DNA from: Acidobacteriaceae bacterium
Lineage (GTDB): Bacteria; Acidobacteriota; Terriglobia; Terriglobales; Acidobacteriaceae
DNA: 64,000 nt
Reading direction: 5' to 3'
NCBI GenBank assembly: GCA_027452245.1
Contig: DAIDGW010000124.1
Coordinates: forward strand, 1 to 64,000
Part shown: positions 1-64,000 of the stretch, one piece after another
How positions within the stretch are numbered: position 1 is the first letter of the stretch
Layout of the letters: every line of letters begins with the position of its first letter
The notes under the pieces: generated by a model
Seen by the model: only the letters and a program-made list of their open reading frames with translations
Databases searched by the model: none
Told to the model about the DNA's origin: nothing
Made by a program: the position numbers and the translations under genes

Positions 1-100
1 GTCCCGCCACCGGCATCACCGCCAGAGATACGCAAAGCAGGCCCGCCAGGCAGCGTGACGCCCTGCGGGCAAATTTGTCAGGGGAAGTCTCGGCCTTCAT
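1..100 (-). CDS. N-terminus of an exported protein, cut by window edge
   Basis: An ATG at 100 on the minus strand opens a frame that stays open to the window edge (33 codons). It begins MKAETSPDKFARRAS and continues into a hydrophobic stretch (LAGLLCVSLAVMPVAG), the layout of a Sec signal peptide: basic n-region, hydrophobic core, small residues. A GGAG motif lies just upstream of the ATG (TAGAGTGGAGAT before it). The gene is divergent from the sigma-factor gene at 337. Function cannot be read from this fragment. Periplasmic proteases are often found beside envelope-stress sigma factors, but that is only a contextual guess. Confidence 0.55.
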   Translation of the reverse strand, partial: MKAETSPDKFARRASRCLAGLLCVSLAVMPVAG

Positions 101-336
101 ATCTCCACTCTATGCCGCTTTCGTCCCCACGTCCCTCCCCCCGGAACCACTGAGGTTACGGCGCACGCCCATCGCGACGGCCGCCCCACCGCAAACCGGG
201 GTCCCCACCGGCATCTCATCACCCGTGAAGTGCAAGTGCCTCGTGGCGCGCGGCGTCGCCGTCCGGTAAACTCTTCTTTTACGGTCCTGCCCGCGTCCCT
301 TCGGGCTGAGCCGCCGGATTTCCGCAACCAACGCCC
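101..336. other. Divergent intergenic region upstream of sigma factor gene
   Basis: This 236-bp gap separates the divergent exported-protein start (100, minus) from the sigma factor (337, plus), so it should hold promoters for both. Short frames exist here but show no family resemblance or ribosome binding site. No clear -35/-10 pair was identified. Confidence 0.4.
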
Positions 337-969
337 ATGTCAACCATCCAACCTATTGGAGCCGAACTCGAACCGCATCCTGACGTAGCCCTGGTCAACC
401 GGGTCCGCGCCGGAGATGTCTCGGCCTATGACGAGCTCGTCCGCAAATACGACCGCAAGGTCTTCCGCATTGCGCAGCACATCACGCAAAACCGCGAAGA
501 CGCGGAAGACGTGGTGCAGGAAGCTTTCCTGAAAGCGTACGGCAATCTGAATCAGTTCCAGGAGCAGTCCAAGTTTTACACCTGGCTGGTCCGCATCGCC
601 GTCAACGAAGCGCTCATGAAGTTGCGCCGCCGGCGCCCGGAGCGCATGGTTTCGCTCGATGAAGATATCAAGACTGAAGATGATTCTCTTCCCCGCGAAA
701 TCGCCGACTGGAGCCCGAATCCAGAGCAGCAGTACACGCAGGCGGAACTGCGCGAGATTTTAAGTAAGACCATCCAGGGCCTGCCGCCAGGCTTCCGGAC
801 GGTGTTTGTGCTACGGGACGTGGAAGGACTGTCCACCGAGGAAACCGCATCCGCGCTCGAGTTGAGCGTGCCCGCGGTCAAGTCAAGGCTGCTACGTGCA
901 CGCCTGCAACTGCGGGACCGGTTGGGACGCTTCTTCCAGAAACGCGAGAGTGGAGATGGGACAAAGTGA
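337..969 (+). CDS. ECF (RpoE-type) RNA polymerase sigma factor
   Basis: This 210-residue protein has the two-domain layout of extracytoplasmic-function sigma factors. Region 2 spans about residues 27-100: YDELVRKYDRKVFRIA, then the DAEDVVQEAFLKAY helix, then FYTWLVRIAVNEALMKLRRR. Region 4 spans about 137-197: LPPGFRTVFVLRDVEGLSTE, then a helix-turn-helix (LELSVPAVKSRLLRARLQLR). It binds core RNA polymerase and directs it to stress-type promoters. The stop overlaps the start of the anti-sigma gene by 4 nt (GTGA), so the two are translationally coupled, which is typical of an ECF factor held inactive by its neighbour. The inducing signal cannot be deduced. Confidence 0.93.
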   Translation: MSTIQPIGAELEPHPDVALVNRVRAGDVSAYDELVRKYDRKVFRIAQHITQNREDAEDVVQEAFLKAYGNLNQFQEQSKFYTWLVRIAVNEALMKLRRRRPERMVSLDEDIKTEDDSLPREIADWSPNPEQQYTQAELREILSKTIQGLPPGFRTVFVLRDVEGLSTEETASALELSVPAVKSRLLRARLQLRDRLGRFFQKRESGDGTK

Positions 970-1223
970 AATGCTCTGAGTTTTTGCACGAGCTCACCAA
1001 TTACCTTGACGGCGTGCTCGACGAGAAAACCAAGGTCGAACTGGAGAATCATCTCTCCTGGTGCCACAACTGCTACGTCGTCTGCGACACGACCAAGAAG
1101 ACCATCGAAATTTATCGCGATTCCCAGCTCTACGAGTTGCCGGAGGATCTCCGCGGACGTCTCCGCTCCGCGATCATGGCGAAGTGCCAACAGCAGAAAA
1201 AACGCGGCCCCCAGAGCGTCTAG
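966..1223 (+). CDS. Zinc-finger (zf-HC2) anti-sigma factor
   Basis: This is an 85-residue cytosolic protein starting with GTG inside the sigma gene's stop. Residues 29-36 (HLSWCHNC) give the H-x3-C-x2-C zinc-binding signature of the zf-HC2/ZAS anti-sigma domain, preceded by the usual amphipathic helix (FLHELTNYLDGVLDE). There is no membrane segment, so sensing is probably cytoplasmic (redox or zinc state), unlike membrane-bound RseA types. It most likely sequesters the sigma factor encoded immediately upstream. Confidence 0.88.
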   Translation: MKCSEFLHELTNYLDGVLDEKTKVELENHLSWCHNCYVVCDTTKKTIEIYRDSQLYELPEDLRGRLRSAIMAKCQQQKKRGPQSV

Positions 1224-1366
1224 TTCCGACTCTCTTTAATCAGCGGTTAAGATCCTCATCGGCTCTACCCGGACGCGCATTCCACAGGCTCCTGCCATCC
1301 GAAACTCCAGAACGTATTCACCCGAATTTGCTGTGCTACCATGCCTGTTTCCCTCGGAGGCGACCC

Positions 1367-1921
1367 GTGTCGCATCGCGTTTGCCCGTGGTGGCTCGGCT
1401 ATTTTCTCGCCAGCCCCATTCGCCGCCTGCTCCAGAATCCAGACCAGATTCTCGCACCGTTCGTCCATCCAGGCATGACCGTGCTCGAACCTGGCCCCGG
1501 TATGGGCTTTTTTACAATTCCTCTCGCGCAACGTGTCGCGGAAAATGGACACGTCTTCTGCCTCGAACTGCAGCTCAAAATGATTCGCTCTCTGGACCGT
1601 CGGCTGCGTCAGAAAGGTCTTGCCGATCGCGTGCAGGTTCGCCACTGCAACGCTGATACCATGCATATCTCCGATCTTTCCCGGCGGATCGATTTCACGC
1701 TGGCATTCGCCGTAGTTCACGAGTTCCCCAGCTCCGCACAATTTTTCCGGGAAGTGAGTGATGCCACCAAACCCGGAGGTACATTGCTGCTTGCCGAACC
1801 CCGCGGACACCTCAATGACTCCCAGTTTGCAGCCGAGTTGCAAGAAGCTGCAGCTGCTGGTTTTCAGCTTGAAAGCCGCCCTGTGATCCCTCGCAGCTAC
1901 GCCGCGATTCTCCGCAAATGA
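1367..1921 (+). CDS. Class I SAM-dependent methyltransferase
   Basis: The start is a GTG at 1367, chosen because GGAGG (1356-1360) sits six bases upstream; the frame stays open far upstream, but that part has no family resemblance. The 184-residue product has a Rossmann methyltransferase core: motif I VLEPGPGMGFF (about residues 39-49), an acidic FCLELQ strand end, and a KPGGTLLLAEP strand near residue 140. FTLAFAVVHEF in the middle is the usual motif IV position. The substrate is unknown. A short hydrophobic N-terminus (WWLGYFLASPIRRLL) resembles the opening of small UbiE-like methyltransferases. It follows the sigma/anti-sigma pair by 143 bp and may be separately transcribed. Confidence 0.8.
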   Translation: MSHRVCPWWLGYFLASPIRRLLQNPDQILAPFVHPGMTVLEPGPGMGFFTIPLAQRVAENGHVFCLELQLKMIRSLDRRLRQKGLADRVQVRHCNADTMHISDLSRRIDFTLAFAVVHEFPSSAQFFREVSDATKPGGTLLLAEPRGHLNDSQFAAELQEAAAAGFQLESRPVIPRSYAAILRK

Positions 1922-2088
1922 TTGATATTCAAGCCGCAGGACGAATGTTGTGAGTCCTATCACGCCTTTACCAGTCTGATACTCGCCCCTGCCTCCTATG
2001 CTCCTTCCAGAAACAAAGATCAACCGTTTCAAGCCGGGGTGAATCTAAGAGAAAGGATGAGCCAAACTGGTTTTTGAGGGGGCGCTCA

Positions 2089-2104
2089 TTCAGTATTCAC
2101 TGAA
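2089..2104. promoter_or_regulatory. Small inverted repeat upstream of 2139 gene
   Basis: TTCAGT-attc-ACTGAA is a perfect 6-bp inverted repeat about 35 bp before the 2139 start codon. A looser pair, ATGAGC...GCTCAT, lies just upstream (about 2057-2089). It could be an operator or a 5' leader hairpin; there is no direct evidence of function. Confidence 0.3.
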
Positions 2105-2138
2105 CTAACTTATTTCTCCGGCTGTGGGAAGGTGTCTC

Positions 2139-2375
2139 ATGGTTGCGAAACTTGTTGAAGCCCTGTTCGGTTGTCGGCATTCGCGGTTCAGTTTTCCGGT
2201 TACCATTCGTTCCAGCGCGCGCCGCCCCCAGGCCGCTGCTTTGACCGGAACCTATGTCGTGTGCCTGGATTGTGGCAAAGAATTCGCGTACGACTGGCAG
2301 GAAATGAAGGTGATCAACTCCCCCGAACGGCATCGCGAGCGGCTGGCTGAATTGGCCACTAAGCACGCAGCTTGA
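2139..2375 (+). CDS. Small zinc-ribbon-like protein of unknown function
   Basis: This 78-residue protein starts at ATG 2139, with GGGAAGGTG seven bases upstream; an in-frame GTG at 2124 is the alternative. It carries CRH near residue 12 and a VVCLDCGKEFAYDW segment near residue 42. The C-x2-C motif followed by G-K-E-F resembles half of a zinc ribbon, with C/H residues of the first segment possibly completing the site. No enzymatic motif is present. It is convergent with the M48 protease gene and ends before a shared hairpin terminator. Confidence 0.65.
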   Translation: MVAKLVEALFGCRHSRFSFPVTIRSSARRPQAAALTGTYVVCLDCGKEFAYDWQEMKVINSPERHRERLAELATKHAA

Positions 2376-2480
2376 TTCTCATTGCACGGAATTGCGCCCC
2401 TTGTTGCGCGGCAACCGACTTCCCCAGTCGCACCGGGGGCCTTCCATGCGGACGGCATTTTCTCCGAACTCACAATAGAA

Positions 2481-2505
2481 ATGGGCTTCCTCGTCGGAAG
2501 CCCAT
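2481..2505. terminator. Bidirectional hairpin terminator between convergent genes
   Basis: ATGGGCTTCC-TCGTC-GGAAGCCCAT forms a perfect 10-bp stem with a 5-nt loop between the plus-strand gene ending at 2375 and the minus-strand gene ending at 2527. It is followed by GATATTTTG on plus and TTTCTATTG on minus, weak T-rich tails on both sides, so it probably serves both transcripts. Confidence 0.7.
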
Positions 2506-2526
2506 GATATTTTGCCGATCCCCGAT

Positions 2527-3666
2527 TCAGTTCGAGTTCGAATCGTCCCGCCGCTTCAACGTTGGACGATCATCTCCACTGTCGCCAGACTGCCCGTCTG
2601 AGTTAGCGGTGCGCCGCAAGCTTGGCTTGTTCGAATCCTTCTTGTCGAGCAACTTGTGCTTGTTCTCGATGGCTGCCAGCCGGGCCTTGACCTCATCGAA
2701 TTCCGAGGTCGTCACGATATATTCGGCCTTGGCCGGCAAGATCGTCCGTATCTCTTCCTGCGACTTCTCGATGCGGTCAGGCGTCTGCGGATGCGTATCG
2801 AATGCCTTCGCCAGCGATCCCGGCTTCTTTTTCTCCATCGCCTGGATCTTCTCGAAGAACGATACAAACGCCGATGGATCGTATCCCGCGCGATACATGT
2901 ACTCGATGCCCAGATAGTCAGCTTCCGCCTCGAAGTTCCGCGAGAACTTCAGAATCCCGAACATTCCCGCCAGACCCGAAGCTTCATAGCCTGCATATCC
3001 AATGCCGCCGCCCATGAAAATCAATGGAATCGATGCCATCTGCAGCAGCGTGGCTCGAGTCTGCTCGCGTGCCGCATGGCACGCCGCCACGTGCGCAATC
3101 TCGTGTGCCATCACGCCCGCCATCTCGGCTTCTTCATCCGCAGCCAGAATCAAACCGGAATTCACATAGAAGAACCCGCCCGGCAGCGCCATGGCATTCA
3201 CCACATCGGAGTCGATCACCTTAATCGTGAACGGCACCTGCGCGTCGGAATTGCGCACGATATTCTGTCCCACCCGGTTTACATATTCGGTAATGACCGG
3301 GTCATTAATCAGCTTTACCTGCGACTCAATCTGTTGCGCGAATGCCCGGCCCATCGCAACTTGCTTTTCCACGCTATACCAGTTGCCTACGCCGCGTCCG
3401 CAACCCACGTTGCGGTTGCCGATCGCATCCACGTCATCCTTGCCCCCATCGTGCTTGATGGCATCATCGGGCTTGGTGGGCAGCGCCGCCGGTTGTTGCT
3501 TGGGCGCATTCTGCACGTCTCCAGCCTTCGGCTGGCCCTGATCGGGGTCGGAGGTTGGCGCTTGCGTCGGGCTTTGTCCTGAAGGTCGTGTCTGCGCCGC
3601 AGCCCACGTACCCGCACACGTGAACAACGCGCCGGTTAACGCGATTGCCAGCCATCTGGATTTCAT
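2527..3666 (-). CDS. Exported M48-family zinc metalloprotease
   Basis: This 379-residue protein has a signal peptide (MKSRWLAIALTGALFTCAGT, cleavage near AAAQ about residue 25). A low-complexity Gln/Pro/Asp linker runs to about residue 75. The M48 domain has the catalytic HEIAH (H188, E189, H192) and a downstream Glu helix (FEAEADYLGIEYMYRAGYDP, about residue 240) that supplies the third zinc ligand. The layout matches BepA/LoiP-type periplasmic quality-control proteases, without obvious TPR repeats. The C-terminal tail (about 340-379) is charged and disordered-looking. A GGGAG motif lies upstream of the ATG. It likely degrades or refolds misassembled envelope proteins. Confidence 0.88.
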   Translation of the reverse strand: MKSRWLAIALTGALFTCAGTWAAAQTRPSGQSPTQAPTSDPDQGQPKAGDVQNAPKQQPAALPTKPDDAIKHDGGKDDVDAIGNRNVGCGRGVGNWYSVEKQVAMGRAFAQQIESQVKLINDPVITEYVNRVGQNIVRNSDAQVPFTIKVIDSDVVNAMALPGGFFYVNSGLILAADEEAEMAGVMAHEIAHVAACHAAREQTRATLLQMASIPLIFMGGGIGYAGYEASGLAGMFGILKFSRNFEAEADYLGIEYMYRAGYDPSAFVSFFEKIQAMEKKKPGSLAKAFDTHPQTPDRIEKSQEEIRTILPAKAEYIVTTSEFDEVKARLAAIENKHKLLDKKDSNKPSLRRTANSDGQSGDSGDDRPTLKRRDDSNSN

Positions 3667-4078
3667 GAGAGTACTCCCTTACGCCTCGATTATACGCTTG
3701 GCCCGCAACGAGGACAGCCAGAACAATGCCTAGCATTTAGACGCTTTTCCTACCCTTCGGGTTATCCAATCTACTGAGGAAGTCTGGTTTCTCCTCCTTG
3801 TCAAGTCGCCCGCAAGCCATTTCTGCCCTCATCCAGTTACGGCTCTTGCTGGTGCTTTCCCTGACAGTCCGCATCCCGGATTCTCCTCAATTCCTTTACA
3901 CTCCTCCCTCCGTGGTTGCGGGTTAAAACGTTTCTGGCCTTGGGCTCGCAGTAGCTCTGTTCTACGACTTTGCACAATTTTGGTTGAAGGTTGCTGTCGT
4001 TTGCGTGTATTTTGTTTCGAAAATTTTCAGGACCGCTGCCCAACAATTCTGCGGACTGAAATCCTACAGGTGCCCCAT
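3667..4078. other. Divergent intergenic region between M48 protease and receptor gene
   Basis: This 412-bp region has no convincing gene. It must carry promoters for both flanking divergent genes. One plausible plus-strand promoter is listed separately (3984-4013). Short frames here lack ribosome binding sites and recognisable products. Confidence 0.5.
3984..4013 (+). promoter_or_regulatory. Possible sigma-70 promoter for the receptor gene
   Basis: TTGAAG (3984-3989) and TATTTT (4008-4013) are separated by 18 bp and sit about 65 bp upstream of the receptor start codon in an AT-richer patch. The match to the consensus is moderate. Confidence 0.3.
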
Positions 4079-7000
4079 ATGTCGTCTCTCCGTTCCGCCG
4101 TATGCCGCTTCGTACTTGCGTGCTTCCTCATTTCTTTAACGCTGTCATTCGAAACCACTTTGGCGGTTGCTCAAACGACGGTCGGAACCGGCAGCATTGT
4201 AGGCACCGTGATGGACCCGACGGGTGCGGTGGTCAGCGGGGCAAAAGTGAAAATTACCAATATGGCGACCGGCCAGACCGTCCTTCTGACCACAAATCAG
4301 TCAGGGGCCTACAACTCCGGTGCGCTGGTGCCCGGAGCCTACAAGGTACTGGTCTCCTCTAAGGGGTTCAACTCGTCGCAGATCGGATTGACAGTGTTGG
4401 TCGGCAATACCGCCAACGGCAATGTCAGGCTCGCGGTCGGCCAGGAAAATCAGGTGATTGAAGTACAGACGAGTTCGGTGGAAGTGAACACTGAGCAGGC
4501 GATTGTGCAGGGAGTATTGAATTCGCAGCAGATCGAAAATCTGCCGGTCAACGGGCGCAATTTCCTTGACCTGGCGCAGCTTGAACCCGGCGTCCAGATT
4601 CAGGACGGCCAGAACTTCGATCCGACCAAAGCTGGCTACTCCTCAATCTCCTTTGGCGGCCGCTTCGGGCGCACCGCCCGCATTGAAGTCGACGGCGTGG
4701 ATGTCTCAGACGAAACCGTCGGCACTACCACCATGGACATTCCAGCGAGCGGCATTCAGGAGTTCCAACTCAGCCAGTCCAGTCTGGACCTTTCCAACGA
4801 ATTGACTTCATCGGGAGCTGTAAATGTCACCACGCGCTCCGGTACCAACACGCTGCACGGCGAGGCATTCGGGCTCTTTCGCGACAGCTCGATGGCCGCA
4901 GCGCTGCCCACCCCACCGGGAATCGCCGCGCCCTTTCAGCGCTCGCAATACGGCGGGCGCGTCGGCGGCCCGATCAAGAAGGATAAGGTCTTTTACTTCC
5001 TCGATGGCGAGCGCACCTTCCAGCATGAATTCGCGCCCGTTCTCGTCGGGGCCCCGTTCACTGCATACTCCGGCGGCTTCACCTCACCCTTCGTCGAAGA
5101 TAACCTGATGGGTAAACTGGATTACCAGCTCACCCAGTCCGTTCATCTCTTCTATCGCTTCAACTACTTCAAGAATTCCCTGCTGGCCAACGCGGGACTG
5201 GGATTCTCGGTGTACGACAATAAGGACATCACCCGCACCCACGTCCTGGGCGCGGACTTCAATACGGGCAACTACACGCACAGCTTCCGCTTCGAGTATT
5301 TGAAGTTCCAGAACCAGATCGTCGACTCCACCCGGGGCACGACCCTGCCTCTCGCAAATTATCCGGTCGAGATCCAGATGGGCAGCACGGGCTTTGTAAG
5401 CGGACCGAATTATCTCGCCCCGCAAAGCACCCTCCAAAGCAACCACCAGTTCAAATATGACGGAAGCAGGACGCTGGGGACGCACATCATCCGCTACGGA
5501 TTCGATTTCAATCACATCGTGGGTGGAGGCTTCGCCAATTTCCAGAGCATTGCGCCCTACTTGGTGACCAATGTCGGAGCGCAAGAAACAGGCTTCGCAG
5601 CTACCAATCCGTTCGGACCCGGTGGCGCCAGCAACCCGCTGAATTATCCTGTGGAGTATGTCTACTTGGGAAACGGCCTCGGCTATTCGAGCACGATCCC
5701 AGCATTCGGCTTTCCCGCGGGCGGAATCACCGACAACCGCATCGGCGCCTATATCGGAGACGGCTGGAAGATACGACCGAATCTGACCATCGACTACGGC
5801 CTGCGCTACGTGCGTGACTCCAATCGCAGCGACAGTTACCTTCCCCCAATCCCGGCACTCAGTCAGCAACTACCCGGTTTGGGCAATCGTGTGGCCCAGC
5901 CCAACCTCAACTTCGCCCCGCAACTCGGCATCGCCTGGGATCCGAAGGGCAACGGCAAAACATCAATCCGCGCCGGCATCGGACTGTTTTATGAAAACGC
6001 CATCTGGAACAACGTCGCTTACGACGCGCCCGACCGCCAGCAGACCGGTGCATTCGGCCAGTTCCCAACCGCCTGCAATGGAGCCAACACGCCGCAGCCG
6101 GTTGTGGCTACCACGGGAGCCCTTCCATTGCCGTCGTTCTGCGGAACGGCTTCAGGTGGCTTGGTCGCCATTGGAAGCGTAGCCAGCCAGATCCAGGCCT
6201 ATCAGCAGCTCTATCAATCGCGTTCTCCGTTCAGCAACAACATACCGAATCCGAATTATGCGGGAACACTTTTAAACCAGGGCTATGGCTTTGGCACGGG
6301 CGCCTCGATGTTCGATCCCAACTATCAAACCCCCCGCTCGATCGAAATGAATTTCGGCGTGCAACACGAGATCCGCCCCGGCATGGTTTTCAGCGCGGAT
6401 TTTGTCCGCAACGTGCAGACGCATTTTCTGTTGGGAATCGATGAGAACCACGCCGGCGACGTCCGCTATTTCAATAAGCCCGGCGCCGTGGACGCGATTA
6501 ACGTTACCAATGCGCAATTTAACTGTCCCGCCGGCGTAGGCGGCATTCAATGCTCCATCAACAATGGGGCCACGATGTCGGCATACGCTGGCAACGGACT
6601 TACCTCGTCTGCCGACTTCGACGTCGCCTGCACCAATCCGACCGCGGGCTTCGGCTATCCCTGTGCATTCGGCGGCATCAATCCCAATGCTCCGCCATTG
6701 CCCTTCCTGCAGTCGATCGGCCGCTCGGTCTACAACGGCTTGCAAACCAAGCTCAATGAGAACGTAAAGCACCCGTTCCGCGGCGTGAACGGATTGAATT
6801 TCCAGATATCGTATTCGCTCTCCCGTTTCGAGAACAGCGGCGGTGCGGCCGCCACCAACCCCGGCGCCTCGGATCAGGACTTCATCATCAACGCAGCCGA
6901 CAATGCCGACCCCAACCGTTACTTTGGCCCCTCTGTGCTGGACCGCACTCATCAACTCTCGTTCGGCGGCTTTGCCGACCTTCCCGCCGGATTCCAGATG

Positions 7001-7612
7001 AGCCTGATGTCGCACTTCTGGAGCCCGCTCTCCACCACGCTCGTGGTGCCGAACACAAACCTCGGCCCCGGCGAAATCTTCCGCACCGATTTCACCGGCG
7101 ACGGAACCGTCCAGGACCCGATCCCCGGCACTCACATCGGCAACTTCGACCGCGGTATCAATGCATCCAACATCAACAAGATCATCTCCAATTACAACAC
7201 CACCATTGCCGGACAGGCGACTCCCGCCGGACAGGTACTGATCAACAACGGTCTGTTCACGCTCAAGCAGTTGCAGCAGATGGGCGACGGAGTTGCTCCA
7301 ACTATTCCACTCGCCCCTCCCGGACAGGTCAATCTCGCCTGGCTGAAGGCCTTCGACATGAAGTTCACCTGGAACCACACATTCCGCGAGCGCCTCACAG
7401 TGCAGCCCAGTGTCGGGTTCTATAACGTGTTCAACTTCGCAAATTTTGATCTACCCGGTGCCACGCTGAATGGGCTTCTCACCGGCGGCGTCGGTCAGAT
7501 CAATGGAACCAACGGCCCCTCCCACAACATTGACCGGGTAGGGGTCGGAACCGGCGTTTACGGATTAGGAGCGCCCCGGCAGGTCGAATTCGGCCTGCAG
7601 CTCTCGTTCTAA
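4079..7612 (+). CDS. Oar-like TonB-dependent outer-membrane receptor with carboxypeptidase-regulatory-like domain
   Basis: The ATG at 4079 precedes a clean signal peptide ([17 protein letters not shown]... AVAQ, cleavage near residue 32), so it is preferred over the in-frame ATG at 3980. The 1177-residue product has a carboxypeptidase-regulatory-like beta-sandwich at about 38-125 ([20 protein letters not shown]). A plug region follows ([19 protein letters not shown] about 154, then [20 protein letters not shown]), and then a long beta-barrel ending in Phe ([10 protein letters not shown]), the usual outer-membrane insertion signature. This architecture is heavily expanded in Acidobacteriota and is thought to import or bind oligosaccharides or peptides. 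The ligand is unknown, and there is no adjacent SusD-like partner or TonB gene. Confidence 0.9.
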
Positions 7613-7658
7613 TTGGCAAAAACGCGCAGCCCGCATAACGCCATCCCAGACCGCGAGT

Positions 7659-8387
7659 CTAGAAATCGACCCGAAAGTTCGCTTTCACCAGTTTCTTCCC
7701 ATTGGCACGGGAGCTATTGCGGAACACCAGATAGTAGCGGACCGGTTCAGCGAAAGTCGGGCCCAGGTTCGTGGTCACCTCCTGGTCATGAGAGTCCGCG
7801 GCGGAGAACACAACGTCGCTTTCTTTTCCATCCATGAGCGTCTCGTACTGCTCTTGGTTGAGCAGGAGAAATTCCACATCCGCCGAAGTCTCGTCTACTG
7901 CTACTAGGCCTTTGGGCAAAAACGAACGATACTTCCCATGCAGTTGTGGATTTGCCGAATGCGCAGGAACCTCAAAGGGCACGCTCACCAGCCCCGCTAC
8001 TTCAAACGTCTTGCGCAGGATTGGTGTGCTCGTGCCTACGGGCGACTCCCCAATCACGCGGTCCATCTCGCCGGGCTTGCAGGACGGCGAGGAACAGCGG
8101 TTCTCAGAGCTGCCGCTCGACTCTTTGGTTTCCGAGTCCTCCGAGTTCCCGCCTGAGATGTATTGCGCCAAAGGCCCCGCGACCGTGACCAGGCTCTTCG
8201 CCTCTTTCTCTTCAGGCGACTCCGCATTGCCAGCAGACTCGTCCGCCGCGGAATCGCTCTTCTCAGTTGCAACTGCTGTCTTCGGCACTGCCACCGACTC
8301 TGCCAGTTGCGACCGATGCGCCCACGTATAAAGCGCCGCCATCGCCAGAACACAACCTGCTGCCAGCCACACCAGCCCACGAAACAT
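7659..8387 (-). CDS. Membrane-anchored protein of unknown function
   Basis: The start at 8387 is chosen because GGAG lies seven bases upstream; an in-frame extension to 8537 lacks such a signal. The 242-residue product begins MFRGLVWLAAGCVLAMAALY, a single N-terminal membrane anchor or uncleaved signal. A Ser/Glu-rich low-complexity linker follows (about 35-95), including the cysteine pair CSSPSC. A folded C-terminal domain (about 115-242) contains VPFEVPAHSANPQLHGKYRS and ends FRVDF. It has no recognised family. It probably faces the periplasm. It is convergent with the receptor gene, only 46 bp away. Confidence 0.7.
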   Translation of the reverse strand: MFRGLVWLAAGCVLAMAALYTWAHRSQLAESVAVPKTAVATEKSDSAADESAGNAESPEEKEAKSLVTVAGPLAQYISGGNSEDSETKESSGSSENRCSSPSCKPGEMDRVIGESPVGTSTPILRKTFEVAGLVSVPFEVPAHSANPQLHGKYRSFLPKGLVAVDETSADVEFLLLNQEQYETLMDGKESDVVFSAADSHDQEVTTNLGPTFAEPVRYYLVFRNSSRANGKKLVKANFRVDF

Positions 8388-8616
8388 ACAGACTCCAAAT
8401 ACCGGAATATTTTCCACGATGAACTCGCCGGCGTGCGGTGATGGAGCGCACTCGCAGGTTACTTCGGTTTGCCGGAAACGCCGGACAAAGAAAACCCGAT
8501 GGCCGCTTTGGATCCGCCCAAGTGACGCCGCGACCACTCAGCCTCATTTCTTCCCTTTCCGCCGCTTCCCTTTGCACTCCCCTCCGCCTTTGTGAGATGA
8601 TGTCCTGTTTTGACAC

Positions 8617-8636
8617 GGTGACTGGTTACCGTCACC
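8617..8636 (+). promoter_or_regulatory. Inverted repeat in the leader of the inositol-phosphate synthase gene
   Basis: GGTGAC-TGGTTACC-GTCACC is a perfect 6-bp inverted repeat with an 8-nt spacer. It sits 16 bp before the 8653 ATG and directly after a TTTTGACAC stretch (-35-like). It could be an operator overlapping the promoter, or an mRNA hairpin next to the ribosome binding site GAAAGGA (8639-8645). Confidence 0.4.
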
Positions 8637-8652
8637 ACGAAAGGACTCATTC

Positions 8653-10182
8653 ATGTACCAGAAACGCCCCGGAGTATTCATGGCCGATTGGTGGGACGCC
8701 GACGGCCGCCGTCATCGCAAGCAGTTCCGCTCCGCTCAGGACGCGAAGAAACACGAGCATCGCGAGACCGCTTTGGCCCATGCCGAGCGTGCCACCCGTG
8801 AATTGCGCATGGCCGGAGGCCCGTCAGGTGGCAAGAAACGCCCCCAGGCGCGTACTGAATCTGCCACCTCTCCAGACACTTCCCCGGCCAAGGGCAAACT
8901 GGGAGTCATGATTCCGGGCATGGGCGCCGTCGCCACTACTTTCGTGGCGGGCGTGGAAGCGATCCGCAAAGGCATCGCCAAGCCCATCGGTTCCCTCACC
9001 CAGATGGGAACCATCCGCCTCGGCAAGCGCACCGAGGGCCGCTCGCCCAAGATCAAGGAATTCGTGCCGCTGGCTTCGCTCGACGACCTGGTCTTCACCG
9101 GCTGGGACATTTTCGAAGACAACATGTACGAATCCGCCTCCAACGCCGGGGTGCTTGAACCGCGCCTGCTCGATCAACTGAAGCCGTTCCTTTCCTCGAT
9201 CACGCCGCGGGCCGCCGTCTTCGATCACAACTACGTCAAGAAGATCGACGGGCCCAACGTGAAAAAAGGCAAGTCCAAGATGGAATTGGCGGAGCAGCTT
9301 CGCCAGGACATCCGCGACTTCCGCAAGTCGAGCGGAGCCAGCCGCCTGATCACCATGTGGTGCGGATCGACCGAATCTTACATCGAGCCGACCGAAGCGC
9401 ATCAGTCGGTAAAGGCTTTCGAGAAGGCGCTGCGCGACAACGACGAGAAGATCGCGCCTTCGATGATCTACGCCTACGCCTCGCTGATGGAAGGCGTGCC
9501 CTTCGCCAACGGCGCTCCGAACTTGACCGTCGACCTGCCGGTCATGCTCGAACTCTCGCGCAAGAACGAAGCCCCGATCTGCGGCAAGGACTTCAAAACC
9601 GGCCAGACTTTGATGAAAACTGTGCTCGCTCCCGCTTTCAAGGCACGTCTTCTCGGACTCAGCGGCTGGTATTCCACCAACATTCTCGGCAACCGCGACG
9701 GCGAAGTGCTCGACGATCCCGGATCATTCAAGACCAAGGAAGAGTCCAAACTGGGCGTCCTCGAGCACATTCTCCAGCCCGGCCTCTATCCCGAACTCTA
9801 CGGAAACATATTTCACAAGGTGCGCATCAACTACTACCCGCCGCGCGGCGACAACAAGGAAGGCTGGGACAACATCGATATTTTCGGCTGGCTCGGCTAT
9901 CCCATGCAGATCAAAGTCGATTTTCTCTGCCGCGATTCGATTCTCGCCGCACCCATCGTGCTCGATCTCGTGCTCTTCCTCGATTTGGCGCAGCGCACCT
10001 CCGGACTGCGTGGCCTCGGCATCCAGGAGTGGCTCAGCTTCTACTTCAAGTCGCCAATGACGCCTCCGGGACTCTATCCCGAACATGACCTGTTCATTCA
10101 GATGATGAAGCTGAAGAACACCCTGCGCCACCTGAAGGGAGAAGAGCTGATCACGCACCTGGGACTCGAGTACTACGACTGA
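8653..10182 (+). CDS. Inositol-3-phosphate synthase with integrase-like N-terminal extension
   Basis: The enzyme converts glucose-6-phosphate to inositol-3-phosphate using NAD+, the first step to inositol lipids and solutes. The core begins near residue 82 (KGKLGVMIPGMGAVATTF, the Rossmann NAD-binding turn). Other family segments are DLVFTGWDIFEDNMYE, the SGWYSTNILGNRDGEVL active-site region and VDFLCRDSILAAPIVLDLVLF. The first 80 residues are unusual: about 1-36 (YQKRPGVFMADWWDADGRRH, then RKQFRSAQDAKKHE) resemble the N-terminal arm/SAM-like DNA-binding part of tyrosine recombinases, joined by a basic Gly/Pro/Thr linker. GAAAGGA seven bases before the ATG argues that this extension is really translated. 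The core assignment is firm; the extension's role is unknown. Confidence 0.9.
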   Translation: MYQKRPGVFMADWWDADGRRHRKQFRSAQDAKKHEHRETALAHAERATRELRMAGGPSGGKKRPQARTESATSPDTSPAKGKLGVMIPGMGAVATTFVAGVEAIRKGIAKPIGSLTQMGTIRLGKRTEGRSPKIKEFVPLASLDDLVFTGWDIFEDNMYESASNAGVLEPRLLDQLKPFLSSITPRAAVFDHNYVKKIDGPNVKKGKSKMELAEQLRQDIRDFRKSSGASRLITMWCGSTESYIEPTEAHQSVKAFEKALRDNDEKIAPSMIYAYASLMEGVPFANGAPNLTVDLPVMLELSRKNEAPICGKDFKTGQTLMKTVLAPAFKARLLGLSGWYSTNILGNRDGEVLDDPGSFKTKEESKLGVLEHILQPGLYPELYGNIFHKVRINYYPPRGDNKEGWDNIDIFGWLGYPMQIKVDFLCRDSILAAPIVLDLVLFLDLAQRTSGLRGLGIQEWLSFYFKSPMTPPGLYPEHDLFIQMMKLKNTLRHLKGEELITHLGLEYYD

Positions 10183-10381
10183 CGGAGCGACTTTCCGTTC
10201 ATATTATTGAGGTCGCCCTGCCAAGCTTCGGGCGGACAAATGGGTGAAACTATGTCTCCGACGATCTGAATTTTGCCCTTTAGCCGCCCGAAGGTATGCG
10301 TGCCACTTCTTGTTCCAGCTGAGGACCGTGACGGCTTGTTCCATTTCGATTTCCTCGGCTAGGCCATGCCATACCTCCCGC

Positions 10382-11686
10382 CTAAACTCCGGGCTGACTA
10401 TTCCTCGCGATTTCGCGCCTGTATGCGTCAAATGTCGTGAGAAAACGGTCAATGTCTTTCTTCTGCACGTAATACGGCATCGATAATCTCAGCTTGCTGG
10501 GATCTCCTCCCCGTATGCGGATCTTGTGCGTCGTCCACATCCAGTTCTCCAGCTTCATCCGGTCAACCGGAGGCACGTTCACCGTCACGATCGCGCAGCG
10601 CAGCGCCGCATCCGGCGATGTCCACGACTGCGCTCCTCGCTTCGTCATCTCCGCCAGCGTGTAATCGGCCATTTGCCGATGCCGGCGTTCAATGTTCTCC
10701 ATGCCAATCTGATTCGCCAGTTCGATCCCTGCACGCAATCCATAGAGTGACGGCACATTCGAGCTTCCAATGCGCTGGAAGCGTTCCGCCCGCAAATTCG
10801 GTTCATTCCAACCTTCGGTGACAATCGTGTTCCACAGGCGGTCGATCACCTCGTCGCGGACGTACAAGTATCCCGACCCCTTGGGCGCCATCAGCCACTT
10901 ATGCGGACTCGACGAATACATGTCGCAACCGATGTCCCGCACATTCAGCCGCATCATCCCGGTGACATGGGCGCCATCGACCGCGGAAAGAATTCCCTTC
11001 GATCGCGCCAGCGCGCACAGCTCTTTTGCCGGAAGCACCACCCCGGTCGCCGTCGTAATGTGGCTGAAGAACATTACCCGGGTGCGTGGCGTAATCGCGT
11101 CGTTGAACAGGTTCAGTACCTGCGCTCCATCCTTTACCGGGACCGGCAGACTCACTTTTTTCACGACAATCCCGTACCGCTTCGCCTTCAAGTTCCACGG
11201 ATGCTCGCCGCCGGGATGCTCCTGGTCTGTCATGAGCACCTCGTCTCCGGGTTTCATGTTCAACCCGTTGGCGATGTAACTGTTCCCTTCCGTGGCGTTG
11301 CGCAGCAATGCGATCTCGTCGCGGTTACATCCCACAAACGCCGCCAGCGGATCACGAAACTCGTTCCACGGCCCGTATCCCCAGATCGGATAATCCTCCG
11401 GATCCCGCTGATCCATCTTCTCCGTGGTCGTGTAGCCGTCAAAGACCGCGCGCAGTACCGGCGCCGGACTCGATCCCACCGTTCCGTTGTTCAGATAAAT
11501 TTCGTCCGTCGGAATCAGAAATTGTTGGCGCAGCGCGGCCCAATACGCATCTTCGTTCTGGCTGCGCAACGACGGATCAGGCATGGGCGGGATGTTTTTC
11601 AGTTGCGCAAAGAGATGGTCGGACAAGGAAAGTGAGGCCGCGATTCCTGCTCCCGCGACGCTCATAAAGCTACGGCGATTCAGCAT
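10382..11686 (-). CDS. Tat-exported class V (isopenicillin-N epimerase-like) PLP aminotransferase
   Basis: This 434-residue enzyme has a twin-arginine signal (MLNRRSFMSVAGAGIAASLS), predicting export of a folded, cofactor-loaded protein. The fold-type I PLP motifs are VDGAH (D237 and H240, cofactor ring contacts) and SSPHKWLMAPKGSG, with K263 as the Schiff-base lysine. NATEGNSYIANG near residue 130 is the phosphate-binding turn. The family includes isopenicillin-N epimerase and cysteine desulfurase-like enzymes; the substrate is not deducible. Exported PLP enzymes of this group are often of unknown role. It is convergent with the inositol synthase gene, 199 bp away. Confidence 0.85.
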   Translation of the reverse strand: MLNRRSFMSVAGAGIAASLSLSDHLFAQLKNIPPMPDPSLRSQNEDAYWAALRQQFLIPTDEIYLNNGTVGSSPAPVLRAVFDGYTTTEKMDQRDPEDYPIWGYGPWNEFRDPLAAFVGCNRDEIALLRNATEGNSYIANGLNMKPGDEVLMTDQEHPGGEHPWNLKAKRYGIVVKKVSLPVPVKDGAQVLNLFNDAITPRTRVMFFSHITTATGVVLPAKELCALARSKGILSAVDGAHVTGMMRLNVRDIGCDMYSSSPHKWLMAPKGSGYLYVRDEVIDRLWNTIVTEGWNEPNLRAERFQRIGSSNVPSLYGLRAGIELANQIGMENIERRHRQMADYTLAEMTKRGAQSWTSPDAALRCAIVTVNVPPVDRMKLENWMWTTHKIRIRGGDPSKLRLSMPYYVQKKDIDRFLTTFDAYRREIARNSQPGV

Positions 11687-11778
11687 GGCGATGTCTCCCT
11701 TGAGACTTAAACCGCCATACTACGACCCTCCCAAGCACCGGGCAAGCCTTCGCGATGAACCCCGCCGCGGGCGCGTTG

Positions 11779-11922
11779 CTATCTCGCTCCGATGGGTGTG
11801 ATCAGGAACATCCACACCAGCATGGCAAACAGAATCGCCGCCACCAGCAATGAGTAGAGGGAATGTCCGGAATGAAAGTGGAAGAAGGGACTGCGGCGCA
11901 ACCGATCTCGATGCACGAGCAT
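11779..11922 (-). CDS. Small single-span membrane protein (47 aa)
   Basis: A frame of 47 codons starts at ATG 11922 with an excellent ribosome binding site (GAGGAGG, four to five bases upstream). The protein has a basic N-terminus (MLVHRDRLRRS) and one transmembrane helix (YSLLVAAILFAMLVWMFLIT). This inside-positive arrangement predicts N-in topology. An in-frame upstream extension to 12012 lacks a comparable start signal. It is encoded upstream of the exported aminotransferase on the same strand (92-bp gap), so co-transcription is possible. Function unknown. Confidence 0.7.
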   Translation of the reverse strand: MLVHRDRLRRSPFFHFHSGHSLYSLLVAAILFAMLVWMFLITPIGAR

Positions 11923-12103
11923 ATTGCCTCCTCGCACAACGTTGCGTGCCCAGAAGAACTCTGGCCTGTATCTATTTTCCCACCGGCACCCTCTTGTGGA
12001 AAGCGGTTTCATTACCCTGAGGCGTAGCTTTTCGCGCCGGACAACCTACCCGTTTCCCGTAAAATGCTTCCTGCACTCAGCACGATCTGACGGGGAAGAC
12101 AGA

Positions 12104-12481
12104 ATGCCTCACCACGACGAACCAGCCATCCTTCAGCTTTTTATCGACGGCGACCGCGCATTGATGTCCGCCAATGTCGCCGAACTGCAACGGATTTACG
12201 CCGACGACTACATTCAGTACGACGAAACCGGAGACCCGATCGCCAAAGAAAACCTCATTCGGGACCTCACTTCCGGCTCCATGCGCCTGCTCTCGATGGC
12301 ATCGACGGGCCGACGTATTCGTATGCTGCGCGATGACGTCGCCATCGTGCACGGCTCAGAAGACGACGTGATCGAAAAAGACGGCCAGCGCTCCTCTGCC
12401 CGCTACATCTACATGGATGTCGTCATGAAACGCGAAGGCCGCTGGCAAATCGTGGCCTCGCAGCTCGCCCGCCCCCGCTGA
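12104..12481 (+). CDS. SnoaL/NTF2-like protein (DUF4440 type)
   Basis: The start at ATG 12104 is supported by GGGGAAG upstream and by the family's usual N-terminus (EPAILQLFIDGDRALMSANV). The 125-residue product shows the DUF4440 pattern: an N-terminal helix, LQRIYADDYIQYDETGDPIA, a central VAIVHGSEDDV strand, and the terminal YMDVVMKREGRWQIVASQ strand pair. NTF2-like folds bind small hydrophobic ligands or act as isomerase-like enzymes; no catalytic residues can be assigned. Cytosolic, with no signal peptide. Confidence 0.8.
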   Translation: MPHHDEPAILQLFIDGDRALMSANVAELQRIYADDYIQYDETGDPIAKENLIRDLTSGSMRLLSMASTGRRIRMLRDDVAIVHGSEDDVIEKDGQRSSARYIYMDVVMKREGRWQIVASQLARPR

Positions 12482-12559
12482 CGTTGTCACTCCGAGGAGA
12501 GCGGCGACGAGCAATCTGCTGTCTGGAGACGCCGCGACGCAGAAGCAAGATCACCCGCA

Positions 12560-13201
12560 TTACCGCTCTTGCACTTCCGCTTCCCTGCTCATGCGGTGCT
12601 GCCAATGACTCCAGATGAACCACACGATGGCGGCGACGATCACCGCCCCGATGATGGCGTCGAATTTGTGGAAGTATTTACCCAGTTCGCGCCAGTTCTG
12701 GCCGAGTTTCATCCCCAGGTATGCCAGACCCAAACACCATGGCCATGATCCCAGAAACGTATAGAGATGAAATCTGCCGCGGGGCATGCGCGCAACCCCT
12801 GCCGGGAGCGCGATGAACGTGCGGATCACCGGCAGCAGCCGTCCGAAAAATACCGCCAGATATCCCCAGCGCGCAAAAAACCAATCGGCCCAGTCGAGTT
12901 CCCGACGTCCCATCAGGATCCAGCGTCCATAGCGCTCCACCAGCGGACGTCCGCCATAGCACCCAATCTCATACGCGACCAGCGATCCCAGGTTGCATCC
13001 CAGCGCGCCGATCGTCGCCACCCAGTACAAGTTGAACCGACCGAGATACACGAGGTATCCGGCGAAGGGCATGATCAGTTCCGAAGGCAGCGGAATGCAG
13101 GCCGACTCAATCGCCATCAGCAGCAATACGCCGCCGTATCCGGCTGCAGCAATCAGTGATTTGATGAATACGAAGATAATGGCGAGAATTTTTTCAGTCA
13201 T
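12560..13201 (-). CDS. DedA-family (VTT domain) inner-membrane protein
   Basis: This 213-residue polytopic protein has the DedA/SNARE-associated signature. It shows an N-terminal reentrant segment with MAIESACIPLPSELIMPFAGYL (the E-x-P-x-P-x-E motif), FFGRLLPVIRTFIALPAGVARM (the F-x-G-R-x3-P-x3-R-x3-P motif), and three or more C-terminal helices. Members of this family flip undecaprenyl phosphate or phosphatidylethanolamine and support envelope integrity and membrane potential. The length is normal for the family. No operon partner is evident. Confidence 0.92.
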   Translation of the reverse strand: MTEKILAIIFVFIKSLIAAAGYGGVLLLMAIESACIPLPSELIMPFAGYLVYLGRFNLYWVATIGALGCNLGSLVAYEIGCYGGRPLVERYGRWILMGRRELDWADWFFARWGYLAVFFGRLLPVIRTFIALPAGVARMPRGRFHLYTFLGSWPWCLGLAYLGMKLGQNWRELGKYFHKFDAIIGAVIVAAIVWFIWSHWQHRMSREAEVQER

Positions 13202-13337
13202 TCAGAAAAAAATCACACAACAGTTTCAGAAGCTCTCCGTTTGCACAGGATGATGCTGTTTCCGCACCCGAGCGGCAGATGCCCTGCATTAGTGTATAGG
13301 AATCTTCCTGATTTCCGGCGGATGAGTCAGCCGCCGG

Positions 13338-13562
13338 CTAGAACGAGCCGTCTTGTGTGAACGTATATCCGGGCAGGGCTGCCCCCTGTGGGCTCTTCGT
13401 CACCTTCACACGAACGCTGGGCGCGTCCGGAGCCGTGATTCCCGCCGGCCGCAGCATGGCAAATTGGCTGAACACCTCGTTATAGACTTTGGTCACGAGA
13501 TAATCCTGACCGTCGGAATCGCTGCGCCACACCTGTCCGAGTTGAATCGAGCTGACTGCCAC
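13338..13562 (-). CDS. Small conserved-looking protein of unknown function (74 aa)
   Basis: The GTG at 13562 is preferred because GGAAGG lies eight bases upstream; the frame can extend to 13616 with a TTG but without such a site. The product (VAVSSIQLGQVWRSDSDGQD...) looks like a compact beta-rich fold: VW, YLVTKVYNEVFSQFAMLRP and VRVKVTKSPQG alternate as strands. It has no signal peptide or membrane helix and no recognised family. Confidence 0.6.
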   Translation of the reverse strand: MAVSSIQLGQVWRSDSDGQDYLVTKVYNEVFSQFAMLRPAGITAPDAPSVRVKVTKSPQGAALPGYTFTQDGSF

Positions 13563-13871
13563 TGGAGCTTCCTTCCTGGATAGATCCAGAGTACTGACCC
13601 GAGACTGCATCGTCAATCATTCCGAAGGTTACCGAGGGACAGGGAGCCATTGCCGATTGTGCGCTTTGGCGATCGCAACATTTCGCCGTTCAGTGAACGA
13701 TTCGCAGTTGCATTCCTGCTAAGCACAAATTGCCAGACATTCGCTGCTCCCATGGCCTTACCCCGGCGCAAGAGACCTGAACAGCCTTTGCATGTGCCCA
13801 GTCATCCTGCCTCAATCCAGCTTCCCGTCGGAATGTACCACTTGTCTCTATTAGCGTGCTGTCACAGGTGT

Positions 13872-14070
13872 ATGTACATCGGCGATACTCGCCTGGGCAC
13901 GGTCGGGCCATCGCCTAAAATGCCATTTGCGGAGGCTGCAAGGCCCCCTGGGACGATCTCGCCCTCACCACTCAGCCCCCTCAGACACACGCCCGAATCG
14001 CTCTAAAGGGCAGCAAGCCCTGCTAGCGTCAGTTCTGTACGATATTGTAATTTACTATCTGTATGTACAT
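13872..14070 (+). repeat. Palindrome-bounded dispersed element, copy A
   Basis: The element is bounded by ATGTACAT at 13872-13879 and at 14063-14070. Internal blocks shared with copy B (51724-51929) occur in the same order and nearly the same spacing: CCTAAAATGCC (13914), TTGCGGAG, AAGGCCCCC, ATCGC.CTA..GGG (13997), GCTAGC.TC, GTACG (14037), and a terminal TATGTACATT-like end. A reading frame starting MPFAEAARPPG at 13920 matches MPIAELLRPPG in copy B but stops after 28 codons. No transposase is present, so it would be non-autonomous if mobile. Confidence 0.7.
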
Positions 14071-14173
14071 TGGTCGATATCTTGTGCGAATTAAGAGACT
14101 TAATGAGCTTCCGGTTTCGTTTTGCATGGCTTTTCGGTGCAGATTACGCCGGGTAAAGCTGGCCCAGGCTCCA

Positions 14174-14190
14174 GGCCCCCGACGGGGGCC
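14174..14190 (+). other. GC-rich perfect hairpin upstream of nth
   Basis: GGCCCCC-GAC-GGGGGCC forms a 7-bp stem with a 3-nt loop, 66 bp upstream of the nth start. It has no T-tract, so it is not a classic terminator. It could insulate nth from upstream transcription. Confidence 0.45.
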
Positions 14191-14255
14191 GGCACACTCA
14201 CCTATTCGCCCTGATTTGCTATGATTCCCGCAATCCCGCACTTGGAAAGGAATTC

Positions 14256-15209
14256 ATGGCTCGCGGCATCACTCCCCGCCAACCCGCCCGCTCCGGCCTG
14301 CAAGATCGTGTGTCCAAGACTGCTCATGTGGAGACGGCCGCCCTCGGCCGCCCGGACCGAGGCAAAGCCGCGGCAGGACCATCATCACGGAAACGAGACA
14401 GCATGGCCGGTGCAGAAGCAGCCGCGAAACGGCAGAAGAATACAGCCCACGGCGACCGCCGCGGGACGTCGCAAATAAGAGCGACAGCTCCGAAAGAGCG
14501 AAAGACGACCGAGGCTTCGCCGGGCACCAGGGGCTACAGTCCCATCGCCCCCGAGCGCGTCACAGAAATTCTGCAACGGCTCGATCAGACCTATCCCGAC
14601 GTGACCTGCGCTCTGACTCACCGCAACGCCTGGGAGTTGCTGGTCGCGACCATCCTTTCGGCCCAATCGACCGACGTCAACGTCAACAAGGTCACGCCGG
14701 AAATTTTCCGTAAATATCCGACGGTGCAGGACTTCGCGGCGTTGCAGCCGGAACAACTCGAGCCCGATGTCCGCTCCACCGGCTTCTTCCGCAACAAATC
14801 CAAGTCCGTGGTTGGCGCGGCCAGGAAGATCGTCTCCGATTTCAGCGGCGAGGTTCCGATGAACATGACCGACCTGCTCACGCTGCCCGGCGTGGCGCGC
14901 AAAACCGCCAACGTGGTGCTGGGTACATGGTTCAAGATCGCCGATGGAGTGGTCGTAGACACCCACGTCACGCGCATCTCGCGCCGCCTCGAACTGACTC
15001 GGGAAAGCGATCCCCAAAAGATTGAACAGGACCTGATGAAGGTCATCCCGCGCGAGAAATGGATCCTGTTCTCGCATCAGATCATCTGGCATGGGCGCAA
15101 GCTCTGCTTCGCCCGCAAGCCTCTGTGCGTCGATTGTCCGCTGGAAAAACTATGCCACGCCGGCGACAAGACCTGGAGCACCGTTGCAATGCACAAAGCG
15201 GCCCAATGA
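14256..15209 (+). CDS. nth: Endonuclease III (DNA glycosylase/AP lyase)
   Basis: Base-excision-repair enzyme removing oxidised pyrimidines. The 317-residue product has a catalytic core from about residue 95: the helix-hairpin-helix LLTLPGVARKTANVVLG with catalytic K216, the catalytic aspartate D235 in VVDTHVTRIS, and a [4Fe-4S] loop C284-x6-C291-x2-C294-x5-C300. The first 90 residues are an added basic, Lys/Arg/Ala/Thr-rich, apparently disordered extension; typical bacterial Nth is about 210-230 residues. The start at 14256 is supported by GGAAAGG five bases upstream, so the extension is probably translated and may help DNA binding. Confidence 0.95.
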   Translation: MARGITPRQPARSGLQDRVSKTAHVETAALGRPDRGKAAAGPSSRKRDSMAGAEAAAKRQKNTAHGDRRGTSQIRATAPKERKTTEASPGTRGYSPIAPERVTEILQRLDQTYPDVTCALTHRNAWELLVATILSAQSTDVNVNKVTPEIFRKYPTVQDFAALQPEQLEPDVRSTGFFRNKSKSVVGAARKIVSDFSGEVPMNMTDLLTLPGVARKTANVVLGTWFKIADGVVVDTHVTRISRRLELTRESDPQKIEQDLMKVIPREKWILFSHQIIWHGRKLCFARKPLCVDCPLEKLCHAGDKTWSTVAMHKAAQ

Positions 15210-15265
15210 CATTGCGATTCACCTCTTGCACCGCATGCTGTAGTAACATTCGGTGAATTTGTACC

Positions 15266-15298
15266 GGGAAATGCAGGCGGGTACCGATGTGATTTCCC
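15266..15298. terminator. Possible hairpin between convergent nth and hpnE
   Basis: GGGAAAT (15266-15272) pairs perfectly with ATTTCCC (15292-15298) across a 19-nt loop in the gap between the convergent nth and hpnE genes. The loop is long and there is no adjacent T-run, so terminator function is uncertain. Confidence 0.3.
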
Positions 15299-15378
15299 TG
15301 GGCCGTGGGCCCGGTAGTCAGTTCAACCTTCGTTTTTGCCGGGTGCTGAGTTATCTAACTTGCACAATTCTTCAGCGG

Positions 15379-16794
15379 TCAGTTCCCGAACCAGCGCATC
15401 AGGCCGGTGGGAGCGAGGTCGGGAGCAAGAAACCTGCGTTCCTTCCCGCCACTCGCATGCCACAACGCCTCTGCCGCCAGATAGCCGCTGCGGACGGCGC
15501 CCTCCATGGTGGCGGGCCAACCGGTATTCGTCCAATCTCCTGCGAGAAAGATGCGCGGCCATTCCGTCGTCGATCCGGGGCGATAGGCATCGATGCCGGG
15601 ACGAGGCGAATAGGTAGCGTGTAGTTCCTTGATCACGGTCGACTTCACCAGATTCGCCTCACGCGCTGCCGGGAAGAATTCCCTTACTTCGCCCAGCGCC
15701 AGATCCACAATCTCGGACCGTGACTTGTCGATCAGGCTCTTCGACGAACTGACCACCAGTTCGATGTAGCTTCCGTTCGATTCGCCCCGGATGGGCTGCA
15801 GCCGGGATTTGTGAAACATCCACTGGATGGTGCGATCTAGCAATACCGCATGATCAAGATCGGAAATTTGCCGGTCAAACCAGAGGTGAATGCCGGTAAT
15901 GGGAGAGGTCTCGAAGCGCGCGAGCATGCCGCGCAGGACCTTGGCTTCTTGCACATCGGGCAGAACCCGTGCAACCGCATCAAAGGGAAGCGCCATGATC
16001 GCGTAGTCGAAACTTTCCTGACGCGATCCTTCGTCCTTCGAGGTCAACCGCAGTTGCACGGACTGATCGCCGGCGGTGAATCCCTCGACACTGGAGCGCA
16101 GCACAACCCGGCCGCCGCGGGCTTGAATATATGCCCCCGCTGCATTGTAAAGCGCGGTGAGCGGCACGGTGGGAACGCCCATTTGGCGAGACTCCAGTGA
16201 CTGCATCGACACTCTCACCACCTGTGCCGCATACGGAACCGCCATCTTGTCGAGGTCTTCGCTCAGGGCGCTGATGAGGATGGGTTTCCAGAAGCGCTCC
16301 ACGGCATGATGCGTCTGGCGGTGCTGCTCGAGCCAGTCAGCAAAGGATTTTCCGTTATCGGGCGGGCGCGTCAGCATCAGAGGAAGCATGGCGCGCGCGA
16401 TGGCGGCTTTATCTCCTGCGCTTAGAAATGGAAAGCGCAGGAAGGACGGCATGGTGTGGAGCGGCGCGGGGAGTCCGGTGGAATCCATGCGCGACTGGCG
16501 GCCGCCGGGCTCGATGAAAGTCATCTGATCGTACCAGCGAATTTCCTTTTCGGCCCCGATGCGCTGGTAGAAATCAATGAGGTTGGTGCAGCAGCGAAAC
16601 AGGACGTGCTGGCAGTTATCGACGACTTCCCCGGTGCCCGGATGTTCGTAGGACGAGGCGCGTCCACCGACAAACGGGCGTCGCTCAAACAGGGTCACGT
16701 GGAAGCCGGACTCAGCGAGCGCGCAGGCCGCAGCCAGTCCGGCCAGCCCGCCTCCGGCAATTGCCACGGTGGATTGTGTCGCGTCGTCGCTCAT
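15379..16794 (-). CDS. hpnE: Hydroxysqualene dehydroxylase (squalene-associated FAD desaturase)
   Basis: This 471-residue flavoenzyme catalyses the last step of the HpnCDE route, reducing hydroxysqualene to squalene. The N-terminus holds the FAD dinucleotide fold (VAIAGGGLAGLAAACALAES, then LFERRPFVGGRASSY), followed by NCQHVLFRCCTNLIDFY. The C-terminus has the second FAD contact (PRIFLAGDWTNTGWPATMEG, AVRSGYLAAEAL). It is the last gene of the minus-strand hopanoid block. A 160-bp gap containing a dispersed repeat separates it from hpnD, unlike the overlapping hpnC-hpnD junction. No strong ribosome binding site precedes the ATG. Confidence 0.93.
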   Translation of the reverse strand: MSDDATQSTVAIAGGGLAGLAAACALAESGFHVTLFERRPFVGGRASSYEHPGTGEVVDNCQHVLFRCCTNLIDFYQRIGAEKEIRWYDQMTFIEPGGRQSRMDSTGLPAPLHTMPSFLRFPFLSAGDKAAIARAMLPLMLTRPPDNGKSFADWLEQHRQTHHAVERFWKPILISALSEDLDKMAVPYAAQVVRVSMQSLESRQMGVPTVPLTALYNAAGAYIQARGGRVVLRSSVEGFTAGDQSVQLRLTSKDEGSRQESFDYAIMALPFDAVARVLPDVQEAKVLRGMLARFETSPITGIHLWFDRQISDLDHAVLLDRTIQWMFHKSRLQPIRGESNGSYIELVVSSSKSLIDKSRSEIVDLALGEVREFFPAAREANLVKSTVIKELHATYSPRPGIDAYRPGSTTEWPRIFLAGDWTNTGWPATMEGAVRSGYLAAEALWHASGGKERRFLAPDLAPTGLMRWFGN

Positions 16795-16828
16795 GCGGAG
16801 TGAATCAAGAATTCAGTTGTTGAGTGAG

Positions 16829-16937
16829 TTTGAAAAGGAAGCGATCGAAGCGTGCGACGTTGCGTCGCTAAAAACGCGACGCCTCGCGCGGATCGCCGGG
16901 ATCCTTCGCTGCGCAAAAACGGCTTGCTCAGGATGAC
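16829..16937 (+). repeat. Dispersed repeat R, copy 1 (between hpnD and hpnE)
   Basis: This sequence matches 62097-62207 over about 110 bp with the same block order: TGAAAAGGAA.CGATC.AA, CGCGACGC, GCGG.TCGC...GAT.CT, CGCTGCGCAAAA, GCTTGCTCAG.AT. The 3' half resembles common intergenic elements that read GATCCTTCGC...CAGGATGAC. It lies in the spacer of an operon-like block and would be transcribed antisense to its listed orientation. Confidence 0.7.
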
Positions 16938-16954
16938 ATCTGTCCGATCAAGAT

Positions 16955-17893
16955 TCACAGGACGCGCTGCACGAATCCTTTCCCCAGGATGCGCAGCTTT
17001 TCCCACGTCGTGAGGCTAACCTTGCCGCTGAAGACATCGAACTGACGTTCGCCAATTTTCTCCAGCAAGTGCCGATAGATGTTCACCAGCACCCACAAGG
17101 CGGGTTGGCTATCTTCGGAGATGTACGCCAACAACTCGTCTCCCGAGCGATAAAACTCACGGGCGCGGTCGGCTTCGAAGCTGAGCAGCGGACGCAATTT
17201 CGCCGGATCCGGAGAAGCCTGCAGATCGGAAGTCGAAAGCCCGAATTTCGCCAGGTCCTCTTGCGGAAGATAGACGCGGCCCATGGCAGCGTCTTCCTTC
17301 ACATCGCGAATGATATTGGTGAGCTGAAAGGCAAGCCCGCAACGCTCCGCCAGCGGCTCCGCAGCAGGATCGCGGTAGCCGAAGATGTGAATGCAAACCA
17401 ATCCCACGACCGATGCCACACGGTAGCAATAGAACCGCAGATCCTCGAACGTTTGATATTGAATCGGCGTTGCTGGAATGCTACCTTCGGCCGATTCGGT
17501 GGCTTCGACGTCCATGGCCGTTCCCTGGGCGAGTTCGTCCAGCAGACCAGCGGGGATCTGGTAACGGCGTTGCGCATCAGTCAGTGCCAGAAGAATCGGA
17601 TCGTCGGTGGGCTGGCCTTGCTGCGCGCGGTGCAAGGCGTCTAGCCAGGATTCCAGCTTGCGGCGGCGCTCCGGCGGAGTCAGGCCGGGATCGTCGGTGA
17701 TGTCATCGCAGCGCCGCATAAATGCATAGACGGCACATAAGGCTTCGCGCTTGCGGCGCGGCAACACCAGAAATGCGTAATAGAAATTCTTGGCCGTGGA
17801 GCGAGTGATGCCACGGCATACGGAATAAGCCATCGCCAGTTGCGGCGGAGCCGGACTCCACTGCACGGCGGCGGGCTGCGCACCTGCGCTCAT
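16955..17893 (-). CDS. hpnD: Presqualene diphosphate synthase
   Basis: This 312-residue trans-isoprenyl diphosphate synthase condenses two farnesyl diphosphates to presqualene diphosphate. The two Asp-rich Mg2+-binding motifs of the squalene/phytoene synthase family are visible: MRRCDDITDDPG (about residue 60) and NIIRDVKEDAAMGRVYLP (about 190). YYAFLVLPRRKREALCAVYAF is the conserved N-terminal helix. GGAGG six bases before the ATG fixes the start. The start overlaps the end of hpnC by 4 nt (ATGA), implying translational coupling. Cytosolic, membrane-associated. Confidence 0.94.
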   Translation of the reverse strand: MSAGAQPAAVQWSPAPPQLAMAYSVCRGITRSTAKNFYYAFLVLPRRKREALCAVYAFMRRCDDITDDPGLTPPERRRKLESWLDALHRAQQGQPTDDPILLALTDAQRRYQIPAGLLDELAQGTAMDVEATESAEGSIPATPIQYQTFEDLRFYCYRVASVVGLVCIHIFGYRDPAAEPLAERCGLAFQLTNIIRDVKEDAAMGRVYLPQEDLAKFGLSTSDLQASPDPAKLRPLLSFEADRAREFYRSGDELLAYISEDSQPALWVLVNIYRHLLEKIGERQFDVFSGKVSLTTWEKLRILGKGFVQRVL

Positions 17894-18852
17894 TGCGCGC
17901 CTCCGAAAAGCTTTCCCATGGCGGCCCGAGCGACCAAGGCCAGCTTGCGGGATTTGGAAATTGCCGGGCGCTTGCCGAGAACTGCGAATCCCTGGCGCTC
18001 GATGGCATTCAAAATCTCCATGCCTCCGCGACTGAACAGGTCCAGATCAACCGCCAGTTCACGACCGACTTTCTGCACCAGCGGCAGGCCTTGCCGGAAC
18101 CAGTCCCGGGCGCGCTCTACTTCAAACTGCATCATGCTGCAGAACGATTCCGTGTTCCGGTTCTGCGCAATGTCCTGTTCTGAGACACCGTACTTCCGCA
18201 GATCTCCAAGGGGAAGATAGATTCTGCCTTTGGCGTAATCGACGCTGACATCCTGCCAGAAGTTTGCCAGTTGCAGCGCGGTGCAGGTGAAGTCGGAAAG
18301 CTGCTGGCGCTCGGCATCGCGGTACCCGCAGAGATAGAGCACGAGATGGCCGACGGGATTCGCCGAATAGCGGCAGTAGGCCAGCACGTCGTTGAACGTT
18401 TCGAAACGCGTAACGGTCTGATCCTGCCGGAAGGCGGTGAGCAGGTCAGCAAACTCCTGCTGGGGAATGTCGAATTTGCGCACGGTCTCTGTGAGCGCCA
18501 CGAACACCGGATGCTTCGGCGTTCCGTGATAGCACGCTTGCAGTTGCGATTCCCATTGATCGAGAAGCGCGAGCGAGGCCGAGGCGTCGCCAACCTCGTC
18601 TCCCAGATCGTCAGAGATGCGGCAGTAGGCGTACACGTTAAAGAAATGCTGCTTCAGCCGCTGCGGAAGGAACCAGGTGGCCACCGAGAAATTTTCGTAG
18701 TGGCTGCGCGCCAGCCGCTCGCAATATTGCTGCGCTTCCAGCAACGAGGGGGCGCGCTCGGGGATCGCGTATTCCGACGGCAGCCGGCTCCATCCCAAAA
18801 CGGACGGGGCTGCCGGAGAAGCTTGCACGCCGTTGCTGGCCATCTGTGTCAT
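17890..18852 (-). CDS. hpnC: Hydroxysqualene synthase
   Basis: HpnC converts presqualene diphosphate to hydroxysqualene. The product has the family's paired Asp-rich motifs (YCRISDDLGDE and NFWQDVSVDYAKGRIYLP) and ARSHYENFSVATWFLPQRLK, the typical HpnC N-terminal segment. About 320 residues from the ATG at 18852; a GTG at 18873 would add seven. Neither start has a clear ribosome binding site. The gene is directly upstream of hpnD with a 4-nt overlap and follows the second dehydrogenase gene by 77 bp, consistent with one polycistronic message. Confidence 0.92.
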   Translation of the reverse strand: MTQMASNGVQASPAAPSVLGWSRLPSEYAIPERAPSLLEAQQYCERLARSHYENFSVATWFLPQRLKQHFFNVYAYCRISDDLGDEVGDASASLALLDQWESQLQACYHGTPKHPVFVALTETVRKFDIPQQEFADLLTAFRQDQTVTRFETFNDVLAYCRYSANPVGHLVLYLCGYRDAERQQLSDFTCTALQLANFWQDVSVDYAKGRIYLPLGDLRKYGVSEQDIAQNRNTESFCSMMQFEVERARDWFRQGLPLVQKVGRELAVDLDLFSRGGMEILNAIERQGFAVLGKRPAISKSRKLALVARAAMGKLFGGAQ

Positions 18853-18929
18853 GAATAAAAGTCGAAGGTCCACTTAGAGCAGGTCAGCGACAGCTTACCG
18901 CAATGCCAGGACAGGATTGCCGGCACAGC

Positions 18930-19979
18930 TCAGTGTCCCGGAATGATTGCCGTCTTGATGTCGCCGCCACGGTTGAGCATGTGGCGCATCACCTGTTGCA
19001 GGCGCGATAGTGGAGCCTCCCCGGTAATGTAGTCGGTCGGACGGATCTTCTTGGCGGCAATCAGGCCGAAGGCACGGCGCACCGTTTCTGGCGTGTGATG
19101 GAACGTGGCTTTCAGCGTGATTTCCGAGTAATGCAACCGGTTGGTATCGAGCTGGACTTTAGTGCCGGTGGCGCATCCGCCAAAGAAATTGACCGTGCCT
19201 CCCTTGCGGACCATCTCAATCGCCCACTCCCAGGCTTCGGGACGGCCTACTGCTTCGATGACGACGTCGCATCCGCGCTTGGAGGAAGTAAGAGACCGGA
19301 CCGCCTCGACCACATTCTCTTCCTTCGTAGTCTGGATGACCTCCTGGGCGCCCATCTGCTTGGCCGCCTGCACCTGGCCGTCGCGCTTCACGACCGAAAC
19401 CACATTGCAGCCGATGGCGCGGGCCACCTGCACGAACATGAGTCCGATGGGACCCCCGCCGATGATCACGACGGTGTCGCCGATTTCCACCTTGGTCTCG
19501 TGCAATCCACGCAGCACGCAGGCCAGAGGCTCGGTCATGGCAGCGTCTTCGAAGCTCACATTGGGAGGAATCACCAGCATGTTGGCTTCAACAATGCGCT
19601 TGGGAACCCGGATGTATTCGGCATACGCGCCGTTGTTGAAGAGCAGGTCTTCGCAGAGATTTTCCTGATGCTTGGAGCAGTAGAAACACATCTGGCACGG
19701 GGCGGAATTCAGGGCCACCACCCGCATGCCCTTCTTGAATCCGGTGACACCGGCACCGACCTCTTCTACAACTCCGGCCAGTTCGTGGCCGAACAGCGCG
19801 GGAGGAACAATCATGCGCGCGTGATAGCCGCGCTGATAGACCTTGAGATCGGTCCCGCAGGTCAACGCGACCTGCACTTTCACCAGCACCTCGCCGTCGC
19901 CGACGCGAGGAATGGGGACCTTTTCAATCTTCAGATCTTCTTTGCCGTACAGGACGGCAGCCGTCATTTTTCCATTCAC
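18930..19979 (-). CDS. Zinc-dependent MDR alcohol/polyol dehydrogenase (second of tandem pair)
   Basis: This is a medium-chain dehydrogenase of about 349 residues. The catalytic zinc site is CGTDLK with GHE further on (FGHELAGVVEEVGAGV). The structural zinc site is the four-cysteine loop CQMCFYCSKHQENLC. The Rossmann NAD(P) motif is VVIIGGGPIGLMFVQVARAIG. The overall pattern is closest by eye to sorbitol/threonine dehydrogenases. The GTG at 19979 overlaps the upstream stop (GTGA) and has GGAAGGA eight bases before it; ATG 19967 is the alternative. Its place inside the hopanoid block suggests a role on a polyol side chain, which is inference only. Confidence 0.85.
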   Translation of the reverse strand: MNGKMTAAVLYGKEDLKIEKVPIPRVGDGEVLVKVQVALTCGTDLKVYQRGYHARMIVPPALFGHELAGVVEEVGAGVTGFKKGMRVVALNSAPCQMCFYCSKHQENLCEDLLFNNGAYAEYIRVPKRIVEANMLVIPPNVSFEDAAMTEPLACVLRGLHETKVEIGDTVVIIGGGPIGLMFVQVARAIGCNVVSVVKRDGQVQAAKQMGAQEVIQTTKEENVVEAVRSLTSSKRGCDVVIEAVGRPEAWEWAIEMVRKGGTVNFFGGCATGTKVQLDTNRLHYSEITLKATFHHTPETVRRAFGLIAAKKIRPTDYITGEAPLSRLQQVMRHMLNRGGDIKTAIIPGH

Positions 19980-21100
19980 AGCTTTATTCCTTCCCAGTGG
20001 CTTCCGGGCTGAATCATAATTTTCATGGACGAAGACTGAGGGTGAGCCGCCAAATCCAGAGCCTCCCTTGCCTGCTCCAAGGGGAAGCGGTGGCTGATGA
20101 GCTTTGCCAGATCCATCTCTTTGCTCATGACAAATCGCACCGAATCCCACTGCAAATCTACGGAAGCGCTATAGGACCCCACCAGCGATTTCTCGTCCAC
20201 ACAAATGGCTGCCGGATCGACCACCGCCTCGCCGTGCTGTGTCTGCGCAAATAGTAAAACCCGGCCCCCGGGACGCGCGGCGTCCATGGCAGGCCGAATC
20301 AGGCCGTTGCTGCCCACCGCCAGAATAACGGCGTCAGCCCCCCGCCCTTCCGTTAGCTCGCGGACTCGTGTCACTACATCGGTGCGCGATGCTTCTATGC
20401 TTTGTCCTAACCCGAAGCCTTCTCCTATTTTAAGCCTCTCTGGATACAAATCGGAAGTAATTACCCTAGCCCCGGTACGTTGTGCCAGCACCCCCAGAAT
20501 GATGCCAATCGGGCCCTGCCCGATAACCAAAACCTGCTCGCTGGATTGCAGGCGCAAGGCCTCAATCCCCTTCATGCAGGTGTTGACGGGTTCCACAAAG
20601 CAGGCCTGCTCGAAAGAAACCCCGTCGGGGATTCTTACGGTTCCATGCTGGACGATCCAGTCCATGACCCGGACATATTCCGCGAAACCACCCCCGGAGG
20701 GCTCGAATCCCGCGGTGCAGCCCACTTTCTTGTAGGTAGCGCACTGGGCAAAAGTCTTATGGCGGCAATAGAAGCATTCCCGGCAGGGGATGTGATGAAA
20801 GACCATGACAGGGTCGCCCACCCTGTAGTCGCGGACCCCCTCCCCGACTGCCGCGACAACGCCTGAGGTTTCATGTCCGAAGATCCTGGGGGCAGAATGC
20901 GATCCGGTGGCGATCTTCTTGAGATCGGTTCCACAGACCCCGCAACTGTGCACGCGGACGAGCATCTCACCGGCCCCGATTTTGGGAACCGGAACGGTCT
21001 CCAGCCGCACGTCGTTAACCCCGCGATACACGGCAGCGCGCATCGTTGCCGGGATGGCTTGTACCTGGTCTTCTATCGTGTACTGTCCTGCAATTGCCAT
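19976..21100 (-). CDS. Zinc-dependent MDR alcohol/polyol dehydrogenase (first of tandem pair)
   Basis: This medium-chain dehydrogenase of about 374 residues has catalytic zinc ligands in CGVCGTDLKK and FGHETSGVVAAVGEGV, a structural zinc loop CRECFYCRHKTFAQC, and a dinucleotide-binding VLVIGQGPIGIILGVLAQRTG. It is clearly diverged from its downstream neighbour, so the pair is either an old duplication or two recruited paralogues. The ATG at 21100 (MAIAGQYTIEDQ) is preferred, but no strong ribosome binding site is visible; ATG 21157 and 21043 are alternatives. The two genes overlap by 4 nt and are probably co-expressed. Substrate unknown. Confidence 0.84.
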   Translation of the reverse strand: MAIAGQYTIEDQVQAIPATMRAAVYRGVNDVRLETVPVPKIGAGEMLVRVHSCGVCGTDLKKIATGSHSAPRIFGHETSGVVAAVGEGVRDYRVGDPVMVFHHIPCRECFYCRHKTFAQCATYKKVGCTAGFEPSGGGFAEYVRVMDWIVQHGTVRIPDGVSFEQACFVEPVNTCMKGIEALRLQSSEQVLVIGQGPIGIILGVLAQRTGARVITSDLYPERLKIGEGFGLGQSIEASRTDVVTRVRELTEGRGADAVILAVGSNGLIRPAMDAARPGGRVLLFAQTQHGEAVVDPAAICVDEKSLVGSYSASVDLQWDSVRFVMSKEMDLAKLISHRFPLEQAREALDLAAHPQSSSMKIMIQPGSHWEGIKL

Positions 21101-21137
21101 GAATTTGTTCGACAGCCTTTCGCATCTGGAATGTTCG

Positions 21138-21695
21138 TTACTGTTGCCGCGGATCATTGTTGGTCAGCTTCACATCTACCGTCATCGAATCGAGATATGG
21201 CGAGTCGGGCGGCATGAAGTGATAGGCCGTAACCTGCAGTACCACGTAAAAACCGTCTACCTTGATGATCCGCCTGGAACCGATGGGGACCGCCGCGAAA
21301 CGCCAGGGATTCAGCCAGCCCAGGATATCTTTCGGCTCGGCGGTGCCACCCGGGGTTGTGGTCAGGATATTGTCATAAATCGAGTGATGCAGGTCGGTCA
21401 TCTGCGCCCGCCACCCCGTGATTTGCGTTTCCCCCGGAGCCTGCACGGGAGCGAGGGTGAATATATAGCGGTCGGCTCCCCGCGTGTCCTTAACGCGCTC
21501 TTTATAGATTGGATCATCGGGAGTCAGCTTAGCCTCAAAACTATCGTCCGTGATTTTAGTTGGGCCCTGCCGGAAACTCTCAGCATAGAAAACCGGGTTC
21601 GCGCTCTGCGCGCCCGCAGCCAGGACAATCAACAAAACGAAACCAGCAGTACGGCTCGGCAATCTCATCAGTCTCAAGAACGGCTCCAACAACAT
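21138..21695 (-). CDS. Exported protein of unknown function in hopanoid block
   Basis: The product is about 185 residues with an N-terminal signal peptide (RTAGFVLLIVLAAGAQSA, cleavage near ANPVFYAES). The mature part is soluble and contains FEAKLTPDDPIYKERVKDTR, a FTLAPVQAPGETQITGWRAQ segment and a C-terminal beta-rich region (VDGFYVVLQVTAYHF). I recognise no family. The start is uncertain: ATG 21695, 21722 and 21668 are all possible, and none has a strong ribosome binding site. It lies between hpnG and the dehydrogenase pair, with only 37 bp to the latter, so it is likely part of the same transcript. Confidence 0.65.
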   Translation of the reverse strand: MLLEPFLRLMRLPSRTAGFVLLIVLAAGAQSANPVFYAESFRQGPTKITDDSFEAKLTPDDPIYKERVKDTRGADRYIFTLAPVQAPGETQITGWRAQMTDLHHSIYDNILTTTPGGTAEPKDILGWLNPWRFAAVPIGSRRIIKVDGFYVVLQVTAYHFMPPDSPYLDSMTVDVKLTNNDPRQQ

Positions 21696-21784
21696 TTTGG
21701 GCTCGGTGCTGCGTACCCACAAGCTATTCGCGTTAACGAACTTGCTTCACCTTGTCCTGTTCGATCTACCCATTCAAGTCAAAA

Positions 21785-22474
21785 TCAGGCTTGAATGGGG
21801 CACCCACCTTTAATCAGGACGCTTAACCGGTCGCACAGGGTTCGGGATGCGTGAGAACTGTTGCGGGCCAGATGAACCACGCTCTTCCAGAGCCACGGAC
21901 GCACCATCACGAAAGCCGCAAACCTCCCTGCCCGGAAATCGCCATCATGCGAAATGAAGGCTTCGTTGGCCGGCAAGGCGAAGCGGCTGTCGTCAGATAT
22001 AGATTTCACGGCGGCGAATTTGATTCTACGCGCGTCGGCCGCTCGCGCCACAAAGGCGGCTTCCATGTCGACGGCGCAGGCGGAGAACCAATCGGCAAGC
22101 TTTTTCTTTTGCTCGGGAGTGACCACGGAACCAAAACTGATCAAGGTTCCATGACCCGCACCAGTGTCGACGCTGCTGCAATCGCGAGCATCGAGGACGC
22201 GCTGTGGAACCACGATGTCGCCGACCTTCAGATTAGGATCCAACGCTCCCGCAAAGCCCACCGAGTAGACGATCTCAGGCGTATAGAGAGCAATCACAGC
22301 TTCCGTGGCGCGGCGCGCGGGTTCGGCGCCCATACCTCCGGCAACTGCCACGGCATTCTCGCCTTCAAAGAAGCGGAAGCGTCGTCCGTCGTGTTCGCGC
22401 TCGGTCGCGTGCCAGCCTTTGACGAGGGGGGCAATTTCGCGATCGAGAGCCGCAACGATAGCGATTCTAGGCAT
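21785..22474 (-). CDS. hpnG: Hopanoid-associated nucleoside phosphorylase/nucleosidase
   Basis: This 229-residue member of the purine nucleoside phosphorylase/MTA nucleosidase superfamily shows IAIVAALDREIAPLVKGW at the N-terminus, GGMGAEPARRATEAVI, IVYSVGFAGALDPNLKVGDIVV and the ribose-binding AVDMEAAFVARAA. HpnG removes adenine from adenosylhopane to give the ribosyl form. The ATG at 22474 overlaps the hpnA stop by 8 nt, so the two are translationally coupled. This overlap with hpnA and the general pattern make HpnG much more likely than a purine salvage enzyme. No hpnH (the adenosylhopane-forming radical SAM enzyme) is in this window. Confidence 0.82.
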   Translation of the reverse strand: MPRIAIVAALDREIAPLVKGWHATEREHDGRRFRFFEGENAVAVAGGMGAEPARRATEAVIALYTPEIVYSVGFAGALDPNLKVGDIVVPQRVLDARDCSSVDTGAGHGTLISFGSVVTPEQKKKLADWFSACAVDMEAAFVARAADARRIKFAAVKSISDDSRFALPANEAFISHDGDFRAGRFAAFVMVRPWLWKSVVHLARNSSHASRTLCDRLSVLIKGGCPIQA

Positions 22475-23453
22475 ATCCGTTGGCCCGGAACCAATCCACG
22501 GCCCGCCGCAGCGCATCTTCGACCGGGACAATCCTCCAGCCCAGCTTCCTCTCGGCTTTGTCGGAACTGGCGAACATTTTCTTCCTGCCCATGCGGACGG
22601 AATCGATGGTGGCGCGCGGTTCGCGCTTCAGCAGGCGGCCCGTGATGGTCTCGTCGACGACTCCCGTCGCGTAAGCAAAAATGTAGGGCAGCTTCACTTT
22701 GGGTGAGGGCAAGCCGGTGATAGCAGCCAGCTTGTCGAGAATCTGCTTGAACGTAAGATTTTCGCCGCCCAGGATGTAGCGCTCGCCCGACTTCCCTTTT
22801 TCGAGGGCCAGGATGTGCCCGCGGGCGCATTCGTGCACATCGACCAGATTCAGTCCGGTTTCGACGTACGCCGGAAATTTTTTCTTCAGGAAGTCCACGA
22901 CAATACGGCCGGTAGGCGTGGGCTTCACGTCCTGCTCTCCGATAGGCGTGGTCGGATTGACCACCACAACGTGCAGACCGCTGCGTCCGGCTTCCAGCGC
23001 GACCTGCTCCGACATGTACTTGGAACGCTTATAGGGACCGATCATGTCGGCCAGCGAAACCGGAGAGTCCTCGTCGGCGGGATGGCCGTTGCCGGTAAAT
23101 CCCACGGTGGCGACGCTCGAGGTGTGGACCACGCGTTGCACGCCATTCTTGCGAGCCGCGTCGAGAATCGCGCGCGTGCCTTCCACGTTCGAGCGATACA
23201 TCTCCTCGGGATCGCGCACCCAGAGCCGGTAGTCGGCAGCGACGTGGAAAACGGTGTCACAACCGGACATCGCTTTTTCGAGCGAGGCCGGGTCGCGCAG
23301 GTCACCCACCGCAGTGTCCGCTCGCAGACCTTCCAGGTTCTTGAGATTGCTGGTCGGACGAACCAGCAGGCGCAAATCAGCGCCCTGCCCGGAGAGGACG
23401 CGGGCCACATGAGAACCAAGAAATCCGGTAGCTCCGGTAACGAAGGCAAGCAT
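22467..23453 (-). CDS. hpnA: Hopanoid-associated sugar epimerase/reductase
   Basis: This 328-residue extended short-chain dehydrogenase has an N-terminal NAD(P) motif (FVTGATGFLGSHVARVL), the catalytic Tyr-x3-Lys in YKRSKYMSE, and VVVNPTTPIGEQDVKPTPTG, a segment characteristic of HpnA. HpnA genes accompany hopanoid loci, and the protein is thought to modify side-chain or sugar groups; its exact reaction is unsettled. Upstream lie two strong hairpins (23474-23502 and 23520-23535) and a short tandem repeat that abuts the start codon, so expression from here may be separately controlled. Confidence 0.88.
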   Translation of the reverse strand: MLAFVTGATGFLGSHVARVLSGQGADLRLLVRPTSNLKNLEGLRADTAVGDLRDPASLEKAMSGCDTVFHVAADYRLWVRDPEEMYRSNVEGTRAILDAARKNGVQRVVHTSSVATVGFTGNGHPADEDSPVSLADMIGPYKRSKYMSEQVALEAGRSGLHVVVVNPTTPIGEQDVKPTPTGRIVVDFLKKKFPAYVETGLNLVDVHECARGHILALEKGKSGERYILGGENLTFKQILDKLAAITGLPSPKVKLPYIFAYATGVVDETITGRLLKREPRATIDSVRMGRKKMFASSDKAERKLGWRIVPVEDALRRAVDWFRANGYA

Positions 23454-23473
23454 TCAGCACCCAGCATTCAGCA

Positions 23474-23502
23474 CTCAGCCGGGATTGTCAATCCCGGCTG
23501 AG
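23474..23502 (-). terminator. 13-bp perfect hairpin between kelch gene and hpnA
   Basis: CTCAGCCGGGATT-GTC-AATCCCGGCTGAG is a perfect 13-bp stem with a 3-nt loop. In the direction of transcription it comes 42 bp after the kelch gene's stop and 20 bp before hpnA's start. It has no T-tract. It may end or attenuate the kelch transcript, or be an mRNA-level element controlling hpnA. Confidence 0.55.
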
Positions 23503-23519
23503 GGCTGGACGCCGAAGGT

Positions 23520-23535
23520 GCGCGCCGGGGCGCGC
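23520..23535 (-). terminator. GC hairpin just after the kelch gene
   Basis: GCGCGCC-GG-GGCGCGC is a perfect 7-bp stem located 8 bp beyond the kelch stop codon on the minus strand. Together with the hairpin at 23474-23502 it forms a double-stem-loop downstream of this gene. There is no U-run. Confidence 0.45.
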
Positions 23536-23543
23536 GAATGCAG

Positions 23544-24515
23544 TTATTGAATCTGCATCGAGTAGGTGTCGCTGACGAAGTTGCCGGAGGTTTCTCCGCC
23601 GAACATGATCATCTGATCGATGGCGAAGTCGTAGGCCATGCCTTGCGAGTCGATAGGGGGCGGGGGATTCTGGGCGTTGATGTTCCACCAGTCTGTTCCC
23701 TTCCAGGCCCAGGTCGTGTTCGCGCCGGAGCCTCCGCCGAAATTGACTACACCGGCCAGGTGCGGATCGTAGGAAGTTCCCGAGTAGTAGGTCCAAAGCG
23801 GCTGCGTCTTCGGATTCTGCTCGGTCCAGTTGTGTCCATCCCATGTCCAGGTATTGACTGGGTTCACGTCGGCGAGACCGCCGTAAATCACAACGGTCTG
23901 GTTGGCGTAATCGTTGCCGACGGCTGCCGCGCCACGCGCCAGAAAAGTCGTTTTGGTGTACAGCTTTTTCCAATCGGTACCTGTCCATTGCCAGGTGGTG
24001 TTCTGATAGAAATTACCGTCGAAGCCGCCGATCATCTCCGCGCGGAAACTCACGGGATCCATGAACATCATGGGCAAGGTGACCGCTGTGGGCTGCTTTT
24101 GAGGAGTGGCTTGGGTCCAGGTTTGAGAAACGCCATCCCAGATCCAAGTGTCGCCCAGGTATTGATTGCCGTTGTAACCGCCGAACAGGACCATTTTCTG
24201 CATGGTTCTGTCGAAAGTGATCCCGGCGGCGCTTCGGGCCGGCGGGGCATTGGCAGTATCGATTTGCACCCAATCGGTGCCGTTGAAAATCCAGGTGTCA
24301 TTCTGGTAAGAAGTGCCGTCAAATCCTCCGAAAAGGACAATATTGTTCGCTGCCGGGTCGTACGCCATCGCCGGGTTAAGACGCGCCGAGGGATGATGGG
24401 CCGGATCCAATTTCACCCAAGTTGCTGTTCTTGCCGATGCTGCGCCTGTCAGTAAGGCAACCATGAGAGCGAAGCCGACCGCACGGCCCGCACTTACCAC
24501 ATTCCTGTAAGCCAT
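23544..24515 (-). CDS. Exported kelch-repeat beta-propeller protein
   Basis: The ATG at 24515 has AAGGGG just upstream and begins a signal peptide (AVGFALMVALLTGAASA). The 323-residue product is a string of about five kelch-like blades, each with a GG doublet and a W-x-W or DTW pair: NNIVLFGGFDGTSYQNDTW, KMVLFGGYNGNQYLGDTW, FRAEMIGGFDGNFYQNTTW, QTVVIYGGLADVNPVNTW, then GVVNFGGGSGANTTW and QMIMFGGETSG. It is periplasmic or surface-exposed and probably a binding protein; the ligand is unknown. It lies between shc and hpnA on the same strand, but flanking hairpins could make it a separate unit. Confidence 0.82.
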   Translation of the reverse strand: MAYRNVVSAGRAVGFALMVALLTGAASARTATWVKLDPAHHPSARLNPAMAYDPAANNIVLFGGFDGTSYQNDTWIFNGTDWVQIDTANAPPARSAAGITFDRTMQKMVLFGGYNGNQYLGDTWIWDGVSQTWTQATPQKQPTAVTLPMMFMDPVSFRAEMIGGFDGNFYQNTTWQWTGTDWKKLYTKTTFLARGAAAVGNDYANQTVVIYGGLADVNPVNTWTWDGHNWTEQNPKTQPLWTYYSGTSYDPHLAGVVNFGGGSGANTTWAWKGTDWWNINAQNPPPPIDSQGMAYDFAIDQMIMFGGETSGNFVSDTYSMQIQ

Positions 24516-24699
24516 AGAACCCCTTCCATTGCAGAGTGCTTGCGAAGAGCGGAATTTTTTATAGCAAAGGAAAGATTGGGCTGGATAGAGCCCAAGGGCC
24601 CTGTGGACGTGAAAAATCACAGGATGAAATGTCTGAAGGACAAAACCTTACACAGCGTGCAAGTTTTGTTGTGCGACGGGGTTATCCCACTTGTCAACA

Positions 24700-26691
24700 C
24701 TAGTTGCCGTTGCCGTTTTTCTCCATCACCTTCGCGTAGGTAGTCAGCGCCAGCAGCGGGAAATATTGCCGGTACAGGTGATACATCAGATAGAACACGC
24801 GAGGAAATCCCGTGCCGGTGTAGAAGAGTTCGTCCCATGACCCGTCGGATTTCTGAGTGCGCAGCAGATAGGAGATTCCACGCGCGACGCAATCGCTGCG
24901 AGTATCGCCCACGGCCAGCAATCCCAGGATCGCCCATGCCGTTTGCGAAGGCGTGCTGTCGCCCTGGCCGCGCAGGGTGGGATCGTCGTAGGATCCAACC
25001 GTCTCGCCCCAGCCGCCATCGGAATTCTGCACCATGCGCAGCCACTCCGCCGCCTGTTGGATATAGGGCTCGTGATTATCCACCCCCATGGCTTCAAGAC
25101 CGCGCAAAACCAGGAACGTGCCGTAGATGTAGTTCACGCCCCAACGCCCGAACCAGCTGCCGTCTGGTTCCTGCTCGTTGCGCAGAAACTTGATCGCGCG
25201 CTTCACGGCCGGATGATTTTTGTCGTACCCGTAGGCCGCCAGCATCTCCAGGATGCGGCCCGTAATATCGACCGTGGGCGGATCGAGCATGGCGTTGTGG
25301 TCAGCGAAGGGGATGTGCTGGAACACCATGCGGTCGTTGTTTTTGTCGAACGAAGCCCAGCCGCCATTCTTGCACTGCATGGAGAAGATCCAATCTATGG
25401 CGCGCTGCACCGACTCGCGCTGGTAGCGGCCGTTAGGATGCTCGGCCCGGCTCAAGGCAAGGCAAACCATCGCGCTGTCATCGACATCGGGATAGAACTC
25501 ATTGTTGAACTCGAAGTACCATCCCCCCGGCTCTCCCTGAGGATTTTTAATCTTCCAGTCGCCCGGCTTACGGACCTGCTTCTGCAGGATCCAGTCCGCG
25601 CACTTGACCAGCCGCGGATCGTCGGCCGGAACTCCGGCTTCGCCCAGCGCGAACAAGGCGTACGCCGTATCCCACACCGGAGAGACGCAGGGCTGCATGC
25701 GAAACGTGCTTTCTTCCTCGATGCCGAGTTTTTCGAACTCATCCATGGCGCGGATCACTTGCGGATCGTCGAGTGAGTAACCGAGGCAACGCAGGGCGAT
25801 GATCGAGTTCATGATCGAGGGATAGATCGCGCCCAGCCCGTCGCTCATCTCAAAGCGCTCTAGCATCCACTTCTCGGCCGTTTTCAGCGCGATCGAGCGT
25901 AGGGGGCGCACGTGAATCCGCTCGAACCAGTGAATCGTACGGTCCAGCACCAGGAAGAAATTCCGCCAGGAGACGATCTTCTTGGACCAGTGCAGGTGCA
26001 TGTTGGCCTTCTGCATACCGCCAACAAACAGCTCCTCCACACCCATCTCGCGAGGAATCTTCTTGAACGGCTTCTTGGCGTAGCAGATCGACAGCGGCAC
26101 CAGAATCGCGCGCGACCAGGAGGAAATCTCGTAGATGTTGAACCAGAACCAATTGGGAAACAGGACGATCTCGGGTGGAATCGCGGGAACGGCGTCGTAA
26201 TCGTACTGACCGAAAAAGCAGAGATAGATTTTCGTAAAGGTGTTGACTTCGGTGACGCCGCCCAGTTCCAGTATCTTCTTCCGCGCCCGGACCAGAACCG
26301 GATGATCGGCGCTGTATCCGGCCAGCTTCAAACCGAAATAGGCCTTCACAGAGGCGCTGACGTTGGACGGTCCGCCGATGTAAATGCTCCAGCCCCCGTC
26401 TTCATTCTGGTGCTGCAAAATCCAGTTGGCAGCCTTCTGAAAGCGCTCGGAGTTGCCGGTGCCCAGCAGCGTGTGCAGCAGGATGTAATCGGACTCCAGC
26501 GTCGTGTCGGCTTCGAGCTCACCGCACCAGTAGCCGTCCTCATGCATCTGCGAGAAAATAAGGGTTTTCGCCGCCTCGACGGCCGCACCGACGCGGCGCG
26601 CGAGTTCGTCAATTTTCCCGAAGATCAGCTTTGGAGTGGAATCCGTCTGGGTGACTGTGCTTACGTGCGACTCGGGGGAGTTCGTTTCCAT
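24700..26691 (-). CDS. shc: Squalene-hopene cyclase
   Basis: This 663-residue monotopic membrane enzyme cyclises squalene to hopene/hopanol. Multiple QW repeats are visible (QNEDGGW, QGEPGGW, CKNGGWASF, QEPDGSWFGRWG, NSDGGWGE, KSDGSW). The catalytic acid motif is DVDDSA (residues 402-407), the usual DxDDTA with Thr replaced by Ser. WFWFNIYEISSWSRAILVPL is the family's substrate-channel region. Length is normal. ispH lies 97 bp upstream on the same strand, linking precursor supply with cyclisation. No strong ribosome binding site is seen. Confidence 0.96.
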   Translation of the reverse strand: METNSPESHVSTVTQTDSTPKLIFGKIDELARRVGAAVEAAKTLIFSQMHEDGYWCGELEADTTLESDYILLHTLLGTGNSERFQKAANWILQHQNEDGGWSIYIGGPSNVSASVKAYFGLKLAGYSADHPVLVRARKKILELGGVTEVNTFTKIYLCFFGQYDYDAVPAIPPEIVLFPNWFWFNIYEISSWSRAILVPLSICYAKKPFKKIPREMGVEELFVGGMQKANMHLHWSKKIVSWRNFFLVLDRTIHWFERIHVRPLRSIALKTAEKWMLERFEMSDGLGAIYPSIMNSIIALRCLGYSLDDPQVIRAMDEFEKLGIEEESTFRMQPCVSPVWDTAYALFALGEAGVPADDPRLVKCADWILQKQVRKPGDWKIKNPQGEPGGWYFEFNNEFYPDVDDSAMVCLALSRAEHPNGRYQRESVQRAIDWIFSMQCKNGGWASFDKNNDRMVFQHIPFADHNAMLDPPTVDITGRILEMLAAYGYDKNHPAVKRAIKFLRNEQEPDGSWFGRWGVNYIYGTFLVLRGLEAMGVDNHEPYIQQAAEWLRMVQNSDGGWGETVGSYDDPTLRGQGDSTPSQTAWAILGLLAVGDTRSDCVARGISYLLRTQKSDGSWDELFYTGTGFPRVFYLMYHLYRQYFPLLALTTYAKVMEKNGNGN

Positions 26692-26788
26692 GCTTATTCA
26701 GCTCCAATCATTCGTGAAGCCATCTGTCTTTCGAGCCTGCAACGATCTGCGTTGTTGGCGTGCATGTTCTCGTGCGCTGCGGCGGTAA

Positions 26789-27766
26789 TCAATCCGCGGT
26801 CGCGGTCGCCGGAGCTGCCGCGATCGCCTCGACGATCTCCGGCGGCAAACCAAAACGCACGTTTTCGGGCATTACCTCCAGCTCCTGCATGTTGGTATAT
26901 CCCTTACTGCGCAGGAAATTCACAGTCTCTTCCACCAGGCATTCGGGAGCCGAAGCCCCCGCGGTGAGAGCAATGGTCTCCACACCCTGCAGCCAGGTCG
27001 CTTCGATATCGTTGCAGCTGTCGATCAGGTGAGCGTTTGTGCCCAGATTGCGGGCCACTTCCACCAGACGATTGGAGTTCGAACTGTTCTCCGACCCTAC
27101 GACCAGCAACAGATCGGATTCCGAAGCCACCTGCTTCACGGCAACCTGCCGGTTCTCGGTGGCATAGCAGATATCCTGCGCTGCCGGCCCCTTGATGTTG
27201 GGGAACTTCTTGCGCAGTGCCGCAATGATATCTTTCGTTTCGTCCAAACTGAGTGTCGTCTGGGTCAGATAGGCAACACGGTTCGGATCGGGCACGGTCA
27301 GGTGCTCCACCTGCTGCGGCGATCCCACAACCTGCGTGACCATGGGAGCTTCGCCCAGCGTCCCGATGACCTCATCGTGATCCTTATGGCCAATAAGGAT
27401 CAGCGAGTACCCTTCCTTGGCAAATTTTACGGCCTCCACGTGGACCTTGGTCACCAGCGGGCAAGTGGCATCAATCACGCGCAGCCCGCGCTTGCGGCTA
27501 TTGGACCGTACTTCCGGAGAGACACCGTGGGCGCTGTAAATGATGCGCTCGCCGTTTGGGACTTCATCTTCACTGTCCACGAAGATGGCGCCCTTGCCGC
27601 GCAACTCATCCACCACAAAGCTGTTATGCACGATCTCTTTGCGGACGTAGATCGGAGGACCGAATGCTTCCAGCGCGATGCGGACCACGTCGATGGCTCG
27701 GACGACCCCCGCGCAGAATCCGCGCGGCTTCAATAATAGGAGTTTTTTGCCGTTATTTGATGCCAT
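26789..27766 (-). CDS. ispH: 4-hydroxy-3-methylbut-2-enyl diphosphate reductase
   Basis: The last enzyme of the MEP isoprenoid pathway makes IPP and DMAPP. The 325-residue protein has the three conserved cluster-ligand cysteines: C18 (PRGFCAGV), C102 (VIDATCPLV) and C200 (DICYATENRQ). Other family segments are IYSAHGVSP, LIGHKDHDEVIGTLGE and TLSLDETKDI. GASAPECLVEETV near the C-terminus is also typical. It is the first gene of the minus-strand hopanoid block, so isoprenoid supply would be co-expressed with squalene and hopene formation. Confidence 0.96.
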   Translation of the reverse strand: MASNNGKKLLLLKPRGFCAGVVRAIDVVRIALEAFGPPIYVRKEIVHNSFVVDELRGKGAIFVDSEDEVPNGERIIYSAHGVSPEVRSNSRKRGLRVIDATCPLVTKVHVEAVKFAKEGYSLILIGHKDHDEVIGTLGEAPMVTQVVGSPQQVEHLTVPDPNRVAYLTQTTLSLDETKDIIAALRKKFPNIKGPAAQDICYATENRQVAVKQVASESDLLLVVGSENSSNSNRLVEVARNLGTNAHLIDSCNDIEATWLQGVETIALTAGASAPECLVEETVNFLRSKGYTNMQELEVMPENVRFGLPPEIVEAIAAAPATATAD

Positions 27767-28151
27767 TCCCAGTTTCCTGAATCAGCCTTCCTGCGCATTT
27801 CCAGCCGCAGCCGGAAACGCAAAATAGATGTAGCCCCAGCAAGAGTCTGCGAATCTACTTCGTTAGATGCATCGCAAGGGACCATTTCCTAACACTTGGT
27901 CTCGTTACCCTCAGGGTACACAAACCCCATTCTGGCAGTATCCAAAAGTTACCTGAAAGAACCCTGGGGGTCAATGTAAATGACAGAAATGGCACGGATT
28001 ATCAGCTAATGGCGACAATCGGGCGGTGAATGGAAGAACACCGCAATAGCATTATTGCAATCACAATTCCCTTCTTCCACATCTAACGGTTTTAGAACGT
28101 GATCTTTGGATCGACCCACAGACCGTTCTCCCAATTTGGAGGAGGGTTTAC
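27767..28151. other. Divergent intergenic region between ispH and the VWFA gene
   Basis: This 385-bp region must carry promoters for the hopanoid block (minus) and the VWFA gene (plus). It holds a nested inverted repeat (28031-28079, listed separately), a small TACCC-tcA-GGGTA hairpin near 27908, and a GGAGGAGGG ribosome binding site for 28152. No gene is seen. Confidence 0.5.
28031..28079 (+). promoter_or_regulatory. Nested inverted repeat upstream of the VWFA gene
   Basis: The outer arms TGGAAGAA (28031-28038) and TTCTTCCA (28072-28079) are perfect complements. Inside them, GCAATA-gcat-TATTGC (28043-28058) forms a second perfect inverted repeat. It ends 72 bp before the start codon. It could be a regulator binding site or a structured leader. 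Confidence 0.45.
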
Positions 28152-29096
28152 ATGGAAAATCGCTACATCGTAACGGCCGTCATTGGCCTCGCTATGTGTC
28201 TCCCAGCAACAACCAAGCTCCAGGCACAACAGAACCCGCCCGGCGCCGGCGTTCCCGTACACACCATCGTCACGCTCGAACCCCAGAAGGGAAACGAGAT
28301 CCCGACGGTGAATCAGTCCGATGTCATGGTCTATGAAGGAAAAGACCGCGATAACGTGACCGAGTGGACTCCCGCGCAGGGCAATAACGCGGCTCTGGAA
28401 TTGTTCGTTCTGCTGGACGATTCATCAAATATGACCCTGGGCACGCAACTGAACGACATCAAGAATTTCATTAGCGCGCAGGCGCCGACCACTAAAGTTG
28501 GTGTCGCCTACATGCAGAATGGAATCGCGGAGGTGGTTCAGAATCCGACCAGCGATCACGCTGCGGCGGCAAAGTCGGTGCGTCTGCCCATGGGATACGC
28601 GGGGGCCAATGCCAGTCCATATTTTTCGCTAAGCGACCTGGCGAAGAAGTGGCAACCCGACAATACGCGGCACGAAATTGTCATCGCAACCAGCGGAATT
28701 GATCGCTACTACCAGGAACCGGATTACTACGATCCCTACCTGAATACAGCCATTGACGATTGCCAACGCGGCGGCATCGTGGTCTACGCCATCTACACGC
28801 CCGGGGTCGGTCATTTCGGCCATAGCTTCTGGCAGACGTACTGGGGACAACTCTATCTGGCTAAAGTGGCCGACGATACCGGCGGAGACTCTTACTACAT
28901 CGGATTCACCGGACCGCCGGTTGCGTTTGCGCCGTTCCTCGACAGCGTCTCGCAACACTTGCAACATCAGTACATTCTCGGCTTTGATGCCAAACCGCAG
29001 AAGAAGACCGGCCTGCAATCTATAAAAGTGCGAACTGAAGTCCGCGGTGTGGACCTCGTGGCACAGCACAAAGTTCTTGTAGCCGGCGAAAAATAA
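28152..29096 (+). CDS. Exported VWFA-domain protein
   Basis: This 314-residue protein has a signal peptide (VTAVIGLAMCLPATTKLQAQ) and a von Willebrand factor A-like domain. LELFVLLDDSSNM (about 82-94) is the MIDAS strand, with the sequence D-D-S-S-N instead of the canonical DxSxS, so metal binding may be altered. HEIVIATSGIDRY and GIVVYAIYTPG are the following strands. The C-terminus (HQYILGFDAKPQKKTGLQSI, KVRTEV) matches the acidobacterial VWFA-related family. It is probably a periplasmic or surface interaction protein. The start is fixed by GGAGGAGGG upstream, and a GC-rich hairpin follows. Confidence 0.82.
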   Translation: MENRYIVTAVIGLAMCLPATTKLQAQQNPPGAGVPVHTIVTLEPQKGNEIPTVNQSDVMVYEGKDRDNVTEWTPAQGNNAALELFVLLDDSSNMTLGTQLNDIKNFISAQAPTTKVGVAYMQNGIAEVVQNPTSDHAAAAKSVRLPMGYAGANASPYFSLSDLAKKWQPDNTRHEIVIATSGIDRYYQEPDYYDPYLNTAIDDCQRGGIVVYAIYTPGVGHFGHSFWQTYWGQLYLAKVADDTGGDSYYIGFTGPPVAFAPFLDSVSQHLQHQYILGFDAKPQKKTGLQSIKVRTEVRGVDLVAQHKVLVAGEK

Positions 29097-29145
29097 GCGC
29101 TCGGGCCCTGCTCCGGCCGCGGAACGTGCGGCGGAGTGGGGCGCT
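29096..29145 (+). terminator. GC-rich imperfect hairpin after VWFA gene
   Basis: CTCCGgCCGC-ggaacgt-GCGGCGGAG (29111-29136, one bulged G) is extended by outer AGCGC/GCGCT arms. It lies right after the VWFA stop codon. It has no T-tract, so termination would be of a non-canonical type. Confidence 0.4.
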
Positions 29146-29228
29146 GGCGTTCCTGTGAATAACTTTCCCGTCCTGGCGTATCTCTTCCACGTAAAATGGG
29201 CCGCACACCGTAAAATTAAAAGAGGCCC

Positions 29229-32200
29229 ATGTCTCAATTCGTCCACCTGCACCTGCATACCGACTATTCCCTGCTCGATGGCGCCTGCAACATCGACAGG
29301 CTTTGCCAACGCGTGAAAGAACTGGGCATGCCCGCCGTGGCCATGACCGATCACGGCAACATCTTTGGGTCCGTCGAGTTTTTCAATTCGGCACAAAAGC
29401 ATGGCGTAAAGCCAATCATCGGATGCGAACTCTACGTCTGCAAAAAAGACGATCACCATACCGAACGCACACCGCCCGAAGGCGATACCTATAACCACCT
29501 GGTGGTACTGGCGGAGAACGAAGAAGGCTATCGCAACCTTGTAAAGATCACTTCGGAAGCTTCCCTGCACGGTTTTTATTACAAGCCGCGCATCAGCAAG
29601 CGGTTTCTGGGGGAACATTCCAAGGGGCTGATCGGGCTTTCCGCCTGCCTCAAGGGAGAAGTGGCGGAACGCCTGACGGAAGGCAATTACGACGCGGCAC
29701 GCACTGCCGCCGGAACCTTCACCGACATTTTTGGCAAGAACAACTTCTACCTGGAAATTCAGGACCAGGGGCTGGCGATGGAGCACCGCATCCATCCCGG
29801 GCTCTTCCAGCTGCAGAAAGACTTAGGCCTGCCGCTGGTGGCGACCAACGACAGCCACTATCTGTGCGAAGACGACGCGCACGCGCAGGATGTGATGGTC
29901 TGCATTCAGACCGGCAAGTCGATTCACGATACGGCGCGCATGAAGTTCGAAGGCACGCAATTTTTCGTGAAGAATTTCGCCGAGATGCAGCGGGTTTTCA
30001 AAGATTCTCCGGACGTGCTGACGCGCACACTCGATATTGCGGAGCGCTGCCATTTGAAGCTGGAAAAAGTGGCCACGCCGTTCCCCCAATTCGACGTGCC
30101 TCCCGGATACACTATCGACAGCTACTTCGTGCACGTCAGCCGCGAAGGATTCGCCCGCCGCATGGAATCGCTTCGCACCCTGCAGGAACAAGGAAAGCTC
30201 AAGCACTCCATCGCGGATTATGAGCAGCGGCTGGAGCGCGAGCTGGCCATTATTCAACAGATGAAGTTTCCCGGCTACTTCCTTATTGTTTGGGACTTTA
30301 TCCGCTACGCCAAAGACCATGACATCCCCGTCGGGCCGGGCCGCGGATCGGCCGCCGGATCGCTGGTCTCCTTTGCCCTCGGCATTACGGACATCGACCC
30401 CCTGCAGCATGAGTTGCTGTTCGAGCGCTTCCTGAATCCCGAACGCGTGTCGATGCCCGATATCGACATCGATTTTTGCATGAACCGGCGCGGCGAGGTC
30501 ATCGATTACGTCACCCGGAAATACGGTCGCGACAATGTCGCCCAGATCATCACCTTCGGAACCATGGCGGCCAAGGCCGCGATCAAAGACGTTGGCCGCG
30601 CCATGGACATCCCGTACAGCGACGTGGACCGAATCGCCAAGATGGTTCCCGCCACTCTGAATATCACCCTCGATCAGGCGCTGGAGGATTCTCCGCCGTT
30701 CCGCGAAGCTTACGAAAAAGACACGCAGATCCGGGAACTGATCGATACGGCGAAAAAGCTGGAAGGCCTGGTTCGTAACTCAGGGGTTCACGCCGCCGGG
30801 GTCGTGATCTCGCCCAAGCCGCTGACCGACCTGGTTCCGTTGCATCGCACCAAGAACGACGAAATCGTGACCGCCTTCGACATGGTCGCCATCGAGAAGA
30901 TGGGATTGTTGAAGATGGACTTCCTGGGCCTGACCACGCTGACGATTCTGACCGACGCGCTCAAACTGATTCAGCAGACGCGCGGCACTCCCCTGACGCT
31001 GGAAGAGATTCCTCTGCAGGATACGGAAACTTATCAGAAGGTCTTCCACAAGGGGCTGACCTCCGGCGTCTTCCAGTTTGAATCGCACGGCATGCGCGAT
31101 GTGTTGCGGCGCTATCAGCCGAATTCGATCGAAGATCTCACGGCCTTAAACGCGCTCTACCGTCCCGGGCCGATTCAAGGCGGGATGATCGATGATTTCA
31201 TCGACCGCAAGCACGGGCGCAAGAAGATTGAATACGAACTGCCCGAACTTCAGAAAATCCTGGAAGAAACCCTGGGCGTCATCGTTTACCAGGAGCAGGT
31301 GATGCAGATCGCGAACCGCCTGGCCGGATATTCGCTGGGTGAAGCCGATCTGCTGCGCCGTGCCATGGGCAAAAAGAAGCCCGAAGAAATGGCCAAGCAG
31401 CGCGAACGCTTCATTGAGGGCGCGGCGCAGCACAAGCATCCGCCGAAGAAGATCGAGAAGATCTTCGATCTGATGGCGCAGTTCGCGGGATACGGATTCA
31501 ACAAATCGCACTCGGCGGCCTATGCCCTGCTCGCCTATCACACGGCCTATTTGAAGACGCATTATCCGGTCGAGTTCATGGCGGCACTGCTGACCTCGGT
31601 CACAGGCTCGACCGACGACGTCGTGAAGTACATCAATGAATGCCGCGAAATGGGAATCACGGTGAATGCGCCCGACATCAACATTTCGGACGCAAACTTC
31701 ACGCCGCAGGGAGAATCCATTCGTTTCGGGCTGGCGGCGGTGAAAAATGTCGGCGGCAACGCGATTGAATCGATCGTGGCCGCGCGCAAAAAGCTGGGCA
31801 AATTCAAATCGATTTTCGAATTTTGCGAAAACGTCGATCTGCGCCTCTTGAATAAGCGCGTGCTCGAATCGCTTATTAAGAGCGGCGCCATGGATTCCCT
31901 CGGCCGGCGTGCGCAACTGATGGCGGTGCTCGACAAGTCCATCGAGCAGGCGCAGAAAGTTCAGCGTGATGCGGAATCGGGACAGCACGGCCTGTTCGGC
32001 GTCTTCCAGCAGGAAGAAGCGGTCGAAGACGTAAACGGCAAGTTACCCAATGTCCCCGATTGGGATGAGCACACCCGGCTGGGCGCGGAAAAAGAGATTC
32101 TCGGCTTCTTTATCACCGGACATCCTCTGGAAAAATACAAGGACAAGCTGGAAGGCCTGCACGCACTGACCATCGAAGAAGTCGCCGCCATGAAAAATTC

Positions 32201-32714
32201 CACCGGCAAAGACGAGACCATTCCCACCGCGGGAATTATTACGAATGTTCGCGTGCTGAAGTCGAAGCGCGGAGACTTCTACGCGCAGGGCACGCTGGAA
32301 GACATGTCCGGGTCAATCGACATGATCGTCTTCCCTGAGGCCTACAAGCGCCTCCAGGAAAAAGTGAAGCTCGAGGTTCCGGTACTGGTGAAGGCCGGAG
32401 TAAGAATCGAGGAAGGGGCAAATCCGAAGATCACTCCGTCGGAGATTATTCCGCTGGAAGACGCGAAGGTCCCGTTGCCGAAAGCAATCCGTATCCGGAT
32501 CCCTCTGGAAAACGCGGGGGAAACCACGGTGGACGATCTGCATTTCCTTTTCCTCGAACGCAAAGGCGAGGCAAAAGTATTGTTCGACGTGGAACGCCAG
32601 GGAGATTTCATGGTGGTTATGGAAGCGGAAGGCTATAATGTGCTGCCGGACCGCAACTTCATTTCGCGGGTCGAGCAATTGTGCGGACGCGGCAGCGTTC
32701 GCGTGATCAGTTGA
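29229..32714 (+). CDS. dnaE: DNA polymerase III subunit alpha
   Basis: This is the replicative polymerase, 1161 residues and full length for DnaE1. An N-terminal PHP domain begins [20 protein letters not shown]. The C-family polymerase palm contains [20 protein letters not shown] and the catalytic Asp motif PDIDIDF (about 410-416). A finger/tau-binding part follows ([19 protein letters not shown]), then a helix-hairpin-helix segment and an OB fold ([20 protein letters not shown]). Two TAAAAT boxes (29192 and 29211) lie in the 132-bp leader, and AGAGG is the ribosome binding site. accA follows after a single base, so the two are co-transcribed. Confidence 0.97.
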
Positions 32715-32715
32715 T

Positions 32716-33672
32716 ATGGCAGCCAGCGATAAAGCACAGCAGGAACTCGAGCAGATCGAGCAGCAGGTCGCGGAAATCGAATCCGCTCCTGGCCAGAATG
32801 CGGACACTCGCCGCCAGCTTACCGAGCTTCACGGCCGGCTCGAAACGCTGCGGCAGGAGATTAACTTGCCGCCCTCCGCGTGGCAAAAGACTGAACTCGC
32901 GCGCCATCCGCAGCGCCCGCAAACGCTCGACTATATCGAACGCGTTTTCACAGATTTCAGCGAGATCCATGGCGATCGCGCCTTCGGAGACGATGCCGCC
33001 CTGGTATGCGGCATGGCCCGCTTCCACGGCGAAGAGGTGCTGGTCATCGGCACGCAAAAAGGACGTGATATGAAGCAGCGCGTCCACCGCAACTTTGGAA
33101 CGCCGCATCCCGAAGGCTATCGAAAAGCGCTGCGGGTCATGAGAATCGCCGAGAAATTTCGCCGACCTATCTTCACTTTGGTCGACACCGACGGGGCTTA
33201 TCCCGGAATCCACGCCGAAGAGCGCGGGCAGGCGGAGGCGATCGCGCACAATTTGCGCGAGATGGCGCGCCTGGAAATCCCCATCGTCACCACTGTCATC
33301 GGAGTGGGTGGCAGCGGCGGCGCCTTGGCCATCGCGGTGGCCGACCGCGTGCTGATGATGGAGAATTCCATCTATTCGGTAATTTCTCCCGAAGGTTGCG
33401 CCGCCATCATGTGGCGGGACGCAACCAAAAAAGAACTCGCAGCCGAAGCCATGCGCATCACGGCCACCGATCTGAAGGAACTCGGCGTCATCGACGATAT
33501 CGTTCCTGAGCCCGAAGGCGGGGCCCACCGCGATTATGAAGCCGCCGCCAATTTGCTGGATGTCAGCCTGCAAAAGCACTTGGCCGAGCTGAAGAAATAT
33601 GCTCCGCCAAGGCTACTGGAAGCCCGCTACGAAAAATTCCGCACTATGGGGCAGTTTTTCAGGGTGGAGTAG
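32716..33672 (+). CDS. accA: Acetyl-CoA carboxylase carboxyltransferase subunit alpha
   Basis: Transfers carboxyl from biotin to acetyl-CoA in fatty-acid synthesis, as an alpha2-beta2 complex with AccD (not in this window). The 318-residue protein shows the family's coiled N-terminus ([14 protein letters not shown]), [58 protein letters not shown] and [20 protein letters not shown], followed by [15 protein letters not shown]. It starts one base after the dnaE stop. The dnaE-accA pair is a recurrent arrangement in bacteria. Confidence 0.97.
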
Positions 33673-33780
33673 CCGCTCGTTTCCCGCTTGCTCCCTACCG
33701 CGCCTCCGTGGACATGCCGCACGATCCGGGTTTCCCGCAGTGGCACTGCCAGTTACCCTCCCGACATCGCTCAGAAGCCG

Positions 33781-33786
33781 TATAAT
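33781..33786 (+). promoter_or_regulatory. Probable -10 element for korAB
   Basis: TATAAT, a perfect -10 hexamer, lies 74 bp before the korA start in the 182-bp gap after accA. No good -35 hexamer is found at 16-18 bp spacing, so recognition may depend on other contacts. Confidence 0.45.
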
Positions 33787-33854
33787 TCAGGTGTTTCCCA
33801 TTTCTTTCACCAAGAGCTGGGGTTCTCGCTCTTAACACAAAGGAAGGTGCAGTA

Positions 33855-35693
33855 ATGGCCACAACAGATGTTGTGCCCCATGGTGCTGGAGGCGAATTGG
33901 GGCGCCCGCGCATCGTCAACGACATGAGCATTCAGGTCGCAACGGTGAACGGTTCGGGTTCACAGAGTTCCAATACCGTTCTTCTGCGGGCAATCTTCCA
34001 AATGGGCGTTCCGGTATCCGGCAAGAACATGTTCCCCTCGAACATTGCCGGCCTGCCGACCTGGTACACGATCCGCGCCAATAAAAAGGGATACATCGGC
34101 CGCAAGAAGGAAATCGACTTCCTCGTCGCCATGAATCCCGAGACGGCCCACGACGACGTGAAGTCGCTGGCACCGGGAGCTTCGGTGCTCTACGACGAGC
34201 CGCTCGCCCTGCACAAGCTGCGCGACGACCTTGTCTTCTACTCGGTTCCCTACGACAAGATCGTGGCCACCGTCTGCCCGGAAGCCAAGCTGCGCAAACT
34301 GGTCAAGAACATGGTTTATGTCGGCGTGGTGGCGCAGTTGCTCACCATCGACATGGGCGAGGTCGAGAAAGCCATCCGCAAGCAATTCGCCAAGAAGGTA
34401 AAGGCGGCGAACCTGAACCTGGCCGCCGCGCAGGCCGGATTCGAATACGCCAAGGCGAATCTGGAAAAGCGTGGAGCGTTCTACATCGAGCGCATGAATG
34501 AAACTGCCGGCAAGATCATCATCGATGGCAATTCGGCGGCAGCGTTGGGCTGCATGTTCGCCGGATGCACGGTCGTGACCTGGTATCCGATTACGCCTTC
34601 ATCGTCGCTGGTCGAAACGCTGATCGAATACATGAAGGAATACCGCATCGGCCCGGATGGCAAAGCCACCTTCGCCATTGTGCAGGCCGAAGATGAACTG
34701 GCCGCCGTCGGCATGGTCATCGGCGCTGGATGGGCGGGAGCCCGTTCCATGACTGCGACCGCCGGGCCTGGCATCTCGCTGATGTCGGAATTCAGTGGTC
34801 TCGCCTACTACGTCGAAGTGCCCGGCGTGATCTGGGACATTCAGCGCGTCGGTCCCTCCACCGGGTTGCCCACGCGCACCTCGCAGGGCGACATTCTTTC
34901 AACGGCGTTTCTGTCGCATGGCGATACCAAACACATCATGCTGATCCCGTCCTCGGTTTCCGAGTGCTTCAGCATGGCGACGGACGCCTTCAATCTGGCG
35001 GAACAATTCCAGACATTGGTGTTTGTCATGTCGGATCTCGATCTCGGCATGAATAACTGGATGTCGGATCCCTTCGAGTATCCGACCACGCCGATTAAGC
35101 GCGGTAAAGTGCTGAGCAAAGAAGATCTCGACCGGCTCGGCGGCTTTGCGCGTTACAAGGACGTGGACGGAGACGGCATCGGCTATCGTACTTTGCCGGG
35201 CACACCGCACCCCGCCGCCGCTTATTTCGCCCGTGGCAGCGGGCACAACGAGAAAGCCCAGTACAGCGAGCGCGCCGACGATTTCGAACGCAACATGGAG
35301 CGGCTGAACCGCAAGTTCGAAACCGCACGGTCGTTCGTTCCGCGTCCGGAGATCACGAAGGGCAAAAATGCCAAGATCGGACTCATCGGATACGGCACAT
35401 CGCACTGGGGAATCACCGAATCTCTCGATCAATTGCGAGAAGAGTACGGCATGGAAGTCGATTATCTCCGGCTGCGCGCTTATCCGTTCACGCGCGAAGT
35501 GCATGAATTCGTTGAGCAGCACGAGCGCGTTTACATGGTGGAACAGAACCGCGACGCCCAAATGCTGAGCCTGCTCAAACTGGACGTGAAGCCGGAACTG
35601 ATTACGCGACTGCGCAGCATCGCCCACATCACCGGGCTGCCGCTGGACGCGCGCTCCATCACCGACGAACTGACCAGCATGGAAGGAAAGTAG
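33855..35693 (+). CDS. korA: 2-oxoacid:ferredoxin oxidoreductase, fused gamma-alpha subunit
   Basis: This 612-residue subunit fuses two domains. The gamma domain (about 20-200) has VNGSGSQSSNTVLLRAIFQM, SGKNMFPSNIAGLPTWYTIR and DFLVAMNPETAHDDVKSL. The alpha domain (about 210-612) has DGNSAAALGCMFAGCTVVTW, YPITPSSSLVETL and AGPGISLMSEFSGLAYYVEV. With KorB it oxidatively decarboxylates a 2-oxoacid, probably 2-oxoglutarate, to the acyl-CoA, passing electrons to ferredoxin. AAAGGAAGGTG precedes the ATG. korB lies 84 bp downstream, with a palindromic repeat between them. Confidence 0.92.
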   Translation: MATTDVVPHGAGGELGRPRIVNDMSIQVATVNGSGSQSSNTVLLRAIFQMGVPVSGKNMFPSNIAGLPTWYTIRANKKGYIGRKKEIDFLVAMNPETAHDDVKSLAPGASVLYDEPLALHKLRDDLVFYSVPYDKIVATVCPEAKLRKLVKNMVYVGVVAQLLTIDMGEVEKAIRKQFAKKVKAANLNLAAAQAGFEYAKANLEKRGAFYIERMNETAGKIIIDGNSAAALGCMFAGCTVVTWYPITPSSSLVETLIEYMKEYRIGPDGKATFAIVQAEDELAAVGMVIGAGWAGARSMTATAGPGISLMSEFSGLAYYVEVPGVIWDIQRVGPSTGLPTRTSQGDILSTAFLSHGDTKHIMLIPSSVSECFSMATDAFNLAEQFQTLVFVMSDLDLGMNNWMSDPFEYPTTPIKRGKVLSKEDLDRLGGFARYKDVDGDGIGYRTLPGTPHPAAAYFARGSGHNEKAQYSERADDFERNMERLNRKFETARSFVPRPEITKGKNAKIGLIGYGTSHWGITESLDQLREEYGMEVDYLRLRAYPFTREVHEFVEQHERVYMVEQNRDAQMLSLLKLDVKPELITRLRSIAHITGLPLDARSITDELTSMEGK

Positions 35694-35710
35694 CCGGCGT
35701 GCTTTGAAAA

Positions 35711-35762
35711 GGCGCGGCTTCAGCCGCGCCGCAACCGATTGTTTAACCGCGGCTTTCGCCGC
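35711..35762 (+). repeat. REP-like double palindrome between korA and korB
   Basis: GGCGCGGC-TTCA-GCCGCGCC (35711-35730) is a perfect 8-bp hairpin. GCGGC-TTTC-GCCGC (35749-35762) is a second hairpin a few bases on. The pair has the look of a repetitive extragenic palindrome. It sits inside the korAB unit, ending two bases before korB's GAGGGA ribosome-binding region, so it could affect the korA:korB ratio. Confidence 0.6.
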
Positions 35763-35777
35763 TGAGGGAACTAGCCA

Positions 35778-36836
35778 ATGTCCACCACCACGACTGAGCC
35801 AGGCGCAGCCACACCGGGTCCGAAGACGAATCGTATCGGCCTGACAATGATCGAGTACAAGGGCGGCAAGACTACGCTCTGTGCCGGCTGCGGCCACAAC
35901 GCCATCTCCGAGCGCATCGTCGAAGCCATGTATGAGATGGGAGTCGAGCCCGAGTTCGTCATCAAGCCCAGCGGCATCGGCTGCTCCTCCAAGACGCCGG
36001 CATACTTCCTGAGCCGCTCGCACAGCTTCAACGCCGTCCATGGACGCATGCCCTCGGTCGCCACCGGCGCCGTGCTTGCCAACCGCAAACTGGTTTGCAT
36101 CGGCGTGAGCGGTGACGGTGATACCGCTTCGATCGGCATTGGGCAATTCATGCACCTCATGCGCCGCAACCTGCCGATCATCTACATCATCGAAGACAAC
36201 GGCGTCTATGGGCTGACCAAGGGCCAGTTCTCCGCCACCGCCGATCTGGGATCGAAACTGAAAACCGGCGTGCTGAATGATCTTCCGCCGATCGATACCT
36301 GCGCGCTGGCGGTGCAACTGGGTGCGACCTTTGTGGGACGCTCTTTCTCCGGCGACAAGCGCCAGCTCAGCGCCATGCTGAAAGCCGCGATTGCACATAA
36401 GGGCACAGTAATGCTCGACGTGGTTTCTCCCTGCGTGACCTTCAACGATCACGAGGGATCGACCAAGTCCTACAAGTACGTCAAGGAGCACGAAGAAGTC
36501 CTGCAGGAAGTCAGCTTCGTGCCTGCTTTTGAAGACATCAACGTCGAATACGACGCCGGCACAACCATTGATGTGACCATGCATGACGGCTCGCATCTGC
36601 AACTGCGCAAGCTGGAAGAAGATTACGATCCCACCGACAAAGTCCGCGCCATCACCCGTTTGACCGAAGCGCACGATAAAGGCGAAGTTCTGACCGGAGT
36701 TTTTTACGTCAACACCAAGGCCCCAAACTTCATTGAAATGCTGAACATGACCGATCAGCCGCTGGCTACCCTGCCGGAGTCGGTCACGCGTCCGAGAAAA
36801 GAAGCGTTGGAAGCCGCCATGGAAGAGCTGCGCTAA
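35778..36836 (+). CDS. korB: 2-oxoacid:ferredoxin oxidoreductase subunit beta
   Basis: This 352-residue thiamine-diphosphate subunit has LCAGCGHNAISERIVEAMYE at the N-terminus, GIGCSSKTPAYFLSRSHSFN and HGRMPSVATGAVLANR. The TPP/Mg2+ motif GDGDTASIG near residue 112 is followed by MRRNLPIIYIIEDNGVYGLT. The cysteines in the first segments and SPCVTFNDHEGSTKSYKYV (about 215) are the usual [4Fe-4S] ligands of single-cluster beta subunits. It pairs with the upstream fused subunit. No separate ferredoxin-type delta subunit is present, as usual for the two-subunit Kor class. Confidence 0.93.
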   Translation: MSTTTTEPGAATPGPKTNRIGLTMIEYKGGKTTLCAGCGHNAISERIVEAMYEMGVEPEFVIKPSGIGCSSKTPAYFLSRSHSFNAVHGRMPSVATGAVLANRKLVCIGVSGDGDTASIGIGQFMHLMRRNLPIIYIIEDNGVYGLTKGQFSATADLGSKLKTGVLNDLPPIDTCALAVQLGATFVGRSFSGDKRQLSAMLKAAIAHKGTVMLDVVSPCVTFNDHEGSTKSYKYVKEHEEVLQEVSFVPAFEDINVEYDAGTTIDVTMHDGSHLQLRKLEEDYDPTDKVRAITRLTEAHDKGEVLTGVFYVNTKAPNFIEMLNMTDQPLATLPESVTRPRKEALEAAMEELR

Positions 36837-37022
36837 CCACAGGTCTTCCACGCACTCGCAACGTTCGGCGTCCGCTTCTTCGCGATGGGCGCTTAGGGCT
36901 CTGCGGCAATTTACAAAACTTTACGTTCTATCCACAGAAACATCACCCTCTTTTTGCGGGTACATACATCTGATTTGAGGCTTATGGAATCATTCAGATA
37001 GGTACCTAATATCGGAGAAGGC

Positions 37023-37499
37023 ATGAAACGGTCGCTGAGGATTCACGCCCTGCGGGGCGCGGCGGTCTTCTTACTCGCTGTGTTTGCTTCATCTCTACCA
37101 GCCGCGGCTGTGCTGGGCGGCGACGAAAGCTCGGTGGAAGCCGATAGCGCCCACATGAAGGCCAGCGTGCAGGTCACGCAGAGCAATGGCTACGACATTC
37201 ACCAGATGCGGACCCCCGAAGGCACCACGGTCAATGAATATGTCTCGCCCGGGGGACGCGTATTCGCCGTCACCTGGAGCGGTCCGTTCGTGCCCGATAT
37301 GTCGCAGATTCTCGGAACATACTTCCAGCAGTATTCCAATGCTCTGCAGGCGCAGAAAAAGCGCTATGGACGTGCACCGCTCAACCTTCAGCAACCGGGG
37401 CTGGTGGTGCAGATGGGCGGTCACATGCGCGCCTACTATGGCCGCGCGTTTGTACCGGAGTTAGTCCCGCAGGGCGTCAAATCGGACGAGATCAAGTAA
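37023..37499 (+). CDS. Exported DUF2844-type protein
   Basis: This 158-residue protein has a signal peptide (GAAVFLLAVFASSLPAAAVLGG). The mature part carries the DUF2844 pattern: LGGDESSVEADSAHM, YDIHQMRTPEGTTVNEYVSP, GGRVFAVTWSGPFVPDMSQI, LGTYFQQYSNA. It is periplasmic and of unknown function. It is directly followed (16 bp) by a DUF3443-type gene, a pairing also seen in proteobacteria, which suggests a functional unit. The upstream GGAGAAGGC provides the ribosome binding site. Confidence 0.85.
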   Translation: MKRSLRIHALRGAAVFLLAVFASSLPAAAVLGGDESSVEADSAHMKASVQVTQSNGYDIHQMRTPEGTTVNEYVSPGGRVFAVTWSGPFVPDMSQILGTYFQQYSNALQAQKKRYGRAPLNLQQPGLVVQMGGHMRAYYGRAFVPELVPQGVKSDEIK

Positions 37500-37515
37500 C
37501 TGGCAGGAGGGCTCG

Positions 37516-38820
37516 GTGCGCAAGTTCGTGGAAGTTCTGTTGCTTGGCGGTTTGGGATTCTCGCTTGCTTGTGGAGGCAGCAGCCATTCAACCACTGGGA
37601 GCGGTGGAGGAGGTACGGGCGGCAATACCGCCAATGTCCTGGCGGTCGCGGTCGACGGAGGGCCCACCGCTACACAGCCCAGTGGCTCCATCTATGAGAA
37701 CGGGTTATTCGCCACTGCGACCATCTGTGCGCCCGGCAGCACCAGCAACTGCGTCACCGTCGACCACCTGCTGGTCGATACCGGCTCGTACGGACTGCGA
37801 GTGCTGCAATCGGAGCTTGGGTCTTTGGCCCTGCCGACCGTTAATGCCGCGAACGGATCGCAAGCCTACGATTGCGTTTCGTTTGTGGACGGGGCCTTCT
37901 TATGGGGCCCGGTCGTCGCGGCCACCGTAACCTTGGGCTCAGAAACCGCGACCAGCGTGCCGATTCAGACGATCGCCACATCCACGGCAAACATACCCAC
38001 CAGTTGTTCGAATGGCGGATCTAATCAGAACACGCAACAACTCCTGGGGGCGAATGGCATTCTCGGAGTGGGGCTGGAGCCGACCGACTGCGGAGGAGCG
38101 TGCGATCCCAGCGGCGGCCTTACGGCTCCGCCCTCCCCGGCCTATTACACCTGTGCTTCGAGCGGTTGCACTCCGGCGTTTGTCGCCCAGGCCAATCAGG
38201 TAACGAATCCAGTCGTGATGTTCCCTACCGACAATAATGGAGTAATCGTCGAACTACCCACCGTATCCGGTGAAGCGGCGACTGTAAACGGCTCTCTCAT
38301 TTTCGGCATCGGCACTGAAAGCAACAATAAACTTCCCGGCAGCGCCAAAGTATTCACGCTCGTCTGTGACACTTTCAACACAACCTACGCCGGCCAGACG
38401 TTCAGCATTACGAATCCTTCCAATTGCACCGGCCCGGGAAGCTTCATTGACAGCGGCTCCAATGGACTCTATTTCCCTGACGTAAACAATTCCATTCCAA
38501 CTTGCCCCACAAACACGCCCGTGGGAGATCTGTCCTCGTTCTACTGCCCGAGTTCGCAGATCAGTCTTTCCGCGACCAACGCCGACCCGAACAACGGCAC
38601 CAGCGAAACCACGAGTTTCAATGTCGATAACGCGGAAAATTTATTTACCAATTCCAGCACATCGAGCGATGCCGCTTTCGCGGCCCTGGGCGGCACACAA
38701 CCTTCCGGCGCGGGTTTCGATTGGGGATTACCCTTCTTTTACGGAAGAAACGTCTATTCTGCGATCGACGGCCAGACTCCGCCCTCCGGAGCCGCCGCTG
38801 CCCCCTGGTGGGCCTACTGA
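37516..38820 (+). CDS. Exported DUF3443-type protein, probable lipoprotein
   Basis: This 434-residue protein starts with GTG after GGAGGG. The N-terminus (MRKFVEVLLLGGLGFSLACG) ends in a lipobox-like LACG, so C20 is probably lipidated. Family signatures are VDHLLVDTGSYGLRVLQSEL, ANGILGVGLEPTDCGGACDP, FIDSGSNGLYFPD and FDWGLPFFYGRNVYSAIDGQ. The two DTG/DSGSN segments look like the catalytic Asp motifs of pepsin-like aspartic proteases, so a retropepsin/pepsin-like fold is a reasonable but unproven guess. It forms a unit with the preceding DUF2844 gene. Confidence 0.85.
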   Translation: MRKFVEVLLLGGLGFSLACGGSSHSTTGSGGGGTGGNTANVLAVAVDGGPTATQPSGSIYENGLFATATICAPGSTSNCVTVDHLLVDTGSYGLRVLQSELGSLALPTVNAANGSQAYDCVSFVDGAFLWGPVVAATVTLGSETATSVPIQTIATSTANIPTSCSNGGSNQNTQQLLGANGILGVGLEPTDCGGACDPSGGLTAPPSPAYYTCASSGCTPAFVAQANQVTNPVVMFPTDNNGVIVELPTVSGEAATVNGSLIFGIGTESNNKLPGSAKVFTLVCDTFNTTYAGQTFSITNPSNCTGPGSFIDSGSNGLYFPDVNNSIPTCPTNTPVGDLSSFYCPSSQISLSATNADPNNGTSETTSFNVDNAENLFTNSSTSSDAAFAALGGTQPSGAGFDWGLPFFYGRNVYSAIDGQTPPSGAAAAPWWAY

Positions 38821-39069
38821 AAGACTTTGCAACTTCTCTCCGGCCCGGTGGCAATCCCACTTTTGGGGGATTGGCCATCGGGCCTGATTTCGCTACGATG
38901 TTGCATCATCTCGGTTGAGAGTCCCCAACTCTCTTCCGGCCGAAGCGGTTTCTGCGCCATTTCAGTCACGTCCCGCCCCAGGGTGACCGACGCTCCTTGC
39001 GGAAGAGGAGACACTAACGCGGGAAGCGCAACCTTAGCAAACACCGTCACCTTTGGCTCAAGCCAAACG

Positions 39070-40671
39070 ATGAGGCTCGAAGTGAAACAGCAAATCTCAC
39101 AATGGCGGGTGCTCGGCTGCGTCGTGCTCGCCGCCGCATGTTCTCTGGCACAAACGAGTGTCACGACCTACCGCTATGACAATTCCCGCACCGGCCAGAA
39201 CACGCATGAGACTCTCCTTCAGTCCAGCGTGGTAAACCCGACCTCTTTCGGCAAGCTGTTCTCCCAGTCCGTCGATGGCCAGCTTTATGCCGAACCGCTT
39301 TACCTGGACAACTTGTTTGTCCCCGGAAAAGGCACGCACAACGTCGTATATGCCGCCGACGAGCATGACAGTGTTTACGCCTTCGACGCCGACAGCAACC
39401 AAGGCTCGGATGCGCAGCCGTTGTGGCAGGTGAGCTTCATCAATCCTGCCCAGGGCATCACCACGATTCCCAGTTCCGATGTGGGTACCAGCATGATCTC
39501 GCCCGAGATCGGCATTACGAGCACTCCGGTCATCGATCCCAACAATCGGACGCTTTATGTCGTCGCGGCCACCAAAGAGAATGGATCGTACTTCCAGCGC
39601 CTGCACGCTCTCGATCTCACGACCGGCGCGGAAAAATTTGGCGGCCCGGTTGTGATTCAGGCCACGGTTCCCGGCAGCGGCTGGGGTTCGGTCAACGGCA
39701 CCATCTCATTTGATCCCTTGCGTGAAAATCAACGCGCCGCGCTGCTCCTCTCCGATGGCGTGATTTACATTGCCTGGGCATCGCACGGCCTGGAAAGTGA
39801 GGACATTTATCACGGCTGGGTCATCGGCTACGAGGAGACCACCCTCCAGCAGACGGCCGCATATTCTGTCAGTCCCAATGGCAAGCAGGGCGGCATCTGG
39901 CAGTCCGGATCCGGACTTTCTGCCGACCAGCAAGGGAATGTGTTCTTCGTCTCCGGCAATGGCACCTTCGACGCAAACCAGGGTGGTTCCGACTACGGCA
40001 TGAGCTTCGTCAAACTCTCCACCAAAGATGGCATGACAGTAAAAGACTATTTCACCCCTTACGACGAAGCCACGCTCAGCGCTTCGGATGTCGATCTGGG
40101 CTCCGGAGGACCGTTGCTGATCCCCTATCAGGAAGACACGGATCATCCCTGGCTGCTGACCAGCGCTGGGAAAAACGGCGTGATCTATCTGGTCGACCGC
40201 ACGCACATGGGCCACTTCAACAACAAAAATAATTCGCAGATCGTGCAGTCCATCGTCAATGCATTCAACGGACATTCGCTGTATGCCACCCCGGCTTACT
40301 GGAACGGCCAGGTCTATTTCTGGGCAAATTATGATGTACTGAGGATCTTCGGTCTCAACGAAGGGCTGCTCACCACCAATCCCATCGCAACTTCCAGCAT
40401 CACCTTCTCCGCAGGCGCAACTCCGGTCGTCTCCTCTAACGGATCGACCGACGGCATACTCTGGGCGCTTCAAACCGACGCGGCCGGTTCCAGCGGCCCC
40501 GCCGTGCTTCACGCCTTCGATGCCAATACCGCGATCGAACGTTACAACAGCAGCCAGTCTGGCTCACGCGATACCGCGGGTCCGGCCATTAAGTTCAGCG
40601 TTCCCACAGTCGTGAACGGAAAAGTTTATGTAGGGACGGCAAATCAACTGGATGTGTACGGCCTGCTCTAG
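39070..40671 (+). CDS. Exported PQQ/quinoprotein-like beta-propeller protein
   Basis: The product is about 533 residues from ATG 39070; GTG 39082, with GAGG six bases upstream, is a good alternative start. The signal peptide is WRVLGCVVLAAACSLAQ. The mature part is a beta-propeller with recurrent strand motifs of the quinoprotein type: VVYAADEHDSVYAFDADSN, GITSTPVIDPNNRTLYVVAA, GVIYIAWASHG, GNVFFVSGNGTFDANQGG, LLTSAGKNGVIYLVDR and the terminal KVYVGTANQLDVYGLL. No catalytic Cys-Cys pair of PQQ dehydrogenases is seen, so it may be a non-enzymatic surface or scaffold protein. Confidence 0.78.
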   Translation: MRLEVKQQISQWRVLGCVVLAAACSLAQTSVTTYRYDNSRTGQNTHETLLQSSVVNPTSFGKLFSQSVDGQLYAEPLYLDNLFVPGKGTHNVVYAADEHDSVYAFDADSNQGSDAQPLWQVSFINPAQGITTIPSSDVGTSMISPEIGITSTPVIDPNNRTLYVVAATKENGSYFQRLHALDLTTGAEKFGGPVVIQATVPGSGWGSVNGTISFDPLRENQRAALLLSDGVIYIAWASHGLESEDIYHGWVIGYEETTLQQTAAYSVSPNGKQGGIWQSGSGLSADQQGNVFFVSGNGTFDANQGGSDYGMSFVKLSTKDGMTVKDYFTPYDEATLSASDVDLGSGGPLLIPYQEDTDHPWLLTSAGKNGVIYLVDRTHMGHFNNKNNSQIVQSIVNAFNGHSLYATPAYWNGQVYFWANYDVLRIFGLNEGLLTTNPIATSSITFSAGATPVVSSNGSTDGILWALQTDAAGSSGPAVLHAFDANTAIERYNSSQSGSRDTAGPAIKFSVPTVVNGKVYVGTANQLDVYGLL

Positions 40672-40819
40672 ACCCCGCCCGATTCGGTGCCATCCTGTTT
40701 GCTCCAGATTTGGAACACCGCATTCCGCCAAGCTCGATACACAGACTTCCAGCGATAGTCTTTCGACTCTGCTCCGCGCCCAGAGCACCAGGCCGGTCAT
40801 GTGTGCAGAATTCTTCACG

Positions 40820-40848
40820 TTGACACGTTGTGTCATTTCCCATTAAAG
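40820..40848 (+). promoter_or_regulatory. Promoter candidate with overlapping inverted repeat
   Basis: TTGACA (40820-40825, perfect -35) is followed after 17 bp by TTAAAG (40843-40848). GACAC-GTT-GTGTC (40822-40834) overlaps the -35 box and could be an operator. It lies about 100 bp upstream of the 40949 start. Confidence 0.4.
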
Positions 40849-40948
40849 TTCCCCAGCTTGTTCTGTGGAGTCATTCGCGCTGATGTTCCACCCGCGAATG
40901 ATTTTTTGGGTACTCACGTTGCTCTAGAAAAACTCTCAGGAGGAATTC

Positions 40949-41701
40949 GTGAAAAAAGTTTTTGTTGCAGTGGCCGTATTATCACTGACGACCTTCGCCC
41001 TCGCCCAGAAGGCCGCACCATCACAGCACCTCAGAGGAAATCCCAACGGGAAAATTAAGATGGCACCTCCGGGAACTCCGCCCGCCCTGTGCAGTCCCTG
41101 CCTGTTCTACGGCGGCGATCTGGTTCCCAGCAATCTGAATGCTGCTGGCATGTCCGATGAAAACACGCTGCTGATTAGCGACGGAGGTGGTTCCACCTAC
41201 GGCGCGGTCGACATCAACAAGAATGTCGTGATTACCGGAATTCTGTTCAACGTTCAGGCCAGCGCGGCATTCGATCCGCAAACCGCCACCTATGACATCC
41301 GCAGCGGCGTCACCGACGGAAACGGCGGAACCGATATCGCTACCGGCAGTGGAACCGTTCAGGTTGCCACCACCGGCCGCAATTTCCTGGGCTTGAACGA
41401 ATTCACGGTCGAAGTACCCGTGACTCCGCCGCAAGTCCTGGCGCCCGGAACCTACTGGTTCAACGTCCAGCCGCAGTGCACCAACACCCTGGACGGAAGC
41501 TGCAGCGTAGGCCGCATCTTCGTTTCGAACACCCTCGACGGTGTGAACAACGTTGCCGGAACCGCCCAGCCGGCCCACCAGATGTACTTCAACTCGGCTT
41601 ACTTCGGGTTCACCTACTCCAACTGGTGCGATTCCGCTCTTGGATTCAACTCCATGCAGTGCGGATTGCTCTCGTTCGGTCTGGTTGGCAGCGCCGACTA
41701 A
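40949..41701 (+). CDS. Exported protein of unknown function
   Basis: This 250-residue product starts with GTG, preceded by AGGAGGAATTC, an excellent ribosome binding site. A signal peptide (VFVAVAVLSLTTFALAQ) leads into a mature beta-rich domain: NKNVVITGILFNVQASAAF, GLNEFTVEVPVTPPQVLAPG, TYWFNVQPQC and QMYFNSAYFGFTYSNWCD. Several cysteines (CSPC near residue 50, then C-pairs near 180 and 225) suggest disulfides. It has no recognised family. It has its own promoter candidate and a textbook terminator, so it is a strongly delimited single-gene unit. Confidence 0.72.
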   Translation: MKKVFVAVAVLSLTTFALAQKAAPSQHLRGNPNGKIKMAPPGTPPALCSPCLFYGGDLVPSNLNAAGMSDENTLLISDGGGSTYGAVDINKNVVITGILFNVQASAAFDPQTATYDIRSGVTDGNGGTDIATGSGTVQVATTGRNFLGLNEFTVEVPVTPPQVLAPGTYWFNVQPQCTNTLDGSCSVGRIFVSNTLDGVNNVAGTAQPAHQMYFNSAYFGFTYSNWCDSALGFNSMQCGLLSFGLVGSAD

Positions 41702-41727
41702 GCATTCTCAAAGCTGGTTTTTCTTCG

Positions 41728-41756
41728 GCCCGCCGCGAAAAGCGGCGGGCTTTTTT
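41728..41756 (+). terminator. Rho-independent terminator
   Basis: GCCCGCCGC-GAAAA-GCGGCGGGC is a perfect 9-bp stem followed immediately by TTTTTT (41751-41756), 26 bp after the stop of the 40949 gene. It is the clearest intrinsic terminator in the window. Confidence 0.93.
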
Positions 41757-41992
41757 GTTCCGCCGCATGGGCCCACTTTCGCCGATTCACCACCAGGAAG
41801 GCGGATTGCGAAATCGCTCAGCCCATCGTCCCGGCGGTGGGCTCTTTTATCGGCCTCGCACATCGACGCCGCGATGCAGTCGCTCGCACCGCCGGTATCT
41901 CAAACTCGGGTCCCCATCCCGGGCACCTCACGCACTCTATCCCCCTGCAGGGTTCATGCGGATGTCGTAATCTATGAATGAGGAGCACTGTC

Positions 41993-43303
41993 TTGCGTTG
42001 CCCCCGTTGCGGTAACGAGAATCCGGCCACCAACCGTTTTTGCGGCACGTGCGGAGCGCCGCTGGCAAATGCTGCGCCCCCGCCCACCCGTGCTCCGGGT
42101 TCACCGCAAACTCCCGTGAGTGCAACGCGCACTCCCATTCCGCCGCCTCCAGCCAGAGTACAGCCGCTGCCGCCCCCCTCGCGCCCTGCCCCGTCACAGC
42201 GCGCCACGCCTGTCGAGCCGCGTGTAGCCCCGGTGCAACCGGAAGAAGTACCCTCGATCGCCGGCCCATCATTCCTGGGTCTTGGTTCTGCGCCTCAAAC
42301 CGGCCGCACAGAACGTGGACTGAACCTCCGTCCCGAATCCGAAGGCACGTCGCGCAATCTCGACTACCTTCTCGAGGATGATGACGAAGAGCCCCACAGC
42401 GGCGCCTGGAAATTTATCCTGATCGTTGTCGCACTCGCCTTGGCCCTGGGCTTGGGATATCTGCGCTGGCGAAATCAGGGACTGAGCGCTCTGTTCTCGC
42501 GAGCGCAAAACACCCCGGCCGCACAGAATTCCAATCCCACGCAGCCGGATAGTGCCGTTCCCGCGGCCATTCCTAACGCGGGATCGGCCTCGACGGCTTC
42601 ACAGCCGGCACAAATCCAACAACAGCCCGCGCAACCACCCGCAATCACTCCTGCCCCTGCCGGTACCGCCGCGCCTCCCCAGCCGGGTTCCAACGCTGCG
42701 GAACCTTCCGCGGCCGGAACTGCGCCACCGCAGGCCGCTCCGGCAGCACCGGCAACACCAACGCAGGATGCGGCGCCGAATGCCTCTGGCAATTCTGCGC
42801 CAGCGGTGACGTCTGCGCCTGCAGCCGCTCAGAACGATGTACCTGCCCCCGCTGCTGCCGCACCTCCAGCTAAAACCGCAGATCAGAAGGCCGCCAAAGC
42901 TGATTCGGCCGGGGATACTTCGAGCAGCGATAACGATGCCGCCGACAATTCTGCCGCTCCGGCCGCGGTCCCCAAGCCGAAGCCTCCCGCCGCAAAACCG
43001 GTAGACCGCGTCACCGAAGGTGAAAAATATATCTACGGACGCGGCGTAAGCCAGGACTGTGATCGCGGATTGCGCTTGCTGCGCCCCGCCGCCGATCAGG
43101 GAAGCACACGCGCCATGATTTCCATGGGATCGCTCTATTCCACCGGCACCTGCACCGCCCGCGATCTTCCCACCGCCTACCGCTGGTTCGCGCTCGCCCT
43201 CCGCAAAGCGCCCGATAACCAGACCGTGCAGGGTGATCTCGAACGTCTCTGGGGACAGATGACGCAACCGGAACGGCAACTCGCCATCAAGCTCAGCCAG
43301 TAG
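41993..43303 (+). CDS. Zinc-ribbon, single-span membrane protein with Sel1-like C-terminus
   Basis: The start is taken as TTG 41993 because GAGGAG sits seven bases upstream; ATG 41978 in the same frame lacks such a signal. The 436-residue protein has four parts. A zinc ribbon comes first (RCPRCGNENPATNRFCGTCG, CPxC and CGxC knuckles), followed by a Pro-rich region. One membrane helix follows (WKFILIVVALALALGLGYL, about 140). A long Ala/Pro/Gln/Ser linker runs about 165-325, and a C-terminal part (about 335-436) resembles Sel1 repeats (GEKYIYGRGVSQDCDRGLRL, QGSTRAMISMGSLYSTGTC). Likely N-in, with the Sel1 part outside. Function unknown; Sel1 repeats usually bind proteins. Confidence 0.8.
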   Translation: MRCPRCGNENPATNRFCGTCGAPLANAAPPPTRAPGSPQTPVSATRTPIPPPPARVQPLPPPSRPAPSQRATPVEPRVAPVQPEEVPSIAGPSFLGLGSAPQTGRTERGLNLRPESEGTSRNLDYLLEDDDEEPHSGAWKFILIVVALALALGLGYLRWRNQGLSALFSRAQNTPAAQNSNPTQPDSAVPAAIPNAGSASTASQPAQIQQQPAQPPAITPAPAGTAAPPQPGSNAAEPSAAGTAPPQAAPAAPATPTQDAAPNASGNSAPAVTSAPAAAQNDVPAPAAAAPPAKTADQKAAKADSAGDTSSSDNDAADNSAAPAAVPKPKPPAAKPVDRVTEGEKYIYGRGVSQDCDRGLRLLRPAADQGSTRAMISMGSLYSTGTCTARDLPTAYRWFALALRKAPDNQTVQGDLERLWGQMTQPERQLAIKLSQ

Positions 43304-43376
43304 GGCAATACCGGTAAGTAGACTCTCCGCGCCGCGGGAGAAGACGTGGCGTTCGGATGGGAAGCAACTCCGGGCG

Positions 43377-45347
43377 TTAGGCTTCGTCCTGCTCTTTCAG
43401 TTTTGCGATGACGCTGAAATCCTCCAGCGTTGTGGTATCGCCTTTAACGTCGCCGCTCGTGGCCAGTTCGCGCAACAGACGGCGCATGATCTTGCCGCTG
43501 CGCGTTTTCGGAAGCGTATCGGTGAAGCGGATATCGTCAGGTTTGGCCAGCGCTCCAATTTCTTTCGCCACCCATCGGCGCAACTCCTCCTTGAGTTGGT
43601 CGGACGGTTGCCTTCCCTGCTCCAGGGTCACAAAAGCCGAGATCGCCTGCCCTTTCAACTCATCGGGACGCCCGACGACCGCGGCCTCTGCCACGGCTTC
43701 ATGAGCCACCAGCGCCGATTCCACTTCCATGGTGCTGAGCCGATGTCCGCTCACGTTCAGCACGTCGTCGACGCGGCCCATGATCCAGAAATATCCGTCT
43801 TTGTCCTTGCGCGCGCCGTCGCCCGTGAAATACACGCCCGGAATCTGTGACCAGTAATTCTTCACGTAGCGATCGGGATCGCCATACACCGTTCGCAGCA
43901 TCGACGGCCACGGTCGTTTGATCACGAGAAACCCACCCGCGCCGTCGGCAACCGGCTGTCCATCCATCGTAACGATATCCGCAACAACTCCCGGAAAGGG
44001 CCGCGTCGCCGAACCGGGCTTGGTCGCGATTGCACCCGGAATCGGCGTCAACATCATCCCTCCGGTTTCTGTTTGCCACCAAGTGTCGACGATCGGGCAG
44101 CGGTTCCCGCCGATCGTTTCCCGGTACCACATCCATGCTTCCGGATTGATCGGTTCGCCAACGGTGCCGAGCAGACGCAGGCTCTTCATGTTGTGCTTCT
44201 TCGGCCACTCCTCTCCCCACTTGATAAAGGTGCGGATCGCGGTGGGTGCCGTATAGAACACGGTGACTTTGTGCCGTTCGATGATTGACCAGAATCGGTC
44301 TGGCTCGGGGAAATTCGGCGCGCCTTCATACATCAGCGTGGTCGTGCCATTCTGCAGCGGACCGTACACGATGTAGCTGTGTCCGGTCACCCATCCGATG
44401 TCCGCCGAACACCAGTAAGTGTCTTCGTCTTTCAGATCGAAGACCCATTTTGTGGTGAGGTACGTTCCCACTGAATATCCGCCGGTGGTGTGCACCACGC
44501 CTTTTGGCTTCCCCGTCGTGCCCGATGTGTACAGGATGTACAGCGGATGTTCGGCCTCCAGCGGTTCGGCCGGACATTCGTCCGAGGCCTTCGCCATCAA
44601 TTCGTGCCACCAGTGATCGCGCCCCGGTTGCAGGTTGATCGCCGTCCCGGTCCGGCGATACACCACGACATTTTTCACGCTCGGGCACGATTGGAGCGCC
44701 TCTTCCACCGCCGGAAACAACTTCACTTCCGCTCCGCGCCGGTACGAGCCATCCTGGGTGACCACCGCACACGCCTGCGAGTCATGAATGCGGTCAATGA
44801 GCGCGTTCGAAGAGAATCCGCCAAATACCACAGTGTGGATGGCGCCGATGCGCGCACACGCCAGCATGGCCACCGCCAGTTCCGGAGTCATCCCCATGTA
44901 CAGCGCGACACGGTCGCCTTTCCTCACGCCCAGCGATTTGAGAACATTCGCGAACTTCTGCACTTCCTGATGCAGTTGCTGATAGGTTAGTGTGCGAATC
45001 TCGCCGGGTTCGCTCTCCCAGATGATGGCCGCCTTGTTCTTGCGCCACGTCTGCACGTGCCGGTCAAGGCAGTTGTACGACAAGTTGATGTGCCCACCGA
45101 TGAACCACTTCGCCCACGGGCAATTCCACTCGAGAACCCTCTCCCATTTCTTGAACCAGTGCAGATCGCTGGCCACGCGCGCCCAGAACGTATCGGGATC
45201 GTCCACCGACTCCCGGTAAACTCGCTCGTACTCCTCCAGGCTTTTGATGTGGGCATGCCGGCTGAACTCCGCCGGCGGATCGAACTTGCGCTCCTCCTGC
45301 AGAATGGAATCGATGCTGGTGGCCTCGGAAACAGCTTTATCGGGCAT
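43377..45347 (-). CDS. acs: Acetyl-CoA synthetase
   Basis: This 656-residue AMP-forming acetate-CoA ligase activates acetate through acetyl-AMP. Family segments are [18 protein letters not shown], the P-loop-like [38 protein letters not shown], and [16 protein letters not shown] of the acetate pocket. The C-terminal hinge and catalytic lysine segment is [18 protein letters not shown], whose Lys is the residue commonly acetylated to switch off the enzyme. Length is standard. No neighbouring acetate transporter or regulatory acetyltransferase is seen. Confidence 0.97.
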
Positions 45348-45510
45348 GCGGGACCTCGACTGGGAGGAATCTTCTGTTTTCGCCTGTTCGCACTTGGCGA
45401 ATCGCGAACTATTCTACACAGCCGAATCGCGCTTCACCAAAGCCCCTTCGCGATGGGTGTGTAACAATGGAACGTTTTTACTCTGACCGAGCGTCCCCCT
45501 TGGCATTCCC

Positions 45511-46542
45511 ATGAAACCGCTCACTTACATTCTGTTGATCGCTCTTGCCCTGACCGCGGCCGCGTCGTCTCAGACTGGTCGCGCTGCCGCAACATCGTCC
45601 AACCCGGCTCCTATGGTCCTCACCGGGACGATTCCCCTGCCCGGTGTTCAGGGACGCATCGATCACATGTCAATCGACCCTCACAACGGACTGCTTTTTG
45701 TCTCTGCCTTGGGTAACGACTCCGAAGAGGTTGTGGACTTATCGGCAGGAATTCGCGTGCACACGATCACGGGGATTCCGCGGCCTCAGGGCGTGATCTA
45801 CGCCCCCGAGGCAAACAAACTCTTTGTGGCAAGCGACGAAGGCAAGCTCTACATCTACGACGGCGCTTCGTACGCGCTGCTCGCAACCCTCGATTTCGGA
45901 GACGATGTCGATAATCTACGTTACGACGCCGCGGCCAAACGGCTCTACGCCGCCTACGGCGATGGCGAGCAGGGCGCAATCGCCATGATCGATGTCACCA
46001 ATAACAAGCGTCTGCCGGTGGAGTTCAAACTGGGAGCGCACCCGGAATCTTTTCAGTTGGAAGCAGCGGGAACCCATCTCTACGTAAATCTGCCCGATCT
46101 GAAACAGATCGCCGCCGTCGATCGCAAGACCGGAGACATCGTGCGCTGGCCCGTCACGGCCGACAGCAACTTCCCTATGGCCTTGGACGAGGCTCGCCAC
46201 CGGCTTTTCGTCGCCACACGGGGCCCGGCGCAGATGCAGGTTTATGACACTTCCACCGGACTTCTGCTTGCGGCTCTGCCCTGCGTACAGGCTTCCGACG
46301 ATCTCTATTTCGATGCGGCGCGCCGCAGAATCTACGTTTCCGGCGGCGAAGGCTACATCAGCGTTTTTCAGCAGAAGGAGGCCAACAGCTACTCACCCAT
46401 AGCCAAAGTTCCGTCCGCCCTGGGTGGGCGGACGGCTGGATACTTTGGCAAGGGACATAAAGGATTTGATGTTTTCTATCTGGCGGTGCCGGCGCGGATC
46501 GATCGCGGCGCCGAAATTCTCGTCTACACCGTCCAGGACTGA
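45511..46542 (+). CDS. Exported YncE-like beta-propeller protein
   Basis: This 343-residue protein has a signal peptide (YILLIALALTAAASSQTGRA) and then a seven-blade propeller-like series: DHMSIDPHNGLLFVSALGND, QGVIYAPEANKLFVASDEGK, LRYDAAAKRLYAAYGDGEQG, VAAVDRKTGD-type strands and DLYFDAARRRIYVSGGEGYI. The family (YncE/40-residue YVTN repeats) is periplasmic and usually binds DNA or protein, or is of unknown role. It is divergent from acs and convergent with the YtxH-like gene across a hairpin. Confidence 0.82.
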   Translation: MKPLTYILLIALALTAAASSQTGRAAATSSNPAPMVLTGTIPLPGVQGRIDHMSIDPHNGLLFVSALGNDSEEVVDLSAGIRVHTITGIPRPQGVIYAPEANKLFVASDEGKLYIYDGASYALLATLDFGDDVDNLRYDAAAKRLYAAYGDGEQGAIAMIDVTNNKRLPVEFKLGAHPESFQLEAAGTHLYVNLPDLKQIAAVDRKTGDIVRWPVTADSNFPMALDEARHRLFVATRGPAQMQVYDTSTGLLLAALPCVQASDDLYFDAARRRIYVSGGEGYISVFQQKEANSYSPIAKVPSALGGRTAGYFGKGHKGFDVFYLAVPARIDRGAEILVYTVQD

Positions 46543-46560
46543 AGTAGCATCCCTTCCTCT

Positions 46561-46579
46561 CTCCGCCCTTTCGGCGGAG
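46561..46579. terminator. Hairpin between convergent genes
   Basis: CTCCGCC-CTTTC-GGCGGAG is a perfect 7-bp stem with a 5-nt loop, located between the plus-strand gene ending at 46542 and the minus-strand gene ending at 46592. No T-run is present on either strand. Its position argues for a bidirectional stop. Confidence 0.5.
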
Positions 46580-46591
46580 TCAGAATGGAGA

Positions 46592-46939
46592 TCAGATGCC
46601 TCCCTCAGTCCCAGTGCTTCTGCGGGTGGTCTCTGCGGTTGAGAAGCGGTCACGCACGCGATCGCCGATGTCCTGAACTCGATCTTTCACGTTCGTCCGG
46701 AGTTCTTCGCCGCTCGAGGGTGCCAGCAGCATGCCGGCGCCGATACCCACTCCCACTCCTGCTGCAAACAGCAAAATGTTGCGCCCCACGTGGCTCTCTC
46801 CGTAAATCATCTCGCGTCCGCGGTCCGCGATATCCGACATGCGGTCTGACACTCGATCGCGTACATCGCCCATGTTGTCTAGTTGATCCATGACGTACAT
46901 CGCCGTATTCAGGATGGATTTCAAAGAACGCAGCTTCAC
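46592..46939 (-). CDS. YtxH-like membrane protein
   Basis: GTG 46939 is the start because AAGGAGGAG lies five bases upstream; the in-frame extension to 47062 is unsupported. The 115-residue product has an N-terminal helix with repeated D-x-x-x-R periodicity (MGDVRDRVSDRMSDIADRGR). One membrane helix follows (NILLFAAGVGVGIGAGMLLAP). The tail is charged (SSGEELRTNVKDRVQDIGDR, VRDRFS). The GAGMLLAPSSGEELR junction is the YtxH signature. Such proteins are stress-induced in some bacteria; the precise role is unknown. Confidence 0.83.
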   Translation of the reverse strand: MKLRSLKSILNTAMYVMDQLDNMGDVRDRVSDRMSDIADRGREMIYGESHVGRNILLFAAGVGVGIGAGMLLAPSSGEELRTNVKDRVQDIGDRVRDRFSTAETTRRSTGTEGGI

Positions 46940-47148
46940 AGTTACTCCTCCTTGGGAATTCGAAATCGGGGCCTTATGGGACTCCTCACGGCCTCGGATA
47001 GGTTCGGACAAGAAAGCCACACTCCGAGTGCGGGCGGTTGGTCCGAACCTTGTTAGTTGCACGCATCCGCAATTGGATGCTTGGAATCCGGAGGCCCGTC
47101 GCTATAGCAACAGCGGGCCTCTTTCCGATTCACTGTAAGCGGTCAACC

Positions 47149-47847
47149 TTAGTGTACCTGAGCCGTCTCCTTCGCATTCTGCACGGCGTTCACAAAATTC
47201 CGCGCTTCGGAATTCGGCATCTTTGCCTGCCCCTCAAGAATCTGTTTGAAGGAAATGTCTTTGCCGTACCAGTCTTTGGTCGCTCGCGTATCCTGCGAGA
47301 TATCCGCGCCATTCAGCGAGGCGCCAATGAAGGCTCCTTTGCTGTGCGAGTAAGTCAGGATGCCCGCTTTGTATCCCGCGCTTCCTGAAGCCTGCCGGCC
47401 CACCGGTCCTGCCGCCGCTGAAACGCTGGCCCCGACCTTGATGTGACCTTCCATGAGAGCAGTCATGGCCTGATTATTCATCATGAACATCACCAGGTCG
47501 GTGCTGGTCCCGCCAATCTGCGGACCCCAACTGATTCCCGACAACGCAAACGGCGCCGGCGCGCTCCATGTTCCTTCGCTCGTTTTGCACGTCGCGACGC
47601 CCGTTCCGTGCTCGCCGCCAATAACGAATGCTCCCTTGACAAGCTTGGGAATCACGGCGACGCACTTCGCCTTTTCCAGCACATCATTCGGGATCGCTTT
47701 ATCCGCGCCCTGAGAATGCATCTGATCGATAACCTGGGTAGCCTGCTGCAACTCCGTGCTGGCATTCTTTTCGTTGCTGCCGGCAAAAGCAAACGTTCCA
47801 ACACACAGGCATAAAACGCCTGTGACTATCTGAACCTTGGTGATCAT
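47149..47847 (-). CDS. Exported SYLF/Ysc84-domain lipid-binding protein
   Basis: This 232-residue protein has a signal peptide (VTGVLCLCVGTFAFAGS). A SYLF domain follows: IPNDVLEKAKCVAVIPKLVK, GAFVIGGEHGTGVATCKT, GGTSTDLVMFMMNNQAMTAL, GHIKVGASVSAAAGPVGRQA, and LTYSHSKGAFIGASLNGADI. SYLF domains bind phosphoinositides in eukaryotes; bacterial versions are periplasmic or outer-membrane-associated. GGAGGACGAGCC precedes the ATG. It is on the same strand as the YtxH-like gene, 209 bp upstream of it. Confidence 0.88.
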   Translation of the reverse strand: MITKVQIVTGVLCLCVGTFAFAGSNEKNASTELQQATQVIDQMHSQGADKAIPNDVLEKAKCVAVIPKLVKGAFVIGGEHGTGVATCKTSEGTWSAPAPFALSGISWGPQIGGTSTDLVMFMMNNQAMTALMEGHIKVGASVSAAAGPVGRQASGSAGYKAGILTYSHSKGAFIGASLNGADISQDTRATKDWYGKDISFKQILEGQAKMPNSEARNFVNAVQNAKETAQVH

Positions 47848-47982
47848 GGCTCGTCCTCCGGCTTTTTCGATTCGCGAAGCACTGCGAAGTTTGCCGGGAA
47901 AAGGACTTAGAGCCGCTTCTGCCGGAAACGCCTTAGGCAGGATCTAAGGTCTACTCTGGATTTTCGGTTGAAGAGGACGCGG

Positions 47983-49554
47983 CTAGAGCTTTTTGCGGTA
48001 TACGGTGCCAATCGCGGCGATCGCACCCCGCAGCCGCGCGCTCAGTCCGCGCCCGAATTGCAGGTCGACAAAACCTTCCATCTGCTGCCGGAAGGCCGGG
48101 CCATAGCCGTACCACCAGGACTTCTTCATCTTCGGCATCAGGTCCGTATCGATATATTTAAGCCAAACCATCTCCTGCAGCCCGAAGCGGCCATGAGTTC
48201 GTCCGATGCCGCTGGCTTTCACGCCCCCGTGCGGCGCTTCGCTGATGGCGAAGCAAGAGACGACATCGTTCACCATGACCGTCCCCGCGTGGATCTGCCG
48301 AGCCAGTCTTTCTCCTCGCCTGCTGTCGCCGGTCCACACGCTGGCCGCCAGCCCGTACAGCGAATCGTTGGCGAGCGTCACGGCTTCTTCTTCCGTCTCG
48401 AAGCTGGTCACCGGCAGCACCGGACCGAACGTCTCTTCGTGCATGACCCGCATGTCGTGACTCACATCGGCCAGAATCGTCGGCGCATAGAAGTTCGTGC
48501 CGAGGCCGGTCAGCCGCTCTCCACCCGCCAGCACGCGAGCGCCCTGCTGCTTGGCGTCGAGCACGTGCGCTTCAACCAGGCGCAACTGCCGCTCTGTAAT
48601 CAGCGGACCGACCTCGGTCTCGGGATCCATGCCGTTGCCGACGCGCAGCGCCTTCACCTTCTCCACGCACAGCTCGAGAAACTTGCGATAGAGATCACGA
48701 TGCACATAGCAGCGCTCCACCGAAAGGCAAGCCTGTCCGGCATTGACAAACGCTCCCCAGACCGCGGCGCTCGAGGCAACGTCAAGATCGGCATCGTCGA
48801 GAACGATCATCGGATCCTTGCCGCCCAATTCGAGCACGACCGGTAACAGGCGTTCGGCCGCCGCTGCGGCAATGCGTTTTCCTGTCGCCACACTGCCGGT
48901 GAAGACCAGTTTGTCGATTTCCGACGCCACCAGTGCCGATCCGGTTAGGCCATCCCCCACCGCGACCTGAAAAGCATTTTCGGGAATCTCCGCCGCCCGC
49001 AACATGGACTGCAGTTCCATTGCGCCCATCGAAGTCAGTTCCGAGGGCTTCAGGACGACCGTGTTTCCCGCGACCAGAGCGGCTAGCGTCTCGGTTGCGG
49101 GAATCGAGAACGGATAGTTCCAGGGAGAAACGATTCCAATTACGCCATAAGGTGCGCGCGCCAACTTTCCGCGCTTCAGTCGCGTAGCCAGATTTCCGTG
49201 CGGAATCGGCTCGTCTTGCAGCACGCCGTGCGCGTTTTCGATAAGGAAGCGCACCGCATCGAGCACTACCGAAACTTCTGTGACCAGCGCTTCAGACACT
49301 GGCTTGCCCGATTCGCGCGTGATACATTCGGCAACTTCATTCTTTCGGGCGTGCAGGATTCGCTGAAATTTGCGCAGCATCCCGAGGCGCTCCGGCAGGC
49401 CGCGATTTTGCCAGTCCATCTGCGCTTCGCGCGCCCGGCCCACCGCCTCGTGGACCTCGCCGCTCGATACGCAATCGAATTCGCGCAGCACCTCGCCCGT
49501 CGCCGGATTCACCGACGCAATCTTGCGCGTCACCATTTGTGCATTTGTGGCCAT
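47983..49554 (-). CDS. NAD(P)-dependent aldehyde dehydrogenase
   Basis: This 523-residue aldehyde dehydrogenase superfamily member has the catalytic glutamate E242 in VLELGGKDPMI and the nucleophile C276 in FVNAGQACLSVERCYV. NAD-binding segments include GIVSPWNYPFSIPATETLAA and LVFTGSVATGKRIAAAAAE. EETFGPVLPVTSFETEEEAV is the usual C-terminal motif. The pattern is close to succinate-semialdehyde and broad-specificity ALDHs; the real substrate is open. It is divergent from uvrC. Confidence 0.9.
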   Translation of the reverse strand: MATNAQMVTRKIASVNPATGEVLREFDCVSSGEVHEAVGRAREAQMDWQNRGLPERLGMLRKFQRILHARKNEVAECITRESGKPVSEALVTEVSVVLDAVRFLIENAHGVLQDEPIPHGNLATRLKRGKLARAPYGVIGIVSPWNYPFSIPATETLAALVAGNTVVLKPSELTSMGAMELQSMLRAAEIPENAFQVAVGDGLTGSALVASEIDKLVFTGSVATGKRIAAAAAERLLPVVLELGGKDPMIVLDDADLDVASSAAVWGAFVNAGQACLSVERCYVHRDLYRKFLELCVEKVKALRVGNGMDPETEVGPLITERQLRLVEAHVLDAKQQGARVLAGGERLTGLGTNFYAPTILADVSHDMRVMHEETFGPVLPVTSFETEEEAVTLANDSLYGLAASVWTGDSRRGERLARQIHAGTVMVNDVVSCFAISEAPHGGVKASGIGRTHGRFGLQEMVWLKYIDTDLMPKMKKSWWYGYGPAFRQQMEGFVDLQFGRGLSARLRGAIAAIGTVYRKKL

Positions 49555-49712
49555 GGCAGCCGCGAGTCCTCGTCTGCTTTAAGAATTGCTCAAACTGGGA
49601 GGATACGCTGACATTGTAGACGGAGCGCGACGCTAAGTTCCCGAGAATCGCCTGAACTCGCACCGCCATCTGCCCTACTCTCATCGAATAGAATGGGAAC
49701 TCCACCGTTTTC

Positions 49713-51671
49713 ATGGACCTGCAGCAGAAAATTCGCACCATCCCGACCGAACCTGGCGTGTATCTCTACAAGAACGCCGAGGGCGAGATCATCTACGTCG
49801 GGAAGGCGAAGAACCTGCGAAGCCGCGTCTCCAGCTATTTTCATGAAGGACGCTGGTCCGACGCCAAGACGGGCACCCTCGTCCGCGAGGCCGTCGATGT
49901 CGATTACATCGTCGTCGCCAACAACAAGGAAGCCCTCGCCCTCGAAAACAACCTGATCAAGCAACGCAAGCCGCGTTTTAACATCCTGTTGCGCGACGAT
50001 AAAACCTATCCCTACGTGAAGTTGACCCTGGCCGAGCGCTTCCCTCGCGTTTACGTCACCCGCCGCCTGCGCAAAGACGGCAGCGCTTATTACGGTCCCT
50101 ACTTCCCCGCGAACCTCGCGTACCGTATCGTCGACCTGGTGCATCGTAACTTTCTGATTCCCTCCTGCAAGGTCGACCTCACGCGCTTTCATCCGCGGCC
50201 CTGTTTGCAGTACTACATCCGCCGCTGCTTAGGCCCGTGCGTTCAGGAACTTACGACTGCCGACGTGTACCAGGAAGCAGTACGCGACGTGAAGATGTTT
50301 CTGGAAGGGCGGCCCACGGACTTGGCGAAATCTCTCCGGGCGCGCATGGAGCAAGCCGCGGAATCGGAAGAGTTTGAACGCGCGGCGCGCTATCGCGATC
50401 TGATCTCGACCGTCGAACAATTGCAGGAGCGCCAGCGCATGGCCGCCGCCGAAGGTGACGACGCCGACGTCTTTGGATATCACTACGAAAATGGCATGCT
50501 GGCTGTGAATCTGTTTCACATGCGGGGCGGCAAGATGGTCGACCGCCGCGAATTCTTCTGGGAGGATCTGCCGGAGTTCGCTTTCCCCGACACCTCTGGC
50601 CGTCCTCCTGAGCCAGGCGAAGGATTAGCGCATCTTCTATGCGACGCCGATAGTGCAAGCGAATCCATAGATCCTGCGGAGCGACGCGATTCACAAAATG
50701 ACAAGAGCAGCCAGCAACTGTTTCATCCCGGAGAGTTTTTCTCGGCGCTGCTCAAGCAGCTTTACATCGGGCAACCGTATGTCCCGCGCAATCTGTACGT
50801 TCCGTTAGATTTCGAAGATCGCGAAGAGCTCGAAGAATTGCTCTCGGAACAGATCGCGGGTACGAACCCGCGTATTGGGCGCGTGCACATCATCGTGCCC
50901 CTGCGCGGCGATAAGCGTTCGCTGATCGATCTCGCGGGCAACAATGCCAAGCAGTCGTACGATCAGCGCTTCCGCGTGCTCAAGCCCAATGCCCGCCGCA
51001 TCCAGGAAGAATTACAGGAAGTGCTGAGTTTGCCGGAACTTCCCAGGCGCATCGAATGCTTCGACATCTCGCACATCCAGGGCGCGGAAACCGTGGCCTC
51101 CATGGTCGTATGGGAAGACGGCAAGATGAAGAAGTCGGATTACCGCAAGTTCATCATCCGCACCGTCGATGGCGTGGATGATTTCGCTTCCATGCGCGAA
51201 GTAGTGACGCGCCGCTACAAGCGCCTGCAGCAGGAAGAAAAGCCGATGCCGAGCCTGGTGCTGATCGATGGAGGACTCGGCCAGCTCCACGCCGCCGCCG
51301 CAGCGCTGGAGTCGATCGAAATCATCAACCAGCCGCTGGCCTCGATTGCGAAGCGGGAAGAGATTCTCTACGTCTATGGGCAAGAGAAAGATCCCATCGC
51401 GCTCGATCATCACTCGCCGGTGCTGCATCTCATTCAAATGATTCGGGATGAGGCGCACCGCTTTGCCGTAACTTTCCATCGCAAGCGCCGGCAGATGCGC
51501 GACCGTTCCACCGAACTGCTGGAAATTCCCGGCGTAGGCGCCAGCACCACCCGCCGCCTGCTGGAACATTTCGGGAGCGTACAGGCGGTGAGGCAGGCGG
51601 ATGCCGCGGCGTTATCGGCGGTCGTCACCCGCACGCAGGCGGAAGCCATCCGCAATCACTTCACTAAGTAA
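49713..51671 (+). CDS. uvrC: UvrABC system protein C
   Basis: Dual-incision nuclease of nucleotide excision repair, 652 residues. Domains in order: GIY-YIG (PTEPGVYLYKNAEGEIIYVG, about 11-90), a Cys-rich Fe-S region (SCKVDLTRFHPRPCLQYYIR, then RCLGPC, 151-176), a UVR motif (RMEQAAESEEFERAARYRDL, 211-230), an RNase H-like nuclease (CFDISHIQGAETVASMVVWE) and C-terminal tandem helix-hairpin-helix (LLEIPGVGASTTRRLLEHFG). Between FFWEDL (286) and FHPGEFFSALLKQLY (337) there is an acidic insertion of about 45 residues that typical UvrC proteins lack. TAGAAT (49688) is a possible -10 element. Confidence 0.96.
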   Translation: MDLQQKIRTIPTEPGVYLYKNAEGEIIYVGKAKNLRSRVSSYFHEGRWSDAKTGTLVREAVDVDYIVVANNKEALALENNLIKQRKPRFNILLRDDKTYPYVKLTLAERFPRVYVTRRLRKDGSAYYGPYFPANLAYRIVDLVHRNFLIPSCKVDLTRFHPRPCLQYYIRRCLGPCVQELTTADVYQEAVRDVKMFLEGRPTDLAKSLRARMEQAAESEEFERAARYRDLISTVEQLQERQRMAAAEGDDADVFGYHYENGMLAVNLFHMRGGKMVDRREFFWEDLPEFAFPDTSGRPPEPGEGLAHLLCDADSASESIDPAERRDSQNDKSSQQLFHPGEFFSALLKQLYIGQPYVPRNLYVPLDFEDREELEELLSEQIAGTNPRIGRVHIIVPLRGDKRSLIDLAGNNAKQSYDQRFRVLKPNARRIQEELQEVLSLPELPRRIECFDISHIQGAETVASMVVWEDGKMKKSDYRKFIIRTVDGVDDFASMREVVTRRYKRLQQEEKPMPSLVLIDGGLGQLHAAAAALESIEIINQPLASIAKREEILYVYGQEKDPIALDHHSPVLHLIQMIRDEAHRFAVTFHRKRRQMRDRSTELLEIPGVGASTTRRLLEHFGSVQAVRQADAAALSAVVTRTQAEAIRNHFTK

Positions 51672-51968
51672 TTGATTCTGCTGATCGTTCGGCATTTGAA
51701 AGGGCTCAGCGTACCGCTATATTTGTACGTACACTGTACTTTTCAGGCCGAGGCGCCACCAGAACCTTGCCTAAAATGCCCATTGCGGAGCTTCTAAGGC
51801 CCCCAGGAGCGACGGGCTCTGGCTCGGCCTTCCCGGAGGTCAAATGCAGCGGCAAATCGCCCTACGGGGCTACAAAGGGGCCTAGCATCGAAAGCGTACG
51901 TCATTATAGCTATAGATATGTATGTACATTAGCTTTTTCTATATGACAGGCAAGGACTTAGCGGGAAA
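51672..51968. other. Intergenic region holding repeat copy B
   Basis: This 297-bp gap between uvrC and the convergent minus-strand gene is largely filled by the palindrome-bounded repeat copy B (51724-51929). No other gene is seen, apart from the short frame inside the repeat. Confidence 0.6.
51724..51929 (+). repeat. Palindrome-bounded dispersed element, copy B
   Basis: The element is bounded by TGTACGTACA (51724-51733) and ATGTACAT (51922-51929). It shares ordered blocks with copy A: CCTAAAATGCC (51770), TTGCGGAG, AAGGCCCCC, ATCGC.CTA..GGG (51856), CTAGC.TC, GTACG (51896). After the left third, the spacing from copy A differs by a constant 7 bp. An internal stem AAGGCC...GGCCTT enclosing CCAGgAGC/GCTCTGG is possible. 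A 57-codon frame opens with MPIAELLRPPGATGSGSAF at 51777. Confidence 0.7.
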
Positions 51969-52451
51969 TCAGGGCTTCGGGCTGGCGTTTCCCATGTCGA
52001 GGACGACCTTCCATTTGCCGTTGGCCTGCTTTTTCCAGATTGAGGTGTATTTGCCGTGTTCGACAATCGGGGCACCGTTTTTGCCTTTGGAATGAAATTC
52101 ATAGGTGCCGTAGGTGTAGCCCAGGTCGCCAGAAGAAGAGACATCTCCGCCGACGGGAGTCCAGCTAAGGCGGTTGTCTTTGTTGTCGAGGAAGCCCATC
52201 GTCCTGGCGATGTTCGCCTTACCCTCGATGAGCGGAGCGCCATTCGGGACCTCGACGGCATCTTCGGCATAGTAGGAGAGATATCCGGCGGAACCGCGGT
52301 TGGCCGCGGCCTGCATGAATTCGCCTTCGAGTTTGCGCAGCGTCTCGACATTTTCCTGCGAAGAGATAGCGGACGCGCGCGGATGCGTGGTGGAAAGCAG
52401 GCACACCGAGATAAGAACCATTCCGGAGAAAGGAAGCAGCAGCGATTTCAT
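51969..52451 (-). CDS. Exported SnoaL/DUF4440-type protein
   Basis: This 160-residue protein has a signal peptide (LLPFSGMVLISVCLLSTTHP, then RASA). Its NTF2-like domain shows LRKLEGEFMQAAANRGSAGY, LSYYAEDAVEVPNGAPLIEG, SSGDLGYTYGTYEFHSKGKN and the terminal GKYTSIWKKQANGKWKVVLD. This is the DUF4440 pattern with the W-K-V-V-x-D closing strand. It is periplasmic; the ligand or activity is unknown. GGGGGA precedes the ATG. It is distinct from the cytosolic DUF4440 protein at 12104. Confidence 0.83.
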   Translation of the reverse strand: MKSLLLPFSGMVLISVCLLSTTHPRASAISSQENVETLRKLEGEFMQAAANRGSAGYLSYYAEDAVEVPNGAPLIEGKANIARTMGFLDNKDNRLSWTPVGGDVSSSGDLGYTYGTYEFHSKGKNGAPIVEHGKYTSIWKKQANGKWKVVLDMGNASPKP

Positions 52452-52531
52452 AAATCCCCCTGAGCAGCGGATTATTCTACGTCACAGGACATAGCTGCAG
52501 ATTGCGAGAAAATTCGCTCTGTCGAAGATCC

Positions 52532-52959
52532 TCACGTGCTGATGGAGGCGAGAAATACGCCACGCTGCTCATAACGCGGTTGGCCACGGCGCGCGAGCCA
52601 GATGACGCACGCCAGCATGCCGCACCAGCCGAGCAGGCGAACCACGGCGGCGATTTTCGTATCGTGGGCGAGGACTCCCACGTTTCGCGCTGGCGGAAGA
52701 AATACGCCGCCAGCAGAAATGGGACCAGCCACTGCAGTAGCGTGCCTCCCCAGAGCCCGAGCGTGGCGCCGAACCAGCCGAACAGGTTGTGTCCGCCTTC
52801 GTGCGCAACCAGGTTGGCGAAATCGATGATCAGGAATCCACCATGCGCGTGGAAAGCATAAAAGAGAAAGGCTGTGTAGAAGACGAGCCATCCCGCAACT
52901 TCAATGCGCGACACCGGCTTCCACGGCCGGTCGACGATCGCTTGCCAGTATTCACGCAT
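52532..52959 (-). pseudogene. Membrane protein gene broken by internal deletion/frameshift
   Basis: The gene opens at 52959 with several hydrophobic segments (VAGWLVFYTAFLFYAFHAHG, GGTLLQWLVPFLLAAYFF) and an HEGGH in NLVAHEGGHNLF. After residue RQRET (about 52681) the frame turns into compositionally odd sequence ending at 52477. The next frame, starting at the same point, reads GVLAHDTKIAAVVRLLGWCG, then MLACVIWLARR, and stops at 52532. Together they look like the two ends of one protein with a central part missing and a frame change at the joint. I recall related full-length proteins having about 40 extra residues here; that is memory, not a search. Confidence 0.6.
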
Positions 52960-53043
52960 GATTGCCGATTGTAGGAAGAGCGGCGTAGGCGCGGCAGATT
53001 ACGATCGTGCGTGAAAAAGCACGGGCCTCAACGAATCGCCGGG

Positions 53044-53811
53044 CTAGCCGGCATTTCTCGACGCGCGAGTGATTGAGCCTCGCGATTCCAGTTCCTTCTT
53101 CAAATAGCGCTTCACCGTTTCAGGCAAGTGGGAATTGTGCAGCAGGTCGCGCAATTGTGCCGGCGGCATGCTGCGCGCGAACTCGAGAATGCGGGCGAGC
53201 GGAGTCTTGTCATTGCGGAGCAGGGCGCTGCGGATCTCCGGGCGCACGCTCCACTTGGAATGATGCGAGACAGCTTCTACAAGAGCGGCGCTGGCCGTGG
53301 GGCGCAACAAAACTTTGACGACAGCGGCTTCGGTGAGGCGCGGATTTTCCAGAGCCGGCCGCCACACGGCGGCTTCTTTGTCGAGCAGCAGGGCGGCGGC
53401 AACAGCCGCCGATCCGCGTCGAGTCAGCGAGATGCGCTCTCCCAGAGAAATCGACGAGAGCCGCGCCACTAGCAGTTCATCGGCCACGCGCTTCAAGTCG
53501 GCGGGAACGACCGGCGTCAAGGCAAACTGCATCAGATCGAAGCTGTAGAAGTCGCGGATCAGTTGCAGCGCAATGCGCCGCGGCGTGTGCAAATGGGAAG
53601 CCAGCGCCATCTTCACCTTGCGCAGCTTGCTCACGCTCGCGTTCCGGAACAGCGCTTCCAGAGCTTCGGCGGCAAGATCGGCGCGTTTCAGCAGAGCCAG
53701 GGCAAGATCTTCGGAGAGCGCGGGATCGGAGGCGCGCTCGAAGTCTTCTTCTGATGCGTGCTGCCCCGCATTTGAGACCTGCTGATCAGGTTGAACGTCG
53801 TCGAAATCCAT
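53044..53811 (-). CDS. HEAT-like/DUF2336-like all-helical protein
   Basis: The product is 255 residues from ATG 53811, with no strong ribosome binding site; the frame extends further upstream into the kinase gene without support. It is all-helical, with repeat-like segments: LALALLKRADLAAEALEALF, SVSKLRKVKMALASHLHTPR, ENPRLTEAAVVKVLLRPTAS, HHSKWSVRPEIRSALLRNDK, PLARILEFARSMPPAQLRDL. Alternating helices with small conserved positions (NPRLTE, HHSKW) recall DUF2336/HEAT scaffolds. No catalytic residues are seen; probably protein-binding. It lies 55 bp after the kinase gene on the same strand, likely in the same transcript. Confidence 0.68.
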   Translation of the reverse strand: MDFDDVQPDQQVSNAGQHASEEDFERASDPALSEDLALALLKRADLAAEALEALFRNASVSKLRKVKMALASHLHTPRRIALQLIRDFYSFDLMQFALTPVVPADLKRVADELLVARLSSISLGERISLTRRGSAAVAAALLLDKEAAVWRPALENPRLTEAAVVKVLLRPTASAALVEAVSHHSKWSVRPEIRSALLRNDKTPLARILEFARSMPPAQLRDLLHNSHLPETVKRYLKKELESRGSITRASRNAG

Positions 53812-53866
53812 TTTGTCGTTAAGCTGTTCGCCCGGCGCGAACTCCTGCCCGATTCCAATTTGCCGC

Positions 53867-54817
53867 TTATGGCTGTTTGCGAGCGAGTTCGAGCGCACCC
53901 GCGAGCGGATCGACGACCTCGGGATGCAGCGACACGCGGTCATCGCGGCGCCGAAGTTCATTGTAAAAAACCTCGCGTACCCGGGCGGAGTGACGAAAGA
54001 CGCCCCCGGCCATGGCCACCGGGACGGAGGTTTGAAAGGGAGCCTTGTCGGCGGAAGCGGGAAACAGGCGCTCCATCACGATGGCGGCGATGGCGGAAAG
54101 TTCCGGTCCAGCCTGGGTGAGAACTTTGTAGGCGATGGCATCTCCGGCTTCGGCACAGGAAAGCACGATGGGAAACAACGCGGAAAAATCAGGCGCGGGC
54201 GTGGCGTTGGCGGCGCGAACCAGGTCTCCGACGGAATGGAGTCCCCACTTCTGGAAAATGGCGGAAGCGAAGGGATGGCCAGGCACACTTCCCTGCTCGA
54301 ACAAGAGTTCGCCGCGGTCGTGTGCGCGGAAGAGTTCGGCGATCGCGTGGCACCCGATCCAATGCGCCGAACCTTCATCGGAGATGGCGAATCCCCAGCC
54401 GCCGGCGCGCGCGGTTTCGCCCTGGGCGTTACGGCCATAGGCAATGGCGCCGGTTCCGGCGATCACAATGATGCCGGGACCATCAGCAAAAGCGGCTTGC
54501 AGCGTGATTTCCGAATCGGCGACGACCGCGCTGGGACACGGGACGATCGTGGCCAGAATGCGCCGCACTACGGCGGAAATTTCCGGACTGGCGGCTCCGG
54601 CGGCTCCGATGCAGACGCGCGTGATCTGGGCCGCGGTGATTCCCGCCGAGGAACAGACTTCGTTCACGCATCTGAGCAGCGACTCTCGCGATTGTGCTTC
54701 GCCCACGCGCACCACGTTGCTCGGTCCGGCGCCGGCGGTAGCGAGCAGGCGATGATCGTCGCCAAGCGCGCAGGTGGTCTTGGTCCCGCCGCCATCGATG
54801 CCAAGGTAGTAAGGCAC
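53867..54817 (-). CDS. BadF/BadG-type ATPase, probable N-acetylglucosamine kinase
   Basis: This 316-residue ASKHA-fold kinase has the phosphate-1 motif YLGIDGGGTKTTCALG at the N-terminus, IVIAGTGAIAYGRNAQGE (phosphate-2), RAGGWGFAISDEGSAHWIG (about 140-158, sugar- and nucleotide-binding) and VAMAGGVFRHSARV (adenosine motif). This matches N-acetylglucosamine/glucosamine kinases of the BadF family, which act in amino-sugar or cell-wall recycling. The gene is divergent from a cupin gene and close to an SSS transporter, a plausible sugar-uptake neighbourhood, although the transport substrate is unproven. Confidence 0.85.
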   Translation of the reverse strand: MPYYLGIDGGGTKTTCALGDDHRLLATAGAGPSNVVRVGEAQSRESLLRCVNEVCSSAGITAAQITRVCIGAAGAASPEISAVVRRILATIVPCPSAVVADSEITLQAAFADGPGIIVIAGTGAIAYGRNAQGETARAGGWGFAISDEGSAHWIGCHAIAELFRAHDRGELLFEQGSVPGHPFASAIFQKWGLHSVGDLVRAANATPAPDFSALFPIVLSCAEAGDAIAYKVLTQAGPELSAIAAIVMERLFPASADKAPFQTSVPVAMAGGVFRHSARVREVFYNELRRRDDRVSLHPEVVDPLAGALELARKQP

Positions 54818-54921
54818 GCAGTAGTTCTATCATGATGAGCCCTGAGTCGCGAGCGGGACGTTCTTAGAGTTGCACTCGCAGGCGGCGGGGTGTGCGGCGA
54901 TAATCGTAAGGACCAAACTTT

Positions 54922-55320
54922 ATGAATCGGAAAGTCCGAATTGTCGAATTGGCGGATCACGGCGACGCGCGCGGCTACAGCTTCAGCATCCCGGCGGAAG
55001 CGCTGGCGTTTGTGGGTCGTATGGCGGACGTGCACGTGGCCTCGATCAAGACGGGAAGCGTTCGCGGCAATCACTATCATCTGCGGCGCAGAGAGGCGAT
55101 CGTCGTGATGCCGGGAGCGCGCGGGTCATTTCATTGGGATGAGGGCGAAGGGACCTCGTTGCAGCAGCGGGAGTTCGATGGCGAAGGCGCGGTTTTGATC
55201 ACGATCGAGCCGGGCGCGTCGCATGCGTTGCGGAATGATGGCGAGGGCGTTTTATGGTTTGCGGCAATCTCGTCGGAGACGTACGATCCGGCGGAGAGTG
55301 TGGCGCGGAAGGTGGTGTGA
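54922..55320 (+). CDS. Cupin-fold protein (sugar-isomerase-like)
   Basis: This 132-residue single-cupin protein has VASIKTGSVRGNHYHLRRRE (first cupin motif with H-Y-H and E) and VLITIEPGASHALRNDGEGV (second motif). The arrangement resembles WxcM/FdtA-type sugar ketoisomerases and dTDP-sugar epimerase-like cupins, but short cupins are functionally diverse. AAGGA lies about nine bases upstream of the ATG. Located beside the amino-sugar kinase (divergent) and before the SSS transporter. Function is inferred only at the fold level. Confidence 0.72.
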   Translation: MNRKVRIVELADHGDARGYSFSIPAEALAFVGRMADVHVASIKTGSVRGNHYHLRRREAIVVMPGARGSFHWDEGEGTSLQQREFDGEGAVLITIEPGASHALRNDGEGVLWFAAISSETYDPAESVARKVV

Positions 55321-55521
55321 ATGCCGTCCATGGTGGGACTTGCGTTCGATGGCGACGCTCACCCCCCAGTGACGCGCGGGGCTATGAATGCCGCCGCTGC
55401 GCGGCTGGGAACGCGTGGCGTCATGGTGGGTGAGATGAAATGCATGGATCTTTCGCACACAAACACGCGCTGGGATCGGATGAACGATGACTTTTGATGC
55501 GCAACATTCACACCACTCGGC

Positions 55522-56967
55522 ATGGGACTGAACCGGCTGGATTTTCTGATTATCGCGCTGTACCTGGCGGGCATCACGTTGTTTGGGCTGCACTTCCGCC
55601 AGCGGAAGCGGTCGCTGCGCGATTATTTCCTGGCCGGACGCGACATTCCCTGGTGGGCGATCGCGCTCTCGATTGTCGCCGCGGAAACCAGCACGCTGAC
55701 CATCATCAGCATCCCCGGGCTGTCCTACGACACGAATCTCGCGTTCCTGCAGGTCGTGCTGGGATACATCGTGGGACGCGTGGTGATCAGCTTCGTGCTG
55801 TTGCCGCACTATTTTCGCGGAGAACTCTATACTGCGTACGAACTCATTGAAAAGCGCTTTGGCAGCAAGCTGCGGTCGCTGACCGCCGGCTTATTTCTGG
55901 TGACGCGGGCAGCGGCGGAAGGGGTGCGCGTGTATGCCGTGTCGATCGTGGTGTCGATCGCGATCGGGACGGGCGAAGTGGCGTCGATTGCGATCATCAC
56001 CATATTGACGCTGATCTATACGTTTGAGGGCGGACTGGCGGCGGTGATCTGGACCGACGTAGTGCAGACGGTGATTTACGTCGGCGGAACGCTGGTGGGG
56101 CTGGTAACGATTCTGCACCTGGTTCCGGGGGGATGGCCGACGATCCATGCGCTGGCCGCACATCCGGGCAAGCTGCAGATGTTCAATTTCAGCACGAACC
56201 CAATGGTTCCTTACACATTCTGGGCGGGCGTGGTTGGCGGCGCATTTCTCACGACGGCGAGCCACGGCACCGATCAACTTATCGTGCAGCGCCTGCTGGC
56301 GGCGCGCGGCGAGAAGCAGTCGGTAATGGCCCTGCTGTCGAGCGGCGTGGCGATTCTGTTCCAGTTCGCGCTATTCCTGATTGTCGGGGTGATGCTGTGG
56401 GCGTTTTACCGCGTGCCTTCGGCAAATTTCGGGACTTCGGACCGGATTTATCCCACGTTCATCGTGACGCGCATGCCGCACGGAATTTCGGGACTGCTGA
56501 TTGCGGCGATCCTGGCGGCCGCGATGTCGAACCTGAGCGCGGCGCTGAATTCCCTGTCGTCGAGTTCGATTATGGATTTTTATGTGCGGTTCCGTCCGCA
56601 GACGGACGAGCGGCGGCGCATGCGGCTCTCGCGATTTTCGACGTTCCTCTGGGCGCTGGTATTGTTTGCCCTGGCCATTGTGGCGTTGCACAAAGCGGGG
56701 CGCGTGGTCGAGGTGGGCTTGCAGATTGCCTCGATCGCGTACGGTGCGTTGCTGGGCGTATTTCTGCTGGGCGTGTTGACCCGCCGCGCGAATCAGGCGG
56801 GAGCGATGCTCGGCATGGTGTTCGGCTTCGCGGCCGAACTTTATTTGTGGCTGGGCACGCGCGTGGCGTGGACGTGGTGGGTCATGATCGGAACCGCGGT
56901 GACGTTCGGTATCGGATGGCTGGCCAGTGCCGCGTTCGAAGGTACTGACGGAGCGATCCGAACTTGA
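55522..56967 (+). CDS. Sodium:solute symporter (SSS family)
   Basis: This 481-residue polytopic protein shows SSS-family features: LNRLDFLIIALYLAGITLFG as TM1, SLRDYFLAGRDIPWWAIALS and IVAAETSTLTIISIPG in the unwound first LeuT-fold helix, FLVTRAAAEGVRVYAVSIVV, ASHGTDQLIVQRLLAARGEK, and AAILAAAMSNLSAALNSLSS, the Na+-binding Ser-rich helix. It imports a sugar, organic acid or amino acid with sodium; the substrate is not deducible. It is downstream of the cupin gene on the same strand (201-bp gap). Confidence 0.9.
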   Translation: MGLNRLDFLIIALYLAGITLFGLHFRQRKRSLRDYFLAGRDIPWWAIALSIVAAETSTLTIISIPGLSYDTNLAFLQVVLGYIVGRVVISFVLLPHYFRGELYTAYELIEKRFGSKLRSLTAGLFLVTRAAAEGVRVYAVSIVVSIAIGTGEVASIAIITILTLIYTFEGGLAAVIWTDVVQTVIYVGGTLVGLVTILHLVPGGWPTIHALAAHPGKLQMFNFSTNPMVPYTFWAGVVGGAFLTTASHGTDQLIVQRLLAARGEKQSVMALLSSGVAILFQFALFLIVGVMLWAFYRVPSANFGTSDRIYPTFIVTRMPHGISGLLIAAILAAAMSNLSAALNSLSSSSIMDFYVRFRPQTDERRRMRLSRFSTFLWALVLFALAIVALHKAGRVVEVGLQIASIAYGALLGVFLLGVLTRRANQAGAMLGMVFGFAAELYLWLGTRVAWTWWVMIGTAVTFGIGWLASAAFEGTDGAIRT

Positions 56968-57271
56968 TATGGGGCCTCAGGAATTTTCGTTGCCAGGCCA
57001 GCGCGGCGTGCTTTCGGGTTCTGAGAAAAGATTGGGAGACAAGACAGCTCGCCAGAAACATTCCACCTCCATCCCACAAGGAATTCGATGAGGGTCGCCC
57101 CGCCAGGGGATTGAGCACACCAGTAACTTGCCGGCCGGGCTACAGCAAATCCCTGACGGGACAGGCAGTTTGCAGAGGCCAGCCGCTGTTTCCGGAGGGA
57201 CGAATCGGTTGTCGTATACTGCAGCCGACTTCTTCTCTGACAGCGACGTTTACGGGCAATATGGAATAGCG
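56968..57271. other. Intergenic region between the two transporters
   Basis: This 304-bp region shows no gene; an upstream in-frame extension of the permease to 57128 lacks start signals. TATACT near 57216 could be a -10 element for the permease, but no matching -35 is apparent. Confidence 0.4.
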
Positions 57272-58660
57272 ATGGCGACTGTATCCGATCAACGAGTGGG
57301 GAAAGCCGAGCTCTCGCGGGAGCTGGGCGTCAGCCACGCCACCGCGGTGGTGGTGGGAACGATCATCGGCAGCGGAATCTTCCTGGTTCCCGCGGAGATG
57401 ATGCAGGCGGTCGGATCGGCGCGGCTGGTCTACCTGGCGTGGATCGTGGGCGGGTTGCTGTCGTTCTTCGGCGCGCTGACTTACGCGGAACTAGGCGCGA
57501 TGAAGCCGTACGCCGGCGGCGAATATGTGTACGTCCGAGACGCCTATGGTCCCATGGCAGGATTTCTTTACGGCTGGACGTGGTTCGTGATCGCCAAGCC
57601 GGGCTCGATTGCAACGGTGGTCACCGGGTTGGTGCGGATCCTCGGCACATTTTCGGTGTTTTCTTTTTTCTCGGTGAAGATCATTTCGTCTCCGCTGGCC
57701 GTGACCTGGGGACAACTGGTGGCGATTGCGGCCGCGGTCCTGATCTCGTTCCTGAACTACATCGGCATCAAGAAAGCGGGCGAGTTCCAATTGGTGTTCA
57801 CGCTGCTGAAGGTGGCGATCATCCTGGGAATCGTGGTGATCTGCTTCGGAGGATTTGGCGTCGCGGGCCGGGGCTGGGCCAACTTCGCGACTTCATTCAG
57901 CGGAGCGAAGGCGGGAATGGCGGGATTCATGGCGGCGCTGGTTGCGGCGCTGTGGGCGTATGACGGCTGGAACGACCTGAACATGGTGGCGGGGGAAATC
58001 AAGCGTCCGGAGAGAAGCATTCCGATCGCGCTGATCGCAGGCGTGGCCATCGTTGGACTGCTGTATGTACTGGTGAATGCGGGAGTGCAGTATGTGATGC
58101 CGGCGAGCGCGATTGCGGCGTCGGCGCGTCCGGCGTCGGATGCGGTTGCGGCGGTGATGGGGCACATGGGCGCGAGCATCGTTTCGTTCGGCATGGCGAT
58201 TTCGATGCTGGTGACGCTGAATGGAACGATTATGAGCGGGGCGCGCGTGCCATTCGCCATGGCACGCGATCGCTATTTCTTTCGCCAGTTGGCGGATGTG
58301 CACCCGCGCTTTCACACGCCGTCAGCCGCGATCGTGGTGCAGGCGGTGCTGTCGATCGCGCTGCTGCTGGTGGGCGAAAACTTCCGCCAGCTGTTTTCGC
58401 TGACGATCTTCGCCGAATGGCTGTTCTACATGATCGCGGGCAGCACGGTGTTTGTGTTTCGGCGGCGGGAACCGCAGGCAGCGCGGCCGTATCGCATGTG
58501 GGGATATCCGGCGGTACCCGCGCTGTTCGTGATTACGTCAGCGGTGCTGCTCTATTACACGTTCACGGAAAACCTGGTGAACTCGGCGGTGGGCGTCGCG
58601 GTGATCCTGGCAGGCGTGCCGATCTTTCTGTATTTCGCAAGGAAGAGGGAGAAGAGCTAA
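57272..58660 (+). CDS. APC-family amino acid permease
   Basis: This 462-residue transporter has about 12 membrane helices. ATAVVVGTIIGSGIFLVPAE is the TM1 signature with the G-S-G-I-F substrate-binding turn. GGLLSFFGALTYAELGAMKP and YAGGEYVYVRDAYGPMAGFL form TM2-3. AALWAYDGWNDLNMVAGEIK, then RPERSIPIALIAG, is the TM6-7 hallmark. The start at ATG 57272 gives a short cytosolic N-terminus, as usual; the ribosome binding site is weak. It probably exchanges or imports amino acids (LAT/SteT-like). Confidence 0.9.
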   Translation: MATVSDQRVGKAELSRELGVSHATAVVVGTIIGSGIFLVPAEMMQAVGSARLVYLAWIVGGLLSFFGALTYAELGAMKPYAGGEYVYVRDAYGPMAGFLYGWTWFVIAKPGSIATVVTGLVRILGTFSVFSFFSVKIISSPLAVTWGQLVAIAAAVLISFLNYIGIKKAGEFQLVFTLLKVAIILGIVVICFGGFGVAGRGWANFATSFSGAKAGMAGFMAALVAALWAYDGWNDLNMVAGEIKRPERSIPIALIAGVAIVGLLYVLVNAGVQYVMPASAIAASARPASDAVAAVMGHMGASIVSFGMAISMLVTLNGTIMSGARVPFAMARDRYFFRQLADVHPRFHTPSAAIVVQAVLSIALLLVGENFRQLFSLTIFAEWLFYMIAGSTVFVFRRREPQAARPYRMWGYPAVPALFVITSAVLLYYTFTENLVNSAVGVAVILAGVPIFLYFARKREKS

Positions 58661-58731
58661 GAGCGTGAAGGGGGAGGGGCGGAGGGGCTCCGAAGTGTGA
58701 TCGAGGCTGAGCCGATCAGAGATGCGCATGG

Positions 58732-59049
58732 ATGAGTGAACCAGCTAACAGCGTATGCAGCAGATGCGGCGCATCTGCCGCCGCGGACCGTCTCTTCTGC
58801 CCGAAGTGTGGAGCGATCCTGCACCCGGCTGCTTCTCTAGTTGCATCCACGGGCCACGATGAACCGGCAACTCACCATGCCAAGCTTTCGGGAAAGGCGG
58901 TCATTGCCATATTCCTCTTCTGTGGACTTGCCGATTTCGTACTTGCCTATCTGCACGAACACTCGGTGTCGTTAGCATTGTTTGGCGTGATCCTTGGTCT
59001 TCCTGGCACAGGCCTCTTAATCTGGTTCTTTTGGCTCTCGCGCAAATAG
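58732..59049 (+). CDS. Zinc-ribbon, two-span membrane protein
   Basis: This 105-residue protein has an N-terminal zinc ribbon (VCSRCGASAAADRLFCPKCG, CxxC-x12-CxxC). A polar stretch is followed by two membrane helices (GKAVIAIFLFCGLADFVLAY and VSLALFGVILGLPGTGLLIW). This is the usual layout of small 'zinc-ribbon domain-containing' membrane proteins of unknown function. The CPBP protease gene starts 15 bp after its stop, so they are probably co-transcribed. Confidence 0.77.
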   Translation: MSEPANSVCSRCGASAAADRLFCPKCGAILHPAASLVASTGHDEPATHHAKLSGKAVIAIFLFCGLADFVLAYLHEHSVSLALFGVILGLPGTGLLIWFFWLSRK

Positions 59050-59063
59050 ACTCGGAGGGAGTG

Positions 59064-59774
59064 ATGGAATCATCGAACTTAGTTGCGACAAATACGCCGT
59101 CGCTCAGCGCGATTGCCCCGGCGTGGCATACGGTCGTGGTGCTGCTGGCGGTGTTCGGGCTCTCGTTCGCGGGAGCGCGCTCGAACAGCATGCCCTTCGT
59201 CGCTACGCATAAACGCGTGGGCGGCTACATTCTGGTGATGGTGGTGGAATGGGCGATCGTGGCTTTCATCGCGTATGGCCTGAGAAGCCGCGGGGTCCGC
59301 GTGCGCGATTTGGTTGCCGGACGCTGGACGCGGGCGCTCGACTTCTTGCGCGACTTGGGATTGGCGATTGCGTTCCTGATTATCTCGGGCGTGATTTTGA
59401 ATGGGTTACAGCACCTGTTGAAGGCGCATCCTAACGCGGCGATCCGCAATTTGTTTCCGCACGGTCCGGCGGAGATCGCGGTTTATCTGCTGATGTGCGC
59501 CACCGCGGGATTTTGCGAGGAACTGATTTTTCGCGGATATCTGCAGCGGCAGTTCGCCGCCATGTCGGGCATGGTGGGCGGCATCGTTTTGCAAGGCATC
59601 GCGTTTGGACTGGGCCACGGATACCAGGGCTGGAAATATATGTTAATGATCGCCGTCTTCGGCATCCTGTTCGGACTGATGGCGCAGTGGCGGAAGAGCC
59701 TGCGTCCGGGGATGATCGCGCACTTCGTGCAGGACGGAGCAGGCGGGTTGCTGGGGCCAAGATTCATGCGGTGA
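59064..59774 (+). CDS. CPBP (CAAX) intramembrane glutamic endopeptidase
   Basis: The start is ATG 59064, with GGAGG five bases upstream. The 236-residue product has about six to eight membrane helices. The CPBP/Abi motifs are present: FCEELIFRGYLQRQF (EExxxR, catalytic Glu pair), IAFGLGHGYQGWKYM (FxxxH) and RPGMIAHFVQDGAGG (HxxxD/N). Bacterial members mature peptides, confer self-immunity or work in signalling. No bacteriocin precursor is evident nearby. Confidence 0.88.
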   Translation: MESSNLVATNTPSLSAIAPAWHTVVVLLAVFGLSFAGARSNSMPFVATHKRVGGYILVMVVEWAIVAFIAYGLRSRGVRVRDLVAGRWTRALDFLRDLGLAIAFLIISGVILNGLQHLLKAHPNAAIRNLFPHGPAEIAVYLLMCATAGFCEELIFRGYLQRQFAAMSGMVGGIVLQGIAFGLGHGYQGWKYMLMIAVFGILFGLMAQWRKSLRPGMIAHFVQDGAGGLLGPRFMR

Positions 59775-59962
59775 ACGCGACTTGCCCACTCAAGCGAAAA
59801 CCGGGATTGAATGGGCCTGCGCCCGGCCTAAATCATGGCGCGGCCAGTTCTCCGGGCTGACCGGATGCGGCAGGGGAGCAGGAGATCTCTCGCTTCGCCT
59901 GGAGAAAGCGCCTCCGCTCGAGATGACGGCATCTTTGCTTGACGCCGGAGTTCTGCGGGAGT

Positions 59963-61405
59963 TCAGTACGTGAGGCAGAGTTTACTGACGCCGGCGCGTT
60001 CGGATTCGCGGTCGAGGATCGCCTGAAATTTGCGGAGCAGGTCGGAAGGCAGCGCAGGTGCCTGCTGCTTCTCCAGAATTTCTTCCACGCGCGCGCGGGC
60101 GCGAGTCCAGGAATCGCTGGGCGGCTCGGAGCCGCGGGCGCTGCGATCGATCACGGCGGATGGAAGCTGCTGCTCGTCGCGGAACCAGGCGCGGGTTTCT
60201 TTCAGCTTTAGAAATTCTCCGGAAAGTCCGGTTTCTGCGAACATGGCGGTGGCCAGAGTTTCGCCGCGCACTTCGATGCCGCGCACCAGCCGAAACGCCG
60301 ATGCGATCGACTCGGCGTCGATCACCAACTTTTCTACGCTGTGGCAGGCCAGCGATTCGAGCATGCCGGCCCCGGAAATCATGTTAATGCCGGTGAGCGC
60401 GCCCAGCAGCGCGGAGCGGGCGCTCTCGGCTCCGGCCTGAGCGTCGACGAATTTCGAGTCGGTGGCGACCAGATATCCGTGGGTAGGCATGCCGAGATAC
60501 TTCCCAACTTCCGCGCAGGCCATGTTGAGCATGGCGGTTTCGACGGCGCCCATGGGCGTGCCCCCGGTGCGCATGTCGAAGATGGCGGGAGCGCCTCCCC
60601 AGACGATGGGAGCGCCGGGACACGCGAGTTGATGAAGCGTGATTCCGGCAAGAACTTCGGCGGCGTGCTGCGTGACCGAACCGGCGAGGGTGACGGGGGC
60701 GGTGCCTCCGGCGAGCGGCATGGAGACGATCTCGGCGGGAACTCCGGCGCGGGCGAGATCAAGCAGGTTGTGAGCGCCGAACTCCGACCAGTTCAACGGC
60801 GGCGACGGGCAGACATCGAAGATGGCGCGCGGCTTGGCGCGAAGATTTTCGTGGCTGCCGGAGTCGGCGGCGAGCAGATCGATCATGCCTTTGAGCCCGG
60901 GGGCGGAAAATGATCCGGTCACGATGGGCTTAGCGGAGTGCTGGAGTACGACGAAGAGGCGGTAGAGGTCTCCGATCTCGCTGGGGGCGTCGCTGCAAAC
61001 GACGGCAGTGGATTGCGCGGCGAACTGGGGCAGAGCCTCGGCGACTTGGACAATCCGCACAAGATCGCGGGTTTCGGCGGGATGCGCTTCGAGTGTCTCG
61101 GGATCGAGGATGTTCACGCAGCAGGAACCGGGATCGAAATGAACGTCATCTCCGCCGTAGTGCACGACGGCTTCGCCGCGGCGGGTGTGAAGATAGAAAC
61201 TCTTCGGCGCGGTGGCGATCGAACGCAGAACCAGAAGTTCCGGCAAATGGGCGACACCGTCGCGGACTCCGACTCCGGCGTCCTGGAGTAATTCAATGAC
61301 AGCGGGCGAGCCCACGCGCACGCCGGGGTTCATGATCAGGTGGAAGGCTTCGCGCAGAATGCGGTCGATCAGATCGGGCGACAGGAGTTGGGTTCCGGGC
61401 CTCAT
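59963..61405 (-). CDS. MttB-family (non-pyrrolysine) corrinoid-dependent methyltransferase
   Basis: The ATG at 61405 overlaps the corrinoid-protein stop (ATGA), so the pair is translationally coupled. The 480-residue TIM-barrel protein shows MNPGVRVGSPAVIELLQDAG, YLHTRRGEAVVHYGGDDVHF, IVWGGAPAIFDMRTGGTPMG and ALLGALTGINMISGAGMLES, the MttB-superfamily pattern. There is no in-frame amber codon, so it is not a pyrrolysine enzyme. Non-Pyl members (MtgB, MtpB, MtcB and others) demethylate glycine betaine, proline betaine, carnitine and similar compounds, passing the methyl to the partner corrinoid protein; the substrate here is open. Confidence 0.87.
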   Translation of the reverse strand: MRPGTQLLSPDLIDRILREAFHLIMNPGVRVGSPAVIELLQDAGVGVRDGVAHLPELLVLRSIATAPKSFYLHTRRGEAVVHYGGDDVHFDPGSCCVNILDPETLEAHPAETRDLVRIVQVAEALPQFAAQSTAVVCSDAPSEIGDLYRLFVVLQHSAKPIVTGSFSAPGLKGMIDLLAADSGSHENLRAKPRAIFDVCPSPPLNWSEFGAHNLLDLARAGVPAEIVSMPLAGGTAPVTLAGSVTQHAAEVLAGITLHQLACPGAPIVWGGAPAIFDMRTGGTPMGAVETAMLNMACAEVGKYLGMPTHGYLVATDSKFVDAQAGAESARSALLGALTGINMISGAGMLESLACHSVEKLVIDAESIASAFRLVRGIEVRGETLATAMFAETGLSGEFLKLKETRAWFRDEQQLPSAVIDRSARGSEPPSDSWTRARARVEEILEKQQAPALPSDLLRKFQAILDRESERAGVSKLCLTY

Positions 61406-62061
61406 GCTGCGCCTGCTTTGGCGACAAGCCTGCGAGCGAGGTCGAGGGCGTCGATGGCGTTGCGGGCATGGCCGTCGGCGCGAATTTCGGCGGCCCACTT
61501 GGCGGTGACGGCAGCGCCTCCGATGATGGCTTTCACCCGCGGGCGCAATCCGCTCTGGTCCAGGGCTTCGATGACCGCCTTCTGTCCGGCCATGGTCGTG
61601 GTGAGCAGCGCGGAGATGCCAACGAGGTCCGCATCGACTTCCCGTGCTTTCGCGACGAAGCGCTCGGGAGTCACGCTGGTGCCGAGATCGAAAACCTGAA
61701 ATCCATGAGCGGAGAGAATAGTTGCGATGAGATTTTTCCCGATGTCATGGATGTCACCTTTGGCGGTGCCCAGGACTATTTTGCCAAGGGTTTCGCGCTG
61801 CGAGCCGCGCTTCAACATTTCAGGTTCGAGAATTTTGACCGCGCTCTGCATAGCCTCGGCGCAGGCTAACAGATCGGGCAGGAACATCTCTCCTTTGCCG
61901 AATTGATCTCCGGCAAAGGTGATTCCGGCGGCGAAGCCTTGATTGATGGCATCGAGCGGATCGACGCCGTCGGTCAGCGCGGCTTGCGCCAGGGACGCGG
62001 CGCGCTCGGGCGCACCATCGATGATGCTCTGACGCATGTCCTGAAAGAGTTGTTGTGACAA
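61402..62061 (-). CDS. Methyltransferase corrinoid protein (MttC/MtgC type)
   Basis: This 219-residue protein has an N-terminal four-helix cap domain (about 1-90, FAAGITFAGDQFGKGEMFLP) and a C-terminal Rossmann cobalamin-binding domain. D103-x-H105-x2-G108 in GTAKGDIHDIGKNL provides the lower-ligand His, and VGISALLTTTM and VKAIIGGAAVT are the other corrinoid contacts. It accepts a methyl group from the coupled MttB-like protein; the next acceptor methyltransferase and the reductive activase (RamA type) are not in this window. No cobalamin riboswitch was recognised upstream. Confidence 0.93.
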   Translation of the reverse strand: MSQQLFQDMRQSIIDGAPERAASLAQAALTDGVDPLDAINQGFAAGITFAGDQFGKGEMFLPDLLACAEAMQSAVKILEPEMLKRGSQRETLGKIVLGTAKGDIHDIGKNLIATILSAHGFQVFDLGTSVTPERFVAKAREVDADLVGISALLTTTMAGQKAVIEALDQSGLRPRVKAIIGGAAVTAKWAAEIRADGHARNAIDALDLARRLVAKAGAA

Positions 62062-62096
62062 GCGGGCCTCCGGTGGCGTTGCACTCCAGTGGTCAG

Positions 62097-62207
62097 TCTG
62101 AAAAGGAAACGATCCAAATGCGCGCTATTGCAGCTGAAGCATCGCGACGCATTGAGCGGGTCGCGCAGATTCTGCGCTGCGCAAAACCAGCTTGCTCAGC
62201 ATTCCGA
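62097..62207 (+). repeat. Dispersed repeat R, copy 2 (upstream of corrinoid gene)
   Basis: This sequence matches copy 1 (16829-16937): TGAAAAGGAA.CGATC.AA at the left, CGCGACGC in the middle, and CGCTGCGCAAAA...GCTTGCTCAG.AT at the right. It lies 36 bp upstream of the minus-strand corrinoid gene. Like copy 1, it reads in plus orientation, opposite to the adjacent genes. Confidence 0.7.
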
Positions 62208-62335
62208 CTGATCACTAAGTCATCGAGGCGGATTCTAGCGCGGAGGGGTGGGCGGTATTTGTGATTGGGATCACAGGGGAGGGTGGTTTGGAAGGCTCGG
62301 GGGAGTAAACGGATTGGCTTGTCGCTGCCGCGATT

Positions 62336-62881
62336 TCAGCGGGCAGCGGCGCTGGAGCGAACCGAGTTTAATCCCAGAAAGGCAAATGCGAAGAGCACGA
62401 CGGCGGTGAACCATCCACCGAGGGAGAAGGTGTGCGGCAGATAAAGTCCAATGGTCACCCCGGCGCCGATCAACAGGGCGGCCAGAACGGCGAACTGCCG
62501 CATTCCATAGAGGAAAACGAAGGGAAGGTAGTGCGTCCCCAGGACGATCATGAATGCGGGATAAAACCAGTTCAGGCGGTGCAGTGTGGCCGCGCCGATC
62601 AGTGGCAGGCTGAGCGGAACGATGAAGGCGATCTGTATGGCAAGCGCGTTCAAGGGATGTCCCTTAGGGAGGGATGCTGGTTTGCCCATGAGGCGCAGGA
62701 CAAGTTGCGACAATGGGAAAATGAGCATGCCCCCGAAGACTAGAACGAGTATGGCAGATCGCGACGATTTCCAGGTGGCGAGTGCAGCGGAGGCAAACCA
62801 GATCAGGCTGGAGACGGACTGGCCGGGGAATCCTCCGAGAAAGACGAAGCGGACGTCGCGCTGGGCCTGGTCGATGGTCAT
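62336..62881 (-). CDS. Polytopic membrane protein of unknown function
   Basis: This 181-residue protein has about five predicted membrane helices (SLIWFASAALATW, SAILVLVFGGMLIFPLSQLV, ALAIQIAFIVPLSLPLIGAA, YPAFMIVLGTHYLPFVFLYG, FAVLAALLIGAGVTIGLYLP, GGWFTAVVLFAFAFLGL) and few charged residues. The N-terminus (MTIDQAQRDVRFVFLGGFPG) is cytosolic-looking. I recognise no firm family, though it resembles DUF7010-type small membrane proteins. It is upstream of the corrinoid/methyltransferase pair on the same strand, with a 274-bp gap containing repeat R copy 2. Confidence 0.72.
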   Translation of the reverse strand: MTIDQAQRDVRFVFLGGFPGQSVSSLIWFASAALATWKSSRSAILVLVFGGMLIFPLSQLVLRLMGKPASLPKGHPLNALAIQIAFIVPLSLPLIGAATLHRLNWFYPAFMIVLGTHYLPFVFLYGMRQFAVLAALLIGAGVTIGLYLPHTFSLGGWFTAVVLFAFAFLGLNSVRSSAAAR

Positions 62882-63056
62882 GCCAGCGTGAGTCTAGCAT
62901 GGCCGTGGAACGCTAGATCCCTTGCTGCCATTAGCACAAAGAACGGTTGGCCCCGATCGGGATGAAACACAAGATTCGCCAAAGAAAAGCATGGAGGATC
63001 AGGGGGAGAACAGCTTTTGTTACACTTTTTCTTTTCCGCACGTAGCCTGAGGAATC

Positions 63057-64000
63057 ATGTGCACTGCCTGGTTTACTATCGTCGTACTTATGACCACGTT
63101 CGTTGCCGGTATAAGCGCCCAGACCCTGCCGACCCCGCAAGCCATCACCGATGCGAAGAAGGTTTCCTCGAAGCCTAACGCCGACGTCGAACCCAAGAGT
63201 CTGACCATCGAAAAGCTCTACATGACGCGGCAGGTGGGGCGCGCGACCTGGTCTCCGGACGGCAAGCAGATCGCCTTCGTCTCCAACATGAGCGGACGCA
63301 ACAACATATGGCTGGTTTCCTCCGAAGGCGGATGGCCGACGCAACTGACGGTCAGTGATCAGCGCCAGACCGCACCCGCGTGGTCGCCGGATGGGAAATG
63401 GATCGCGTATCAGTCGGATTATGATGGCGACGAACTCTGGGACATCTTCCTGGTCTCGCCCAAGACCGGACGCGTGGTGAACCTGACCAACACGCGCAAC
63501 ATCGCCGAGATGGAGCCAACATGGTCTCCCAATGGGCGATATTTGGCATACCTGGTGAAGCCGAAGACGTCGGCGGCCTACGAGATCGATGTGTTCGACA
63601 CGCTCATGCGCGACGTGAAGCACCTGACCTCCAACACGCCGCAAGACAAGCGCAACTGGAATCCGATCTGGTCGAAAGACGGAAAGTCCATCGTCTACAC
63701 GCAAGAGCAGGCCAAGGGTACGGATTCAAACATCTTTGTCGCCGATGTAGCCACCGGGAAGAGCACGCTGCTGACGCCGCATGAGGGTGAACAGATTTAT
63801 GTGGCGAATGATCTGTCACCTGACGGTAAGCACGTTCTGCTGACTTCGAATGCGGCGAATGGCTACGACAACGCGGGCGTGCTGGACATCGCGAGCAAAA
63901 AGACTTCGTGGATCACCCAAGACAAGTGGGAAATTCACGGCGGCGAATTTTCTCCCGAGGGCAAGCAGATTACCTTCCGCGCCAATGTGGACGGCAATGA
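63057..64000 (+). CDS. Exported WD40-like (PD40) protein, N-terminal part of a probable S9-family peptidase; 3' end outside window
   Basis: The ATG at 63057 has GAGGAA just upstream and begins a signal peptide (FTIVVLMTTFVAGISAQ). The 314 visible codons contain TolB-like beta-propeller repeats: RATWSPDGKQIAFVSNMSGR, APAWSPDGKWIAYQSDYDGD, EPTWSPNGRYLAYLVKP, NPIWSKDGKSIVYTQEQ, DLSPDGKHVLLTSN and GEFSPEGKQITFRAN. Propellers of this type with a long N-terminus usually precede an alpha/beta-hydrolase S9 (prolyl-oligopeptidase) domain, which would lie beyond 64000. A stand-alone TolB-like protein is the alternative. Confidence 0.8.
   Translation, partial: MCTAWFTIVVLMTTFVAGISAQTLPTPQAITDAKKVSSKPNADVEPKSLTIEKLYMTRQVGRATWSPDGKQIAFVSNMSGRNNIWLVSSEGGWPTQLTVSDQRQTAPAWSPDGKWIAYQSDYDGDELWDIFLVSPKTGRVVNLTNTRNIAEMEPTWSPNGRYLAYLVKPKTSAAYEIDVFDTLMRDVKHLTSNTPQDKRNWNPIWSKDGKSIVYTQEQAKGTDSNIFVADVATGKSTLLTPHEGEQIYVANDLSPDGKHVLLTSNAANGYDNAGVLDIASKKTSWITQDKWEIHGGEFSPEGKQITFRANVDGN

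Follow-up and report, generated by a model that had tools for sequence, protein, structure and literature searches.

The window, by which we mean the whole 64,000-nucleotide stretch of DNA that was analysed, carries two copies of an intergenic element, both on the plus strand and about 38 kb apart, as the initial annotation had claimed. Copy 1 occupies positions 13856 to 14102 (+; 156.3 bits, model positions 1-251) and is followed by an endonuclease III-like gene, nth (14256 to 15209, +; Pfam HhH-GPD). Copy 2 occupies 51711 to 51960 (+; 160.8 bits, model positions 1-251) and lies behind uvrC (49713 to 51671, +; Pfam UvrC domains). Extents and scores come from R1, a sequence-only profile of alignment A2, which consists of eight copies from the window genome, the two window copies among them. 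The places first proposed for the element were right, but measured against this eight-copy profile the proposed bounds were too short by about 15 nt at the 5′ end and about 30 nt at the 3′ end; in both window copies the profile match ends at a conserved ...GACTTA. Comparison of the 14 surrounding window proteins with Pfam found no transposase or integrase near the copies, as had been reported: three proteins had no family and the remainder belonged to other families. The 5′ part of the nth frame contains, at 14420 to 14465 on the minus strand, a near-threshold match to the Acido-Lenti-1 RNA (RF01687; 35.6 bits, gathering threshold 37), seen in locus L043 and converted to window coordinates.

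Pattern matching places a TGTATGTACA box of copy 1 at 13869 to 13878 (+), 5′ of the conserved core at 13902 to 13966 (+), and a second TGTATGTACA box at 14060 to 14069 (+), 191 bp from the first. The core scores 48.7 bits with R2, a core model of 74 positions built from 45 sequences (alignment A3). Copy 2 has the palindrome TGTACGTACA at its 5′ end (51724 to 51733, +), a conserved core at 51758 to 51828 (+; 59.6 bits with R2) and a 3′ TGTATGTACA box at 51919 to 51928 (+), 195 bp from the 5′ palindrome. Read side by side with the copies on contigs C192, C43 and C28, copy 1 also has a 5′ extension (13832 to 13855, +) that it shares with them, with differences; in this stretch CACTTGTCTCTAT is common to all four copies, preceded by ATGTAC in three of them. 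The two stretches are kin, as first supposed: their local alignment score is 77, against a maximum of 45 in 1000 dinucleotide-shuffled pairs. Their description as bounded by palindromes is borne out as well, since TGTAYGTACA has five matches at four sites in the window, every one at an element end, with 0.00 expected from shuffles.

The genome from which the window is taken (G000) comprises 6,231,052 bases in 274 contigs, and blastn with each copy finds the other copy and more. The two loci are far from alone: R1 has 11 matches above 100 bits in this genome, one at 55.6 bits and five at 17-22 bits, and R2 finds 12 core matches. TGTAYGTACA occurs at 22 sites (25 rows, palindromic sites being counted on both strands), 19 of which fall in elements when partial and weakly matching ones are included. 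With the pattern reversed as a control there are still 16 rows; the box by itself is therefore not rare, and what counts is its concentration in the element. Solo excision footprints between the boxes were considered and rejected, the three sites outside elements looking coding on reading. The window-genome copies carry an identical TGTATGTACA box at both ends in direct orientation, and both TGTAYGTACA boxes are exact in seven copies, where their spacing is 191-196 bp. One alignment suggested an internal duplication, with a second core 3′ of the first. This is not borne out: the two core consensuses match no better than shuffles (322 of 2000 reach the score), and with the core model the second site scores no better than E 0.05-0.25, although among single copies one of eight, window copy 2, beats its own 500 shuffles.

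Beyond this genome, R1 matched 11 of the 36 other genomes of the genus at E<=0.01; its matches in G008 and, outside the genus, in G049 and G056 look like chance or coding sequence. R2 matched 69 of 398 genomes of the family at the same threshold. Those matches above about 1e-3 are mostly single per genome and look like chance; at E<=1e-5 there remain 23 of the 398 genomes, 17 of the same genus and six in four other genera. Many of the 23 supplied sequences to R2 and match by construction, while G020, G036, G131, G217 and G406 did not. The weak R2 matches above about 1e-3 and the R1 matches L064-L066, L171, L172 and L174 were judged by eye to be chance or coding and dropped before counting. In a uvrC and nth protein tree of 38 genomes, where support is weak for most inner branches (8 of 35 starred), copies are found chiefly in G002, G004, G007, G012, G017, G019, G020, G022 and G064, and the window genome forms a long branch away from this copy-rich set. 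We refer to these nine genomes plus G323, which is counted with them though outside the tree, as the related group; its genomes have two to nine R2 matches each (E<=0.01). Several species of the genus have no core match with R2, among them G003, G023, G034 and G001, the last of which sits inside the related group, so that any function of the element must be dispensable. Four or more core matches each are present in G000, G002, G004, G012, G017, G019, G064 and G073.

In G073, which belongs to another genus, several copies (L168, L178, L236-L243) have the core preceded by TTCAATGACTTAGC and followed by TGATTGATATT. The outer parts there differ around the same core, from which it follows that ends have been replaced while the core was kept. 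A viral or plasmid origin was rejected: three element patterns had no exact match in IMG/VR, one relative's copy had no blastn match in plasmids and window copy 2 had none in phages. Our full-text literature searches, in a library lacking most subscription journals, turned up no paper that by its title or the opening of its abstract describes the element. The family of composite intergenic DNA elements, roughly 200-250 bases long and carried by soil Acidobacteria, is real and, as far as these searches go, undescribed.

The related-group copies follow one order, GTAC boxes, core, a moderately conserved stretch and one to three direct repeats TCAAYNACTTNCACGAAGNC. Among 41 of the 49 copies, the first repeat, where intact, begins 62-67 bp downstream of the core, and the repeats have a period of 20, or 21 in two copies. 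A two-repeat pattern with at most three mismatches has 55 matches in 10 of 15 genomes, against one for the reversed control; it is absent from G000, G001, G003, G023 and G034. Of these matches, 54 adjoin a core match (at G323:C371 the core reaches only E 0.0014), and at the remaining one, G323:C307, the model finds no core at E<=10, though a degenerate core was read by eye. The core of about 56 bp has dyad symmetry, with the centre TTTCCGG-AG-CCGGAAA and the outer boxes TCGTCGC and GCGACGA (related-group consensus TCGTCGC..GCCnTTTCCGG-AG-CCGGAAAnGGC..GCGACGA). In alignment A4, made of 38 of the 49 related-group copies after eight degenerate or odd ones and three near-duplicates were left out, 52% of cells are complementary at the centre of the dyad compared with a mean of 26% over all centres, a value that 0 of 300 column shuffles reach. 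In the window-genome copies this core is flanked by the two TGTAYGTACA boxes. There the dyad has the same best centre in the eight copies of A2, but 47 of 300 shuffles reach its value, and it is weak in the window copies themselves (13 of 30 positions complementary in copy 1 and 12 of 30 in copy 2). The window-genome subfamily stands apart, with a core identity of 0.71 within it versus 0.61 to other genomes. Two elements behind hemD, L059 (G019) and L071 (G012), carry a GTAC box and additional TAAGTTATTGATAAC-type repeats 3′ of the core; they are possibly intermediate between the two subfamilies.

For an RNA-level role, consensus folding offers little. RNAalifold predicted 0 pairs on the 45 cores of A3, and two pairs without double changes on the 38 longer sequences of A4. 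On the eight window-genome copies of A2 it predicted 29 pairs, three of them with a double change and none of these in the end boxes. The reverse strand forms a three-pair hairpin of -1.2 kcal/mol, which is small yet below all 30 column shuffles (best -0.18), and single sequences have a slight folding advantage over their mononucleotide-shuffled versions (z from -3.6 to -0.05 in 12, with a mean of -1.3). No Rfam family matched the element in the window or, at E<=1, in eight loci. One promoter-like match of 10 of 12 positions lies before copy 2 and one of 9 of 12 in copy 1, where shuffles average 0.3-0.5 per region; neither window element region has a terminator-like site. Protein coding was rejected by eye, as the cores of different copies differ in length by single bases and the variable positions show no codon pattern.

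We determined the orientation of neighbouring genes with a codon-usage gene caller, and no copy overlaps a called gene. Among the 49 upstream genes in the related group, 36 point towards the element, two away, and 11 are untyped. Where both neighbours were typed (27 copies), the arrangement is convergent in 17, tandem-sense in nine, tandem-antisense in one and divergent in none. The 12 copies of the window genome are divided into five convergent, two tandem-sense, one tandem-antisense and three divergent ones, plus one with one side untyped. In the remaining genomes other than G073 (16 copies) there are four convergent, four tandem-sense and four tandem-antisense copies and four that are not fully typed; of the 10 copies in G073, nine have at least one side untyped and one is tandem-antisense. 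The bias towards gene ends is limited to the related group. Upstream genes with a Pfam match are functionally unrelated and include menaquinone synthesis, short-chain dehydrogenase, Rieske oxygenase and UvrC genes, M16 and M28 peptidases, HemD, bactofilin and LpxI, among others.

Flank matches on one or both sides assign 47 of 87 copies to 14 clusters, each comprising 2-7 places and no fewer than two genomes. Many related-group copies occupy one place in 2-7 species, and in the window genome two of the 12, the uvrC copy and a fragment on contig C49, are at places common to other genomes. How many 20-bp repeats a copy carries is tied to its locus (0 of 20000 permutations reach the observed value), as tested on 10 clusters with 34 copies, leaving out the uvrC, hemD, L074 and L050/L173 clusters as well as L068 and L224. 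The number is uniform in seven of the 10; in each of the others a single copy deviates, a degenerate one among five, one among six and one among two. Orthologous copies are also more alike than others, by 0.047 in the core and 0.056 in the 3′ part (46 of 995 pairs), which 0 of 2000 within-genome label shuffles reach for either part. At two loci of G323, L166 and L224, the flanks are 88% identical on both sides with an element at each, L166 lying behind a sugar-epimerase-like gene, which was probably duplicated jointly with the element.

Between species, mean identity is 0.745 in the core versus 0.556 at third codon positions of the upstream gene, 0.67 in the next 90 bp after the core and 0.517 in the 60 bp beyond the element. 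In the 70 bp preceding the core, where the GTAC boxes lie, identity is 0.56, no better than at third codon positions, and shuffled cores align at about 0.5. These means cover 36 of 43 pairs, seven having been dropped where the automatic choice of the upstream ORF failed (amino-acid identity of 0.5 or less); since the pairs depend on one another, no simple error can be attached to the means, and the comparison covers mainly the related group. As core and tail drift more slowly than third codon positions, we infer that purifying selection is likely to act on both at orthologous sites, and not on the 5′ part. Since loci keep their repeat number, gene conversion is a less likely source of the likeness between copies.

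Several sites suggest how the copies came to be where they are. At nth, 29 relatives gave no core match, the window genome being the sole carrier (of 26 regions read, five were shortened by contig ends or gaps; three loci could not be placed). At uvrC, core matches are present in the window genome and in three of 29 relatives (G011, G014, G028), with a weak one of 13.8 bits in G031; a degenerate 5′ part was read by eye in G019 and G031. The mqnA site is filled in five genomes, in one of them by a degenerate copy, and reads as empty in G001, G002, G016 and G023, where the core model gave no match. Filled and empty sites at mqnA and uvrC, at which a target-site duplication might have been read, are too diverged to place both element ends. 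The element was probably mobile in the past. The initial annotation had offered a non-autonomous mobile element as one option; dispersed copies and empty sites agree with this for the past, but no autonomous partner was found and the related-group copies are inherited in place. Taken further, that option would make the family a MITE-like element without host function, its conserved parts being sites needed by a recombinase, with copies that spread in bursts and then decay. Dispersed intergenic copies, the nth loci of the 29 relatives, the filled and empty mqnA sites and the separate window-genome subfamily (0.71 within versus 0.61 outside) all speak for it. However, terminal inverted repeats are absent, the related-group ends differing between GTAC boxes on the 5′ side and 20-bp direct repeats on the 3′ side. 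By eye no transposase was seen among the ORFs within 1.5 kb of the 12 loci of the window genome, some of which were also scanned with Pfam. Nor do 15 genomes hold an autonomous element with the tail repeats, which almost always lie beside cores. A link to IS200-like Y1 transposases was rejected: their genes are present both in genomes that carry the element and in genomes that lack it, and no core, tail or GTAC box lies at 30 of 56 Y1 places. The slow change and locus-specific repeat number at old sites are likewise not what decaying insertions would lead one to expect. We regard this MITE-like reading as a real possibility that falls short of probable. In the window genome, the IS200-like Y1 transposase genes at L259 and L269 (contigs C168 and C27) have very similar GC-rich non-coding flanks; genes and flanks are a separate mobile element of this genome.

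An element with a transcriptional role where the upstream gene ends, whether as a terminator or as the 3′ part of the mRNA, would account for the 36 of 38 typed upstream genes that point towards it and for the 17 convergent and zero divergent arrangements among 27 in the related group. We nevertheless think it unlikely. Neither window region has a terminator-like site and no hairpin is conserved; three of 12 window-genome copies lie between divergent genes and one is tandem-antisense, and tandem-sense and tandem-antisense are equally frequent, four and four, among the 16 copies of the remaining genomes without G073. Moreover, copies that share an orthologous site cannot be counted as independent, and a similar bias would arise if promoters were avoided. 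A structured RNA had also been proposed initially, and a family of sibling small RNAs would fit the sequence conservation, the multiple copies, the promoter-like matches (10 of 12 and 9 of 12) and the reverse-strand hairpin of three pairs that beats all 30 column shuffles. Yet the forward strand has no consensus structure of note, with 0 pairs on 45 cores and two without double changes on 38 sequences, and neither an Rfam match (eight loci, E<=1) nor a terminator was found; such an RNA is very improbable. Of the options in the initial annotation, an array of protein-binding sites agrees best with the dyad core, the rigidly spaced 20-bp direct repeats and the GTAC palindromes. Because of this symmetry, spacing and constraint, we infer from the sequence that the element binds protein. 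Against it, the dyad is not significant in the eight window-genome copies of A2, with only 13 and 12 of 30 positions complementary in the window copies. That both stretches belong to a dispersed, non-coding intergenic element which acts as double-stranded DNA and not as RNA, binds protein, spread anciently and is now mostly resident is a reading to which we give an even chance.

Under the protein-binding reading, one or more proteins would occupy both dyad and repeats, folding the element into a nucleoprotein complex, which in the related group would mostly sit just behind a gene's stop codon. Transposition, or something like it, may have spread the copies long ago, with a separate spread in the window genome's lineage; they would now be mostly resident, kept by selection. 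As a first guess, the complex could serve as a boundary or topological site at gene ends. We put forward, tentatively and with considerable doubt, a more specific form of the idea, a new element of chromosomal architecture: no more than about ten composite sites per chromosome, each made of a dyad core, phased 20-bp repeats and GTAC boxes, which would stay at fixed gene ends while third codon positions drift to near saturation, keep a repeat number of their own at each locus, be read by some protein and be lost as a set in some species. The patchy presence and absence within one genus provides a phyletic profile for finding the cognate protein.

Several known systems invite comparison. ERIC sequences, enterobacterial units of 127 bp, are imperfect palindromes that fold as RNA. 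The present element shares with ERIC, or intergenic repeat units, and with related small mobile sequences a length of 100-250 bp and an intergenic, dispersed and lineage-specific occurrence; it is set apart from ERIC, by description, in that only the core of about 56 bp has dyad symmetry, direct repeats lie on one side alone and no noteworthy RNA folding is conserved. MITEs are short, non-coding and dispersed with empty sites, all of which applies here, but the element lacks terminal inverted repeats and no related transposon was found. Phage attP sites and the ends of complex transposons combine a core dyad with helically spaced arm-type direct repeats. The core dyad and phased direct repeats of the element resemble these in a comparison of how they might work only; unlike them, it has many chromosomal copies kept in place, and no recombinase gene was recognised beside those read. 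The usual view of dispersed repeats in bacteria is that they are mobile elements in decay. Orthologous copies of the present element can be traced across species, and the domestication of such repeats as DNA sites therefore becomes testable. REPs are palindromes of 20-40 bp in high copy, most of them tagged GTAG or CGTC, and REP/BIME with RAYT transposases are dispersed and intergenic with proposed roles at the DNA or RNA level (PMC3733652). Our element is likewise dispersed and intergenic, but it is much longer, with a profile match of about 250 bp, it numbers at most 12 copies in a genome, and 30 of 56 Y1 transposase places show no link to it. Overall, the element is dispersed in the manner of ERIC or BIME repeats, but it shows conservation at the level of double-stranded DNA, and within the related group it is largely resident.
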